Assembly (NCBI GenBank): GCA_028685185.1
Contig: JAQUEK010000007.1
Coordinates: forward strand, 1 to 32,812
DNA from: Candidatus Altimarinota bacterium
GTDB taxonomy: Bacteria > Patescibacteriota > Gracilibacteria > BD1-5 > UBA2023
Reading direction: 5' to 3'
Length of the DNA: 32,812 nucleotides
Shown: piece after piece, positions 1-32,812 of the stretch
Layout of the letters: each line of letters begins with the position of its first letter
Numbering within the stretch: the first letter of the stretch is position 1
Notes under the pieces: model-generated
Told to the model about the DNA's origin: nothing
Seen by the model: only the letters and a program-made list of their open reading frames with translations
Database searches by the model: none
Position numbers and translations under genes: made by a program

Positions 1-84
1 GCCCTCAGGATGCCTCCGAAAATGTATCATGAGAGATATGAACTGATACAAAAAAGATCTCAGGAAAATGTCTTGAAATCTTAA
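1..84 (+). CDS. C-terminal end of an unidentified protein (partial)
   Basis: An open frame enters the window at base 1 and ends at TAA (82-84). The 27 visible residues are charged and hydrophilic (for example PPKMYHERYEL), as expected for a soluble C-terminus. There is too little to assign a family. The next gene begins 49 bases downstream on the same strand, so the two may be co-transcribed. The frame contains no UGA, so it does not test the genetic code. Confidence 0.5.
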   Translation, partial: ALRMPPKMYHERYELIQKRSQENVLKS

Positions 85-133
85 AAATAGTAGAGAGTTG
101 GGTGAGTTAAAAAATTAGACCTTGACATATATC

Positions 134-868
134 ATGACATTGATCAATATGATTTTTGCTTTGATATTTTGAATATTTTTCTCAATTTTTACAAAAATTT
201 TGGAGGATACAAATGCAAATGAGATTTATGAAAAAAGTGATTCTTTGATTTTATGAGAATTAAAACGTGATGATATATTAAAAGTGTCTTATATTTCCTT
301 AATCCTAACCATTTTTTATTGATATTCTTGAGGTTTCTTAAATTTATTCCTCATTTTTATCTTCATTTGAAATTATTTCTTTTATTCCATATCGCCTTTA
401 AAATTAAGAAATATACCATTTCTATCAAAATTAGCTATAAGCTTGAATATCTTGGTTTGCACTCAAATTTGATTCTCATTGATTAATAATAATATTTGGG
501 AGCTACCATTGCTTTTATCGGCGTTTATCATTATTTGATCACTATTTATATTCCAATTTACCGATATAAAGGATTATGATCTGGACATGCAGAATTGAAT
601 AAAGACCATGCCTGTATTATTAGGGCTTGATTTATCAAAAAAGGTGATTTGAATTTTTTTTATTATAATATATGCAACCATATGAATTTTCTTCAAAAAC
701 ATTCATATGATGTCTATTGGTATTTTTTATGGTGTCATAATTTTTTATCTTATGAACAGGGATAATTATTCTGAAAAATATATCTCCTATGTCTATCTAT
801 CATCAATAATACTCATGATTATGTTTTTGATCATATTCCCATCGAAAATGCAGCTATTCTATAATTAG
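134..868 (+). CDS. UbiA-like prenyltransferase
   Basis: Polytopic membrane protein of 244 residues with about seven hydrophobic segments. The second Asp-rich motif of the UbiA superfamily is intact around residue 140 (DIKDYDLD followed by KTMPVLLG), and the loop YSISPLKLR resembles the usual YSxxPLRLKR. The first motif, normally NDxxDxxxD, is degenerate (NANEIYEKSD), so activity is uncertain. UbiA enzymes attach polyprenyl or phytyl chains to aromatic or other acceptors in the membrane; the acceptor cannot be named here. The start is the first ATG after an in-frame TAG at 116-118. This makes the N-terminus shorter than in most relatives (about 280-300 residues). Several glycines are UGA codons. 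Confidence 0.75.
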
Positions 869-970
869 AATCATATATATGTGGTTCTAATTAAGATTTA
901 AAGTAAAACAACTTGAAAAAATGAAATAATATGTTAACATTCGCAAAGTAATACATAATTGAGAAACAAT

Positions 971-1207
971 ATGAGAAAAAGTAAGATAAATATGTCGATT
1001 CTGGCTATATGAATGCTTAATATATTGCTATTCTGATTATCAGAACGACAGGATATTTCCGAAAACAAGAATTCAAATAATATCAGTACTGGAAATAAGA
1101 GGAATCTAAGCCTAAATAAAGCTGATGAAAATCAATGCAAAAACATTGGTTCATTGAAGCAGAATAAAGAGATCATATTTGTATGATGCAATGATTTCTA
1201 CGAATAA
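971..1207 (+). CDS. small secreted protein, unknown
   Basis: 78 residues with a typical Sec signal: basic start (MRKSKINM), then a hydrophobic core to about residue 23. The rest is Asn-, Lys- and Ser-rich. Two cysteines remain in the mature part, one in the last ten residues after a UGA-encoded glycine (VGC). The frame has three in-frame UGA codons and is open only in code 25. No family is recognised. It precedes a solute-binding-type lipoprotein on the same strand by 114 bases and could belong to the same exported set. Confidence 0.55.
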
Positions 1208-1321
1208 AGGCATTTTATTTTCTAGTTAAATTTACTGATTGAAAAAACTAAACATATCTAATATGCTAGTAATTGCCTAAAATAAATCAAATATTTCCTA
1301 TTTAACCGTAACCTTATATTT

Positions 1322-2326
1322 ATGAAAAAATTCTTTTCAGTATTTTTTATCTTATCTGTTTATTTATCTTTTAATTCTTGTTCAACAGATATGAAAAAAC
1401 AAGAGAAGGGTTCTTCTGAAATTCCAACCATAAAAGTGGTTGCAATAAATCTGGAAGATGTTCAATTTCTTTTGAATTTTACAAAAGATAAATGATTCTA
1501 TGCAAAAAACAATATCAATCCTGAATTCATAAAAGTTGAACGATGAACTGATAAAATCCTGATCTCAAATAATGTTGATCTGAAGATATGATCTTATTCA
1601 AATATATTATGAATGTATCTGAATTGAAATGAACCTAGGCTGATATGATCATTATTCTGACCTAATTCATCTTATCTATTATCTAAGTTAGATAAGGAAA
1701 ATATCAAAAAAGCGAAAATGGTTTCAGTTCCTGTATTATGAAATGACTGACATTATTCCACTATTGCAGTACTGAAAAATATTTGAATGGATATTGAAAA
1801 TATTAAATTCATAGCAATTCCTAACGACAATGTAGCGATAAAAATGTTAGAAGACAATAAGGTTGATATTGTACAGGTTTGAGGCTTTAAAAATTGAATA
1901 CATGCAAAAGATAAATATTTCAGCATTAAAATATGGAAAGAATCTCTAAAATGATATAATTTCAATAGAGTTGTCCTCGCAACATCAGATTCATTGAAAA
2001 ACAAAAACACAGAAATAAAGGATTTTTTGAATGCACTTTATGAGTGATTGGATTTCATAAAAAACAATAAGGATAGTTCCGTAAGCTATCTGCAAAAGAA
2101 ATATGATTTCAACGAGTCAGAAGCTGAGATATTTTATGAAAATTTTTTAGTTAGCATGAAATGAAACGATTTCTTGCCTGACATAAAAGATTTAGAAAAT
2201 ATGAAATCCATTGTCACAAAAACCATTAAAATAAATAATTCCAATTCTCAGAGAGACCTTAAGGATTTCATATACGATAAATTTGTGAAAGACATAAGAA
2301 CCAGATATCCTGATCTTTATAGATAA
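1322..2326 (+). CDS. NMT1/SsuA-like solute-binding lipoprotein
   Basis: 334 residues with a lipoprotein signal: hydrophobic core, then lipobox SFNSC with Cys at residue 20. The body resembles periplasmic binding proteins of the NMT1/SsuA/ThiY type. An N-terminal lobe starts with TIKVVAINLEDVQFLL, and the second lobe carries VSVPVLGNDGHYSTIAVLKNIGM and a helical tail. Such proteins normally deliver small organic molecules to an ABC importer, but no permease or ATPase gene lies in this window. It has about 17 UGA glycines. Its stop codon touches the stop of the convergent gene at 2327 with no bases between. A second protein of similar type lies at 5084-6052. Confidence 0.7.
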
Positions 2327-3628
2327 TTATTCATCTATATGAGATATGATGTTTATGCTTTTATCCCTACTGCCCCATTTATCGACAAAATCAATCTTCA
2401 GGTCTTCAAGAAGTCCGGCTTCTACTAAATCATGATATGTCTTATTTGCTGAAACAATAAGATTTCTTGATATGGTTTTTTCTATTAGTTCTATCCACTT
2501 CTGATCATTTTTTAAATCTTCAGATCAATCTAATATTTTGAGATTCATTTTGCAGAAATAAGATATTTTTGAATTCAGTTCTTTTTCAAAAATATGCAAT
2601 TCACATCTTTTTTCGAAAAGATTCATGAATTCCTCTATACTATCATAAATTGCCTCGACTTTAAATGTTATTCAATGAATCTTGAAGAAGTCACTATTTT
2701 TTCTTCATGAGAATTCCAATAAATAATCATTTCAGCATTCGCATTTTGAATATCTTATCGAACCTACATCTCAGACTTTATAGCGTAAAAGTGGAAATGC
2801 CCTTTTAGCAATGCTTGTTATTACTATATCACCTATTTCTCATTCAGAAACCGTATTGAATTCTTCATCAATTATCTCAAGCAAAACATCATTATTTACA
2901 TGAAAAACATTAGGCTTGCTTGATTTCGCAAGATGATCGCACCTATATCAGATTTTTCAATGAAATTCCGAATTTCAGTATTTGAACTCGATATATGCAT
3001 TGGGAAATTCCTTTTTGAAAGCCTTATAGATAAGATTAGATGAATATTCGCCTCAAAGAGAAATCCAACAGATATCTTCCTTTTTAAAGTCATCACCTAA
3101 CTCTTTCAGAAAATTATATAAAATAGTAGATGTCGATATTATACCGTTTATTCAGATTTCTTTCGATATAGCGGCTGTATATTTCAAATTTCATATATTT
3201 CCAATAATTGGAACGATTCAATCCAGCTTTGAAAGCTGTCACATTAGCAATGGGCTTGTTCAAGAAATAAGAAAAAGAATGTTTTTAGTTAAATTCTTAT
3301 CTAATCAAGGAAAATCAGGTGATCAATCATATCCAAATCTATCATGAGGAATTATCGAAGGAATCGGATTCTTCGATGTTCAGCTTGATGAGCTATACAT
3401 TTTTATTTGATCTTCAGAAACAAAAGTCCTATCTTTGATTTTTGTTGTTATTATATCATTTTTAACAAGAAACGGCAATTTGCAAAAATTATCATAATCG
3501 CTATAATTCTGAAAATTCTGTCACATGTATTTTTTCTTATAAAAATCAGAAAAATCATTATTCAATACAAAATCAAATAAATCATTAATTCTATCCTTAT
3601 CAATGGACTCAAAATTTGTAGATAACAT
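2327..3628 (-). CDS. PaaK-like adenylate-forming enzyme (CoA-ligase family)
   Basis: 433 residues. The ANL-superfamily P-loop is visible near residue 80 as SSSSGTS, with the glycine encoded by UGA. A substrate/adenylate region reads YIEFKYGNSEFHG near residue 215, and the hinge region LLRYKVGDVG lies near residue 280. This is the order of phenylacetate-CoA ligase (PaaK) and its many uncharacterised relatives, which activate a carboxylate with ATP and often transfer it to CoA or a carrier. The substrate is unknown. The ATG at 3628 overlaps the 5' end of the divergent gene at 3603 by 26 bases; the next ATG would remove conserved N-terminal sequence (DFYKKKYMGQ). A ConA-like or aromatic-degradation context is absent. 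Confidence 0.75.
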
Positions 3629-5081
3629 AAAAATAAGGTTAATTATACTTGTTGTGCTCATTTTAGGTTTTTTTGCATTAATGTTAAATCTTTTTAAGGA
3701 AAAAACATATAAAGATGAAGATACAAGACTCAGGTATTATAAAGAATTAAATGAAAGAAGTCCTCTTTTCAGCATACCAGAACAAAAGGAGCAAATATGA
3801 GAATTAAAAAAATCAATCGGAAATCTCAATAAAATTCAATCTCTCAATAAATCAAAGATTGATGTCCCTAAAATCTTCCCTACGCTGTTTTTAAAAGAAT
3901 ATACATTGCTTATCGAAAAACAATCTGATTTTTTTAATAATCCGAATTTTAAAAATGCACTGAAATTACAGGAACAGCTTGAAAAAACAAACAAATATTA
4001 CATGTCAGAAGCTAAGGATATAAGAGAATGACTCAAAATATTTTTTTCAGAAAAAGTTAAAGATAATCGGGAATTCCAATTCTTCTGATCACATTCAAAT
4101 CATGATATATTGATTTGAGATATGGATCTGATCATAAAAAACTCCGAAGCGATGTCTGAATTGATAAAAAACAGAAAAAAATGCTTAGAGATAAGTGCTA
4201 AATATTGTATGAATGAAAATGGAATAAATGATATTAAACTTTATGATCAAAATTCAAATGACTTTTCAAAACCGGAAAATAAAGAAAATACATGGATATA
4301 TATGGATAACGGTTGTTTTTGAGAAACAAAAAATGAAATATATGTTTTTCATAAAAAATGTCCTTCATTTTTTGATTTCTGTGAATTGGAAACGGATTTT
4401 TATAAAAGCAAATTCTACAAGTCACTACCTTTAACATCAAAAAATGAATTCTATATAGACCTTATAAGAAAATGAGTAAGAGCTGTGCCTAATAATCTGA
4501 CAACACAATATTCGTGTACTGATAATTCATATATCGCACTATGATGAAACCTTGATTATTTTCTGAATTTCCTCAAGATTCAAAAAAATCCCTTTAACAA
4601 TGAAGAATCAGAATTATTGGCAAATAATTGATCAGATTTATTTTCTCTTAAAAGTCTATCTCAAAAATATAGGATTGGTCTGGACTTCAAAAAATACAGA
4701 TTGCTCTCATGAAACCTGATGAATAATTATCTGGTATACAATAATTCGATATATCATGATATAAACAATGTAGTGAATGCAGATTTGAGTAAAACTGAAA
4801 AATCAGATACAAAAATCAATTATGTGAATTATGAATATACCGTTATGACAAGGATTAATTATTCGATATATTTTCTTACATATTCCCCATTCACATGGAA
4901 AATAAAAGAAAGGCCTATTTTTTCATTAAAGAAATGATACAGGAAAAATCCAAATTACTATAATGAGGATGAAGCGATAAGGCTTTATTGAAAAGATTAT
5001 CTTAATTTATGGGAAAAGCAGTTTCATGATACCAGTAAATCTGATTTCTATTCAAAATATTATAAAGGTCTCTGATTTTAA
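3603..5081 (+). CDS. membrane-anchored protein of unknown function
   Basis: 492 residues. One membrane segment near residues 12-32 (LIILVVLILGFFALML) is followed by a large, mostly polar domain predicted to lie outside the membrane. Heptad-like Leu, Lys and Glu spacing around residues 60-150 suggests helices. A few Cys pairs (KKCLEIS, YCMNEN, KKCPSFFDFC) may form disulfides. About 14 UGA glycines interrupt the frame in the standard code. No family is recognised. Its 5' end overlaps the divergent PaaK-like gene and its 3' end stops two bases from the convergent gene at 5084. The packing suggests that the block 1322-7332 has been kept as a unit. Confidence 0.7.
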
Positions 5082-5083
5082 AG

Positions 5084-6052
5084 CTACTTCAATATCAGTC
5101 CATCCAGATTAAAATCTTTCTCCTTGATTCTCCTGTTGCTTAAATATATTCTGAAAGAATCTTTCAGAATATATTTATCTGGCTTAATATCAATATCTTT
5201 TATAGAATCAACAATATCTCAATAATAACCTTCCTTCGAATTCTGTATAGCCTTTGCTCAATGTTTTCAAAGATATTCTATAAAAGATTCCTTATTTTCT
5301 AATATATCCTTTTTTATTTCCTCCAGAGCTATAATAAATCTATTGATCTCGTCTTTACTTTTGATATCTTTCCCTTCAATGAAAACTGTACGATACGGAT
5401 AGAAATTATTGTTTTTTATAGGTTGAAGGATCGTATATTTTTTTGAATTTTCTTCTATATTTCACTTGAAGAATGTAAGATCTATCTTCTTATCATTGAG
5501 AAGCTTATATTTATCTGAATCATATGTGGCCTCAGAAAACTGTTTTTTTGAGGGTTTCAGACCGAATGCTGCCAGATATAACTTTCATAGGAGCTTTATA
5601 TCATTTCAACTTCAAGTAAGTCAAACGATTCTTACCTTATCAAGATCTTCATTTTTAAAATCAGTAACTCAGTATCAGATTATTCATCTTCATATCGTTC
5701 ATATCCATTTTATAGTTTTATCTTTTTCATAATAATCAAGCATATTTCAAAAAACTGCAAAATGTATATTCAAATGATCATTTGATTGTGAACTATTATA
5801 GAAATCATTTTCAATAAGATTAAATCAGTTTTTTGCAAATATTCATCTTTCCTTACCATAAAGCAGTATATCTTTTGTTTCAAGCATGAAGGCTGAATCA
5901 AAAATGATATTAACTTTGATTTTAATATCTTCCTTTTTTATAACTGAAATTAAAGGTGTATTCTTATCATTTCAATTATCTTGATAGAAAAATATCAGAA
6001 TAATAATTGCTGATAATAGAAATATAATTGAAGCATATAATTTGAATTTCAT
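5084..6052 (-). CDS. solute-binding-type protein with N-terminal membrane segment
   Basis: 322 residues. An uncleaved or signal-like hydrophobic N-terminus (ASIIFLLSAIIILIFF) is followed by a body similar in outline to the NMT1-like lipoprotein at 1322. It has a first lobe ending in HFAVFGNMLDYY and a second lobe beginning VRIVGLTGSGNDIKLLGKLY. No lipobox is seen, so it is probably anchored by the N-terminal segment. It lies 17 bases downstream of the Cys-rich secreted protein on the same strand, so both are probably one transcript. Its last 45 coding bases before 5114 recur exactly at 7513-7557, where a broken paralogue survives. Confidence 0.6.
5114..5158. repeat. 45-bp direct repeat, copy A
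   Basis: These bases, inside the 3' end of the solute-binding-type gene, are identical to 7513-7557. Similarity continues weakly for about 40 bases beyond, in the same reading frame (KPDKYILKDSFRIYL here, KPNKEFLKNSFRIYL there). The match is therefore paralogous coding sequence and not a mobile repeat. Confidence 0.85.
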
Positions 6053-6069
6053 CTTTTATTTGAATGTTA

Positions 6070-7332
6070 CTATTGTTTATTTATTAGTCGCCAAGTGGTT
6101 GCTTGTCACCAATCAAATTCTCAGCTAGGCAGATATCTTGAATCTTCTCAGCTTGGTCAATTTGTAATATAATACCATGCAGCATCATATTTTATCTTGC
6201 TTAAATAGGGCATTGCAGCATCTAAAGTAGGTGACATATACCATCAGTCAAGTCATCATAAAGAAGTGAAGCTCTGACCAGCCTTTGAATATGGAGACAT
6301 ATATATTGTTGATAGACCATCCGTATTAGGAAATCCAGCTATACAATGGGTATCTGCATTTAATAATCCTGCTGTATTACATCACAAAGGATAATGTCAA
6401 TTACTAGATAATATAACATAATATCACTCAGCTAATCCTCTATCTACATAAAGAGGATAACTATATCATGAACAATTTCAATTATCACTATAATTATAAA
6501 TAAAGCGATAATCTCAAGTTCCTATATCATCATAATTACATCATGCAGGTAAATTATAAATTCTTTGACATTCAAATTGATTGGTTGAACCAAATATGCC
6601 TCAATCTTCATTGCAATCATAATATCACCAATCCTCTCACCAATTACAACTACAAGGATTCGGGTCGGTACATGTCTGATAAGTATAACTTCAGCTCAAT
6701 ACTCAATTATTACATGTCCTAGTCTGATAGAAACTTGTACAAGTTGCTGAAGAATTAGTACTATATGCTCACACAGAGGTTCAATGGTTTATGGTTCATC
6801 ACCAGGGAAGTGTACATGGAAGCACAGGAGTACATGATGTGACTCAATTATATATCGCAACTCAATTCACACATTGCATCGTATCATAACAAGTGGAACA
6901 ATTTTCTCCACAGCTATCACAGTTGCAATCATAAGGATAATTAAGTATGCTCGCTCCATCTGCGGCCACATTTCATACAGGTACGAGCAGGCTGGCACCA
7001 TAATAACCAGGGAATGATATCGTCGCAGCTCAACAACTATATTGTACAGAAACCGTGCATGAAGCACTACAGCTGCTTGAAGTGACTCAGCTCGGCATTG
7101 CAGCTAAAAAAGCATCCCATTGTCATACAGTGGAAATGGGAACCATTATAGGATTTCAATTATTATTGGTTATTTTTTTGCATCAGGTAGGCGCAGGTCA
7201 ATTTATCACAAGATTCGTAGAAGTATCAACCCTGCATATACCGCCGCTACATGAAGAAGCTGCGTATGTAATTATCACCAATAATATTCAGATTGACAAA
7301 GTGATATTAAGATAATACCATATATTTTTCAT
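6070..7332 (-). CDS. large secreted Cys-rich surface protein
   Basis: 420 residues with a signal peptide (MKNIWYYLNITLSIGILLVI, cleavage near AAS) and about 30 cysteines. Around residues 150-210 it carries the CTLPWGGTI / TCTSFYQTRTCNNG / GSYTYQTC pattern often seen in extracellular proteins of candidate-phylum bacteria. The C-terminal 180 residues are rich in Gly, Tyr and Trp (GGLDGWYMSP, SGEFDWGQATTW) and may be a separate adhesive or carbohydrate-binding domain; this is inference. About 25 UGA glycines are present. The frame stays open upstream to about 7608 because a pseudogene fragment lies in phase, but the first ATG is at 7332 and directly precedes the signal peptide. It probably forms an operon with 5084-6052. 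Confidence 0.7.
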
Positions 7333-7433
7333 AAACCATATTGTTAGTGTTTGAAATACTTTAATATAATTTTTAAAAAAACAAAATCATTTATTTAAGA
7401 TTAACTGAATATACGGTATTAATATTACACAAA

Positions 7434-7523
7434 TAATATTAATTGCAGACCATGTTGATGCTGGCAAAAAATATAATAAGCTCGTTATATAAGAAATGAG
7501 ATACTCTGGATTATCTTTCTCCT
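7434..7523. repeat. 90-bp direct repeat, copy 1
   Basis: Matches 8120-8209 at 89 of 90 positions in the same orientation, 686 bases apart. Read on the minus strand it encodes EKDNPEYLISYITSLLYFLP plus a few residues. The only difference turns a TGG codon here into TAG in copy 2. The last 11 bases overlap the 45-bp repeat at 7513-7557. Confidence 0.9.
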
Positions 7524-7557
7524 TGATTCTCCTGTTGCTTAAATATATTCTGAAAGA
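7513..7557. repeat. 45-bp direct repeat, copy B
   Basis: Identical to 5114-5158. It joins the sequence shared with the solute-binding-type gene to the 90-bp repeat, so this locus is a mosaic of two modules. Confidence 0.85.
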
Positions 7558-7614
7558 GTTTTTCAGGAATTCTTTATTTGGCTTGATCTGATAATACTTG
7601 ATTAAGCGTTATAA

Positions 7615-7642
7615 TTGATTTATATAAAAAATATGTTACAAT
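7615..7642 (+). promoter_or_regulatory. promoter of the 78-residue cassette gene
   Basis: TTGATT (7615-7620) and TACAAT (7637-7642) are separated by 16 bases, giving a good sigma-70-like promoter about 80 bases before the ATG. It begins exactly where the truncated remnant ends. Confidence 0.55.
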
Positions 7643-7722
7643 CATAGCGCGATTATCGCAAAAAAGGAGAGATATCCATCATTTTCGCTGAATAAATTTC
7701 GGCACACACGGGAGGTAATACT

Positions 7723-7959
7723 ATGCTAAAGATTACAGGATCAGAAAAGATTTTCGGTGAGTACAGAAAACCTCTGTTCAGACTTGCAATAATGATTTCT
7801 ATCGGTTATCTGATAGGAGGAAAGGAGATATTAATCTTCATGCTGTTTCTTCTCATGATTCCTGTAGGATTCTGCACAATGCTTGTGCTTTCGGTGAAGC
7901 TGGATGAAAAATTCTGTAACAGGATGCCTGGAATTCATTTCGGGCAAAACATCGGATGA
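7723..7959 (+). CDS. small membrane protein in a standard-code cassette
   Basis: 78 residues with one long or two short hydrophobic segments between about residues 19 and 57 (LAIMISIGYLIGG, ILIFMLFLLMIPVGF). All glycines are GGN codons. A strong Shine-Dalgarno (GGGAGGT) lies seven bases before the ATG, whereas native genes here lack one. The gene ends TGA TAA: with UGA as Gly it gains one residue and stops at 7962, so it works under either code. It has its own promoter and its own GC-rich terminator. Codon use is unlike the neighbours. It was probably acquired from a standard-code bacterium; the function is unknown. Confidence 0.7.
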   Translation: MLKITGSEKIFGEYRKPLFRLAIMISIGYLIGGKEILIFMLFLLMIPVGFCTMLVLSVKLDEKFCNRMPGIHFGQNIG

Positions 7960-7977
7960 TAATGTTGATGGATAAGG

Positions 7978-8004
7978 AAAAGGCCCTGGAAACAGGGCCT
8001 TTTT
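7978..8004 (+). terminator. GC-rich terminator of the cassette gene
   Basis: An 8-bp perfect stem (AGGCCCTG / CAGGGCCT) with a GAAA tetraloop is followed by TTTT. It closes the cassette 15 bases after the stop codon. GC-rich stems of this kind are otherwise seen only at the end of the standard-code island (11391-11424). Confidence 0.85.
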
Positions 8005-8119
8005 ATTTTAATCCGTTTTAAACTGATAAATCCATAATTCATATGATAAAAATATTTTTAAGTTCCATTTAATCACATATTTAAGGTTAGTAAAATGTGT
8101 TAGATTAATGTAATGGCAT

Positions 8120-8209
8120 TAATATTAATTGCAGACTATGTTGATGCTGGCAAAAAATATAATAAGCTCGTTATATAAGAAATGAGATACTCTGGATTAT
8201 CTTTCTCCT
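8120..8209. repeat. 90-bp direct repeat, copy 2
   Basis: Second copy of 7434-7523 with a single C/T difference. In minus-strand reading this difference creates the TAG stop of the small ORF at 8136. Confidence 0.9.
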
Positions 8210-8306
8210 GAATATAGGTTCATACTGATGAAAGCTGAGATCCAGCTGGAATCAAAAAAGAGCAATGATAAAAATCTGATATCAAGAAAACAGTAGATAA
8301 CATCAT
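8136..8306 (-). CDS. small hydrophobic ORF or gene fragment
   Basis: 56 residues from ATG at 8306, mostly hydrophobic with one UGA glycine (LIPAGSQLSSVGTYIQEKD, then the tail shared with the remnant at 7434). It lies 49 bases downstream of the ArsP-like gene on the same strand. The shared tail and the TAG created by one substitution suggest a degraded or recombined fragment more than a working gene. An overlapping plus-strand frame (8138-8296) is also open but looks less protein-like. Confidence 0.3.
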
Positions 8307-8355
8307 CTGGCAAAACGATTAGAACGGATTATTATTAGATATTCCATACCCTATG

Positions 8356-9318
8356 CTATAAAACCAAATTGAAGAAATATCCGAGCAATATCATAAAAAA
8401 TCATACAATCCCAAAAAAGGTCAAAAGCAATTTAATCTTCATTATTTTTCTGAGTATAAGGAACTCAGGCAAACTTAATCACACTACAGCCATCATAAAT
8501 GCAAGTCAGGTTCAAAGCGGGATTCATTTTACGATAAGCGCTTGGATTATAGGTACTATGCTCGTTGCATTCGCATACATCGGAATTCAAAGCAATACTG
8601 CCATAGGCACTGCAAAAGGATTGCTTTTAGTGATATATCTTTCGAAGAATCAGGTTGGCACAAATCCGTGAATAAGTCATCAAACAGCAACTCAAAGAAG
8701 AATATAAGGCATTATCTTCCAGATAAGGGAAAAACTATCTTTGATGACCTGATTAAGAAATGTTCCCAATTCTATCTTTTCTTTCTCTGTTTCATTTAGC
8801 ACAGATCCTTTCTTCCATATGAATTCTGCAACCTGAGATTCCATATTAAGTTTTCATATGATCCATCATCATACGATTCAAAGCAGCATTCAGGAAACTA
8901 AATATACAACAGTTACTTTCCATCAGAACAGTCAAATGAACAATGCAACCGCAACCTCATTGATAAGCGGAGATGTAATCAGAAATGTGAATGTTATTCA
9001 CATCGGGATTCATGCTTTAAGAAAACCTACGAACATAGGAATGCTTGAGCATGTACAAAATGGTGTAACTGCTCAGAATAAAGCTGATAAAAAGTAATCG
9101 AATCAATAGAATCTGTTTCTGGCTAAAAAATCCCTTATCTTCTCTATGGGAAGAAAATGGTTTATTAGAGTCATGATATGGACTATAAGAACAAGAAGTA
9201 GGAATATCTTGATTCCATCATATATGAAGAAATTAATAGCTTCTCAAAGATGAGAACCGTTTAATTGCAACCAGGTATATGTTATATGGTCAGCAATCGT
9301 TTGTATCCAGTCAAACAT
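8356..9318 (-). CDS. ArsP/DUF318-type permease
   Basis: 320 residues, polytopic, with the two-fold permease pattern of the UPF0718/ArsP family. The N-terminal half contains TPFCTCSSIP near residue 85, the Cys-x-Cys element linked to arsenical export in ArsP, followed by GITFTFLITSPLINE. The C-terminal half repeats the fold with FAVPMAVLLGIPMYANATSI and FMMAVVGLSLPEFLILRK. ArsP proteins export trivalent organoarsenicals, and other family members have unknown substrates. It is the third gene of an arsR-led operon, 23 bases after the thioredoxin-like gene. About 20 UGA glycines are present. Several plus-strand open frames across this region are only its antisense shadows. Confidence 0.88.
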
Positions 9319-9341
9319 GGCATCTTATTTTAATGATTATA

Positions 9342-9638
9342 CTAGCATTTCCCTCCACAAGAGCATCAGCATGAGCTTTTAGAAGCATCATTATTATCCG
9401 TTGCATTTCAGTTCAATATTCCAACTATCTCATCTACACTTAAAACCTTTCAAAAACTCATGACTTTTCCATCTACTACGAATCATGGATTAGATAGGAT
9501 ATCATATTCCATTATCTCAGCGATGTCTGTAACTTTGGTGACATCAGCTTTTATTCAGGCTTTATCAAGAGCAAGATGGGTATTTATCTCTAAAATCTTG
9601 CAATTCGGACAACCTGTACCTAATATCTTTATTTCCAT
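9342..9638 (-). CDS. small thioredoxin-fold redox protein
   Basis: 98 residues. CPNC at residues 10-13 follows a beta strand (MEIKILGTG), and the cis-Pro region SNPGFVVDGK matches the small redox-active disulfide proteins of the TM0996/MTH895 type, which are often encoded beside DUF318 permeases. The C-terminal tail SCGCSCGGKC is an extra Cys cluster that could bind thiophilic metal or arsenic; this is inference. It sits 14 bases after arsR and 23 bases before the permease. The expected role is to reduce or carry the arsenical substrate for the permease. Confidence 0.85.
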
Positions 9639-9652
9639 AAATATAATTTTTA

Positions 9653-9937
9653 TTAAATATTAAAAAGCAGTTTTATATTGATTTTGATCTTTTCATACAT
9701 CTCCTGATCGATCGAATAAAAAACCTTCGTTCAGTCTTTTCTGGATTTCAGGATTCCAGCCCTTCTTAATATGGAAACATGATGTGAAACCATATTCTGT
9801 TTCATACTGAGTCTTTCTATGATCTGACATATGCAAAGCTCTTTTTCCCTTAACATGATGAATATATTCAATTTATTTGGTTCTCAGAGCAGATTTAAAA
9901 CATCAGCCGTCAATTCCAAATCCATATTGTTTTCCAT
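9653..9937 (-). CDS. arsR: ArsR/SmtB-family repressor
   Basis: 94 residues, with a winged helix-turn-helix of the ArsR type: LLGEPNKLNIFIMLREKELCICQIIERL, then the recognition helix MVSHHVSILRRAGILKSRKDG and the wing TKVFYS. Cys35 and Cys37 in the ELCIC motif form the usual As(III) site in helix alpha-3. It is the first gene of the operon and should repress its own transcription until arsenical is bound. A perfect palindrome overlaps its promoter 40 bases upstream. The ATG at 9937 was chosen; a second at 9925 is possible. Confidence 0.92.
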
Positions 9938-9976
9938 TCTATAGTATAAAATATTAATATCTAAACATCTACATAC

Positions 9977-9993
9977 TTCGATATAGTATCGAA
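9977..9993. promoter_or_regulatory. probable ArsR operator
   Basis: The perfect inverted repeat TTCGATATAGTATCGAA (7-bp arms, 3-bp spacer) overlaps the -10 region of the arsR promoter. Its size and position fit an ArsR-type operator. Confidence 0.7.
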
Positions 9994-10010
9994 ACATAAG
10001 TTTAAGTCAA
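9983..10010 (-). promoter_or_regulatory. promoter of the ars operon
   Basis: On the minus strand, TTGACT (10010-10005) and TACTAT (9988-9983) are 16 bases apart. The operator covers the -10 element, so bound repressor would block RNA polymerase. Confidence 0.55.
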
Positions 10011-10064
10011 ATACAAATTAATCATTATAAGTTTCAAAAATCAGATTTTTGCATATAATATACG

Positions 10065-10304
10065 ATGCAAATTATCTTATTTCATAAAAATCTTATCTGA
10101 AGGAAAGATATTTTTGTCACCAAAACAGAAACAAATCGTTATATATATGAAGGCAAGTCTTTCTGTTTTATAAAGCTTTACGGAAAGATTTGCTTGAATG
10201 ATTGGTTTTATTTCAATAAAAATTGAATCATGAAAAAATTATTTTTAATAGCCTCTTTTCATTCTTCAGTAAGATCGATTGATGTTGAAAATAAGAGAAC
10301 TTAG
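10065..10304 (+). CDS. small unknown protein
   Basis: 79 residues, basic and aromatic (for example YIYEGKSFCFIKLYGKICLN), with two UGA glycines in positions that read naturally (NLIGRKD, NKNGIMKK). No family is recognised. A TATAAT box at 10054-10059 lies only five bases before the ATG, so if this is the true start the mRNA would be leaderless. An 8-bp inverted repeat (CAAAAATC / GATTTTTG, 10035-10051) sits just upstream. It is divergent from the ars operon. Confidence 0.45.
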
Positions 10305-10321
10305 TCAAAGCTCTCTTATTT
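10289..10321 (+). terminator. hairpin between convergent genes
   Basis: A 10-bp perfect stem (AAATAAGAGA / TCTCTTATTT) encloses the stop codon of the small gene in its loop. It is AT-rich with only a weak U tract. It probably ends transcription ahead of the convergent apbE. Confidence 0.45.
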
Positions 10322-10359
10322 GTACTTTATAAATATATACAGGGAATATTGAAACTTTT

Positions 10360-11268
10360 TTAGCTGATATTTCATACAAGAGTTAAATCATATTCTAAAA
10401 CCATATCCTTGGTGTGCAGCATTTTTCATGATGCGAGAATTATGACTCAAGACAAATTATTCTTTTCCATGAATTCGATGGATTTTTCAGCTTCCATATT
10501 GTAAACAGCTTTGGTGAAGGCATCTGATTTATAGGTTTTATCGGATATTATGCTGACACTTACAACTTCAAAATTATTTGAATTAGTTTTCGGATCCAAT
10601 ATATGATGATATTTATCTCATCCGATTTCCCATTTCCTCTTATTGTTTCAGCTTGTAGCAATAGCTTTATCTGAAAGGCTTATGGTGGCCAAAAGAGTTC
10701 AGTCGAAAGGGTTTTCGATTCATATGACCCATTTTGACCTGTTCATATAAAATCAGGAAGCATAGATATCTCATCCGGCATTTATGAAGAAATCATCGTA
10801 TCCGAAAATTTTAAGTATTTCCGATGCTAATCAAACAGCATATCACTTCCCGATTCATCAGAAATCTAGATGTTGATCATCTTTTAATATTATCGTTCTT
10901 CATCTTATCATGATAGAATCAAGATTCAGATCCGATCATGTTTCCTTCTTCTCGAATATATTCTCTTCGAATGAATTGGAATATCCAATTTTTGATATAT
11001 CGACCAAAGGATTGAAATATCAATCGGTTTTCACATGCAGATCTTTACTTAGTTTAAGCAGATCGATAAATCTTTCTGAAACTTCCAGGACCTTATATTT
11101 ATTAAGCAGGCTCAATTTCGAGCTTGGCAAGAATCTTGAAAATTCCTGTTCGAATGAGACAAAAAAATCGAATATTCAATTTATCCGCCTTTCCGCATTG
11201 GGATCATCTGTTATCACTGATATCTCAACATCAGTTCAGAGATGTCTGGAAACCTTCTTATATTCCAT
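10360..11268 (-). CDS. apbE: FAD:protein FMN transferase (ApbE)
   Basis: 302 residues. Diagnostic ApbE elements are present: DGYFNPLVD near residue 82, DFGGIGKGYAVGLASEIL near 140, the FFINAGGDIYASG stretch near 160, and IATSGNNKRKW with YHHILDPKT near 215-235. The enzyme uses FAD and Mg2+ to attach FMN covalently to Ser/Thr of exported flavoproteins. No lipobox or clear signal peptide is seen, and no obvious flavinylation target (DxxSGAT with an FMN-binding domain) occurs in the window. About 15 UGA glycines. It is the last native gene before the standard-code island. Confidence 0.9.
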
Positions 11269-11390
11269 ATTCTTTAATTTAATTTTATTGTAATATAATA
11301 TTCAGTTTTAAATCAAGTTCAATTATAAAAATACATTTGATGATATCATCCGGAATATTCAAATATTGAATTATACGGATTTTTACAAAG

Positions 11391-11424
11391 AAAAGGCCCC
11401 GGGATAAAATCCCCGGGGCCCTTA
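11391..11424 (-). terminator. GC-rich terminator of the island
   Basis: A stem of about 11 bp (GGCCCCGGGAT / ATCCCCGGGGCC with one bulged base) and a short AAA loop, with CCTTTTCTTT after it on the minus strand. It follows the 96-residue gene by about 20 bases. Confidence 0.8.
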
Positions 11425-11443
11425 ATTTAACCGGCTCTCCTTT

Positions 11444-11734
11444 TTAGCAGCCGGCAGTTTTGCGTAACAGTTTGCATTCTCCTGTAGCGCTGTCATACTT
11501 CACACGGACCTCTTCTCCTGTATTTATGCGATGGTCCTTGAACTTATCGACCGTTAAGGGATCATTTATCTTTAAGGTTAACTGTTTCCCTGATTTATTC
11601 TTGATCACGACAGTTGCTGTGGCGCCGGAAACCTTTATATCTTCAACGGTTCCGACATCCTTGAGTTCAGCTGCTGTTGCTACGCCATAGGCGAGTAAAA
11701 CGGTTACAATGGCTGTAAGTATCATTCTTTTCAT
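11444..11734 (-). CDS. small periplasmic protein, unknown
   Basis: 96 residues with a clear signal peptide (MKRMILTAIVTVLLAYGVATA, cleavage before AEL). The mature part, about 75 residues, looks like a small beta-barrel: VGTVEDIKVSGATATVVIKN, a conserved-looking INTGEEVRVKYD, and a Cys pair (GEC near residue 86 and the final Cys). No UGA is used for its glycines. The Shine-Dalgarno AAAGGAG lies eight bases before the ATG. It ends in TAA and is followed by a GC-rich terminator. It is 119 bases downstream of the chemotaxis receptor and may be a separate unit. Style suggests a Gram-negative donor; the function is unknown. Confidence 0.8.
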   Translation of the reverse strand: MKRMILTAIVTVLLAYGVATAAELKDVGTVEDIKVSGATATVVIKNKSGKQLTLKINDPLTVDKFKDHRINTGEEVRVKYDSATGECKLLRKTAGC

Positions 11735-11853
11735 GTGGTATTCTCCTTTTGTTTTCTGATTTAATGGTTGACGGTTAACTATCTTTTATTCAAGCCAAAA
11801 TTTTTTTATTCTGTTTTTATTTACCTCCTTTCTTACCCATTTTAATGGATAGA

Positions 11854-13482
11854 TTATACTTTGAATTGTGAAACCAGCTCTGATAAGCTTCTGCTGGCAT
11901 CAGACATGGATATTGCGGAAGCATTGGTCTGATTTGCACCACTTGCTGCTTCCGAAATAACAGATGTTACAGACTGAATATTGGACGATATCTCATTTGT
12001 CGTTGCAGTCTGCTCCTCCGCAGCGGTTGCGATCTGATTCACCTGCTGATCCAGTTCAGAAACTTCGGCAAGGATCTGGTTCAAAACCTCTGTAACCTTA
12101 TTGAATTCCTGAGAACCTGAGTCGAACTTTGCAGATGTTTCCGTCATGTCTTTTACTGCAGTTTCAGTTTCCTTCTGTATGCCGCGGATCAATTCTGAGA
12201 TTTCTTTTGTCGCGGCTGATGTTCGGGCAGCAAGTGCTCTGACTTCATCAGCGACAACGGCGAAGCCTCTACCTTGTTCACCTGCACGGGCAGCCTCTAT
12301 GGCCGCATTAAGTGCAAGAAGATTGGTCTGATCGGCTATATCTTCAATTGTGCCGATTATCTGTCCGATCTGATCACTCCTTTCTCCAAGTCTCTTCACA
12401 TTATTCACAGAACCTCTGACCATTTCGGTCATCTGATTCATCATGGCAAGAGAATTCTCTGCACATCTAACACCAGAATTGGCAGCATCGCTTGACCTTT
12501 TCGAACCTTCAGCCGCCATATGACAGTTGGTTGCAATGTCATTGGAAGTCGCTGACATCTCTTCAACAGCAGTTGAAATGCTCATGGTCTGGCCCTGTGC
12601 CTGTTCTGTGCTGAATCTGATTGTCTCGGAAACCGATTCAAGGTTTTGCGCTATCTCAGATGCATCATCTGCATTTCTCTTTACCGATCTTATCATGTTC
12701 TGAAGCTTTGCATTAAAATCATTGAAATACTTTGCTATCTTGCCGATTTCATCATTTCTTGAATCGTCAAGCCTGGAAGTCAAATCACCTTCTCCTTCTG
12801 CTATATCCTTGATCATTTCAAGGAATTTCGCCAAAGGTCTTGTAATGCTCAATGAAATCCAAGCCGAAAGAAGCAAAATTATGATTCCGGTTATAAGACC
12901 AAAAATTATATTCTGCATAAAAACGACTTTTTTGAGCTTCAGGTAATTGTCATTTGCGGATTTTGCATCCTTTACAGCTCTCTCTTCAATGCTCCTTATG
13001 CTGCTTCTGATTCTGCTTACATTTGACTGCAACATCACGGAATTATCATTTACATCCTCATTTATGATGTTTTTCGGTATTTCCTTAAGTAAAGTCCTTA
13101 AGTCCCCATCCAGAATGGATACGAAATCATCAAAATTCTTCTTTGCATCAGCAAGTTTCTTCTTTTCTTCGGTATTCGAAAATTTCTCGACTTCAGAAAA
13201 AAGTTCTGTGCTTCTCTTTTTAATTTTGGGTATTTCCATATCGAGAGTTGCGAATGCCCTATCTGTTATAAAATTTGAAGCAACCATATTGAGCTGATCA
13301 CCGATGTGAGATGCTTCCTGAGCTACCTGTGCATTCTTCATTGTCTGATAGACGATGTGCTGATAATCCCCCAGTTTATTGTTCTGAAATAGATTGATGG
13401 CATTAAGTATGCTGCCGAAAATCACGATAACAGACGTCAGCAGGAAAAGCTTTTGTTTGATGGTGAAAGATATTTTTTTCAT
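11854..13482 (-). CDS. methyl-accepting chemotaxis protein
   Basis: 542 residues. TM1 lies at about 12-32, followed by a four-helix-bundle sensor of about 155 residues, TM2 at about 190-212, and a HAMP domain at about 212-264 ([23 protein letters not shown]). The long coiled coil has its hairpin tip near 387-405 ([18 protein letters not shown]). There is no C-terminal CheR-binding pentapeptide. Receptors of this kind signal through CheW/CheA to a motor, and none of these genes is in the window. About 25 glycines, all GGN, and zero UGA. Shine-Dalgarno AAAGGAG before the ATG. It ends in TAA. The start of the upstream small gene's transcript suggests co-transcription (27-base gap). Confidence 0.95.
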
Positions 13483-13509
13483 TGGTTTTTCTCCTTTGAG
13501 AATCTTTCG

Positions 13510-13782
13510 TTATAAGGTTTCGTAATATACCCTGACTTCATCCGATGTTGCAAATCTTGCTCTCGATGCTCTTGGACAGTACTTATCTTTCTTTACTTCT
13601 TCAAAATAAATTCCTTCCAAAAAAACCAAAGACTTTTCTTTCGGGTAATCCAACTCCATCCAAATGCTACATGACTTTTTAAATGAAACTGGTTGTTCAT
13701 AATTCTTACATCTTACGAAACCATAATAATCTGACCCGAATTTCTTAAAGCACAAAAAAACGCCCACTGCAGATACAGACAA
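13510..13782 (-). CDS. small unknown protein, first gene of the island
   Basis: 90 residues from a TTG start at 13782, chosen because AGGAGG (13796-13791) lies eight bases upstream. The in-frame GTG at 13791 overlaps that site and is unlikely. A short hydrophobic start (VSAVGVFLCF) is followed by a soluble part with four cysteines (VRCKNYE, KKSCSIW, DKYCPRA). Glycines are GGN only and the stop is TAA. It lies 27 bases upstream of the chemotaxis receptor. No family is recognised. Confidence 0.6.
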   Translation of the reverse strand: MSVSAVGVFLCFKKFGSDYYGFVRCKNYEQPVSFKKSCSIWMELDYPKEKSLVFLEGIYFEEVKKDKYCPRASRARFATSDEVRVYYETL

Positions 13783-13903
13783 ACAAACCACCTCCTCTCA
13801 AAATATTATTTTTGCGACGATTCAGAATCTTTTGATCCCTCCTTTTTTATTTATTTTATCTCTCATAAAAATATATTATTATCTTTTGACGTAAAATCGA
13901 TAA

Positions 13904-13922
13904 AAAAGCATAGGATGCTTTT
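13904..13922 (-). terminator. small hairpin with U tract
   Basis: An 8-bp perfect stem (AAAAGCAT / ATGCTTTT) with a 3-base loop. On the minus strand it runs into TTTTTT. It probably marks the end of the native rhodanese operon just before the island. Confidence 0.5.
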
Positions 13923-13973
13923 ATATTTATTTTTTTACAAATGTTAATGAACTATATAGCAAAAATTTGATTG

Positions 13974-14017
13974 CCATATGACATATACATTAATATCTTA
14001 ATATGTATGTCATATGG
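13974..14017 (-). terminator. long AT-rich hairpin after the rhodanese gene
   Basis: 12-bp perfect outer arms (CCATATGACATA / TATGTCATATGG) and a nearly complementary inner part (TACATTAA / TTAATATG) form a 44-base hairpin that starts 10 bases after the stop at 14028. Only a weak U tract follows. It could be a terminator, an mRNA-stabilising hairpin or a protein-binding palindrome. Confidence 0.5.
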
Positions 14018-14027
14018 AAATCCTAAT

Positions 14028-14351
14028 CTAAAGGCTCATTATCCCTCATTTTATATTTACGAAAACATATTGTGGCAATTTAGGAGAAAGCTGCATCTGT
14101 AGATATCAGCTTGATCATCCGCTATGGCAATAAAGTGCGAATATCGTTCAATCAGGATAGATTCAAGAAAACATCCTATCTGAGATTTCCACGCTTCATT
14201 TTACAGGATGTCATATCATATCTACAAGTACTATTCCATCTCATAATTCCTTTTTCCTGATTTCATATTCATCCCAGTTCCAAGATTCCAATCAGTTATT
14301 CCTTCAGAAAATGCTACATGCATCTTTTGAAAACATATCAGAGATTTGCAT
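14028..14351 (-). CDS. rhodanese-like protein
   Basis: 107 residues, one rhodanese domain: IVLVDMIGHPVKGSVEISD, active-site loop YCHSGGSSG with Cys75, and the end VFVNIKGGIMSL (usually LxGGixxW). Rhodaneses carry a persulfide on this Cys. Glycines are heavily UGA-coded, including the two after HS in the active-site loop and those in IKGG. It lies 23 bases downstream of the DUF2892-type membrane protein. In YgaP both parts are one polypeptide, so this pair may be a split version. Confidence 0.8.
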
Positions 14352-14374
14352 ATGTTTATTTTAAAAAAATATTA

Positions 14375-15283
14375 TTATCCTCTTTTCATATAAACTTTGA
14401 TGAAGCTATTTTTCAATTCTGCAGCTTTTGCAGAAATTTTGTCCATCTCATTTTTCTCAGCTAAATCTTTCACTTCATCCAATTTTTTCCTTATTTCCCT
14501 TATCTCAGAATCATTCGAAATCACCTCAATCTCTTTCAATCTCACATCTGCCTCAAGATAATTACTAGCCACTCATTTCTGATCCTTGGAGTCTGCTGAC
14601 TCTATGACTTTTTCCATTACATCATGGAAATCCACAAGAGATACTGCTAACATTGAAAATCAGTTTCTTTTTAAAATATCTTGAAATATAGGACGAATTT
14701 TTTCAAAATCCAAATGTGATTGCTTAAGATTTCCTGAATATACCTTTTCTTTAAGTGAAGATATAACAGAATATATATTATCAAGGTCATCATTTAGGTG
14801 AATATCTCATCTGAGAGAATAAGGGTGATAATCTGAATATTTTTCTAAAAATATGCCATATTCCGATACTAACAAATCATAATTAACTATGGATTCAGCT
14901 CTTTTTTCCTTTCATGTATTAAGCAATGTCTGCTTATAGAAATTATTCATCTTATTATAATCTTCAAGGAAGATCTTATCTGTGAAAAAGATGCTATAAT
15001 AGCTTCATGCAATACTGACAGAAAGGAAGACAATAGTAAAAATAACCCAGCAGATTTTAGGTATCTTCTTATCTTTTTTATATGTGCTGATTCTAAATAT
15101 CCTATACAAAGGGCAAAATCCTATACTTGAAGTAACCAACAAAATAAGACTGAGTACATATGATACTATCTGTATAGAAGAACTTAACCAGAAAAATCCC
15201 AAAATAAAGAAAACCAGTGAAAATATTATTCTTCTTAGACGGTCTGTTCCACTCTCATTTTTATTATGATTCATATAATCCAT
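14375..15283 (-). CDS. DUF2892 (YgaP-like) membrane protein with helical C-terminal domain
   Basis: 302 residues. Residues 18-65 match the DUF2892 transmembrane hairpin: RRIIFSLVFFILGFFWL, a second segment, then GFCPLYRIFRIST (GFCPLY is diagnostic). A third hydrophobic stretch follows (ICWVIFTIVFLSVSIAG). The remaining 190 residues are soluble and helical with Lys/Glu-rich heptads (for example REIRKKLDEVKDLAEKNEMD) and are not recognised. The usual DUF2892 protein is only about 65 residues, so the fusion is unusual. UGA glycines occur at the end of the membrane part and in the soluble part. It is the first gene of an operon with the rhodanese. Confidence 0.75.
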
Positions 15284-15301
15284 TTAAAGTATAATTTATG
15301 C

Positions 15302-15345
15302 CTACCACTCGGTAGATAAAATATTCAGATAATCATATATGTCAA
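15302..15345 (-). promoter_or_regulatory. promoter and palindromic operator candidate
   Basis: On the minus strand TTGACA (15345-15340) is followed after 16 bases by TATTTT. Just downstream lies CTACCGAGTGGTAG (15315-15302), an inverted repeat of the TACC-n-GGTA kind often bound by TetR-type repressors. No such regulator is encoded in the window. Confidence 0.45.
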
Positions 15346-15380
15346 CATTTTATTTTTAAAAGTAAAATATTACGAGTTTT

Positions 15381-15408
15381 TTGATTTATAATAAAAACTG
15401 GATATAAT
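15381..15408 (+). promoter_or_regulatory. promoter of the cupredoxin gene
   Basis: TTGATT (15381-15386) and TATAAT (15403-15408) with 16 bases between, 27 bases before the first ATG. Confidence 0.6.
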
Positions 15409-15434
15409 TAATTGTTACCAATATTTATTTATTA

Positions 15435-15911
15435 ATGAATAATTTTATGAAAAAAATGGCTATTACATCAATTTTATTTGCAAGTCTGTTACTTTTATGA
15501 AGTTGTTCACAACAATGAAAAGCTCCTTCAAATGAAGGGATAACAATCCCTAACGATAACATAACTGATACAAGTAAGATTGATAAATCTAAATCAGTGC
15601 CTTATATTATAAATATAACAAAAGATTGATTTAGTCCTTCAAACTTGAATATAAACGTATGAGATACTGTGAATTTCCTCAATACGGATGATTCATCACA
15701 CTGGCCAGCATCAGATACACATCCTACAAATGCCCAGTACCCGTGATCATGAGTTGAAAAATGCTGAACCGCAGATCAATCAAATATTTTCGATGCATGT
15801 AAATGACTTATAAAGAATGAGATATTCTCATTCACATTCAAGGAAAAATGAACCTGGAAATATCATGATCATCTTGACTCTACAAAATTCTGATCAATCA
15901 CAGTAAAATAA
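15435..15911 (+). CDS. cupredoxin-like lipoprotein
   Basis: 158 residues (154 from the internal ATG at 15447, which gives a more typical signal). The lipobox LLGSC has its Gly encoded by UGA. The mature protein has a cupredoxin fold: DGFSPSNLNINVGDTVNFLN, the His of SSHWPASDTHPT, and the end GTWKYHDHLDSTKFGSITVK. The usual C-terminal Cys-x-x-His-x-x-x-x-Met copper loop is replaced by YHDHLDS, so it is either a variant type 1 or another copper site, fed by HW and the HxH pair. It would act outside the cytoplasmic membrane in electron transfer or copper handling. It stands alone, with its own promoter and terminator. Confidence 0.82.
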
Positions 15912-15934
15912 GGATTAATCAAGACAGATCAGAT

Positions 15935-15969
15935 AAAATCTCCGCAATATACATTGCGGAGATTTTTGT
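15935..15969 (+). terminator. terminator of the cupredoxin gene
   Basis: A strong stem (AAATCTCCGCAAT / ATTGCGGAGATTT) with a 4-base loop and a terminal U tract. Confidence 0.92.
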
Positions 15970-15982
15970 TTGCAAGTAAGTT

Positions 15983-16009
15983 TTGAAGTAATTTCTTTTT
16001 AAATATAAT
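15983..16009 (+). promoter_or_regulatory. promoter of korAB
   Basis: TATAAT at 16004-16009 with TTGAAG at 15983-15988 (15-base spacer), 22 bases before the first ATG of korA. Confidence 0.5.
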
Positions 16010-16031
16010 AGGAAAACATAACTAAACATTA

Positions 16032-17867
16032 ATGATGAATAAGACCGAAACCAAAAAAACCGAAACGCTGACTCTGAGGATTAGCTGAGATTCATGAGAC
16101 TGAATCCAGATAATCTGAAATCTCCTGACACAGACTATCGCTTCAGAAAAATATAGCATAAGTACTATTCCTGATTATCCATCTGAAATAAGGGCTCCTA
16201 TATGAACAATCGAATGAGTGAGTAGCTACCAGATATCATTCTGAAATGATGAGATGATTCCACCTAGCGATACCGTAGATATTATAATGGCAATGAACCC
16301 TGCTTCTTTAAAGGTGAATTCAAAATTCCTCAAAAAAGATACCATTATCATAGTGAATTCTGATTCTTTCACTCAAGAATGATTATCCAAAGCATGATAT
16401 ATAGAAAACCCATTGGAAGATTGAAGCTTAAGCGAATATAAGATAATAACTGTCGATATAAGCAAAAGAACATTGAAATCATTGGAATCATCAGATATTA
16501 GCAGTTCCCAGAAAATGAAATGCAGGAATTTTTATGTTCTATGAATATTGCACTGACTCTTATGATTTGACCTTGAAATACCGGATTCATGGATAGGGAA
16601 AAAATTCATGAAAGATAATATCATGATTGAATCGAACAGGAGGGTTTTATATGAAGGCAAGGAACTCACGAAAGATAGCTATTTTTTTTCTATCAGATAT
16701 GAGGTTTCCAGAAACAATAAGATGAAATGAAAATATAGGATATTGAATTGAAATGAGGCAATCGCTTATTGACTCATAGCCTCTTCTAAATTATCAGGAA
16801 AAAATCTTTATTACGGTTCATATCCGATAACACCTGCAAGCGATATTCTCCATACCCTTCTTAAATATAGATCTGAAGGCATTACTGTTTTTCAAGCTGA
16901 AGATGAGATTGCTGCTATAGGTTGAGCTATCTGAGCATCATTTGCCTGATCGATCGGTGCAACAGGTACTAGCTGACCCTGATTCTCACTGAAAACCGAA
17001 GCGATAAATCTTGCTGTGATGGCAGAATTGCCGCTTATAATAGTCGATGTCCAAAGATGATGACCATCTACATGAATGCCGACCAAAACTGAACAATGAG
17101 ATCTGTTGCAGGCAATGTTCTGAAGACACTGAGAATCTCCATTGGTTGTAATTGCAGTGTCGGATCTTAATGATTGCTATCATATGACTGTGGAAGCTTC
17201 CAGAATTTCCATGAAATATATGGTTCCTGTGATAATATTATCCGATTCATATCTTGCAAACAATTCAAGCATGCTCGATATAAATATGGCATGCGGTATA
17301 AATGATTTCGAAATAAGAGAATTACCTGAAAAAAATGAGTATTTCCCATATCTGAGAGATGACAAAACCCTTTCAAGGCCTTGGGCATACCCATGATTAG
17401 CAGGATATGAACATAGGATATGAGGCCTTGAGAAAGATTATCATACAGGCAAGGTCAGCTATGATCCAGATAATCATGAACTTATGACGAAAATAAGAGC
17501 CACAAAGATCGAAAAGGTGAAAGATGAAATTCCGAAAACTAAGATAAACTGAAATGATAGCTGAGATCTGCTGGTCGTATGATGGTGATCCACATATAAT
17601 TCAATCTCGAAGGCAGTAAATGACGCCAGAAATGGATGATTTCAAGTCTCATCAATCCACTTGAAATTCATAAGTCCACTCCCTTCCGATCTGGAAGTGA
17701 TATTCAAGAGGTTTAAAAAGATACTTTTACCTGAAGAGAATATGTGACAGCTTAAATTCATATTGGAATCCAAATTTGATATTGAGATGATTGGTTTGAA
17801 TAAGTTGAAATGACAACCGATTTATCCATGAGAGATACTATCCAAAATAAGAGAAATAATTGATTAA
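16032..17867 (+). CDS. korA: 2-oxoacid:ferredoxin oxidoreductase, fused gamma-alpha subunit
   Basis: 611 residues. The N-terminal gamma domain (about 1-190) starts LTLRISGDSGDGIQIIGNLL and includes [13 protein letters not shown]. The alpha domain begins near residue 255 ([17 protein letters not shown]) and contains [20 protein letters not shown], then [20 protein letters not shown] and QRGGPSTGMPTKTEQGD. This is the KorA architecture of two-subunit enzymes, which lack the delta ferredoxin domain. With KorB it oxidises a 2-oxoacid to acyl-CoA and CO2 and reduces ferredoxin. 2-oxoglutarate is typical, but branched or aromatic 2-oxoacids are possible. More than 45 glycines are UGA. KorB follows after 13 bases. 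Confidence 0.92.
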
Positions 17868-17880
17868 ATATAATAGAAAG

Positions 17881-18864
17881 ATGCTTACAAGAAAAGATTT
17901 CATTTCTGATATACCAGTAAAATGGTGCGCTGGCTGCTGAAATTTCATAATCCTGTCACAGCTGCAGAATACATTCGCGAACATATGAATCCCGAAAGAG
18001 AATATAGTCGTAGTATCTGGAATATGATGCGCATGAAGATTGCCATATTATATGGATACCTACTGATTCCATACAATCCACTGAAGAGCTCCGACTATTG
18101 CCACATGAATAAAGCTGACCAAACCTGAATTACAGACTTGGGTACTGACAGGTGATTGAGACGGGTTATCTATAGGATGAAATCATCTTTATCATGCAAT
18201 GAGGAAAAACATCTGACTCAAGATAGTGATGTTGAATAACCAGATATATGCACTCACAAAATGACAGGTATCTCCTACCTCCCAAGTATGATCAGTCACA
18301 AAAACCACACCGCTAGGTTCTATAGATAACCCTATTAATCCGATCAAATTCGCGATATGAGCAGAATGTGCCTTTGTCGCAAGATCCATAGATACTGAAA
18401 TATCTCTGACTCAGGAAATATTAGACAGGGCTGTGAAATCCGATTCAACCGTTTTCATTGAAATACTGCAGAAATGTGTAACATTTGAAGTCAGCGGAGT
18501 GAATCAAATAAGAGACAGAGAATTGAAGGAAGAGCTTATATTGAGGATAAGAAATTGAGAGCCACTGATATATTGAAAAAACAAGGATAAATGAATTGTA
18601 ATCGAAAACTTCAAGCCTAAAATCATCAGCTTTAACCCAGAAAACATACCTGAAAACATCGTGATATATGATGAAACAAATGATGAACTTGCTTATATTA
18701 TAAGCAATCTGAATTACCCGGAATTCCCTATCCCTGTCTGAATATTCAAAACTTCAAACAGAACATCATATGAGAAAAACTACAATGATGAGCTTAAAAG
18801 AAATAATATAAAGGATAAAAGCCTAAAAGAAATACTTTATGATTATGAAGTTATTGATATATAG
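17881..18864 (+). CDS. korB: 2-oxoacid:ferredoxin oxidoreductase, beta subunit
   Basis: 327 residues. The KorB N-terminal Cys motif (VKWCAGCGNF) and a further Cys in SGIGCAGR bind the 4Fe-4S cluster. The thiamine diphosphate motif GDGDGLSIGGNHLYHAMRKN is at about residues 89-110, followed by NNQIYALTKGQVSPTS. The reading frame is the clearest test of the code: the middle Gly of GDGDG and the Gly of CAGCG are UGA. It is the electron-output subunit, and the two-cluster ferredoxin at 28848 is a candidate acceptor. It stops five bases from the convergent Ldh2-type gene. Confidence 0.93.
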
Positions 18865-18868
18865 AATA

Positions 18869-19915
18869 TTACCAACTAGTATTCACTCAATGTTCCTCTC
18901 AAATCCCATCCAAAATATCAAGGAATTCCCTATCGAAAGGTATTCATTCTGAAGATCTCTTCTTGTGTTCAAGATATTCTTTCTCTCAATGTACGAAAAC
19001 CTTAGAATTATTCTTGTGCGATCAGTGCAACATTCACATGAGAAGATTCATTCTTATCTTAAATTCCTCGATATTCATAAATTTCGTTATATCTATAGCC
19101 ATAAAAAAATGTCCGACTTTTGGTTCACCTTTGGAATATACTCATTTTCAGAACTCTGATCAGGAAAGGACTCAACATAATATGTCAACCAAAGTTGCAA
19201 ATCAATATCATTTATATGTTCACATCGGCAGAATTCATCAGAGTCTGACAGTCTCAAGGGAATTTAAGACAGCATGAGGGTCAAGGCAATTGTTTCAATC
19301 GCTGTCCACTGCCCATCAACTCTTCAATTTCTTGCCTAATTTTGCAGCAACCTCAATTTTTCATCTGGGAACAATGCTTGTAGCGAAATCCATCACCCAA
19401 GGATATTCAATCCCAGTAGGCACGGCGACTGAAATAGGGTTTGTTCATAGGACAGCTTCTTTTCAAAAAGTCGGAACTACAAGCGGTGCAGTGTTTGTCA
19501 TGGAAATTCAGATCATATCCTCTTTAAGTGCCATCATAGAATAATATCATGCTATTCCATAATGATTGCTATTTTTCACTGTAGTTATGGCAACTCAATA
19601 TTTCTTTGCTATCCTAATAGTTTCTTGCATTCCGATATATCAAGCCTTCTGTCCTAAACAATGGTTTCAATCTATAATGGTTGTTGCTCATTCCTGAGAT
19701 ATTATCTTAGGGCAAGATAATATATTTATATCGCCTTTTTTTATTGCTTTGATATAGCGATTGAATCTGTTTATCCCATGTGATGTTATTCATCTGAGAT
19801 CTGATTCAACAAGCACATCGGTGACAAGTTTCGAATCTTCATGGTTAAGTCCGATCTTTCCGAAAACCCTTTCGCAGAAATCCTTTATTTTTTCAGATTG
19901 TATCTTTTTCTTCAT
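18869..19915 (-). CDS. Ldh2/MDH2-type NAD(P)-dependent 2-hydroxyacid dehydrogenase
   Basis: 348 residues of the malate/L-lactate dehydrogenase YlbC-YbiC family, unrelated to classical LDH. Family marks are DLRGITSHGINRF with the conserved SHG near residue 46, VKNSNHYGIAGYYSMMA near 115, APLVVPTFGKEAVLGTNPIS near 145, and a late YKGYGFATLVDILCGVLSG. It reversibly reduces a 2-oxoacid with NAD(P)H. It is downstream of the aminotransferase by 31 bases on the same strand, so the pair may send an amino acid to its 2-hydroxyacid and regenerate NAD. About 25 UGA glycines. Confidence 0.9.
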
Positions 19916-19946
19916 ATAATTTTCTTAAATTTAAGGTTATTTTATT

Positions 19947-21236
19947 TTAATATTCCTGACAAGCTTCATATATATTATCGAAAAGCTTTTTTATCGATTC
20001 CAAAGGTACGCTTGAAAAAGCGATCCGCAATACATCATTTCAGATAGAAATAACTCAAGTGTCATATCTTTCAAGAAGGATTTTTCTTATTTTTTCAGCA
20101 TTTCAACCCTTAAGTCGTATACTCATGAAATATCAGGAATTGAAAGGAAATGAAGTGAAAAATGCAGAATATCTGCTATTTTCCAAGACTTCCTTAACTT
20201 TTTCATATCTGCTTTTTAGTAAATTGAAATGTTCTTTCTTCTCTTCTGGATATTTTGGATTCTTATATGTTTTCATAAGCATTTCTTGAGCGATCCTATT
20301 GGTATTTGAGATATTGGATCTTATGATTCATAATGTTTTCTGTTCAAGCACATCAATCGATTCGCTCGCTATCTTTCATCAGAATGTAATAAATCAGACA
20401 CGTAATCACCACGCATAATCTTCCTTTGATATTCAATCTATTTTTATTGGAAGAATATTCTTATGTATATCATTAAGATACGCGAAAACAGATTCCTTGC
20501 ATGTGTCTTTTTCATAAAATAATCCAAAATATGCATCATCGATCATTACAATAATATTTCTTCATGAATCAGCTAACTTCAAGAGAATTTCCTTCATTTC
20601 AAGTATTTCATGAACACTTGGGCTGTATCATGTTGGATTATTCGGGAAATTCAGAAGTAAAACAACTTTGTTTGACTCTGTATTCAATATCGCTTCCTTG
20701 AAGCCTTCAAGATTAAAGCTTAAACCGTCAAACATGTTAAAAGTACTTATCTTGGAGGAAAAATTAGTTTCAAACATAAGCTTGTAATTTCCCCAGAAAA
20801 AATCTGGCATAATAATAGTATCCTCTTTATCCAGGAATAATGATCCGACAATACTTAAAGCATGCGTCAGTCCCGATGTCACTATAGGAAAACCCAAATT
20901 TCACTTCAAGCTAGGATTTTTCATTCAGATCTGCTGTTTCCAATGATTCCTAAGCTCTTTCAATCCTCAGCTTGGAGCATATGAAAAGCTATCATTTGTA
21001 AGAGAATCTGAAATAGATTCAGACATGCTTTTTAGTATATATGTACTTTTATTCTCATCAAGAGCAACTCAGACTGTAGCGTTTATGGATTTCCCATTTG
21101 CCTCTTCAGTTTGTTTTATGATTCATTCCTTTGGAAAATAGAAAGATTTACCTCTTTCTGAAAGCATGTCGAAAATCTGGGAATCCTTTAATATAAGAAT
21201 CTCATTTAATTTTTCTGCTTGTGCCGTATATTTCAT
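19947..21236 (-). CDS. PLP-dependent class I/II aminotransferase
   Basis: 429 residues of fold type I. Seen: GFPIVTSGLTHALSIVGSLF (cofactor phosphate loop), LLLNFPNNPTGYSPS near residue 205 (substrate-binding Asn), MIDDAYFGLF near 242, and the PLP lysine in GISKEDYAWGLRVGF near residue 271. The start at 21236 (MKYTAQAEKL) was chosen; a longer frame reaches back through the terminator of the leader and is not a protein. The amino-acid substrate cannot be read from the sequence, but the leader peptide points to Asn/Asp or Phe. It is the first gene of an operon with the Ldh2-type dehydrogenase and is controlled by an attenuator. Confidence 0.9.
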
Positions 21237-21249
21237 AATATTAATTGTT

Positions 21250-21318
21250 AAAAAAAATCTCTTCCAGATTTTTCCGAAGAGAGTTGAATTTAATTTTTTA
21301 CACTGAAAATTCTCTCTT
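21250..21318 (-). promoter_or_regulatory. transcription attenuator before the aminotransferase
   Basis: Two exclusive RNA structures lie on the minus strand. Terminator: TCTCTTC (21282-21276) pairs with GAAGAGA (21264-21258), followed by eight U (21257-21250). Antiterminator: AAGAGAG (21318-21312) pairs with CTCTCTT (21283-21277), which takes up the terminator's 5' arm. The antiterminator arm begins three bases after the stop of the leader peptide. A ribosome stalled in the leader would leave it free, whereas a ribosome at the stop codon would cover it. Confidence 0.7.
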
Positions 21319-21321
21319 GGT

Positions 21322-21372
21322 TTAGAAAAGATTATTATCATTATTATTTGTATCAAAAAAGAATTTTCTCAT
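21322..21372 (-). CDS. leader peptide of the aminotransferase operon
   Basis: 16 codons from ATG at 21372: MRKFFFDTNNNDNNLF, then TAA. It starts about 20 bases after the predicted transcription start. Three successive Phe and five Asn with one Asp in six codons are typical of attenuation leaders, in which scarce charged tRNA for the repeated residue stalls the ribosome. It has no Shine-Dalgarno, like the native genes. It ends directly before the antiterminator arm. Confidence 0.6.
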   Translation of the reverse strand: MRKFFFDTNNNDNNLF

Positions 21373-21399
21373 AGAAGTTTATTTTAGATCACACTTCGC

Positions 21400-21427
21400 T
21401 TTATATCAATTTTTGTTTCCCTGTCAA
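21400..21427 (-). promoter_or_regulatory. promoter of the aminotransferase operon
   Basis: Minus strand: perfect TTGACA (21427-21422), 16 bases, TATAAA (21405-21400). It places the start near 21393 and leaves a leader of about 155 bases before the aminotransferase. Confidence 0.7.
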
Positions 21428-21445
21428 ATTTATAATTAAATATTT

Positions 21446-21685
21446 TTAAGCTTTCTTGAAGAATTCTGTCCTTAATACCATTTTTCAAGATTCTATCTCC
21501 TCAACATTATCAGTAAGCCTGATGTTTTTGAATTTGTCTCATCTTTTTATATCCTGACCTCACTTTACCTTAAGTTCCTTTGTAGCAATTACCGTATCTC
21601 AATCATTAAGTATGGTTCAATTGCAATCTTTTACAATAAGAGCTGAATTATCAGTCTCATCTCACCAGTTGTCATTATAGTTCAT
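21446..21685 (-). CDS. PhnA-domain protein, C-terminal domain only
   Basis: 79 residues matching the C-terminal domain of PhnA/YjdM: LIVKDCNGTILNDGDTVIA, then KELKVKGGQDIKRGDKFKNI and LRTEFFKKA. The usual N-terminal zinc ribbon with four Cys is missing; only one Cys remains. PhnA was named from the phosphonate cluster, but its role is unknown and it is not phosphonoacetate hydrolase. It has about seven UGA glycines, including those in DCNG and VKGG. It ends just upstream of the aminotransferase promoter. Confidence 0.8.
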
Positions 21686-21771
21686 AATAATTTCTTTAAT
21701 TGTTAAATACATGGATATATTTATAGCAATTTAATGAAAATTATCAACTGATTATCAGATAAAGAAAAAAA

Positions 21772-22845
21772 TTATTGCTGAAAATTATTCATTCAAGCTA
21801 ATTGCAGTACATCATTCTGATCTTGCCTCATTCTTGAATATTCCAATATATCATCTCATAGATCCATTCAAAATGATTTTGGTATACTTATTGGATTTAT
21901 CAATCACAGCTTTTTCTGAACATAATAAATATGAAGGTCCAATGCTGATTCATCCATATATGGATTCATTATCCCAAACTCTCAATGTTCCTTGTCATCA
22001 TTTTTCCTGAAATGGGAATCACTTCAGAAGGTTATGAGATATTTATATTCTTTCTGGTATTCAAGGATAAGGTTGACCCATTCCTTTGTCGCTTTGGCAT
22101 TTATCTCAACAGCATTTATTCAGCAATTAAGATAATATCATATCCTTTGTTTGAATGTATCCATTGTTATCTTGAAATTCGGATGTGCCAATGACAGTAT
22201 CGCATCATTATCTTTTGCAAGATTTCAGCAGATTTCAAGGGTAGGCTCATATTCAGGAACTGTAATGGCTCCGATTTGATGGAATCTTCATTCGTCCTTA
22301 AGACACTCCTGCAGGAATTTCACCCTATCCATATCTTCTCATGTCAATTTCTTTATATGACTTATATTTCAAGGAATTGCAAATATATAATTAGATATAT
22401 GAGAGGAATTTACATTCTCATGGTTTATTCATCTTTTTTTGAAAAAAGCGAAAAATTCATCTTCATTGATATCGAATCAGTTTGACTTCAAAAGCTGAAT
22501 CTGCTTTCTTGCTTTTTGTTGCCTTCATTCCCTGCTTGAGTCCAGTTTCTGATAAATATTATTGCCATCTCCTTCTATTATCCCCTTCGCTCATCTTGAA
22601 AAATGCCTTGAGTAGCAAGTAAGATGTAAATGCTGATTATATCTTGAATCGAATCATGATATCTCCACAGCTTCACATGATCTTATTCACTCTTTTTCCG
22701 CTAAAGCAGGAAAATCAGAATTTATGATGTCATGATCCGTACATGCTATGAAATCCATATTTTTATCCTTGGCTATCTTTATTATCTCAGCTGATGTCTT
22801 CCTTCAGTCTGACAATTTTGAATGAAAATGCATATCTATTTTCAT
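21772..22845 (-). CDS. PHP-domain metal-dependent hydrolase
   Basis: 357 residues. The four PHP motifs are visible: MHFHSKLSDG at the N-terminus, CTDHD near residue 36, LAHPNF near 225 and FGSDSHF near 280. Motif spacing with a long helical insertion (residues 80-210) resembles the YciV/RNase AM-like group, which degrades 3',5'-bisphosphonucleotides and the 5' ends of RNA; other PHP phosphoesterases are possible. About 17 UGA glycines. It is divergent from the TrmB-type regulator across a 165-base gap in which no clear promoter stands out. Confidence 0.85.
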
Positions 22846-23010
22846 AATCCTGAAGTTAAGTGATATTTTCTATATCTGAAGTCTATCTTAAACCTGAAGA
22901 TAAGCTAAAAAATATTTCATTTATGTAAAACAAATAAAATTGTCTCATTTATTTTTGCTTATATAAAAGATTAGTCTAGAATAGAAATATGTAAAAAATT
23001 ATTACACTTT

Positions 23011-23757
23011 ATGAAAAGCACTAAAATACTATCTAAAATATGATTATCAGAAACTGAAAGCGCCATATATTTGGACCTACTTAAGAACTGAGCATCAAAT
23101 ATAGTCGAGATTTCAATGAGAGTGAAATTCAACAGGCCTTTGATTTATAAGACAATTCCTTATCTTATCGAAACAGGTCTTGTATCAAAGATCGTAAAAT
23201 GAAAGAGGAGTCATTATAAAGCTGAATCTCCAGAATATCTCAAGTGAATATTCGAAAGGCATTCCAATGATTTCCTGAATCTTATACCCGATCTCCAGGA
23301 AATATATGAGACCTGAGATAAGAATAGGCCGACAATAACAGTTCTTGAAGGCAAGAAATCGATAAAATTCGTTTTTGAGGATATAGTAACTACCTTAAAC
23401 AAATGAGATACATATTACAGATACAGTTCAAGATCCAATTTCTGAGACTTCCTTATGTTATGAAAATACAAAGAGATACGAGATAAGAAGCAAATCAACA
23501 GGCTTGTGATCACAAGCGAAAAAAGGGCTATATGAAGATCTAAGAAAATAGACAGGGATGTTGTTTTCATACCAAAATGATTCGAGCTTTTCGATCAGAA
23601 TGTTGCAAAGATGATATATGCCAACAAAGTTGCAATTATAGACTATAACACTTATACATCATTCATAATCGAGAATATGATACTTGCTAAATTCGAGGAA
23701 AAGATATTCAAGACCCTGTTCAAATTCCTTAAAAACATGGAAGAAGATTCCTTATAG
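23011..23757 (+). CDS. TrmB-family transcriptional regulator
   Basis: 248 residues. The winged helix-turn-helix at residues 7-75 (IGLSETESAIYLDLLKNGAS, then RPLIYKTIPYLIETGLVSK and GKRSHYKAESPEYL) is that of TrmB-like regulators. A central domain follows (TITVLEGKKSIKFVFEDI), similar to the TrmB/PLDc-like part, ending in a basic helix. TrmB proteins sense sugars or other small molecules; the ligand is unknown. No operator could be picked out. UGA glycines occur in the wing and at turns. Confidence 0.8.
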
Positions 23758-23907
23758 TGAGCACTATAGTTTTCAAGCGAACGAATAATATTTTTTGCAG
23801 ATGAAAGCTTGTATCGATAGTTTTTCGGTAGGCAATTTGATAAAAAGATTTGATTTTTTAGGATAATTAAATATATAATAATCGAATTTATAAGATAAAT
23901 CCGTTTT

Positions 23908-24357
23908 ATGTGACTTGAAGAGAATCCAAAAGAAGTTTCAGCGCATTGAAATCATTCTGATTTCAATGATATATGAAACCATCTCATACTAAAAAAAAGC
24001 TTTGAATTCTATGAAAGCCAGCTTTCTTCAAGAAGTATGGATAGGATAATGTCATACTCCCTGATAGATTGAGTACCTGCCCAGGATCATTATGAAAAAA
24101 CAGTTCTGGATATATTTTTCTGAGAACATGATTTGGCAGATATGATAAGCGCCTTGCAGGATTTTGAATCATTGATGGATCCATTGAATATATCTGTAAA
24201 ACAAAGGATAAATTCAGTGTTAAGTCAAGATATATATGACAGCAATACTATGATGTGACTAGCAAATAGGATAGATATGCAGAATGGGATAGATCTTTTT
24301 TCGAATATACTTAATAGGGTTTTCTTCATTAAGGAGAACTTGAAATTCTTCAATTAA
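23908..24357 (+). CDS. unknown soluble protein
   Basis: 149 residues, acidic and helical, with no signal peptide or membrane segment. Glycines at UGA occur from codon 2 on (MGLEENPKE), and several fit loops (FNDIGNHL, FFGEHDLAD, MMGLANRID). No family is recognised. It lies 150 bases after the TrmB-type regulator on the same strand and ends 12 bases from the convergent PheRS gene. It might be co-transcribed with the regulator. Confidence 0.6.
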
Positions 24358-24369
24358 CATCATAAAGAA

Positions 24370-25608
24370 TTACCTGAGTTCATATCAAAGGTCATTCTGA
24401 AGTTTTTCCCTAATCTCAAAATACATTTTATTTATTTCATCATTGGTCAATGTCCTTTCTATCGACCTGAAAACCATTTTCAGCGATAGAGACTTGTTTT
24501 TTGGTGTAAATTTAGTATCGTTCTCATAGATATCGATAATCTTTACCTCTTCAATAAGATCTCATCATACATCCCTAATTATTCATGTTATTGCAAAAAA
24601 GTCTGACTCCGTATCTTTTGTCAGCTCCAATTCTCAAGATTTCTTTTCTTCTTCAATATCTTTTTTGAATTTCTCTTTAGGAACAACCATTGAAATATCC
24701 TTGTATACAGGGGGAAAAGAACTTACTTCCTTATATGTCTCTAGATTATCCCATTGTTTGGTTATCCTAGAATCATTGCTCCAGAATATCCTTATGTCAG
24801 GAATCTGCTTCAATGCCATTACAAGCCTTTCTATTCAAAATCAGAATGCCCATCAATTGTATTTTTCCGAATCCAATCATAATTTTTCAAGAACATCAGG
24901 ATGAACAACTCATGCTCAAGTCACTTCAAGCCATTTTCATTTGTACATGACCTCAATCTCAAGACTATCGGTCGTATATGGAAATGAATCCTCATTGAAC
25001 CTATATTCTATATCATCTCAGAACAATGCCTTTATAGTATTTCATAGAACTTCTTTGAGCGTATCCTGATTTATTATCTCCTTTTCCTTGGATGTAATCC
25101 TGAGTCAATCGATCTGATGGAAACATTCATGATGTGTCTTATCGAGCTCATCGACCCTATACACCTTTCACCAGCTTAAAGCCTTAACTTCTCAATCTTT
25201 CTCAAGTTTTTCTATTCATCCTCATTTTACAAGATAATGATACCACATTACAGAAGTATGAGGCCTTAATAATATGCTATTTTTCTTATCTTCATTTTTC
25301 TGCACGAAATAGCTGTCGCTAGGTCTTCTTGCTACGTGATTTTCAGGAAAATTAAAAAGGTCAAATGTTTCGAATTCAGCAACGATTTCAGGAACCTCTA
25401 TCTTGTCAAAAGATTCGTAAAAAGGTGAACCGATGATATTCTCTATAAGCATATTTATAGGATGTCCTTTTACCTTTGTCAGATTTTGCATGGCATGAAC
25501 CCTAAGTATCCTTGAAAAATAAGCCTTTTCTGTTTCATTGAGATCTTCATTTTCAATCTTATCCCTAACAAAATCCAGCCAAATCTTATCATTTTCCAAT
25601 AAATCCAT
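24370..25608 (-). CDS. single-chain phenylalanyl-tRNA synthetase (catalytic + FDX-ACB)
   Basis: 412 residues. Class II motif 2 is near residues 149-166 (VYRVDELDKTHHECFHQ), followed by FGDDIEYRFNEDSFPYT, the substrate region WLEVTGAGVVHPDVL, and motif 3 FGFGIERL near 255. From about residue 298 comes a ferredoxin-fold anticodon-binding domain: FPPVYKDISMVVP, IIRDVGGDLIEEVKIIDIY and KMVFRSIERTLTNDEIN. In ordinary bacteria this domain is at the end of PheT and the enzyme is an alpha2-beta2 tetramer. Catalytic plus FDX-ACB in about 410 residues is the layout of mitochondrial monomeric PheRS. No pheT is in the window. About 15 UGA glycines, including one in the TGAG active-site loop. Divergent from glyS. 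Confidence 0.88.
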
Positions 25609-25662
25609 AAAAATTATCTTAATTTTAAATTCCTTCTACCATCAAAAATATCAAAAATTGGA

Positions 25663-25688
25663 AAATAATCAAATCTATTTGATTATTT
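25663..25688. promoter_or_regulatory. 12-bp palindrome between the two synthetase genes
   Basis: AAATAATCAAAT and ATTTGATTATTT, 2-base spacer, in the 336-base region between pheRS (starts 25608) and glyS (starts 25945). It is 14 bases upstream of the glyS -35 box and 54 bases upstream of the pheRS start. It could be an operator or a leader hairpin of pheRS. Confidence 0.4.
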
Positions 25689-25702
25689 CTTCATACAAAA
25701 AA

Positions 25703-25729
25703 TTGACATAACAAAAAATCATCTATAAT
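25703..25729 (+). promoter_or_regulatory. promoter of the T-box/glyS transcript
   Basis: Perfect TTGACA (25703-25708) and TATAAT (25724-25729) separated by 15 bases, so the transcript should start near 25736. Confidence 0.7.
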
Positions 25730-25735
25730 ATACAC

Positions 25736-25889
25736 AAGCGAAAAAGAGGGCCTGAAAAAAGGAATACTTGGAAAATATCCCTAAGGTCACCTCAAATAGC
25801 TAAAGTGTCTGGTGCCATAAGGCAGTAGAAACTTGGGTGGAACCGTCCGATATTGGACCCCAAGACTGGAATTGATTCAGTCTTTTTTT
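25736..25889 (+). promoter_or_regulatory. T-box riboswitch, glycyl type
   Basis: The antiterminator is complete: CTTGGG (25832-25837), T-box bulge TGGAACC (25838-25844), GTCC/GGAC inner helix, CCCAAG (25859-25864). The terminator AAGACTG / CAGTCTT with seven U after it (25862-25889) shares AAG with the antiterminator. The variable T-box base is A, which pairs with discriminator U73 as found in bacterial tRNA-Gly. Stem I is short (25746-25793, GAGG/CCTC base), and a hairpin at 25809-25828 may be stem III. A candidate specifier GGU (25785-25787) lies on the 3' side of stem I; this assignment is tentative. Uncharged tRNA-Gly should turn glyS on. Confidence 0.85.
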
Positions 25890-25944
25890 GTTTTTAATGA
25901 TCAATTCCCGTACTTTTCATTTTTATTTTTTAACCAACATTATT

Positions 25945-27339
25945 ATGTCAGTAGAAATGAAAGATATAGTTGATTTCGCAAAATTGCGAGGTTTTGTCTA
26001 CCAAGGTTCCGAAATTTACGGATGACTTGCAAACACTTGGGATTACGGTCCATATGGATCAATCCTTAAGGAAAATTTGAAAAACGCTTGGATAAAATCT
26101 TTTGTCCAGGAAAAGAATAATATGACCCTTCTTGATGCTGCAATATTCATGAACCCTCAAACTTGGGTTACATCTGGGCATGTATGAGGTTTTGCAGATC
26201 CATTGATGGACTGTAAGAGCTGTAAGCAAAGATTAAGGGCAGACAAGATAATCGAAGAATATGCTGAGAAATCAAACGATTCTGAAATGCCTAAAGATTG
26301 GGCATGAGAAAAGACTCCACCTGAAAATCTTACAGCATATATAAAGGATAAATGAATAAAATGTCCTTTCTGTTGAGGGGATGATTTCACTGAGATAAGA
26401 CAATTCGGTCTTATGTTCAAGACTCACCAATGAGTATTGGAGGATAATTCTGCTCTAATATATCTTAGGCCAGAAACAGCACAATGAATTTTCGTAAACT
26501 TCGCTAATGTACTTAGGACTTCGAGGAAAAAAGTTCCATTTGGTATCGCTCAAGTAGGTAAGGCTTTCAGAAATGAGATAACTCCAGGTAATTTTGTATT
26601 CAGGACAAGAGAATTCGAACAGATGGAAATAGAATTCTTCTGTGAACCTGGTTCGGATATCGAATGGCATGAAAAATGGAAAACTGATTGTATGAATTTC
26701 CTTACTGAAACAATCGGTCTAAATAAGGAAAACCTAAGATTCAGAGACCATGGTCCTGATGAATTGTCATTTTATTCAAACGCAACTTCAGACATCGAAT
26801 ATAAATTCCCTTTCTGATGGTGAGAATTATGGTGAATAGCTGATAGGACAGATTATGACCTTAAGGCTCATATGACTGAATCTAAAGCTGATCTGTCATA
26901 TTTTGATCCTGTAAACAATAAGAAATACATTCCATATGTAATTGAACCTTCCTTATGATTGAATAGATTGCTTCTTACTACCATCCTTAGTGCTTATGAT
27001 AAGGTAGTGACTGAAGAGTGAGAAAGGGTTGTATTGAGGATAAATCCAAAATTGGCTCCGGTAAAGATAGGTATATTGCCTATCGTTAAGAAGCTTTCAG
27101 ATGAAGCGATGAAAATATATGACAGCCTTTCAAAAAAATGGATGTGTGAATTCGACGAGACATGAGCTATCGGAAAAAGATATTATAGATTCGATGAAAT
27201 CGGTACTCCATATTGCCTTGTTGTTGATAATGATACGGTTGAAAATTGAACTGTAACTGTAAGAGACAGAGATACATGACTTCAAGATATAGTAAAGGTA
27301 ACTGAATTGGAAGAATATTTCAGAAATAAATTAGATTAA
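25945..27339 (+). CDS. glyQS: glycyl-tRNA synthetase, alpha2 type
   Basis: 464 residues, class IIa, homodimeric type (not alpha/beta GlyQ + GlyS). Seen: [12 protein letters not shown] at the N-terminus, a zinc-ribbon-like insertion with CKSC near residue 90 and CPFC near 140, motif 2 [20 protein letters not shown] near 208, motif 3 VIEPSLGLNRLLL near 331, and a C-terminal anticodon-binding domain from about 365 ([10 protein letters not shown]). The enzyme that supplies glycine for UGA itself needs UGA read as Gly at more than 20 positions, including the Gly of motif 3. ATG at 25945 gives the expected N-terminus; there is no Shine-Dalgarno. Controlled by the T-box upstream. Confidence 0.96.
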
Positions 27340-27350
27340 AAACGTATAAT

Positions 27351-27378
27351 AAAAAACCTCTCGATCGAGAGGTTTTTT
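27351..27378 (+). terminator. terminator of glyS
   Basis: Perfect palindrome AACCTCTCGATCGAGAGGTT with A and T tracts on both sides. It can serve both glyS and the convergent CYTH gene, which ends five bases further on. Confidence 0.9.
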
Positions 27379-27382
27379 ATTA

Positions 27383-27883
27383 TTAATTAATTTTAATTCA
27401 GTATCTTTCTTTCAATCATCTTTCGGTAAGAAGACAGGCATTATCGAAATCGAATCAGAGTAGTTCTACTCACTTTTGAACATCGGATGAATTATCGGAT
27501 TCCACCTCTACAAACCATGGTATGCCATCAAGCTTATCTATATCGAAATGCATGTTTCATAAGCTATAGCTAATCCTGGTTTTAGATGATTTCCCATATA
27601 AAGAAAATCAGATTCATTGCAAAATATGAATTATGTTTTCATAATCATCAAATTTTATTTCATATTCATTTTGTGATTTTACTCAAGGCTCATCTATCCA
27701 TTCCTTATATGTAAGTATGTTATCCTCTCACATTTTTCTTAATCTGATCTTTTTTCATGAATCATTTCCGAAAAAATCATTGCACACGGTTCATTCGAAC
27801 ATTTTTATTGCTCAAAGTTCCTCTAATTTTGCAATAACCTGTTCCTTATCTATTTCAAGGATTTTTATCTCAACCTCTTTCAT
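27383..27883 (-). CDS. CYTH-domain phosphohydrolase/cyclase-like protein
   Basis: 166 residues. It opens with the family signature EVEIKILEIDK (normally ExExK), followed by NDFFGNDSGKKIRLRKMGED and TYKEWIDE (acidic/basic strands of the triphosphate tunnel). It continues with KTRISYSLGNMHFDIDKLDG and PWFVEVESDN. CYTH proteins act on triphosphates (class IV adenylate cyclase, thiamine triphosphatase, inorganic triphosphatase); which one applies is open. It starts 157 bases upstream of the CDS end of glyS's neighbour block and lies 23 bases downstream of the glycosyltransferase gene, likely one transcript. Confidence 0.85.
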
Positions 27884-27906
27884 AAAAATATATTACAAAA
27901 TAATAA

Positions 27907-28725
27907 TTATTTTGATTTAACGACTTCATAGAGAAAAACCGGTAAAACATTCCATATCCTTTTTGCCATTCTGACAGGATGTGTTCCAAGTCTCCATAAC
28001 CACTCTAATCATAAGATAGCTATAATTTTTGGCGGTCTTTTCTTAAATCACAGAAGATAATCAAAGCTTCACCCTACTCAAATCGCAACTTTAATCTTAT
28101 CTAATTTCGGCAGTAATTCAATTATCGTCTTTTCCTGACCTACATCACGTCATTGGATGGAAAAAAGATAGATATCATTGGTTTTATTTATTTCTGAAAT
28201 TATTTTTTCTTGATCTTCTTTTTTGTAAATATAATGATGGAAAGCTACATTTGGATATTTTTTCATCAGATCTCAACTCATAACCTTTTGTCTTTTGATC
28301 TTTAAGTTATCTCATAAATTCCCTGGTGCTTGAAATTTATCGATTATTGTGATTCCATATCATTTTAAATTTGCATATTCAACCAAATCTTTGGTCAAAA
28401 CACTTCATAAAACCCTTCACCCGTATTTTTCATAAAGCTGTTTTCTTTTTATGAAAAGATTCAGTCAATACCAAGGGATAAGCAATGCATTTAGCAACTT
28501 TCACATCTTATTATCCAGTATCTGATAAGCGGCCCATATTCAGATTCAATCAGGTACATTATAATCTGATTTATTTAAAATATCTTTATAGTTCTCATCA
28601 TATCTTGCATTAAGGAGAAATTCTCCATTTGGCGTAAAAATAGACATCTTCTCTTTAGGTTCTTTTATTTTCTCAAAAAATTCATCATAATAGACTTTTG
28701 AAATTTTTACTCAAAATATTTCCAT
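27907..28725 (-). CDS. WecG/TagA/CpsF-family glycosyltransferase
   Basis: 272 residues. GT26 marks are TPNGEFLLNARYDENYKDIL (normally N-x-E ... NPEF), VPDGIGIWAAYQIL near residue 57, the KIKVAIGVGGSFDYLLGFKK stretch near 210, and PKIIAILGLEWLWRL near 232. Family members add N-acetylmannosamine-type sugars to undecaprenyl-linked intermediates for teichoic acid or common antigen at the inner face of the membrane. No partner genes of such a pathway lie here. UGA glycines include those in PDGIG and GVGGSF. The C-terminal basic end (RMAKRIWNVLPVFLYEV) fits membrane association. Confidence 0.88.
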
Positions 28726-28847
28726 ATCGTTTTAGGTTTAAATAAAGCTTTATGATTATATATAAATAAGCTATAAATCAAACTTTTAGCTTGATAAAAA
28801 AAATATAATTAATAAAATCTGGTATAAATAAAAATAATGAACCAACC

Positions 28848-29252
28848 ATGAAAATAAGAATTCCGAAAGTGATCAATAATTGCGTATGATGTTGAGCATG
28901 TGTCTCTATCTCTCCTGATGTGTTTGAAATGAATATGGACTGATTGTCCCAAGTGATAGAAAACAAATCCTATGAAGATAAGAATGTTGATGATGCTATA
29001 AAGATATGTCCTGTAAATGCCATAAAATGGACTGAAATGGAAATATGAGCAAAAGATGATTCTAAATGCATCAAAAATCCGAAAGTGAACAATAACTGCA
29101 TATGATGCTGAGCATGTGTCTCTATCTCTCCTGATGTCTTTTTCTTCAATGAGAATTGATTATCAGAGGCTCTGATTCTTGATAGTTATGAATGAAAGAA
29201 TATAGACGATTGCATTGCTGCTTGTCCTGTTAGTGCTATAAGCTGGGAATAA
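28848..29252 (+). CDS. two-domain 4Fe-4S ferredoxin
   Basis: 134 residues made of two similar halves, each with one cluster motif. First: CVGCGAC at 12-18 with the distant Cys54 before Pro. Second: CIGCGAC at 84-90 with Cys126 before Pro. Both halves continue VSISPDVF. Extra cysteines (74 and 122) are present. The halves are similar in DNA too (for example the run coding for GACVSISPDV), so this is a recent internal duplication. Both glycines in each CxGCGAC are UGA codons, so the cluster cannot be built with the standard code. It probably serves KorAB and other ferredoxin enzymes. Confidence 0.92.
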
Positions 29253-29257
29253 TAAAA

Positions 29258-29306
29258 TTCTAACAAATAAAAAACGTATCTGAGATACGTTTTTTATTTG
29301 TTAGAA
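29258..29306. terminator. long perfect hairpin between ferredoxin and rodA/ftsW
   Basis: 23-bp perfect arms with a 3-base loop. The A6 and T6 tracts inside the arms let it end transcription from both sides. The right arm includes the TAA of the convergent rodA/ftsW-type gene (29301-29303). Confidence 0.85.
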
Positions 29307-30527
29307 CATGACTTTCTTCCTTTGGAAAAATTTTGAATTCGAATGTTTCATGGTTTCGAAATTAACATCTCTCGATACATTAAGAAGGATTCAGATTCAT
29401 ATCATAAGCGACATAAGGGAAGATCATCCATAACTCACAAAAGGCAATGTTATTCATGTAAGCGGAACTATATTAAGATTCACTCACATATTAATGAATG
29501 CTTGTACGATTATCCATGTAGTTATTCATGCAGCAAGATATTTTCAGAAAGGATCCGTTACATTTGATGATATGAAAAATCATCTGTACGCGATAAAAAG
29601 ATATAGGAGAACCAGAATAAGGACTCAGAAGAATCAAAGCTCCTCAGCGATAACAGAAAATATGAAATCTCATTGTACTTCAGGCAAATATCAGAATTTC
29701 TGTATCGACTTTCAGAATCAGAGTCAGAAATATCATCAGCTTCAGATTGCTATAAGTCATTGCTCTGTCTGGAAATTTATCGTTTTGTTCTGAATTGATG
29801 TCTGGTTGTCAGACATGAAATTATCAAACCTTTCAGTAATATAGGAGAATGTATTTCTAGAGCCTCAACTCACAACCTTTCACATGGAATATATAGTTCA
29901 TGCAAAAAGTATTCATGATAGGAATATAACTCAGAGATGTTTGATGTTTCATCATCATATGAAAAAAAGTATCACCGATATCGGCACAACTATAAGTATA
30001 GTTCAGAAATCAGGCTGCAATCATAGAAGCACTATTATTATCCCGATGATGAATATGAAAGGCATGAATCAGTTCTTAAAATCCGATATATCTGATTTTT
30101 TTCTTTTCAGGAAATAAGCAAGATATATAACAACTCAAAGCTTCAGAAACTCCGCTGGCTGTAACGAGAAAGGCATAAATGGTATGTTTATCCATCATTT
30201 TGCTCAGTTATAGGTAACTCATATTATAAGAACTATAAACAGAAACATAAGTGTAGCTCAGAATATATATTTGGCATATTTCTCAAAAAACTTATAAGGA
30301 GTTTTGGCAGCTAATATAAAAAGCAATATGCTTATAAATGTGTGTGTGAGGCTTTTGAAAAAATAGAATGCATTCGGAAAATACTTTACGAACATAGAAT
30401 CCTTAGGAAGCAGCGATACAACCTTGAAAGATGGATAGACACTTACAGAGCTTATCATTATCATTCAAAATACAACCAGAGAAAAGACCACAAAAAAAAG
30501 CGGATAATCTATATTTTTAGTTTTCAT
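29301..30527 (-). CDS. FtsW/RodA/SpoVE-family glycosyltransferase
   Basis: 408 residues with about ten membrane segments. Family motifs: NGAKWWINIPFMPFSLQPAE followed by FLKLG near residue 110, GLQPDFGT near 165 with the catalytic Asp, and an extracellular loop with TINFQTEQGLIAIGSGG. These lead into GLGFGKS and PEVQGDFIFSVIAEELGFFG, and the end contains LPFVSYGGSSLMS. SEDS proteins polymerise lipid II into peptidoglycan in division (FtsW) or elongation (RodA); which of the two cannot be decided. Many UGA glycines. It follows yggT by five bases. Several plus-strand open frames here are antisense shadows. Confidence 0.92.
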
Positions 30528-30532
30528 CTTTA

Positions 30533-30826
30533 TTAAAAATTGCTAGGTAATAAGGAAATCACTTCAGGTCTTATATATGTAATGAAGCTGCTTATGATGC
30601 TTATCATAATGAATATTATTATAGGCGCAAAATCAACTGGTCATATCGTTGTAGGGAGATATTTCCTAACATGGAAATATATTGGAGTTGTTATCGATCT
30701 TATGAAATCTATCTTGATCTTCAATCAGAAAAGTTGCAGCCATGAAAAAATTATATCGATTATAATCACCCACTCGATAAGATTTAGGAATATAAGAATT
30801 ATCAGACATATATAATCGATAATCAT
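30533..30826 (-). CDS. YggT-family membrane protein
   Basis: 97 residues with two membrane segments. The YggT core is IIDIIFSWLQ, then RSITTPIYFHVRKYLPTTIG and PVDFAPIIIFIMI (conserved P-DFSP element). YggT proteins are linked to cell division, osmotic response or organelle/nucleoid distribution in different groups; the exact role is not known. First gene of an operon with the SEDS gene, which fits a cell-envelope role. Two UGA glycines. Confidence 0.85.
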
Positions 30827-30854
30827 ACTAATCACGAAAAAGAATATTAGCTTA

Positions 30855-30882
30855 AATATATAACTAAGTGTTAATTTATCAA
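30855..30882 (-). promoter_or_regulatory. promoter of the yggT-ftsW/rodA operon
   Basis: Minus strand TTGATA (30882-30877), 16 bases, TATATT (30860-30855), about 30 bases before the yggT start. Confidence 0.6.
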
Positions 30883-30905
30883 GTTAAAAAAATAAAAATT
30901 GGCAT

Positions 30906-30948
30906 AAAAAAAATGCAGAGCACATCAGATGATGTTCCCTGCATTTTT
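30906..30948 (-). terminator. terminator of the FN3 surface-protein gene
   Basis: Stem AAAAATGCAG / CTGCATTTTT with an inner ACATC/GATGT helix. On the minus strand it is followed by a run of U. It begins 16 bases after the stop at 30964. Confidence 0.88.
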
Positions 30949-30963
30949 ATTTTTTTTGAAAAA

Positions 30964-31911
30964 TTATTTAATTAATTTTCTTCTGTAGAAGAATACTAAT
31001 CAGAATGAAAGAATCAAAGCAGTAACGATTATTAGATTTTCAGCTGGACCTGATTTGATTTCAGTTGGCTTAACAGCTAATTCTCAAGTTGAAGTAGCTC
31101 ATGAAGCAGAATTTAAGTCTGGAGATAATGCCATAGTAGCAGGAGTAGTAAATTCCTTTATACCGTCTACACCATCTTTTATAGTATTACCTGCAGTATC
31201 TTTTGCAGCAATAACACTTAATGAATAGCTAGAAGATATATCCAAAACGCTTTCGATTTTAACTATAGCTTTATTAGGAGCTGCAGTATCTAATGTTACA
31301 GTTGATGGAACATCAGCATTGTTGCTGGTTTTTGTTATCTTAACTTGAACTGGATCTGAAGATAGAGGAACACTGAAAGTCAAAGATAAAGTCTTATTGT
31401 CGATAATATCGATTGTATTCAAAGATAATGATCATGTAGCAGTAGCTCATGTTAATGTAGCTCAAGTTGAAGACACAACACCTAGAGCATCAGTCATAAC
31501 ATCTCATAATTCACTTGAGAAAGTATTAGATTCGTTACCTTCTTTATCAACAGCAACTATTGAGAAGTAATACTTAGTATTAGGATCAAGTGGAGTTATT
31601 GTTGTACCAGTCTGAGTGATCTGGTCAGTCTCATCTGTATATTGTTCATTAGGATCAGTAGATTTAGCAACTGATACTTTTCAATAATTAACGATGTAAG
31701 CAGCAGCAGCAGCAACTTTATCCCATTCTAATGTTACTCAAGTTGCAGTCTTGCTAACTAATCTTGGTGCAGAAGGAACTTCTAAAGAAGTAGAAGTACT
31801 TCCTGTTGAAGAAGTAGCTCATGTGTTAACTACAGATCAAGTCGCAGCAAATGTACTTTGAACAAAAAATAATATAGAAACAAGAGATAAGATTTTTTTT
31901 ATGTTTTTCAT
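30964..31911 (-). CDS. secreted FN3/Ig-like surface protein with C-terminal anchor
   Basis: 315 residues. Signal peptide (ILSLVSILFFVQSTFAA) and a Thr/Ser/Gly linker. A fibronectin type III domain lies at about 45-140 (PSAPRLVSKTATGVTLEWDK, LDPNTKYYFSIVAVDKEGNE). A second Thr-rich linker leads to a bacterial Ig-like (SbsA-type) domain at about 165-265. A C-terminal membrane segment (NLIIVTALILSFGLVFFYRR) with basic tail resembles an LPxTG-type anchor without the sorting motif. Some glycines are UGA. Likely displayed on the cell surface; it may mediate adhesion to a partner cell, which is inference. Divergent from the pilin gene. Confidence 0.85.
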
Positions 31912-31958
31912 AGAAATAACAAATTAAATAATAAATAATGTAAAAAATTAAATAAATT

Positions 31959-31985
31959 TTGTACATTAACAAAATAATATATAAT
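31959..31985 (+). promoter_or_regulatory. promoter of the pilin gene
   Basis: TTGTAC (31959-31964), 15 bases, TATAAT (31980-31985). The transcript would begin near 31992, at the start of a run of six G (31994-31999). Confidence 0.5.
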
Positions 31986-32006
31986 TAACATACGGGGGGC
32001 ATTATA

Positions 32007-32063
32007 ATGAAAAAAATCTTTTTTTGCAAATATTTTTACAAAAACCATGAAAAACGGAAATAA
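32007..32063 (+). CDS. short ORF overlapping the pilin start
   Basis: ATG at 32007 is seven bases after GGGGGG, the only Shine-Dalgarno-like sequence next to a native gene here. It gives 18 residues (MKKIFFCKYFYKNHEKRK) and stops at TAA 32061-32063, inside the pilin gene but in another frame (pilin ATG at 32047). It could couple translation to the pilin by reinitiation, or be chance. Confidence 0.3.
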   Translation: MKKIFFCKYFYKNHEKRK

Positions 32064-32631
32064 ATGATTTACATTAATTGAATTAATGGTAGTAATAGCC
32101 ATTTTGTCAATATTAGCCATATCAGCTAATTGATTTGATTTCAACAAGAAAACGTGAACTGAAAAAAGAGATAAGTTCTTGAATTGAATCATATCTGTAA
32201 TTGATTCCGAAAAGCTGAATTCTAAGGTATGAAAAGGTATAAACATATCAACGACAAATATAATAAATCCCACATTTTCAAAGATAAGGATATCCACATG
32301 ATCGATAAATGTGAATTATTATTCCTGAACGAAAATAGATGAATTGACCACCAGTTTCTGAACTTGAATAAGTTTAGCGAATCCTTTCTATTGAGATGTA
32401 AACTTCAACATAAACTCGATAACTTATGAAAACAAGGACTTATCAGCTACATGAACATTAAAAAATCTTGAGATCATCTTTGACAATATAAAGAACAATA
32501 TAGTCTTCAGCTGAACACTTATCTGATGATGATCCATGCCATCATCAACGATAATAAGAATAAAGGCATGATATTGAAAAGAATATAAGACCATTATTTT
32601 TGATAAGAGAACCTGAAAAATAGAATTTTAA
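32047..32631 (+). CDS. type IV pilin-like prepilin
   Basis: 194 residues with a class III signal: NKGFTLIELMVVIAILSIL. Cleavage by prepilin peptidase would fall after Gly7, leaving Phe as residue 1 and Glu at +5. Gly7 is a UGA codon, so in the standard code the protein could not be processed. The rest is a beta-rich pilin body with many UGA glycines (IGGGS, GSINVNYYSG). It may be a minor pilin (GspH/FimT-like). No pilus assembly genes are in the window. A terminator follows after 15 bases. Confidence 0.88.
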
Positions 32632-32646
32632 TTTAATGTAAATACG

Positions 32647-32678
32647 AAAAAATCCAGCCTTTAGGGCTGGATTTTTTT
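32647..32678 (+). terminator. terminator of the pilin gene
   Basis: AATCCAGCC / GGCTGGATT stem, short loop, seven U. It also separates the pilin from the oppositely oriented 5S rRNA gene. Confidence 0.92.
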
Positions 32679-32688
32679 CTTCTATTCA

Positions 32689-32810
32689 TTGTCTTGGCTT
32701 TTACCTACTCTTGCAACCACTGAGGGTAACTACCATCGGCACTACGTGGCTTAACTTCTGTGTTCGGAATGAGAACAGGTGTACCTCACGCGTAATAAAA
32801 ACCAAGACAA
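32689..32810 (-). rRNA. rrf: 5S ribosomal RNA
   Basis: 122 bases. The ends TTGTCTTGG and CCAAGACAA pair to form helix I. The conserved loop CCGAACACAGAAGTTAAG and the downstream GCCGATGGTAGT element are present. Its orientation implies that any linked 23S and 16S genes lie beyond the right edge of the window. Confidence 0.95.
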
Positions 32811-32812
32811 TA

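What the first reader, a model, noticed from the sequence alone, without database searches (positions are those of the whole stretch)
11391..13860. Standard-code island with a chemotaxis receptor inside a UGA=Gly chromosome
Three adjacent genes have no UGA codon although they contain many glycines, and they have strong Shine-Dalgarno sites, higher GC and a GC-rich terminator. Genes immediately on both sides are UGA-rich. All three end in TAA, so they would stay functional after transfer, whereas TGA-ended genes would not. A chemotaxis receptor without CheA/CheW or a motor is odd in such an organism. Either it is recent transfer from a standard-code donor (perhaps a host or prey), or the assembly joins two organisms.
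Basis: partly seen in the sequence, partly recalled or inferred. Interest (0 to 1): 0.75.

Follow-up and report, generated by a model that had tools for sequence, protein, structure and literature searches.

The report
Standard-code genes inside a recoded parasite
A tiny bacterium that reads the stop codon UGA as glycine carries scattered, self-contained genes, including swimming-receptor genes it cannot use, written in the ordinary genetic code; a few sit at the same places in its sister genus, which suggests they are kept readable for another cell, perhaps its host.

Summary
Window 11391-13866 carries three minus-strand genes with 0 UGA in 33 glycines, Shine-Dalgarno (SD) leaders, higher GC and a strong terminator, inside a genome where UGA is 75.5% of glycine codons. 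It is not a one-off. Sampling 66% of the genome (1.17 Mb) found 16 such genes at about 13 places: two chemotaxis receptors, CheW, hemerythrin, PyrE, a lytic transglycosylase and small proteins. The genome has no CheA, no FliG and no release factor 2. Native genes avoid SD (3/512), and 16S rRNA has an altered anti-SD across the order. A quarter of island genes use UGA as their stop. The sister genus G011 has the same class. Three genes (sec168, p54, p81) lie at orthologous positions with conserved promoters or leaders, at native-like divergence, and still have 0 UGA in 52 glycines. That argues against 'recent transfer' for those genes and against a chimera. Best explanation (confidence 0.45): units of host or donor origin kept in standard code because they are expressed in a standard-code cell, the host. 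Main rival (0.35): repeated uptake of host genes with rapid turnover. For the receptor island itself, recent transfer is not excluded. The delivery route is unknown.

The parts
11854..13482 (-). Chemotaxis receptor (MCP): two transmembrane segments, HAMP, MCP signalling domain with intact hairpin tip; 22 Gly, 0 TGA, TAA stop
   Evidence: Pfam HAMP and MCPsignal; codon counts
11444..11734 (-). 96-aa secreted protein (p96), no confident family; 59% identical homolog directly after the MCP in sister genus G011
13510..13782 (-). 90-91-aa protein of unknown family, first gene of the unit (TTG start)
13839..13846 (-). SD-like AAAAGGAG in the upstream leader; a second upstream GGAG is seen in several units
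13491..13497 (-). SD AAAGGAG of the MCP gene
11743..11750 (-). SD AAAAGGAG of the 96-aa gene
11387..11428 (-). intrinsic terminator closing the unit (hairpin AAAGGCCCCGGG...CCCGGGGCCTTT, folding energy -24.9 kcal/mol)
7723..7959 (+). Second standard-code unit in the window: 78-aa membrane protein, SD GGGAGG, 9 Gly and 0 TGA, stops at TGA (then TAA)
7975..8004 (+). terminator of the 78-aa unit (AAAAGGCCCTGGAAACAGGGCCTTTTT)
7434..7523 (+). left copy of a 90-bp direct repeat (5' part of a small native gene) flanking the 78-aa unit
   Evidence: 89/90 identical to 8120-8209
8120..8209 (+). right copy of the 90-bp direct repeat

Best explanation
The island belongs to a class of small, self-contained transcription units scattered through this Absconditabacteria genome: promoter, leader, SD, one to three genes, intrinsic terminator. 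They are written for a cell that uses UGA as stop and SD-led initiation, whereas the resident chromosome uses UGA for glycine, has no RF2, hardly uses SD and has an altered anti-SD. SHOWN: the two gene classes differ in code, initiation signals, stop codons and GC; some units are inherited by descent between two genera without being recoded. INFERRED: they are kept in standard code by selection because their products are made in a standard-code cell, most likely the bacterium on which the parasite lives. There a chemotaxis receptor, CheW or the outer-membrane protein MlaA would have partners, while the parasite has no CheA or flagellar motor. Units are added from host-like DNA and lost over time. 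UNKNOWN: whether DNA or transcripts reach the host, and by what route.
For: (1) 193 glycines in 16 G000 unit genes and 80 in nine G011 unit genes, 0 TGA, against 75.5% and 64% in native genes. (2) SD at -18..-5 in 3/512, 1/420, 1/105 and 0/213 native ORFs of four genomes, against almost all unit genes. All 23 16S tails read in the order have a changed anti-SD (GGACUAUCUCC.. or a close variant instead of GGAUCACCUCC). (3) UGA is the stop in 4/16 (G000) and 5/17 (G011) unit genes. In SLT, PilZ and p67 the terminator comes before any TAA/TAG, and in p74 no TAA/TAG was found within 400 nt. G000 has RF1 only. Orthologs CheW and p81 swap TAA and TGA. (4) Same address in sister genera: DnaJ - sec168 - p54 - next native gene, and p81 immediately beside the gene starting MKNLVIVESPA (topA-like). 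Conserved 5' and 3' regions score z=32 and 30 for sec168, 7 for p54 and 6 for p81, against -1.4 for one native control. Identities are 41%, 24% and 29%; native median 59%. G000 and G011 are sisters (support 1.0). (5) FliG and CheA not found; receptors without CheA recur across the order in standard code.
Against: No delivery route or expression data. Only three genes (two loci) are shown to be vertical, and two of them are small and weakly similar (p54 24%, p81 29%). Of eight assessable sites, five units are lineage-specific, one site carries different cargo and only two share cargo, which also fits turnover of acquired DNA. The island itself is not at the same place in G011. The most common SD form, GGAGA, also pairs with the parasite's own altered anti-SD. 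Some receptors in the order are recoded with UGA (L016: 47 TGA, no SD), so receptors can be adopted by the parasite.
Confidence: 0.45

Rival explanations
1. Repeated, mostly recent uptake of host or prey DNA by competence, with fast loss. Islands lack UGA only because they are young; chemotaxis genes appear because hosts have many.
For: ComEC is present, in native code. DNA uptake from hosts and 126 acquired genes are proposed for Vampirococcus (PMC8080830). GC1/2/3 look unameliorated. Five of eight assessable sites are lineage-specific. Receptors in other genomes vary in domain architecture.
Against: sec168, p54 and p81 are at orthologous sites with conserved flanks yet lack UGA. All detected units have intact genes, most with their own promoter and terminator, which random fragments would not give. 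Three chemotaxis genes in about 24 is unlikely at a 1% background (P about 0.002; both the 24 and the 1% are my assumptions). The same families (MCP-p96, CheW, sec168) recur in both genera and, for p96 and sec168, nowhere else in the order.
Confidence: 0.35
2. The genes are native and expressed in the parasite as an SD-dependent, UGA-free regulon (for example strongly or stage-specifically expressed).
For: The altered anti-SD UAUCUCCUUU pairs with the frequent AAAGGAGA form. UGA-poor highly expressed genes exist in another genome, G037.
Against: UGA is used as stop in about a quarter of them although RF2 is absent. Their GC differs from native genes. No full-length UGA-free native gene of comparable glycine content turned up in the G000 census.
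Confidence: 0.1
3. Cargo of a dual-code phage or other mobile element that also infects the standard-code host.
For: Code-11-compatible phages are predicted for Absconditabacteria (PMC10746230).
Against: No integrase or phage genes were seen beside the three window genes, and the identified products of the other units are not phage genes; units are dispersed and some are vertical. In that paper, prophages of this group use the alternative code.
Confidence: 0.07
4. Assembly or binning chimera.
For: The genomes are incomplete assemblies; read coverage was not available.
Against: Many internal short units in several contigs; syntenic homologs in an independent genome.
Confidence: 0.03

Closest known systems
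Horizontally acquired genes in Absconditabacteria (Vampirococcus lugosii, PMC8080830)
   Same: small epibiotic parasites with UGA=Gly, competence genes and many acquired genes
   Different: those are described as ordinary HGT; no standard-code, SD-led, syntenically conserved class was found described in the papers read
Code-11-compatible phages of Gracilibacteria/Absconditabacteria (PMC10746230)
   Same: genes free of in-frame UGA, readable in both codes, linked to parasite and standard-code hosts
   Different: whole phage genomes that rely on stops other than UGA; here dispersed chromosomal units, a quarter with UGA stops
Agrobacterium T-DNA (analogy from general knowledge)
   Same: works like: genes carried by one organism with the expression signals of another
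   Different: no border sequences, relaxase or transfer system shown here; bacterial rather than plant signals
Methyl-accepting chemotaxis proteins (Pfam PF00015/PF00672)
   Same: HAMP and signalling domain complete
   Different: no CheA or motor in the carrier; standard code inside a UGA=Gly genome

Membership tests
Methyl-accepting chemotaxis protein | MCP signalling domain above cut-off, with HAMP | tested here: met
   PF00015 168.5 bits (cut-off 34.6), PF00672 46.4 bits (cut-off 25)
Methyl-accepting chemotaxis protein | CheA kinase and a motor in the same cell | tested here: not met
   only one CheW-domain hit in the whole genome (CheW itself), no FliG
Recently transferred island | foreign codon use, GC and signals | tested here: met
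Recently transferred island | absent from the orthologous place in relatives | tested here: inconclusive
   MCP island: G011 has a different standard-code unit upstream of the ApbE ortholog; sec168, p54 and p81 are present in both
Recently transferred island | near-identical donor gene in a standard-code genome | tested here: inconclusive
   MCP N-terminal part: no relative found by short-pattern scan; PyrE: best two 42% and 41%; receptors under 60% identity in plasmids
Dual-code phage or prophage | phage genes or integrase next to the unit | tested here: not met
   Pfam matches of the three genes and several flanking genes: ApbE, ArsR, thioredoxin, permease and others
Host-directed gene set (T-DNA-like) | expression signals and code of the recipient | tested here: met
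   standard code, UGA stops and SD, against SD-less, RF2-less native translation; the actual recipient was not identified
Host-directed gene set (T-DNA-like) | transfer machinery and expression in the recipient | not tested
   needs a consortium experiment; transfer genes were not searched

The most novel reading that the evidence does not exclude
The parasite keeps, by descent, a set of genes in its host's genetic code with the host's initiation and stop signals and delivers them, as DNA or transcripts, for expression in the host, including receptors that could alter host movement.
Probability: 0.35. Interest if true: 0.95.

Novelty: categorically new. Interest (0 to 1): 0.8.

Why it matters
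A change of code is often thought to isolate a genome. Here two sets of genes, one in each code, sit in one chromosome, and a few of the minority set are kept that way across genera. If they work in the host, it would be a nucleic-acid way for one bacterium to control another, and the code would mark which genes are for whom. If they do not, the genome still offers a built-in clock (UGA gain, SD loss) for dating gene uptake in parasites.

Tried and rejected
IS or target-duplication mechanism: only the 78-aa unit has a long flanking repeat; the other islands have none beyond chance-like short matches. A universal second SD or leader motif: seen in several units, not all. Over-representation of AAGGAGG-type words genome-wide: not above expectation. 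Testing receptor enrichment in G037: its native UGA use (42%) is too low and at least one contig looks foreign, so not used.

Full report
CHECK. The window is one whole contig (C5) of a 1.17 Mb, 8-contig genome rated 100% complete. Read with UGA=Gly, its genes use UGA for most glycines. The three genes at 11444-13782 hold 33 glycines and no UGA, each with an SD and, at the end, a -24.9 kcal/mol terminator. A second, unreported unit sits at 7723-7959; it ends in TGA and is flanked by a 90-bp direct repeat of a native gene start.

A CLASS, NOT A SINGLE ISLAND. A whole-genome search finds a second UGA-free receptor (C3) and one lone CheW (C4); no CheA and no FliG. In 769 kb of sampled sequence (66%) I list 16 standard-code genes at about 13 places: MCP1-p96-p91, MCP2, CheW, hemerythrin, PyrE, lytic transglycosylase, two DnaJ-zinc-finger-like proteins (one with a CFI-box) and small proteins. 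Together 193 glycines, 0 UGA; native share 75.5%. The first list used the SD as a criterion, but the codon-only scan returned mostly the same genes.

DIFFERENT TRANSLATION SIGNALS. Native ORFs almost never have an SD: 3/512 in this genome, 1/420, 1/105 and 0/213 in three relatives, with a separate test showing depletion. The 16S tails of G000 and 22 relatives read GGACUAUCUCC.. or close variants instead of GGAUCACCUCC. The only release factor found scores below the RF2 cut-off, carries the RF1-type PxT motif and is itself full of UGA. About a quarter of unit genes nevertheless stop at UGA. In SLT, PilZ and p67 the terminator comes before any TAA/TAG, and p74 shows none within 400 nt, so a UGA=Gly cell could not finish these proteins. 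Receptors elsewhere in the order are mostly UGA-free, and most of the UGA-poor receptor ORFs checked are SD-led by the motif used; the one UGA-rich receptor (G065, 47 UGA) has no SD. That one shows what an adopted gene looks like.

INHERITED BY DESCENT. DnaE places genus g12 (G011) as sister of this genus (support 1.0); native orthologs are 59% identical at the median. G011 has its own standard-code units: MCP-p96-p91b-CheW, PilZ, MlaA, Crp-like and small proteins. Orthologs: CheW about 50-55%, p96 59%, sec168 41%. Two loci lie at the same address in both. First, DnaJ, then sec168, then p54 on the other strand, then the same next native gene (G011 has one extra native gene between). Second, p81 beside the gene starting MKNLVIVESPA. 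Promoters and flanks align far above shuffled sequence for sec168 (z about 31) and moderately for p54 (7) and p81 (6); one native intergenic control gives -1.4. These genes hold 26 and 26 glycines, none UGA; under native usage the chance is about 1e-27. Upstream of the ApbE ortholog both genomes have a unit, but with different genes. Five other units are lineage-specific (SLT, p64, ZnF263 in G000; tm101, p95 in G011).

EXPLANATION. Some units are old and have stayed in standard code, so lack of time is not enough. The simplest constraint is that they are translated in a standard-code, SD-using, RF2-containing cell. Known hosts of this family are Gammaproteobacteria (PMC13059738, PMC8080830), in which CheW, receptors, PilZ and MlaA would have partners. 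How DNA or RNA gets there is not known. For the receptor island alone I cannot tell an old unit from a recent one: MCP-p96 exists in both genera but at different places.

CAUTIONS. p54 and p81 are short and weakly similar; the case rests most on sec168. GC differs between G000 and G011 units, which fits either host-like codon use or different donors. The GGAGA form of the SD also fits the parasite's own anti-SD. Donors were not identified. Enrichment of chemotaxis genes (P about 0.002) assumes a 1% background and 24 units. I took 66% of G000, about 56% of G011 and smaller parts of G012 and G037, so counts are lower bounds.

Noticed in passing
L039:1-106 and 22 relatives: 16S rRNA of the whole order has an altered anti-Shine-Dalgarno (GGACUAUCUCC or UCUCU instead of GGAUCACCUCC), together with near-absence of SD in native genes.
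   Followed up: partly
window 7434-7523 and 8120-8209: 90-bp direct repeat of a native small gene's start flanks the 78-aa standard-code unit; one copy is truncated by it.
   Followed up: partly
L063 about 18585-18671 and L079 about 7414-7497: Upstream of sec168 a consensus promoter is followed at once by a conserved terminator-like hairpin; possible small RNA or attenuator.
   Followed up: partly
family f1, DnaE loci L124-L149: UGA use varies greatly within one family (57 to 0 in DnaE), so some genera barely use the reassigned codon.
   Followed up: no
L016:1492-3147 (G065): A chemotaxis receptor fully recoded with 47 UGA and no SD, in an order where CheA/CheW are almost absent.
   Followed up: partly
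L199:5814-6728 (G011): MlaA-like outer-membrane lipoprotein gene in standard code in a Patescibacteria genome (identified by eye, not by a family search).
   Followed up: no
L093 and L122: Whole short contigs in G011 and G037 are standard-code; likely contamination or plasmids of other bacteria.
   Followed up: no
L014:537-2106 (G031): PAS-receptor gene split by an apparent frameshift relative to its intact relative in L017.
   Followed up: no
window 8356-9997: ArsR-thioredoxin-permease cluster (ArsP-like) in native code beside ApbE.
   Followed up: no

Follow-up and report, generated by a model that had tools for sequence, protein, structure and literature searches.

Ribosome-mediated transcription attenuation is established for the trp, his, leu, thr, ilv and pheA operons of enterobacteria (PMC1183508). 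The parts of attenuators that sense the signal are described as diverse and fast to evolve (PMC2965389). Gene regulation in Patescibacteria (CPR) has been little studied; in line with the original prediction, which knew of no attenuator of this kind in such a bacterium, none was found described for Gracilibacteria in the open papers searched, most subscription journals lying outside the search. The window analyzed here, a stretch of 32,812 nucleotides, comes from a 1.17-Mb genome, in which it is part of contig C5. Its genes are open only with UGA as a glycine codon (code 25), which points to the UGA=Gly lineages of Patescibacteria; UGA is among the commonest codons, at 52 per 1000. Ahead of an aminotransferase gene on the minus strand the window carries what is probably a ribosome-mediated transcription attenuator of the trp/pheA type, as judged from a single genome and from modelled folding.

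The near-consensus minus-strand promoter of the original prediction was found as TTGACA (21427-21422) and TATAAA (21405-21400), separated by a 16-nt spacer and matching 11 of the 12 consensus positions (21400-21427); the motif scan gave no other match of at least 11/12 within the window. Transcription is predicted to start at about 21392-21395. By itself, the motif is weak evidence, since 33 motifs of at least 11/12 occur in 108 kb of noncoding strand, or about one per 3.3 kb. The leader ORF, MRKFFFDTNNNDNNLF, runs on the minus strand from the ATG at 21372 to the TAA at 21322 and has the 16 codons that had been described. It holds no internal TGA, and hence reads the same under code 25. It also lacks a Shine-Dalgarno sequence, which is normal in this genome, since an SD-like motif is present in only 19 of 288 genes. 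The genome sample used for comparison consists of about 400 kb of stretches, 432 kb in all, from the 1.17-Mb genome.

Folding of the predicted transcript with alternative structures, proposed at the outset as a check, showed four arms, all on the minus strand, and three pairings, 1:2, 2:3 and 3:4. Arm 1 (21354-21368) lies within the leader ORF, spanning codons 2-7 and with them all three Phe codons, and its pairing with arm 2 (21368-21354 with 21319-21305) gives a 15-bp helix, the strongest in the leader. Arm 2 (21305-21320) begins 1-2 nt past the leader stop and has either arm 1 or arm 3 as partner, while arm 3 (21273-21291) pairs either with arm 2, as antiterminator, or with arm 4, as terminator. 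Arm 4 (21268-21258) and the tract of eight U (T at 21257-21250) together occupy 21250-21268 and form with arm 3 an intrinsic terminator, whose stem is modest and bulged (-8.6 to -9.4 kcal/mol) and whose end lies 14 nt ahead of the aminotransferase ATG (21236). The minimum free energy structure of the whole leader combines 1:2 and 3:4, whereas a fold begun at the leader stop codon has the pairing 2:3. The arm sequences AAGAGAG, CTCTCTT and GAAGAGA are all present, and arm 3 is common to 2:3 and 3:4, which are mutually exclusive. The original prediction had already placed an antiterminator arm just past the stop, a competing arm and a terminator with eight U before the ATG, with two pairings that exclude each other, all of which was seen; it gave just 2:3 and 3:4, and the 1:2 helix is an addition of the present analysis. 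Among the features of trp/phe/his-type attenuators are a 1:2 helix whose first arm takes in control codons, and an antiterminator 2:3 exclusive with a U-tract terminator 3:4; both are present here. The sequence and its computed folds show the promoter motif, the ORF, the four arms and their exclusive pairings.

To compute the effect of translation, the leader codons were set one after another in the A site of a ribosome footprint, the covered bases were kept unpaired, and the partition function was taken as far as the last base of the U tract; this is a folding model at equilibrium, not a calibrated classifier. The modelled probability of the terminator is 0.79 without a ribosome, falls to 0.08-0.10 with the ribosome at codons 2-6 and to 0.02-0.09 at codons 7-10, rises to 0.38 at codon 11, and is 0.78-0.81 from codon 12 to the stop. 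Ribosome position therefore alters terminator formation in the computation, from about 0.8 to 0.02-0.1, and footprint size has little effect on this switch, whose amplitude was reached by 1 of 1000 terminator-keeping shuffles. The same calculation for pheL of E. coli MG1655 gave 0.97, about 0.1 and 0.97. E. coli trpL and hisL are flat in the model and pheM nearly so, the terminator winning there at equilibrium; presumably kinetics decide in those leaders. Since these known leaders miss the switch, the method can confirm an attenuator but cannot exclude one. The four-arm layout, the position of the stop next to arm 2, the presence of control-type codons within arm 1 and the modelled dependence on codon position together support the attenuator that had been proposed.

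The arrangement was compared with chance by keeping the terminator and shuffling all upstream sequence with dinucleotides preserved (n = 2000 for pairing energies). The energy of 1:2, -16.0 kcal/mol, was reached by 0.15% of the shuffles and that of 2:3, -11.7 kcal/mol, by 2.5%, whereas none of the 2000 reached both jointly. Total folding energy is ordinary (z -0.71); what is unusual is the specific arrangement. These figures bear on the view that there is no regulation here at all, and that the terminator belongs to the upstream YjdM-like gene (or to a short RNA gene) and stands beside an unrelated promoter, with pairings due to chance. The YjdM-like gene is indeed co-directional and ends at 21446, terminators are found near gene starts at several genes here, and comparable promoter motifs are as frequent as given above. 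However, the terminator sits 3' of the promoter, with 14 nt between it and the start codon, and the shuffles rarely if ever reproduce the joint pairing (0/2000) or the switch (1/1000), so that we regard this view as unlikely.

When an alternative-pairing score was applied to 65 gene-upstream terminators from the 432 kb, solely the T-box of glyS did better on both pairings; being itself an attenuator, it is an unplanned positive control for the score. A scan of 205 terminators in the same 432 kb, forming 215 terminator/small-ORF pairs, ranked the leader first. The second-ranked attenuator-like candidate, MFGDNLTVKKSIFS, on the minus strand of L051 (16164-16307), combines a weak terminator (-4.5 kcal/mol) with an irregular curve.

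The small ORF might still be accidental, and the terminator conditional in another way, run by a protein, a small RNA or a ligand. This AT-rich genome abounds in short ORFs, the noncoding part of the sample (54 kb) holding 486 of 10-25 aa. Yet only two of these 486 contain FFF, one contains NNN and none has two different amino-acid runs; the leader ORF carries both FFF and NNN. Arm 1 falls within this ORF, whose stop lies directly against arm 2, and an Rfam search of the leader matched no family. We consider an accidental ORF quite improbable.

In the proposed attenuator, transcription would start near 21393 and a ribosome would begin the 16-codon leader. With Phe-tRNA (possibly also Asn- or Asp-tRNA) charged, the ribosome would reach the stop codon and cover arm 2, allowing the 3:4 terminator to form and transcription to end 14 nt before the aminotransferase start. 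A ribosome stalled on codons 2-10 would instead cover arm 1, leaving arms 2 and 3 to pair, so that no terminator would form and the aminotransferase-dehydrogenase genes would be transcribed. If the leader is not translated, the 1:2 helix would form and the terminator would win (superattenuation). We infer that the leader is transcribed and translated and that Phe is sensed, Phe as the main signal being more likely than Asn/Asp or a general slowing.

It is possible, though it seems the lesser chance, that the attenuator stands but answers to limitation of Asn/Asp, to general translation slowing or to a ribosome-acting antibiotic rather than to Phe. The model predicts that a stall at any of codons 2-10, D7 and N9-N10 among them, leads to antitermination, and aspartate figures in the enzyme-family name (2x5f); on the other hand, all three Phe codons lie within arm 1, as in E. 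coli pheL, and N13-N14 fall outside the modelled responsive stretch. Rather doubtful, but conceivable, is a two-amino-acid attenuator, in which stalls at Phe (codons 4-6) and at Asp/Asn (codons 7-10) would both release the terminator; if true, a reduced-genome bacterium of the UGA=Gly lineage would use one leader to read the product (Phe) as well as the amino-donor side (Asp/Asn) of an Asp/Phe aminotransferase.

Concerning the genes under this putative Phe control, the first (19947-21236, minus strand) encodes a class I aminotransferase of 429 aa with 17 UGA=Gly codons, assigned to NCBIfam PRK08637 (NF006388, 517 bits, cut-off 301). It matches PDB entry 2x5f with an E value of 1.9e-100, and its depositors call that protein an aspartate/tyrosine/phenylalanine aminotransferase, which is a name and not an assay; with this name the Phe codons of the leader would make sense. 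Under code 25 no stop interrupts the frame as far as 21356, which would permit an upstream start at the in-frame ATG 21341 and make the region coding, but 2x5f (430 aa) aligns residues 7-426 onto 7-426 and the alignments of most homologues begin at residues 1-7, so that such a start is highly improbable. As the aminotransferase frame is open through the leader (21237-21356, minus strand), automated annotation may make leader and gene a single ORF.

The second gene of the putative operon (18869-19915, minus strand), 31 bp further on the same strand, encodes a malate/L-lactate dehydrogenase-family (Ldh_2) protein (PF02615, 390 bits); among the homologue loci compared, the pair was seen in this genome only. 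A plausible but unproven role would be to transaminate phenylpyruvate or related 2-oxo acids under Phe shortage, yielding Phe. Prephenate dehydratase is present in the genome (G000:C4:144944-145753) and widespread in its order of reduced genomes (45 of 77), and no Phe leader was found upstream of the prephenate dehydratase genes of the order. Chorismate synthase was not detected in the window's genome, which makes de novo Phe synthesis doubtful. Convergent with the operon are genes for a 2-oxoacid:acceptor oxidoreductase alpha subunit and a TPP-binding beta subunit (16032-18864, plus strand), possibly an amino-acid fermentation module. These neighbours could allow a catabolic role for the operon, although induction by starvation would be odd for catabolism.

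A search for homologues with a single protein against GTDB contigs found none, and a class search and a profile scan then gave 27 and 80, respectively. The leader is absent upstream of all of these, 27 at class level and 80 from GTDB (about 107), all of them at most 52% identical, and leader DNA searched against the family gave short AT-rich matches only. Conservation of the leader before orthologous aminotransferases, which the original prediction proposed to check, was thus not seen in any homologue examined, and there is no covariation. Relatives without the leader had been named as evidence against an attenuator, and in form they exist; however, since these homologues are distant and stand in other gene contexts, and since the sensing parts of attenuators evolve fast, we read their lack of a leader as the absence of a comparative test and not as a refutation. 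Apart from one at 30% identity, the aminotransferase showed no strong homologue elsewhere in the order. Homologues at 41-52% identity have a patchy distribution that takes in Patescibacteria, DPANN archaea, Bacteroidota, Fibrobacterota and others, which suggests horizontal acquisition of the aminotransferase. If the proposed attenuator is real, a switch on a seemingly acquired gene whose homologues have no counterpart would mean that leaders of this sort emerge de novo in reduced genomes, and that these organisms are able to sense a shortage of amino acids. In two Fibrobacterota homologues (L091 and L092) the 5' region holds promoter-like motifs with strong terminators behind them and no evident leader ORF; these may be independent attenuators of the aminotransferase family.

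Elsewhere in the window, a T-box leader (25713-25890, plus strand) precedes the gene for glycyl-tRNA synthetase (start about 25945), with an Rfam score of 25.2 of 93 bits, far under the cut-off. Matches occur in 12 other genomes of the order (L068-L079), with GlyRS downstream in 11 of the 12, and the core GGGUGGAACCG is invariant among them. The long Stem I is replaced by a short hairpin whose loop carries a Gly codon, mostly GGA but GGC in L078 and L079. GGA is rare among the Gly codons here, UGA being the main one, and with a GGA specifier the tRNA sensed would be tRNA-Gly(UCC) rather than the one that reads UGA. The open literature searched gave no paper on T-boxes in this group; this short-stem form is apparently unreported and possibly more novel than the leader attenuator. 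Adjoining glyS is a PheS-like protein with a PheT-like C-terminal stretch (24370-25608, minus strand), which scores 233 bits with the NCBIfam 'PheS-related mystery ligase SrmL' (cut-off 300) and 199 bits with pheS_mito; another PheS paralogue lies at G000:C1:105251, in addition to the PheS on G000:C6, which scores above the family cut-off.

Compared with these T-boxes (RF00230), the leader of the aminotransferase would share the control of an intrinsic terminator by amino-acid starvation, but T-boxes sense uncharged tRNA directly, whereas the leader has no UGGN box (UGGNACC) and no RF00230 match. The leader of E. coli pheST (pheM) likewise has a short Phe-containing leader peptide and a terminator; it controls a tRNA synthetase, and almost no equilibrium switch appears in the model. 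The full four-arm layout is that of the E. coli trp and pheA leaders. Among the closest known systems is pheL, with a Phe-rich leader peptide in arm 1, the pairings 1:2, 2:3 and 3:4, a terminator directly before the gene and a nearly identical codon-position curve in the model. The two have no sequence relation; pheL has seven Phe codons, against three consecutive ones here with an additional Asn/Asp run, its downstream gene encodes chorismate mutase/prephenate dehydratase rather than an aminotransferase, and the present leader lacks a Shine-Dalgarno sequence and has the weaker terminator. By all computable features, the element probably belongs to the known class of attenuators, and what is new would be its host lineage, its leader and its target.

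Follow-up and report, generated by a model that had tools for sequence, protein, structure and literature searches.

A probable accessory single-chain phenylalanyl-tRNA synthetase of Gracilibacteria and its relatives, the apparent sole PheRS of many Parcubacteria

To our knowledge, textbooks confine one-piece phenylalanyl-tRNA synthetase (PheRS) to mitochondria. The relevant passages of the structural literature present prokaryotic PheRS as heterotetrameric without known exception and restrict the monomer to mitochondria; the canonical bacterial enzyme is (alpha-beta)2 and carries an editing domain, while human mitochondrial PheRS (mtPheRS) is monomeric in solution and swings between closed and open states upon tRNA binding (PMC3275996). 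A 2024 classification lists PheRS-M, with FARS2 as its example (PMC11580382), and the passages on PheRS-M there and in a second source list it as a family with no bacterium named for it (PMC11580382, PMC10810186). In the passages of two further papers that concern PheRS, it serves only as a clustering example (PMC6744442) or as a case of domain translocation (PMC8409312). Within the open-access literature searched, we found neither a report of a bacterial single-chain PheRS nor a family name for the Parcubacteria enzymes described below. The remaining related system is SrmL, the “PheS-related mystery ligase” (NF051887), a protein with a PheS-like core and an FDX-ACB-like tail, accessory and plasmid-borne in the examples examined.

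The window, i.e., the whole stretch of DNA analysed here (32,812 nucleotides), is the complete contig C5 of a Candidatus Altimarinota genome (G000; 1,171,252 bases in 8 contigs, 100% complete). An earlier note on this DNA had placed a single-chain PheRS gene at 24370-25608. The coordinates are correct; the gene lies on the minus strand (25608..24370) and needs TGA to be read as glycine. Under translation table 11 its frame is broken by TGA, whereas under NCBI table 25 (TGA = glycine) it is open and encodes a protein of 412 amino acids (P0001), with 19 in-frame TGA codons and no other internal stops. Eight of the 19 fall at positions where Gly is invariant across 21 aligned single-chain proteins, some of them from standard-code genomes; among 24 Parcubacteria-type rows, seven of these eight are Gly in at least 23 and residue 168 is Gly in 22. 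TGA accounts for 19 of the 22 Gly codons of the gene, comparable to 44 of 53 in pheT of the same genome. Elsewhere in the window, a methyl-accepting chemotaxis-like gene of 542 amino acids (11854-13482, minus strand, recognised by eye) uses TGA for none of its 22 Gly codons and has a GC content of about 40%, against near 30% for the contig; it seems to have come in recently from an organism with the standard code.

The features of the PheRS gene, which we refer to as type A, are the following:

24370..25608, minus strand: single-chain PheRS gene, type A, stop included (table 25 translation; family, structure and homology results)
24751..25488, minus strand: class II PheRS catalytic core, residues 41-286 (PF01409 tRNA-synt_2d, E 3.6e-60)
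25108..25170, minus strand: motif 2 loop GKVYRVDELDKTHHECFHQID, residues 147-167, with Arg151 and Gln165 kept and Asp167 (alignment of 64 proteins)
24973..24984, minus strand: Phe-pocket motif FPYT, residues 209-212, FPF[T/V] in canonical and human enzymes (alignment)
24823..24855, minus strand: motif 3 GWAFGFGIERL, residues 252-262, with Arg261 and Trp253 (alignment)
24373..24723, minus strand: C-terminal FDX-ACB anticodon-binding domain (PF03147, own-genome search E 1.6e-17; ferredoxin-like secondary structure)
24589..24654, minus strand: insert of about 20-22 residues within FDX-ACB, type A only (about residues 319-340; alignment spacing)

The PheRS gene is flanked on one side by a GlyRS-like gene (25837-27339, recognised by eye) and on the other by a short ORF together with the gene of a TrmB-type regulator (23011-23757); inspection of these neighbours by eye revealed no aromatic-pathway gene. 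The sole Rfam match in the window at gathering scores is 5S rRNA, and no RNA leader was seen near the PheRS gene. The 5S rRNA gene is located at the contig end (32692-32806, minus strand).

The earlier reading of a PheS-type core followed directly by FDX-ACB agrees with the Pfam matches of P0001 (tRNA-synt_2d at residues 41-286, FDX-ACB at 332-412, E 1e-20; no other known domain), and the single-chain architecture cannot be a chance product. Length and domain order had also been likened to those of monomeric mitochondrial PheRS (FARS2, PheRS-M; structures 3cmq, 5mgv and 3tup; TIGR00469), which is one chain with a PheS-type core and a C-terminal FDX-ACB and is free of beta-subunit domains. Structure prediction bears this likeness out. 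In the AlphaFold2 model of P0001 (mean pLDDT 91.7, pTM 0.87), the last 110 residues form the ferredoxin-like C-terminal domain by which the proposal was to be checked, and the model superposes over the whole chain (residues 8..412) on human mtPheRS 3cmq (VIA-align 2; Z 34.7, 351 residues, 2.9 A). Canonical PheS chains align over about residues 47-290 only (Z about 22-26, 219-231 residues). Foldseek gave the same picture. The model of the Parcubacteria enzyme L049 likewise superposes on human mtPheRS (residues 13..380, Z 37.0, 2.7 A). In a PDB sequence search with P0001, human mtPheRS ranked first (E 1e-42), followed by bacterial PheS (2e-35).

None of the curated PheRS models claims P0001. It scores 199.2 bits with the mitochondrial equivalog pheS_mito (TIGR00469, cut-off 258.35) and 176.2 bits with canonical pheS (TIGR00468, cut-off 237.45), from which the presence of FDX-ACB also sets it apart; its best NCBIfam match by bits is SrmL (NF051887), again under the cut-off (233.2 against 300). 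Out of five other bacterial single-chain proteins scored whole, one (L063, of the Parcubacteria type, 272.8 bits) passes the TIGR00469 cut-off, so individual bacterial records may already be annotated as mitochondrial-type PheS. When catalytic cores alone were scored, two Parcubacteria-type enzymes preferred pheS_mito (172.8 and 184.7 bits) over pheS (159.0 and 177.2), while P0001 preferred pheS (177.4) over pheS_mito (147.6).

Residues were tabulated from an alignment of 64 proteins that includes 11 type A, 2 type B (a second single-chain form described below), 24 Parcubacteria-type and 22 canonical proteins and human mtPheRS. Type A keeps Arg151 of motif 2, Gln165, FPYT, G231/G233, GWAFG and Arg261 of motif 3, the last being present in every group tabulated. 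P0001 has the motif 2 Arg, HQ, FP[FY]T and motif 3 Arg of a PheRS, with two changes, Glu to Asp at position 167 and Phe to Tyr at position 211. Position 167 is Asp in all type A and type B proteins and in 19 of the 24 Parcubacteria-type ones (Gly in the other 5) and Glu in all 22 canonical PheS and in human mtPheRS; position 211 is Tyr in all type A and type B and in 20 of 24 Parcubacteria-type proteins and Phe in all 22 canonical PheS and the human enzyme. Judging from the alignment, position 167 presumably corresponds to human Glu159. In the passages of PMC3275996 that deal with it, this human Glu contacts m-Tyr and has a role in ligand binding. Two other positions are common to human and bacterial single-chain enzymes: position 253 is Trp in human and in 36/37 of the bacterial single-chain proteins, with Phe or Tyr in 21 of 22 canonical PheS and Trp in one, and a loop Arg of FDX-ACB occurs in 37/37 bacterial single-chain proteins, in 4/4 of the SrmL group and in human, whereas of 18 PheT proteins 13 have Gln and 2 have Arg there. 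The insert is visible in the spacing between positions 312 and 345, which are separated by 32 or 34 residues in 11/11 type A proteins and by 12 in the 24 Parcubacteria-type proteins, the 2 type B proteins and human. The changes at positions 167 and 211 and the insert distinguish P0001 from the mitochondrial enzyme and could alter amino-acid or tRNA specificity.

A further proposal of the earlier note was conditional: should the genome lack pheT, P0001 would be a bacterial monomeric PheRS, in keeping with genome reduction and of interest for the origin or convergent shrinkage of the mitochondrial enzyme; a pheT together with a second pheS was named as telling against it. Both are present. Searches of G000 with FDX-ACB and with P0001 itself retrieved three more relevant genes: a full pheT (C1:97349-99790; 813 aa, 517 bits to TIGR00472, cut-off 402.65), a canonical pheS on C6, not adjacent to pheT (342 aa, 298.8 bits to TIGR00468), and a second single-chain PheRS on C1, which we call type B (435 aa, 46-48% identity). 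P0001 is therefore not the only PheRS of its cell. Rfam and ARAGORN found 36 tRNAs in G000, of which one is a tRNA-Phe (GAA); an orthogonal second tRNA-Phe as the partner of P0001 is thereby ruled out. Since G000 has a full pheT, a normal pheS, a second single-chain copy and one tRNA-Phe, the window gene is an accessory PheRS and not a shrunken replacement; coexistence with a full heterotetramer is a further difference from the mitochondrial enzyme.

Type A is present in 15 of the 353 genomes of the class, and another single-chain copy occurs in three (the second copy of G000, G012 and G318, the last called a related single-chain gene by identity alone and kept outside the trees). A scan of named genome contigs yielded 37 loci. 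These include Gracilibacteria/SR1 type A genes (55-69% identity), one type B gene (L062) and genes of Parcubacteria (Yanofsky-, Zambryski-, Staskawicz-, Giovannoni-, Azam-, Wolfe-, Niyogi- and Vogelbacteria) and other Patescibacteria, which show 40-46% identity, use the standard code and encode about 375-400 aa when complete; two loci (L074, L075) are canonical PheS. Overall, P0001 shares 55-73% identity with its counterparts within Gracilibacteria and 40-48% with Parcubacteria-type and type B proteins. The Parcubacteria enzymes resemble P0001 in architecture and mostly in Asp167 and Tyr211 but do not have the type A insert.

The pheT model was searched against 37 genome handles, corresponding to 36 distinct genomes, 13 of them Gracilibacteria and 23 others. 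In Gracilibacteria, pheT exceeded the cut-off in 13/13 and canonical pheS was found in 11/13; the pheS model did not retrieve it from G061 and G012 (78-84% complete), both of which have pheT. Over 36 pairs formed by nine type-A genomes, type A identity was hardly correlated with that of PheS (r 0.12) or PheT (r 0.24), in contrast to PheS versus PheT (0.93), and mean pairwise identities were 65% for type A, 49% for PheS and 40% for PheT. This lack of correspondence with PheS and PheT makes it probable that type A, an extra and patchily distributed gene in Gracilibacteria, moves horizontally. None of 76 pattern matches was a viral contig encoding a relative, nor was a close phage or plasmid relative seen, the matches being canonical PheS or SrmL-like by name and aligned rows.

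A different picture was obtained for the 23 distinct genomes reached through Parcubacteria-type loci, none of which has pheT over the cut-off. In them, the pheT model picks up the FDX-ACB part of the single-chain gene (nothing in G088, where the contig ends inside that gene) and, in some, also a short separate ORF; the pheS model retrieves the single-chain gene plus matches of at most 27 bits, with no canonical pheS. Short stand-alone ORFs (frames of 108-163 aa) similar to the N-terminal tRNA-binding part of PheT were noticed in eight genomes, all without pheT (G070, G071, G074, G075, G076, G081, G084 and G092).

We also analysed an even sample of 212 Patescibacteria with completeness of at least 80%. 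In this sample, pheT was over the cut-off in 166 genomes, gave weak matches only in 20 (best E 3e-11 to 3e-32) and no match in 3. The single-chain profile was run on 80 of the 212, namely the 20, the 3 and 57 with better pheT matches; the other 132 also have better pheT matches. A single-chain gene was found in 19 of the 20 weak-pheT genomes (499-627 bits, two of them in two pieces), whereas none of the 57 pheT genomes exceeded 182 bits, the level of canonical PheS. The 19 genomes are 96-100% complete and spread over 10 family codes. Since some members of three of these codes (f25, f50 and f78) have pheT and no single-chain gene, the switch between PheRS systems looks recent or repeated. The exception among the 20 is G270 (L180, G270:C2:114000-118500), which shares its family code with a single-chain user and has a 257-aa PheS and a 396-aa PheT-like ORF, not full-size subunits; it is possibly a half-way reduced PheRS. 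Neither system was detected in 3 of the 212 (G095, G146 and G287). G287:C1, a single contig of 738,054 bases (94% complete), gave no pheT, single-chain or pheS match other than a 19.8-bit class II match, and either a piece is missing or the PheRS of this organism is a strange one. Thus, a single-chain PheRS appears to be the sole detectable PheRS of many Parcubacteria and other Patescibacteria, whose cells would then do without the PheT editing domain. The idea of a bacterial single-chain PheRS that stands alone, which fails for G000, appears to hold in these organisms as far as gene content goes.

We consider it likely that P0001 is a catalytically intact single-chain PheRS of the family that appears to serve many Parcubacteria as sole PheRS and that type A is a mobile extra isozyme beside PheS-PheT. 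The intact motifs, the retained FDX-ACB, the preserved fold and TGA use like that of resident genes suggest that type A is probably a working PheRS. According to this model, the class II core of P0001 would make Phe-AMP and pass Phe to the 3' end of the only tRNA-Phe (GAA) of the cell, with the C-terminal FDX-ACB holding the tRNA-Phe anticodon as in mitochondrial PheRS, and the reaction would involve neither the beta subunit nor its editing domain. Type A would be a diverged branch, marked by the FDX-ACB insert, that accompanies a complete PheS-PheT in Gracilibacteria as an extra mobile isozyme. We infer its activity, specificity for Phe, lack of editing, monomeric state and physiological role from these features. 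Candidate roles are an inhibitor-proof isozyme or, perhaps, Phe supply; a spare, perhaps inhibitor-proof, PheRS ranks first, and we tentatively favour one that charges tRNA-Phe while the heterotetramer is inhibited, e.g., by a peptide that the cell itself or a neighbour makes.

Gene neighbourhoods bear on this role. In three Gracilibacteria (G032, G064 and G066), type A is directly followed by a small gene for a precursor peptide of 37-51 aa (TGA = Gly) with the conserved end ..YYEAES[RW]QFSGCGD, then by a gene for a protein with an HExxH-like motif (by eye) and by radical-SAM genes. The RiPP-like clusters lie directly downstream of type A:

L046:9282-16218: RiPP-like cluster
L045:1233-8183: RiPP-like cluster
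L044:2248-4894: RiPP-like cluster, the contig stopping inside it

Pfam assigns four radical-SAM proteins to the L046 cluster, two of them radical-SAM/SPASM proteins and a third carrying a methyltransferase domain, together with an AstE/AspA-like hydrolase; homologues of these proteins occur in the L045 cluster. When the radical-SAM-methyltransferase served as the query, the cluster turned up in 3/13 type-A genomes and in none of 51 genomes without type A, weaker matches in G035 and G052 (62-65 bits) being counted as other radical-SAM genes. In G318 (G318:C19), the single-chain relative is part of a row of genes (L199:68-6693) whose other members encode a methyltransferase-like protein (by eye), a stand-alone AlaRS-like core, a peptidase of family S66 (that of LdcA and MccF) and an ATP-grasp protein; the row may represent a small island for biosynthesis or resistance.

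A more specific version of our preferred reading, possible though somewhat more doubtful than a spare enzyme in general, is that type A is a dedicated self-resistance or antibiotic-resistance PheRS, insensitive to a peptide or aminoacyl-nucleotide inhibitor of PheS-PheT and protecting producers as well as bystanders that keep only this gene. The three type A genes that directly precede the conserved precursor and radical-SAM cluster, the G318 relative next to an AlaRS-like core, S66 peptidase and ATP-grasp protein, the SrmL genes (distant relatives) carried by resistance plasmids in the vicinity of cmx, erm(X) and tet, and the patchy, horizontally mobile distribution of type A all argue for it. 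However, the cluster is absent from 10 of the 13 type-A genomes, including G000, its product and target are hypothetical, and one type A gene sits in an ordinary aromatic amino-acid operon. In that genome (G356), the order is aroB, aroA, a PhnA-domain gene, aroC, PheRS, chorismate mutase, prephenate dehydratase, prephenate dehydrogenase and aminotransferase, with type A flanked by chorismate synthase and by chorismate mutase/prephenate dehydratase. A DAHP synthase gene also adjoins type B in L062, and its relative (43% identity) is found near type A in L048. The link to Phe biosynthesis is not general, since prephenate dehydratase is not enriched with type A (7/15 genomes, against 29/50 with neither type).

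Could P0001 have ceased to be a tRNA synthetase and become, like SrmL, a PheS-derived ligase that uses a peptide, protein or small molecule as acceptor for Phe or a different amino acid? Its top NCBIfam match by bits and the biosynthetic clusters near such genes in some genomes point that way, yet we find this improbable. P0001 stays under the SrmL cut-off, while a true SrmL scores 524 bits; it retains the anticodon-binding FDX-ACB; and type A keeps FHQ, FPYT and LGAG (TGAG in P0001), whereas the SrmL group has the rebuilt active-site motifs GEPHQ, HPYT and LECG (motifs taken from a few aligned rows, not from a published definition) and forms a distant, separate branch (100/100). SrmL-like genes were noticed on plasmids (L076, L117 and L118) from Glutamicibacter (adjoining a chloramphenicol efflux gene), Azotobacter and Corynebacterium diphtheriae (between erm(X) and tet(65)). 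The protein of a huge phage (L077; LR745206.1, 634,780 bases) and a Patescibacteria protein (L108, G236:C51) fall in the SrmL branch and have GEPHQ-type motifs.

The trees contained 24 Parcubacteria-type rows and human as the one eukaryote and were built without an archaeal outgroup; fragments (L067-L070, L072, L073 and L118) and some further full-length rows were left out, and L180 of G270 was excluded from the concatenated and FDX-ACB-only trees and from the AU test. In the catalytic tree (237 columns), supports were 98/94 for the bacterial single-chain branch, 100/95 for canonical PheS and 100/100 for the SrmL group (two SrmL, one phage and one Patescibacteria protein); in the concatenated tree with FDX-ACB added (340 columns), they were 99/96, 99/98 and 100/100. 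In both, P0001 shares one branch with the Parcubacteria enzymes, apart from SrmL and from canonical PheS, whose system (TIGR00468, TIGR00472) has a homologous catalytic core and a homologous FDX-ACB but divides them between two genes. Human joined the bacterial single-chain enzymes with supports of 49/23 and 67/13 in the catalytic and concatenated trees, and the AU test did not reject human with PheS-PheT (p 0.53) or with the SrmL group (p 0.32). The FDX-ACB-only tree placed human within the Parcubacteria enzymes (98/85), in a tree of 103 columns with many long branches in which the Parcubacteria and type A groups were broken up. Trp253 and the FDX-ACB loop Arg favour common descent with human mtPheRS, whose placement the trees do not settle.

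That the bacterium recently acquired a mitochondrial FARS2-like gene from a eukaryote is very improbable: the closest solved structures are those of human mtPheRS, but the nearest sequences are bacterial (55-73% and 40-48%, against 32% to human in the structural alignment), and the bacterial single-chain branch excludes human in the catalytic and concatenated trees. Least credible of all is that P0001 replaced PheS-PheT in a reduced G000, a reading that suits its architecture and length and is true in outline for many Parcubacteria but meets complete pheS and pheT genes in G000 and pheT in every Gracilibacteria genome searched.

That a section of bacteria has a single-chain PheRS as its only detectable enzyme, and seems to do without the PheT editing domain, opens the origin of the mitochondrial enzyme to direct tests. 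It is conceivable, though on balance unlikely, that a fusion of a bacterial PheS core with FDX-ACB arose once and gave rise to the sole PheRS of a large part of Parcubacteria, to type A, to SrmL and to the mitochondrial enzyme; if so, mitochondrial PheRS would be an acquired bacterial fusion and not the outcome of domain loss within the organelle lineage. The finding also raises the question of how cells that have only the single-chain enzyme handle mischarging with Tyr and m-Tyr. The accessory type A genes beside an unstudied peptide cluster in three genomes hint at a possible PheRS-targeting product in Gracilibacteria, and the Parcubacteria enzymes represent a natural minimal PheRS.
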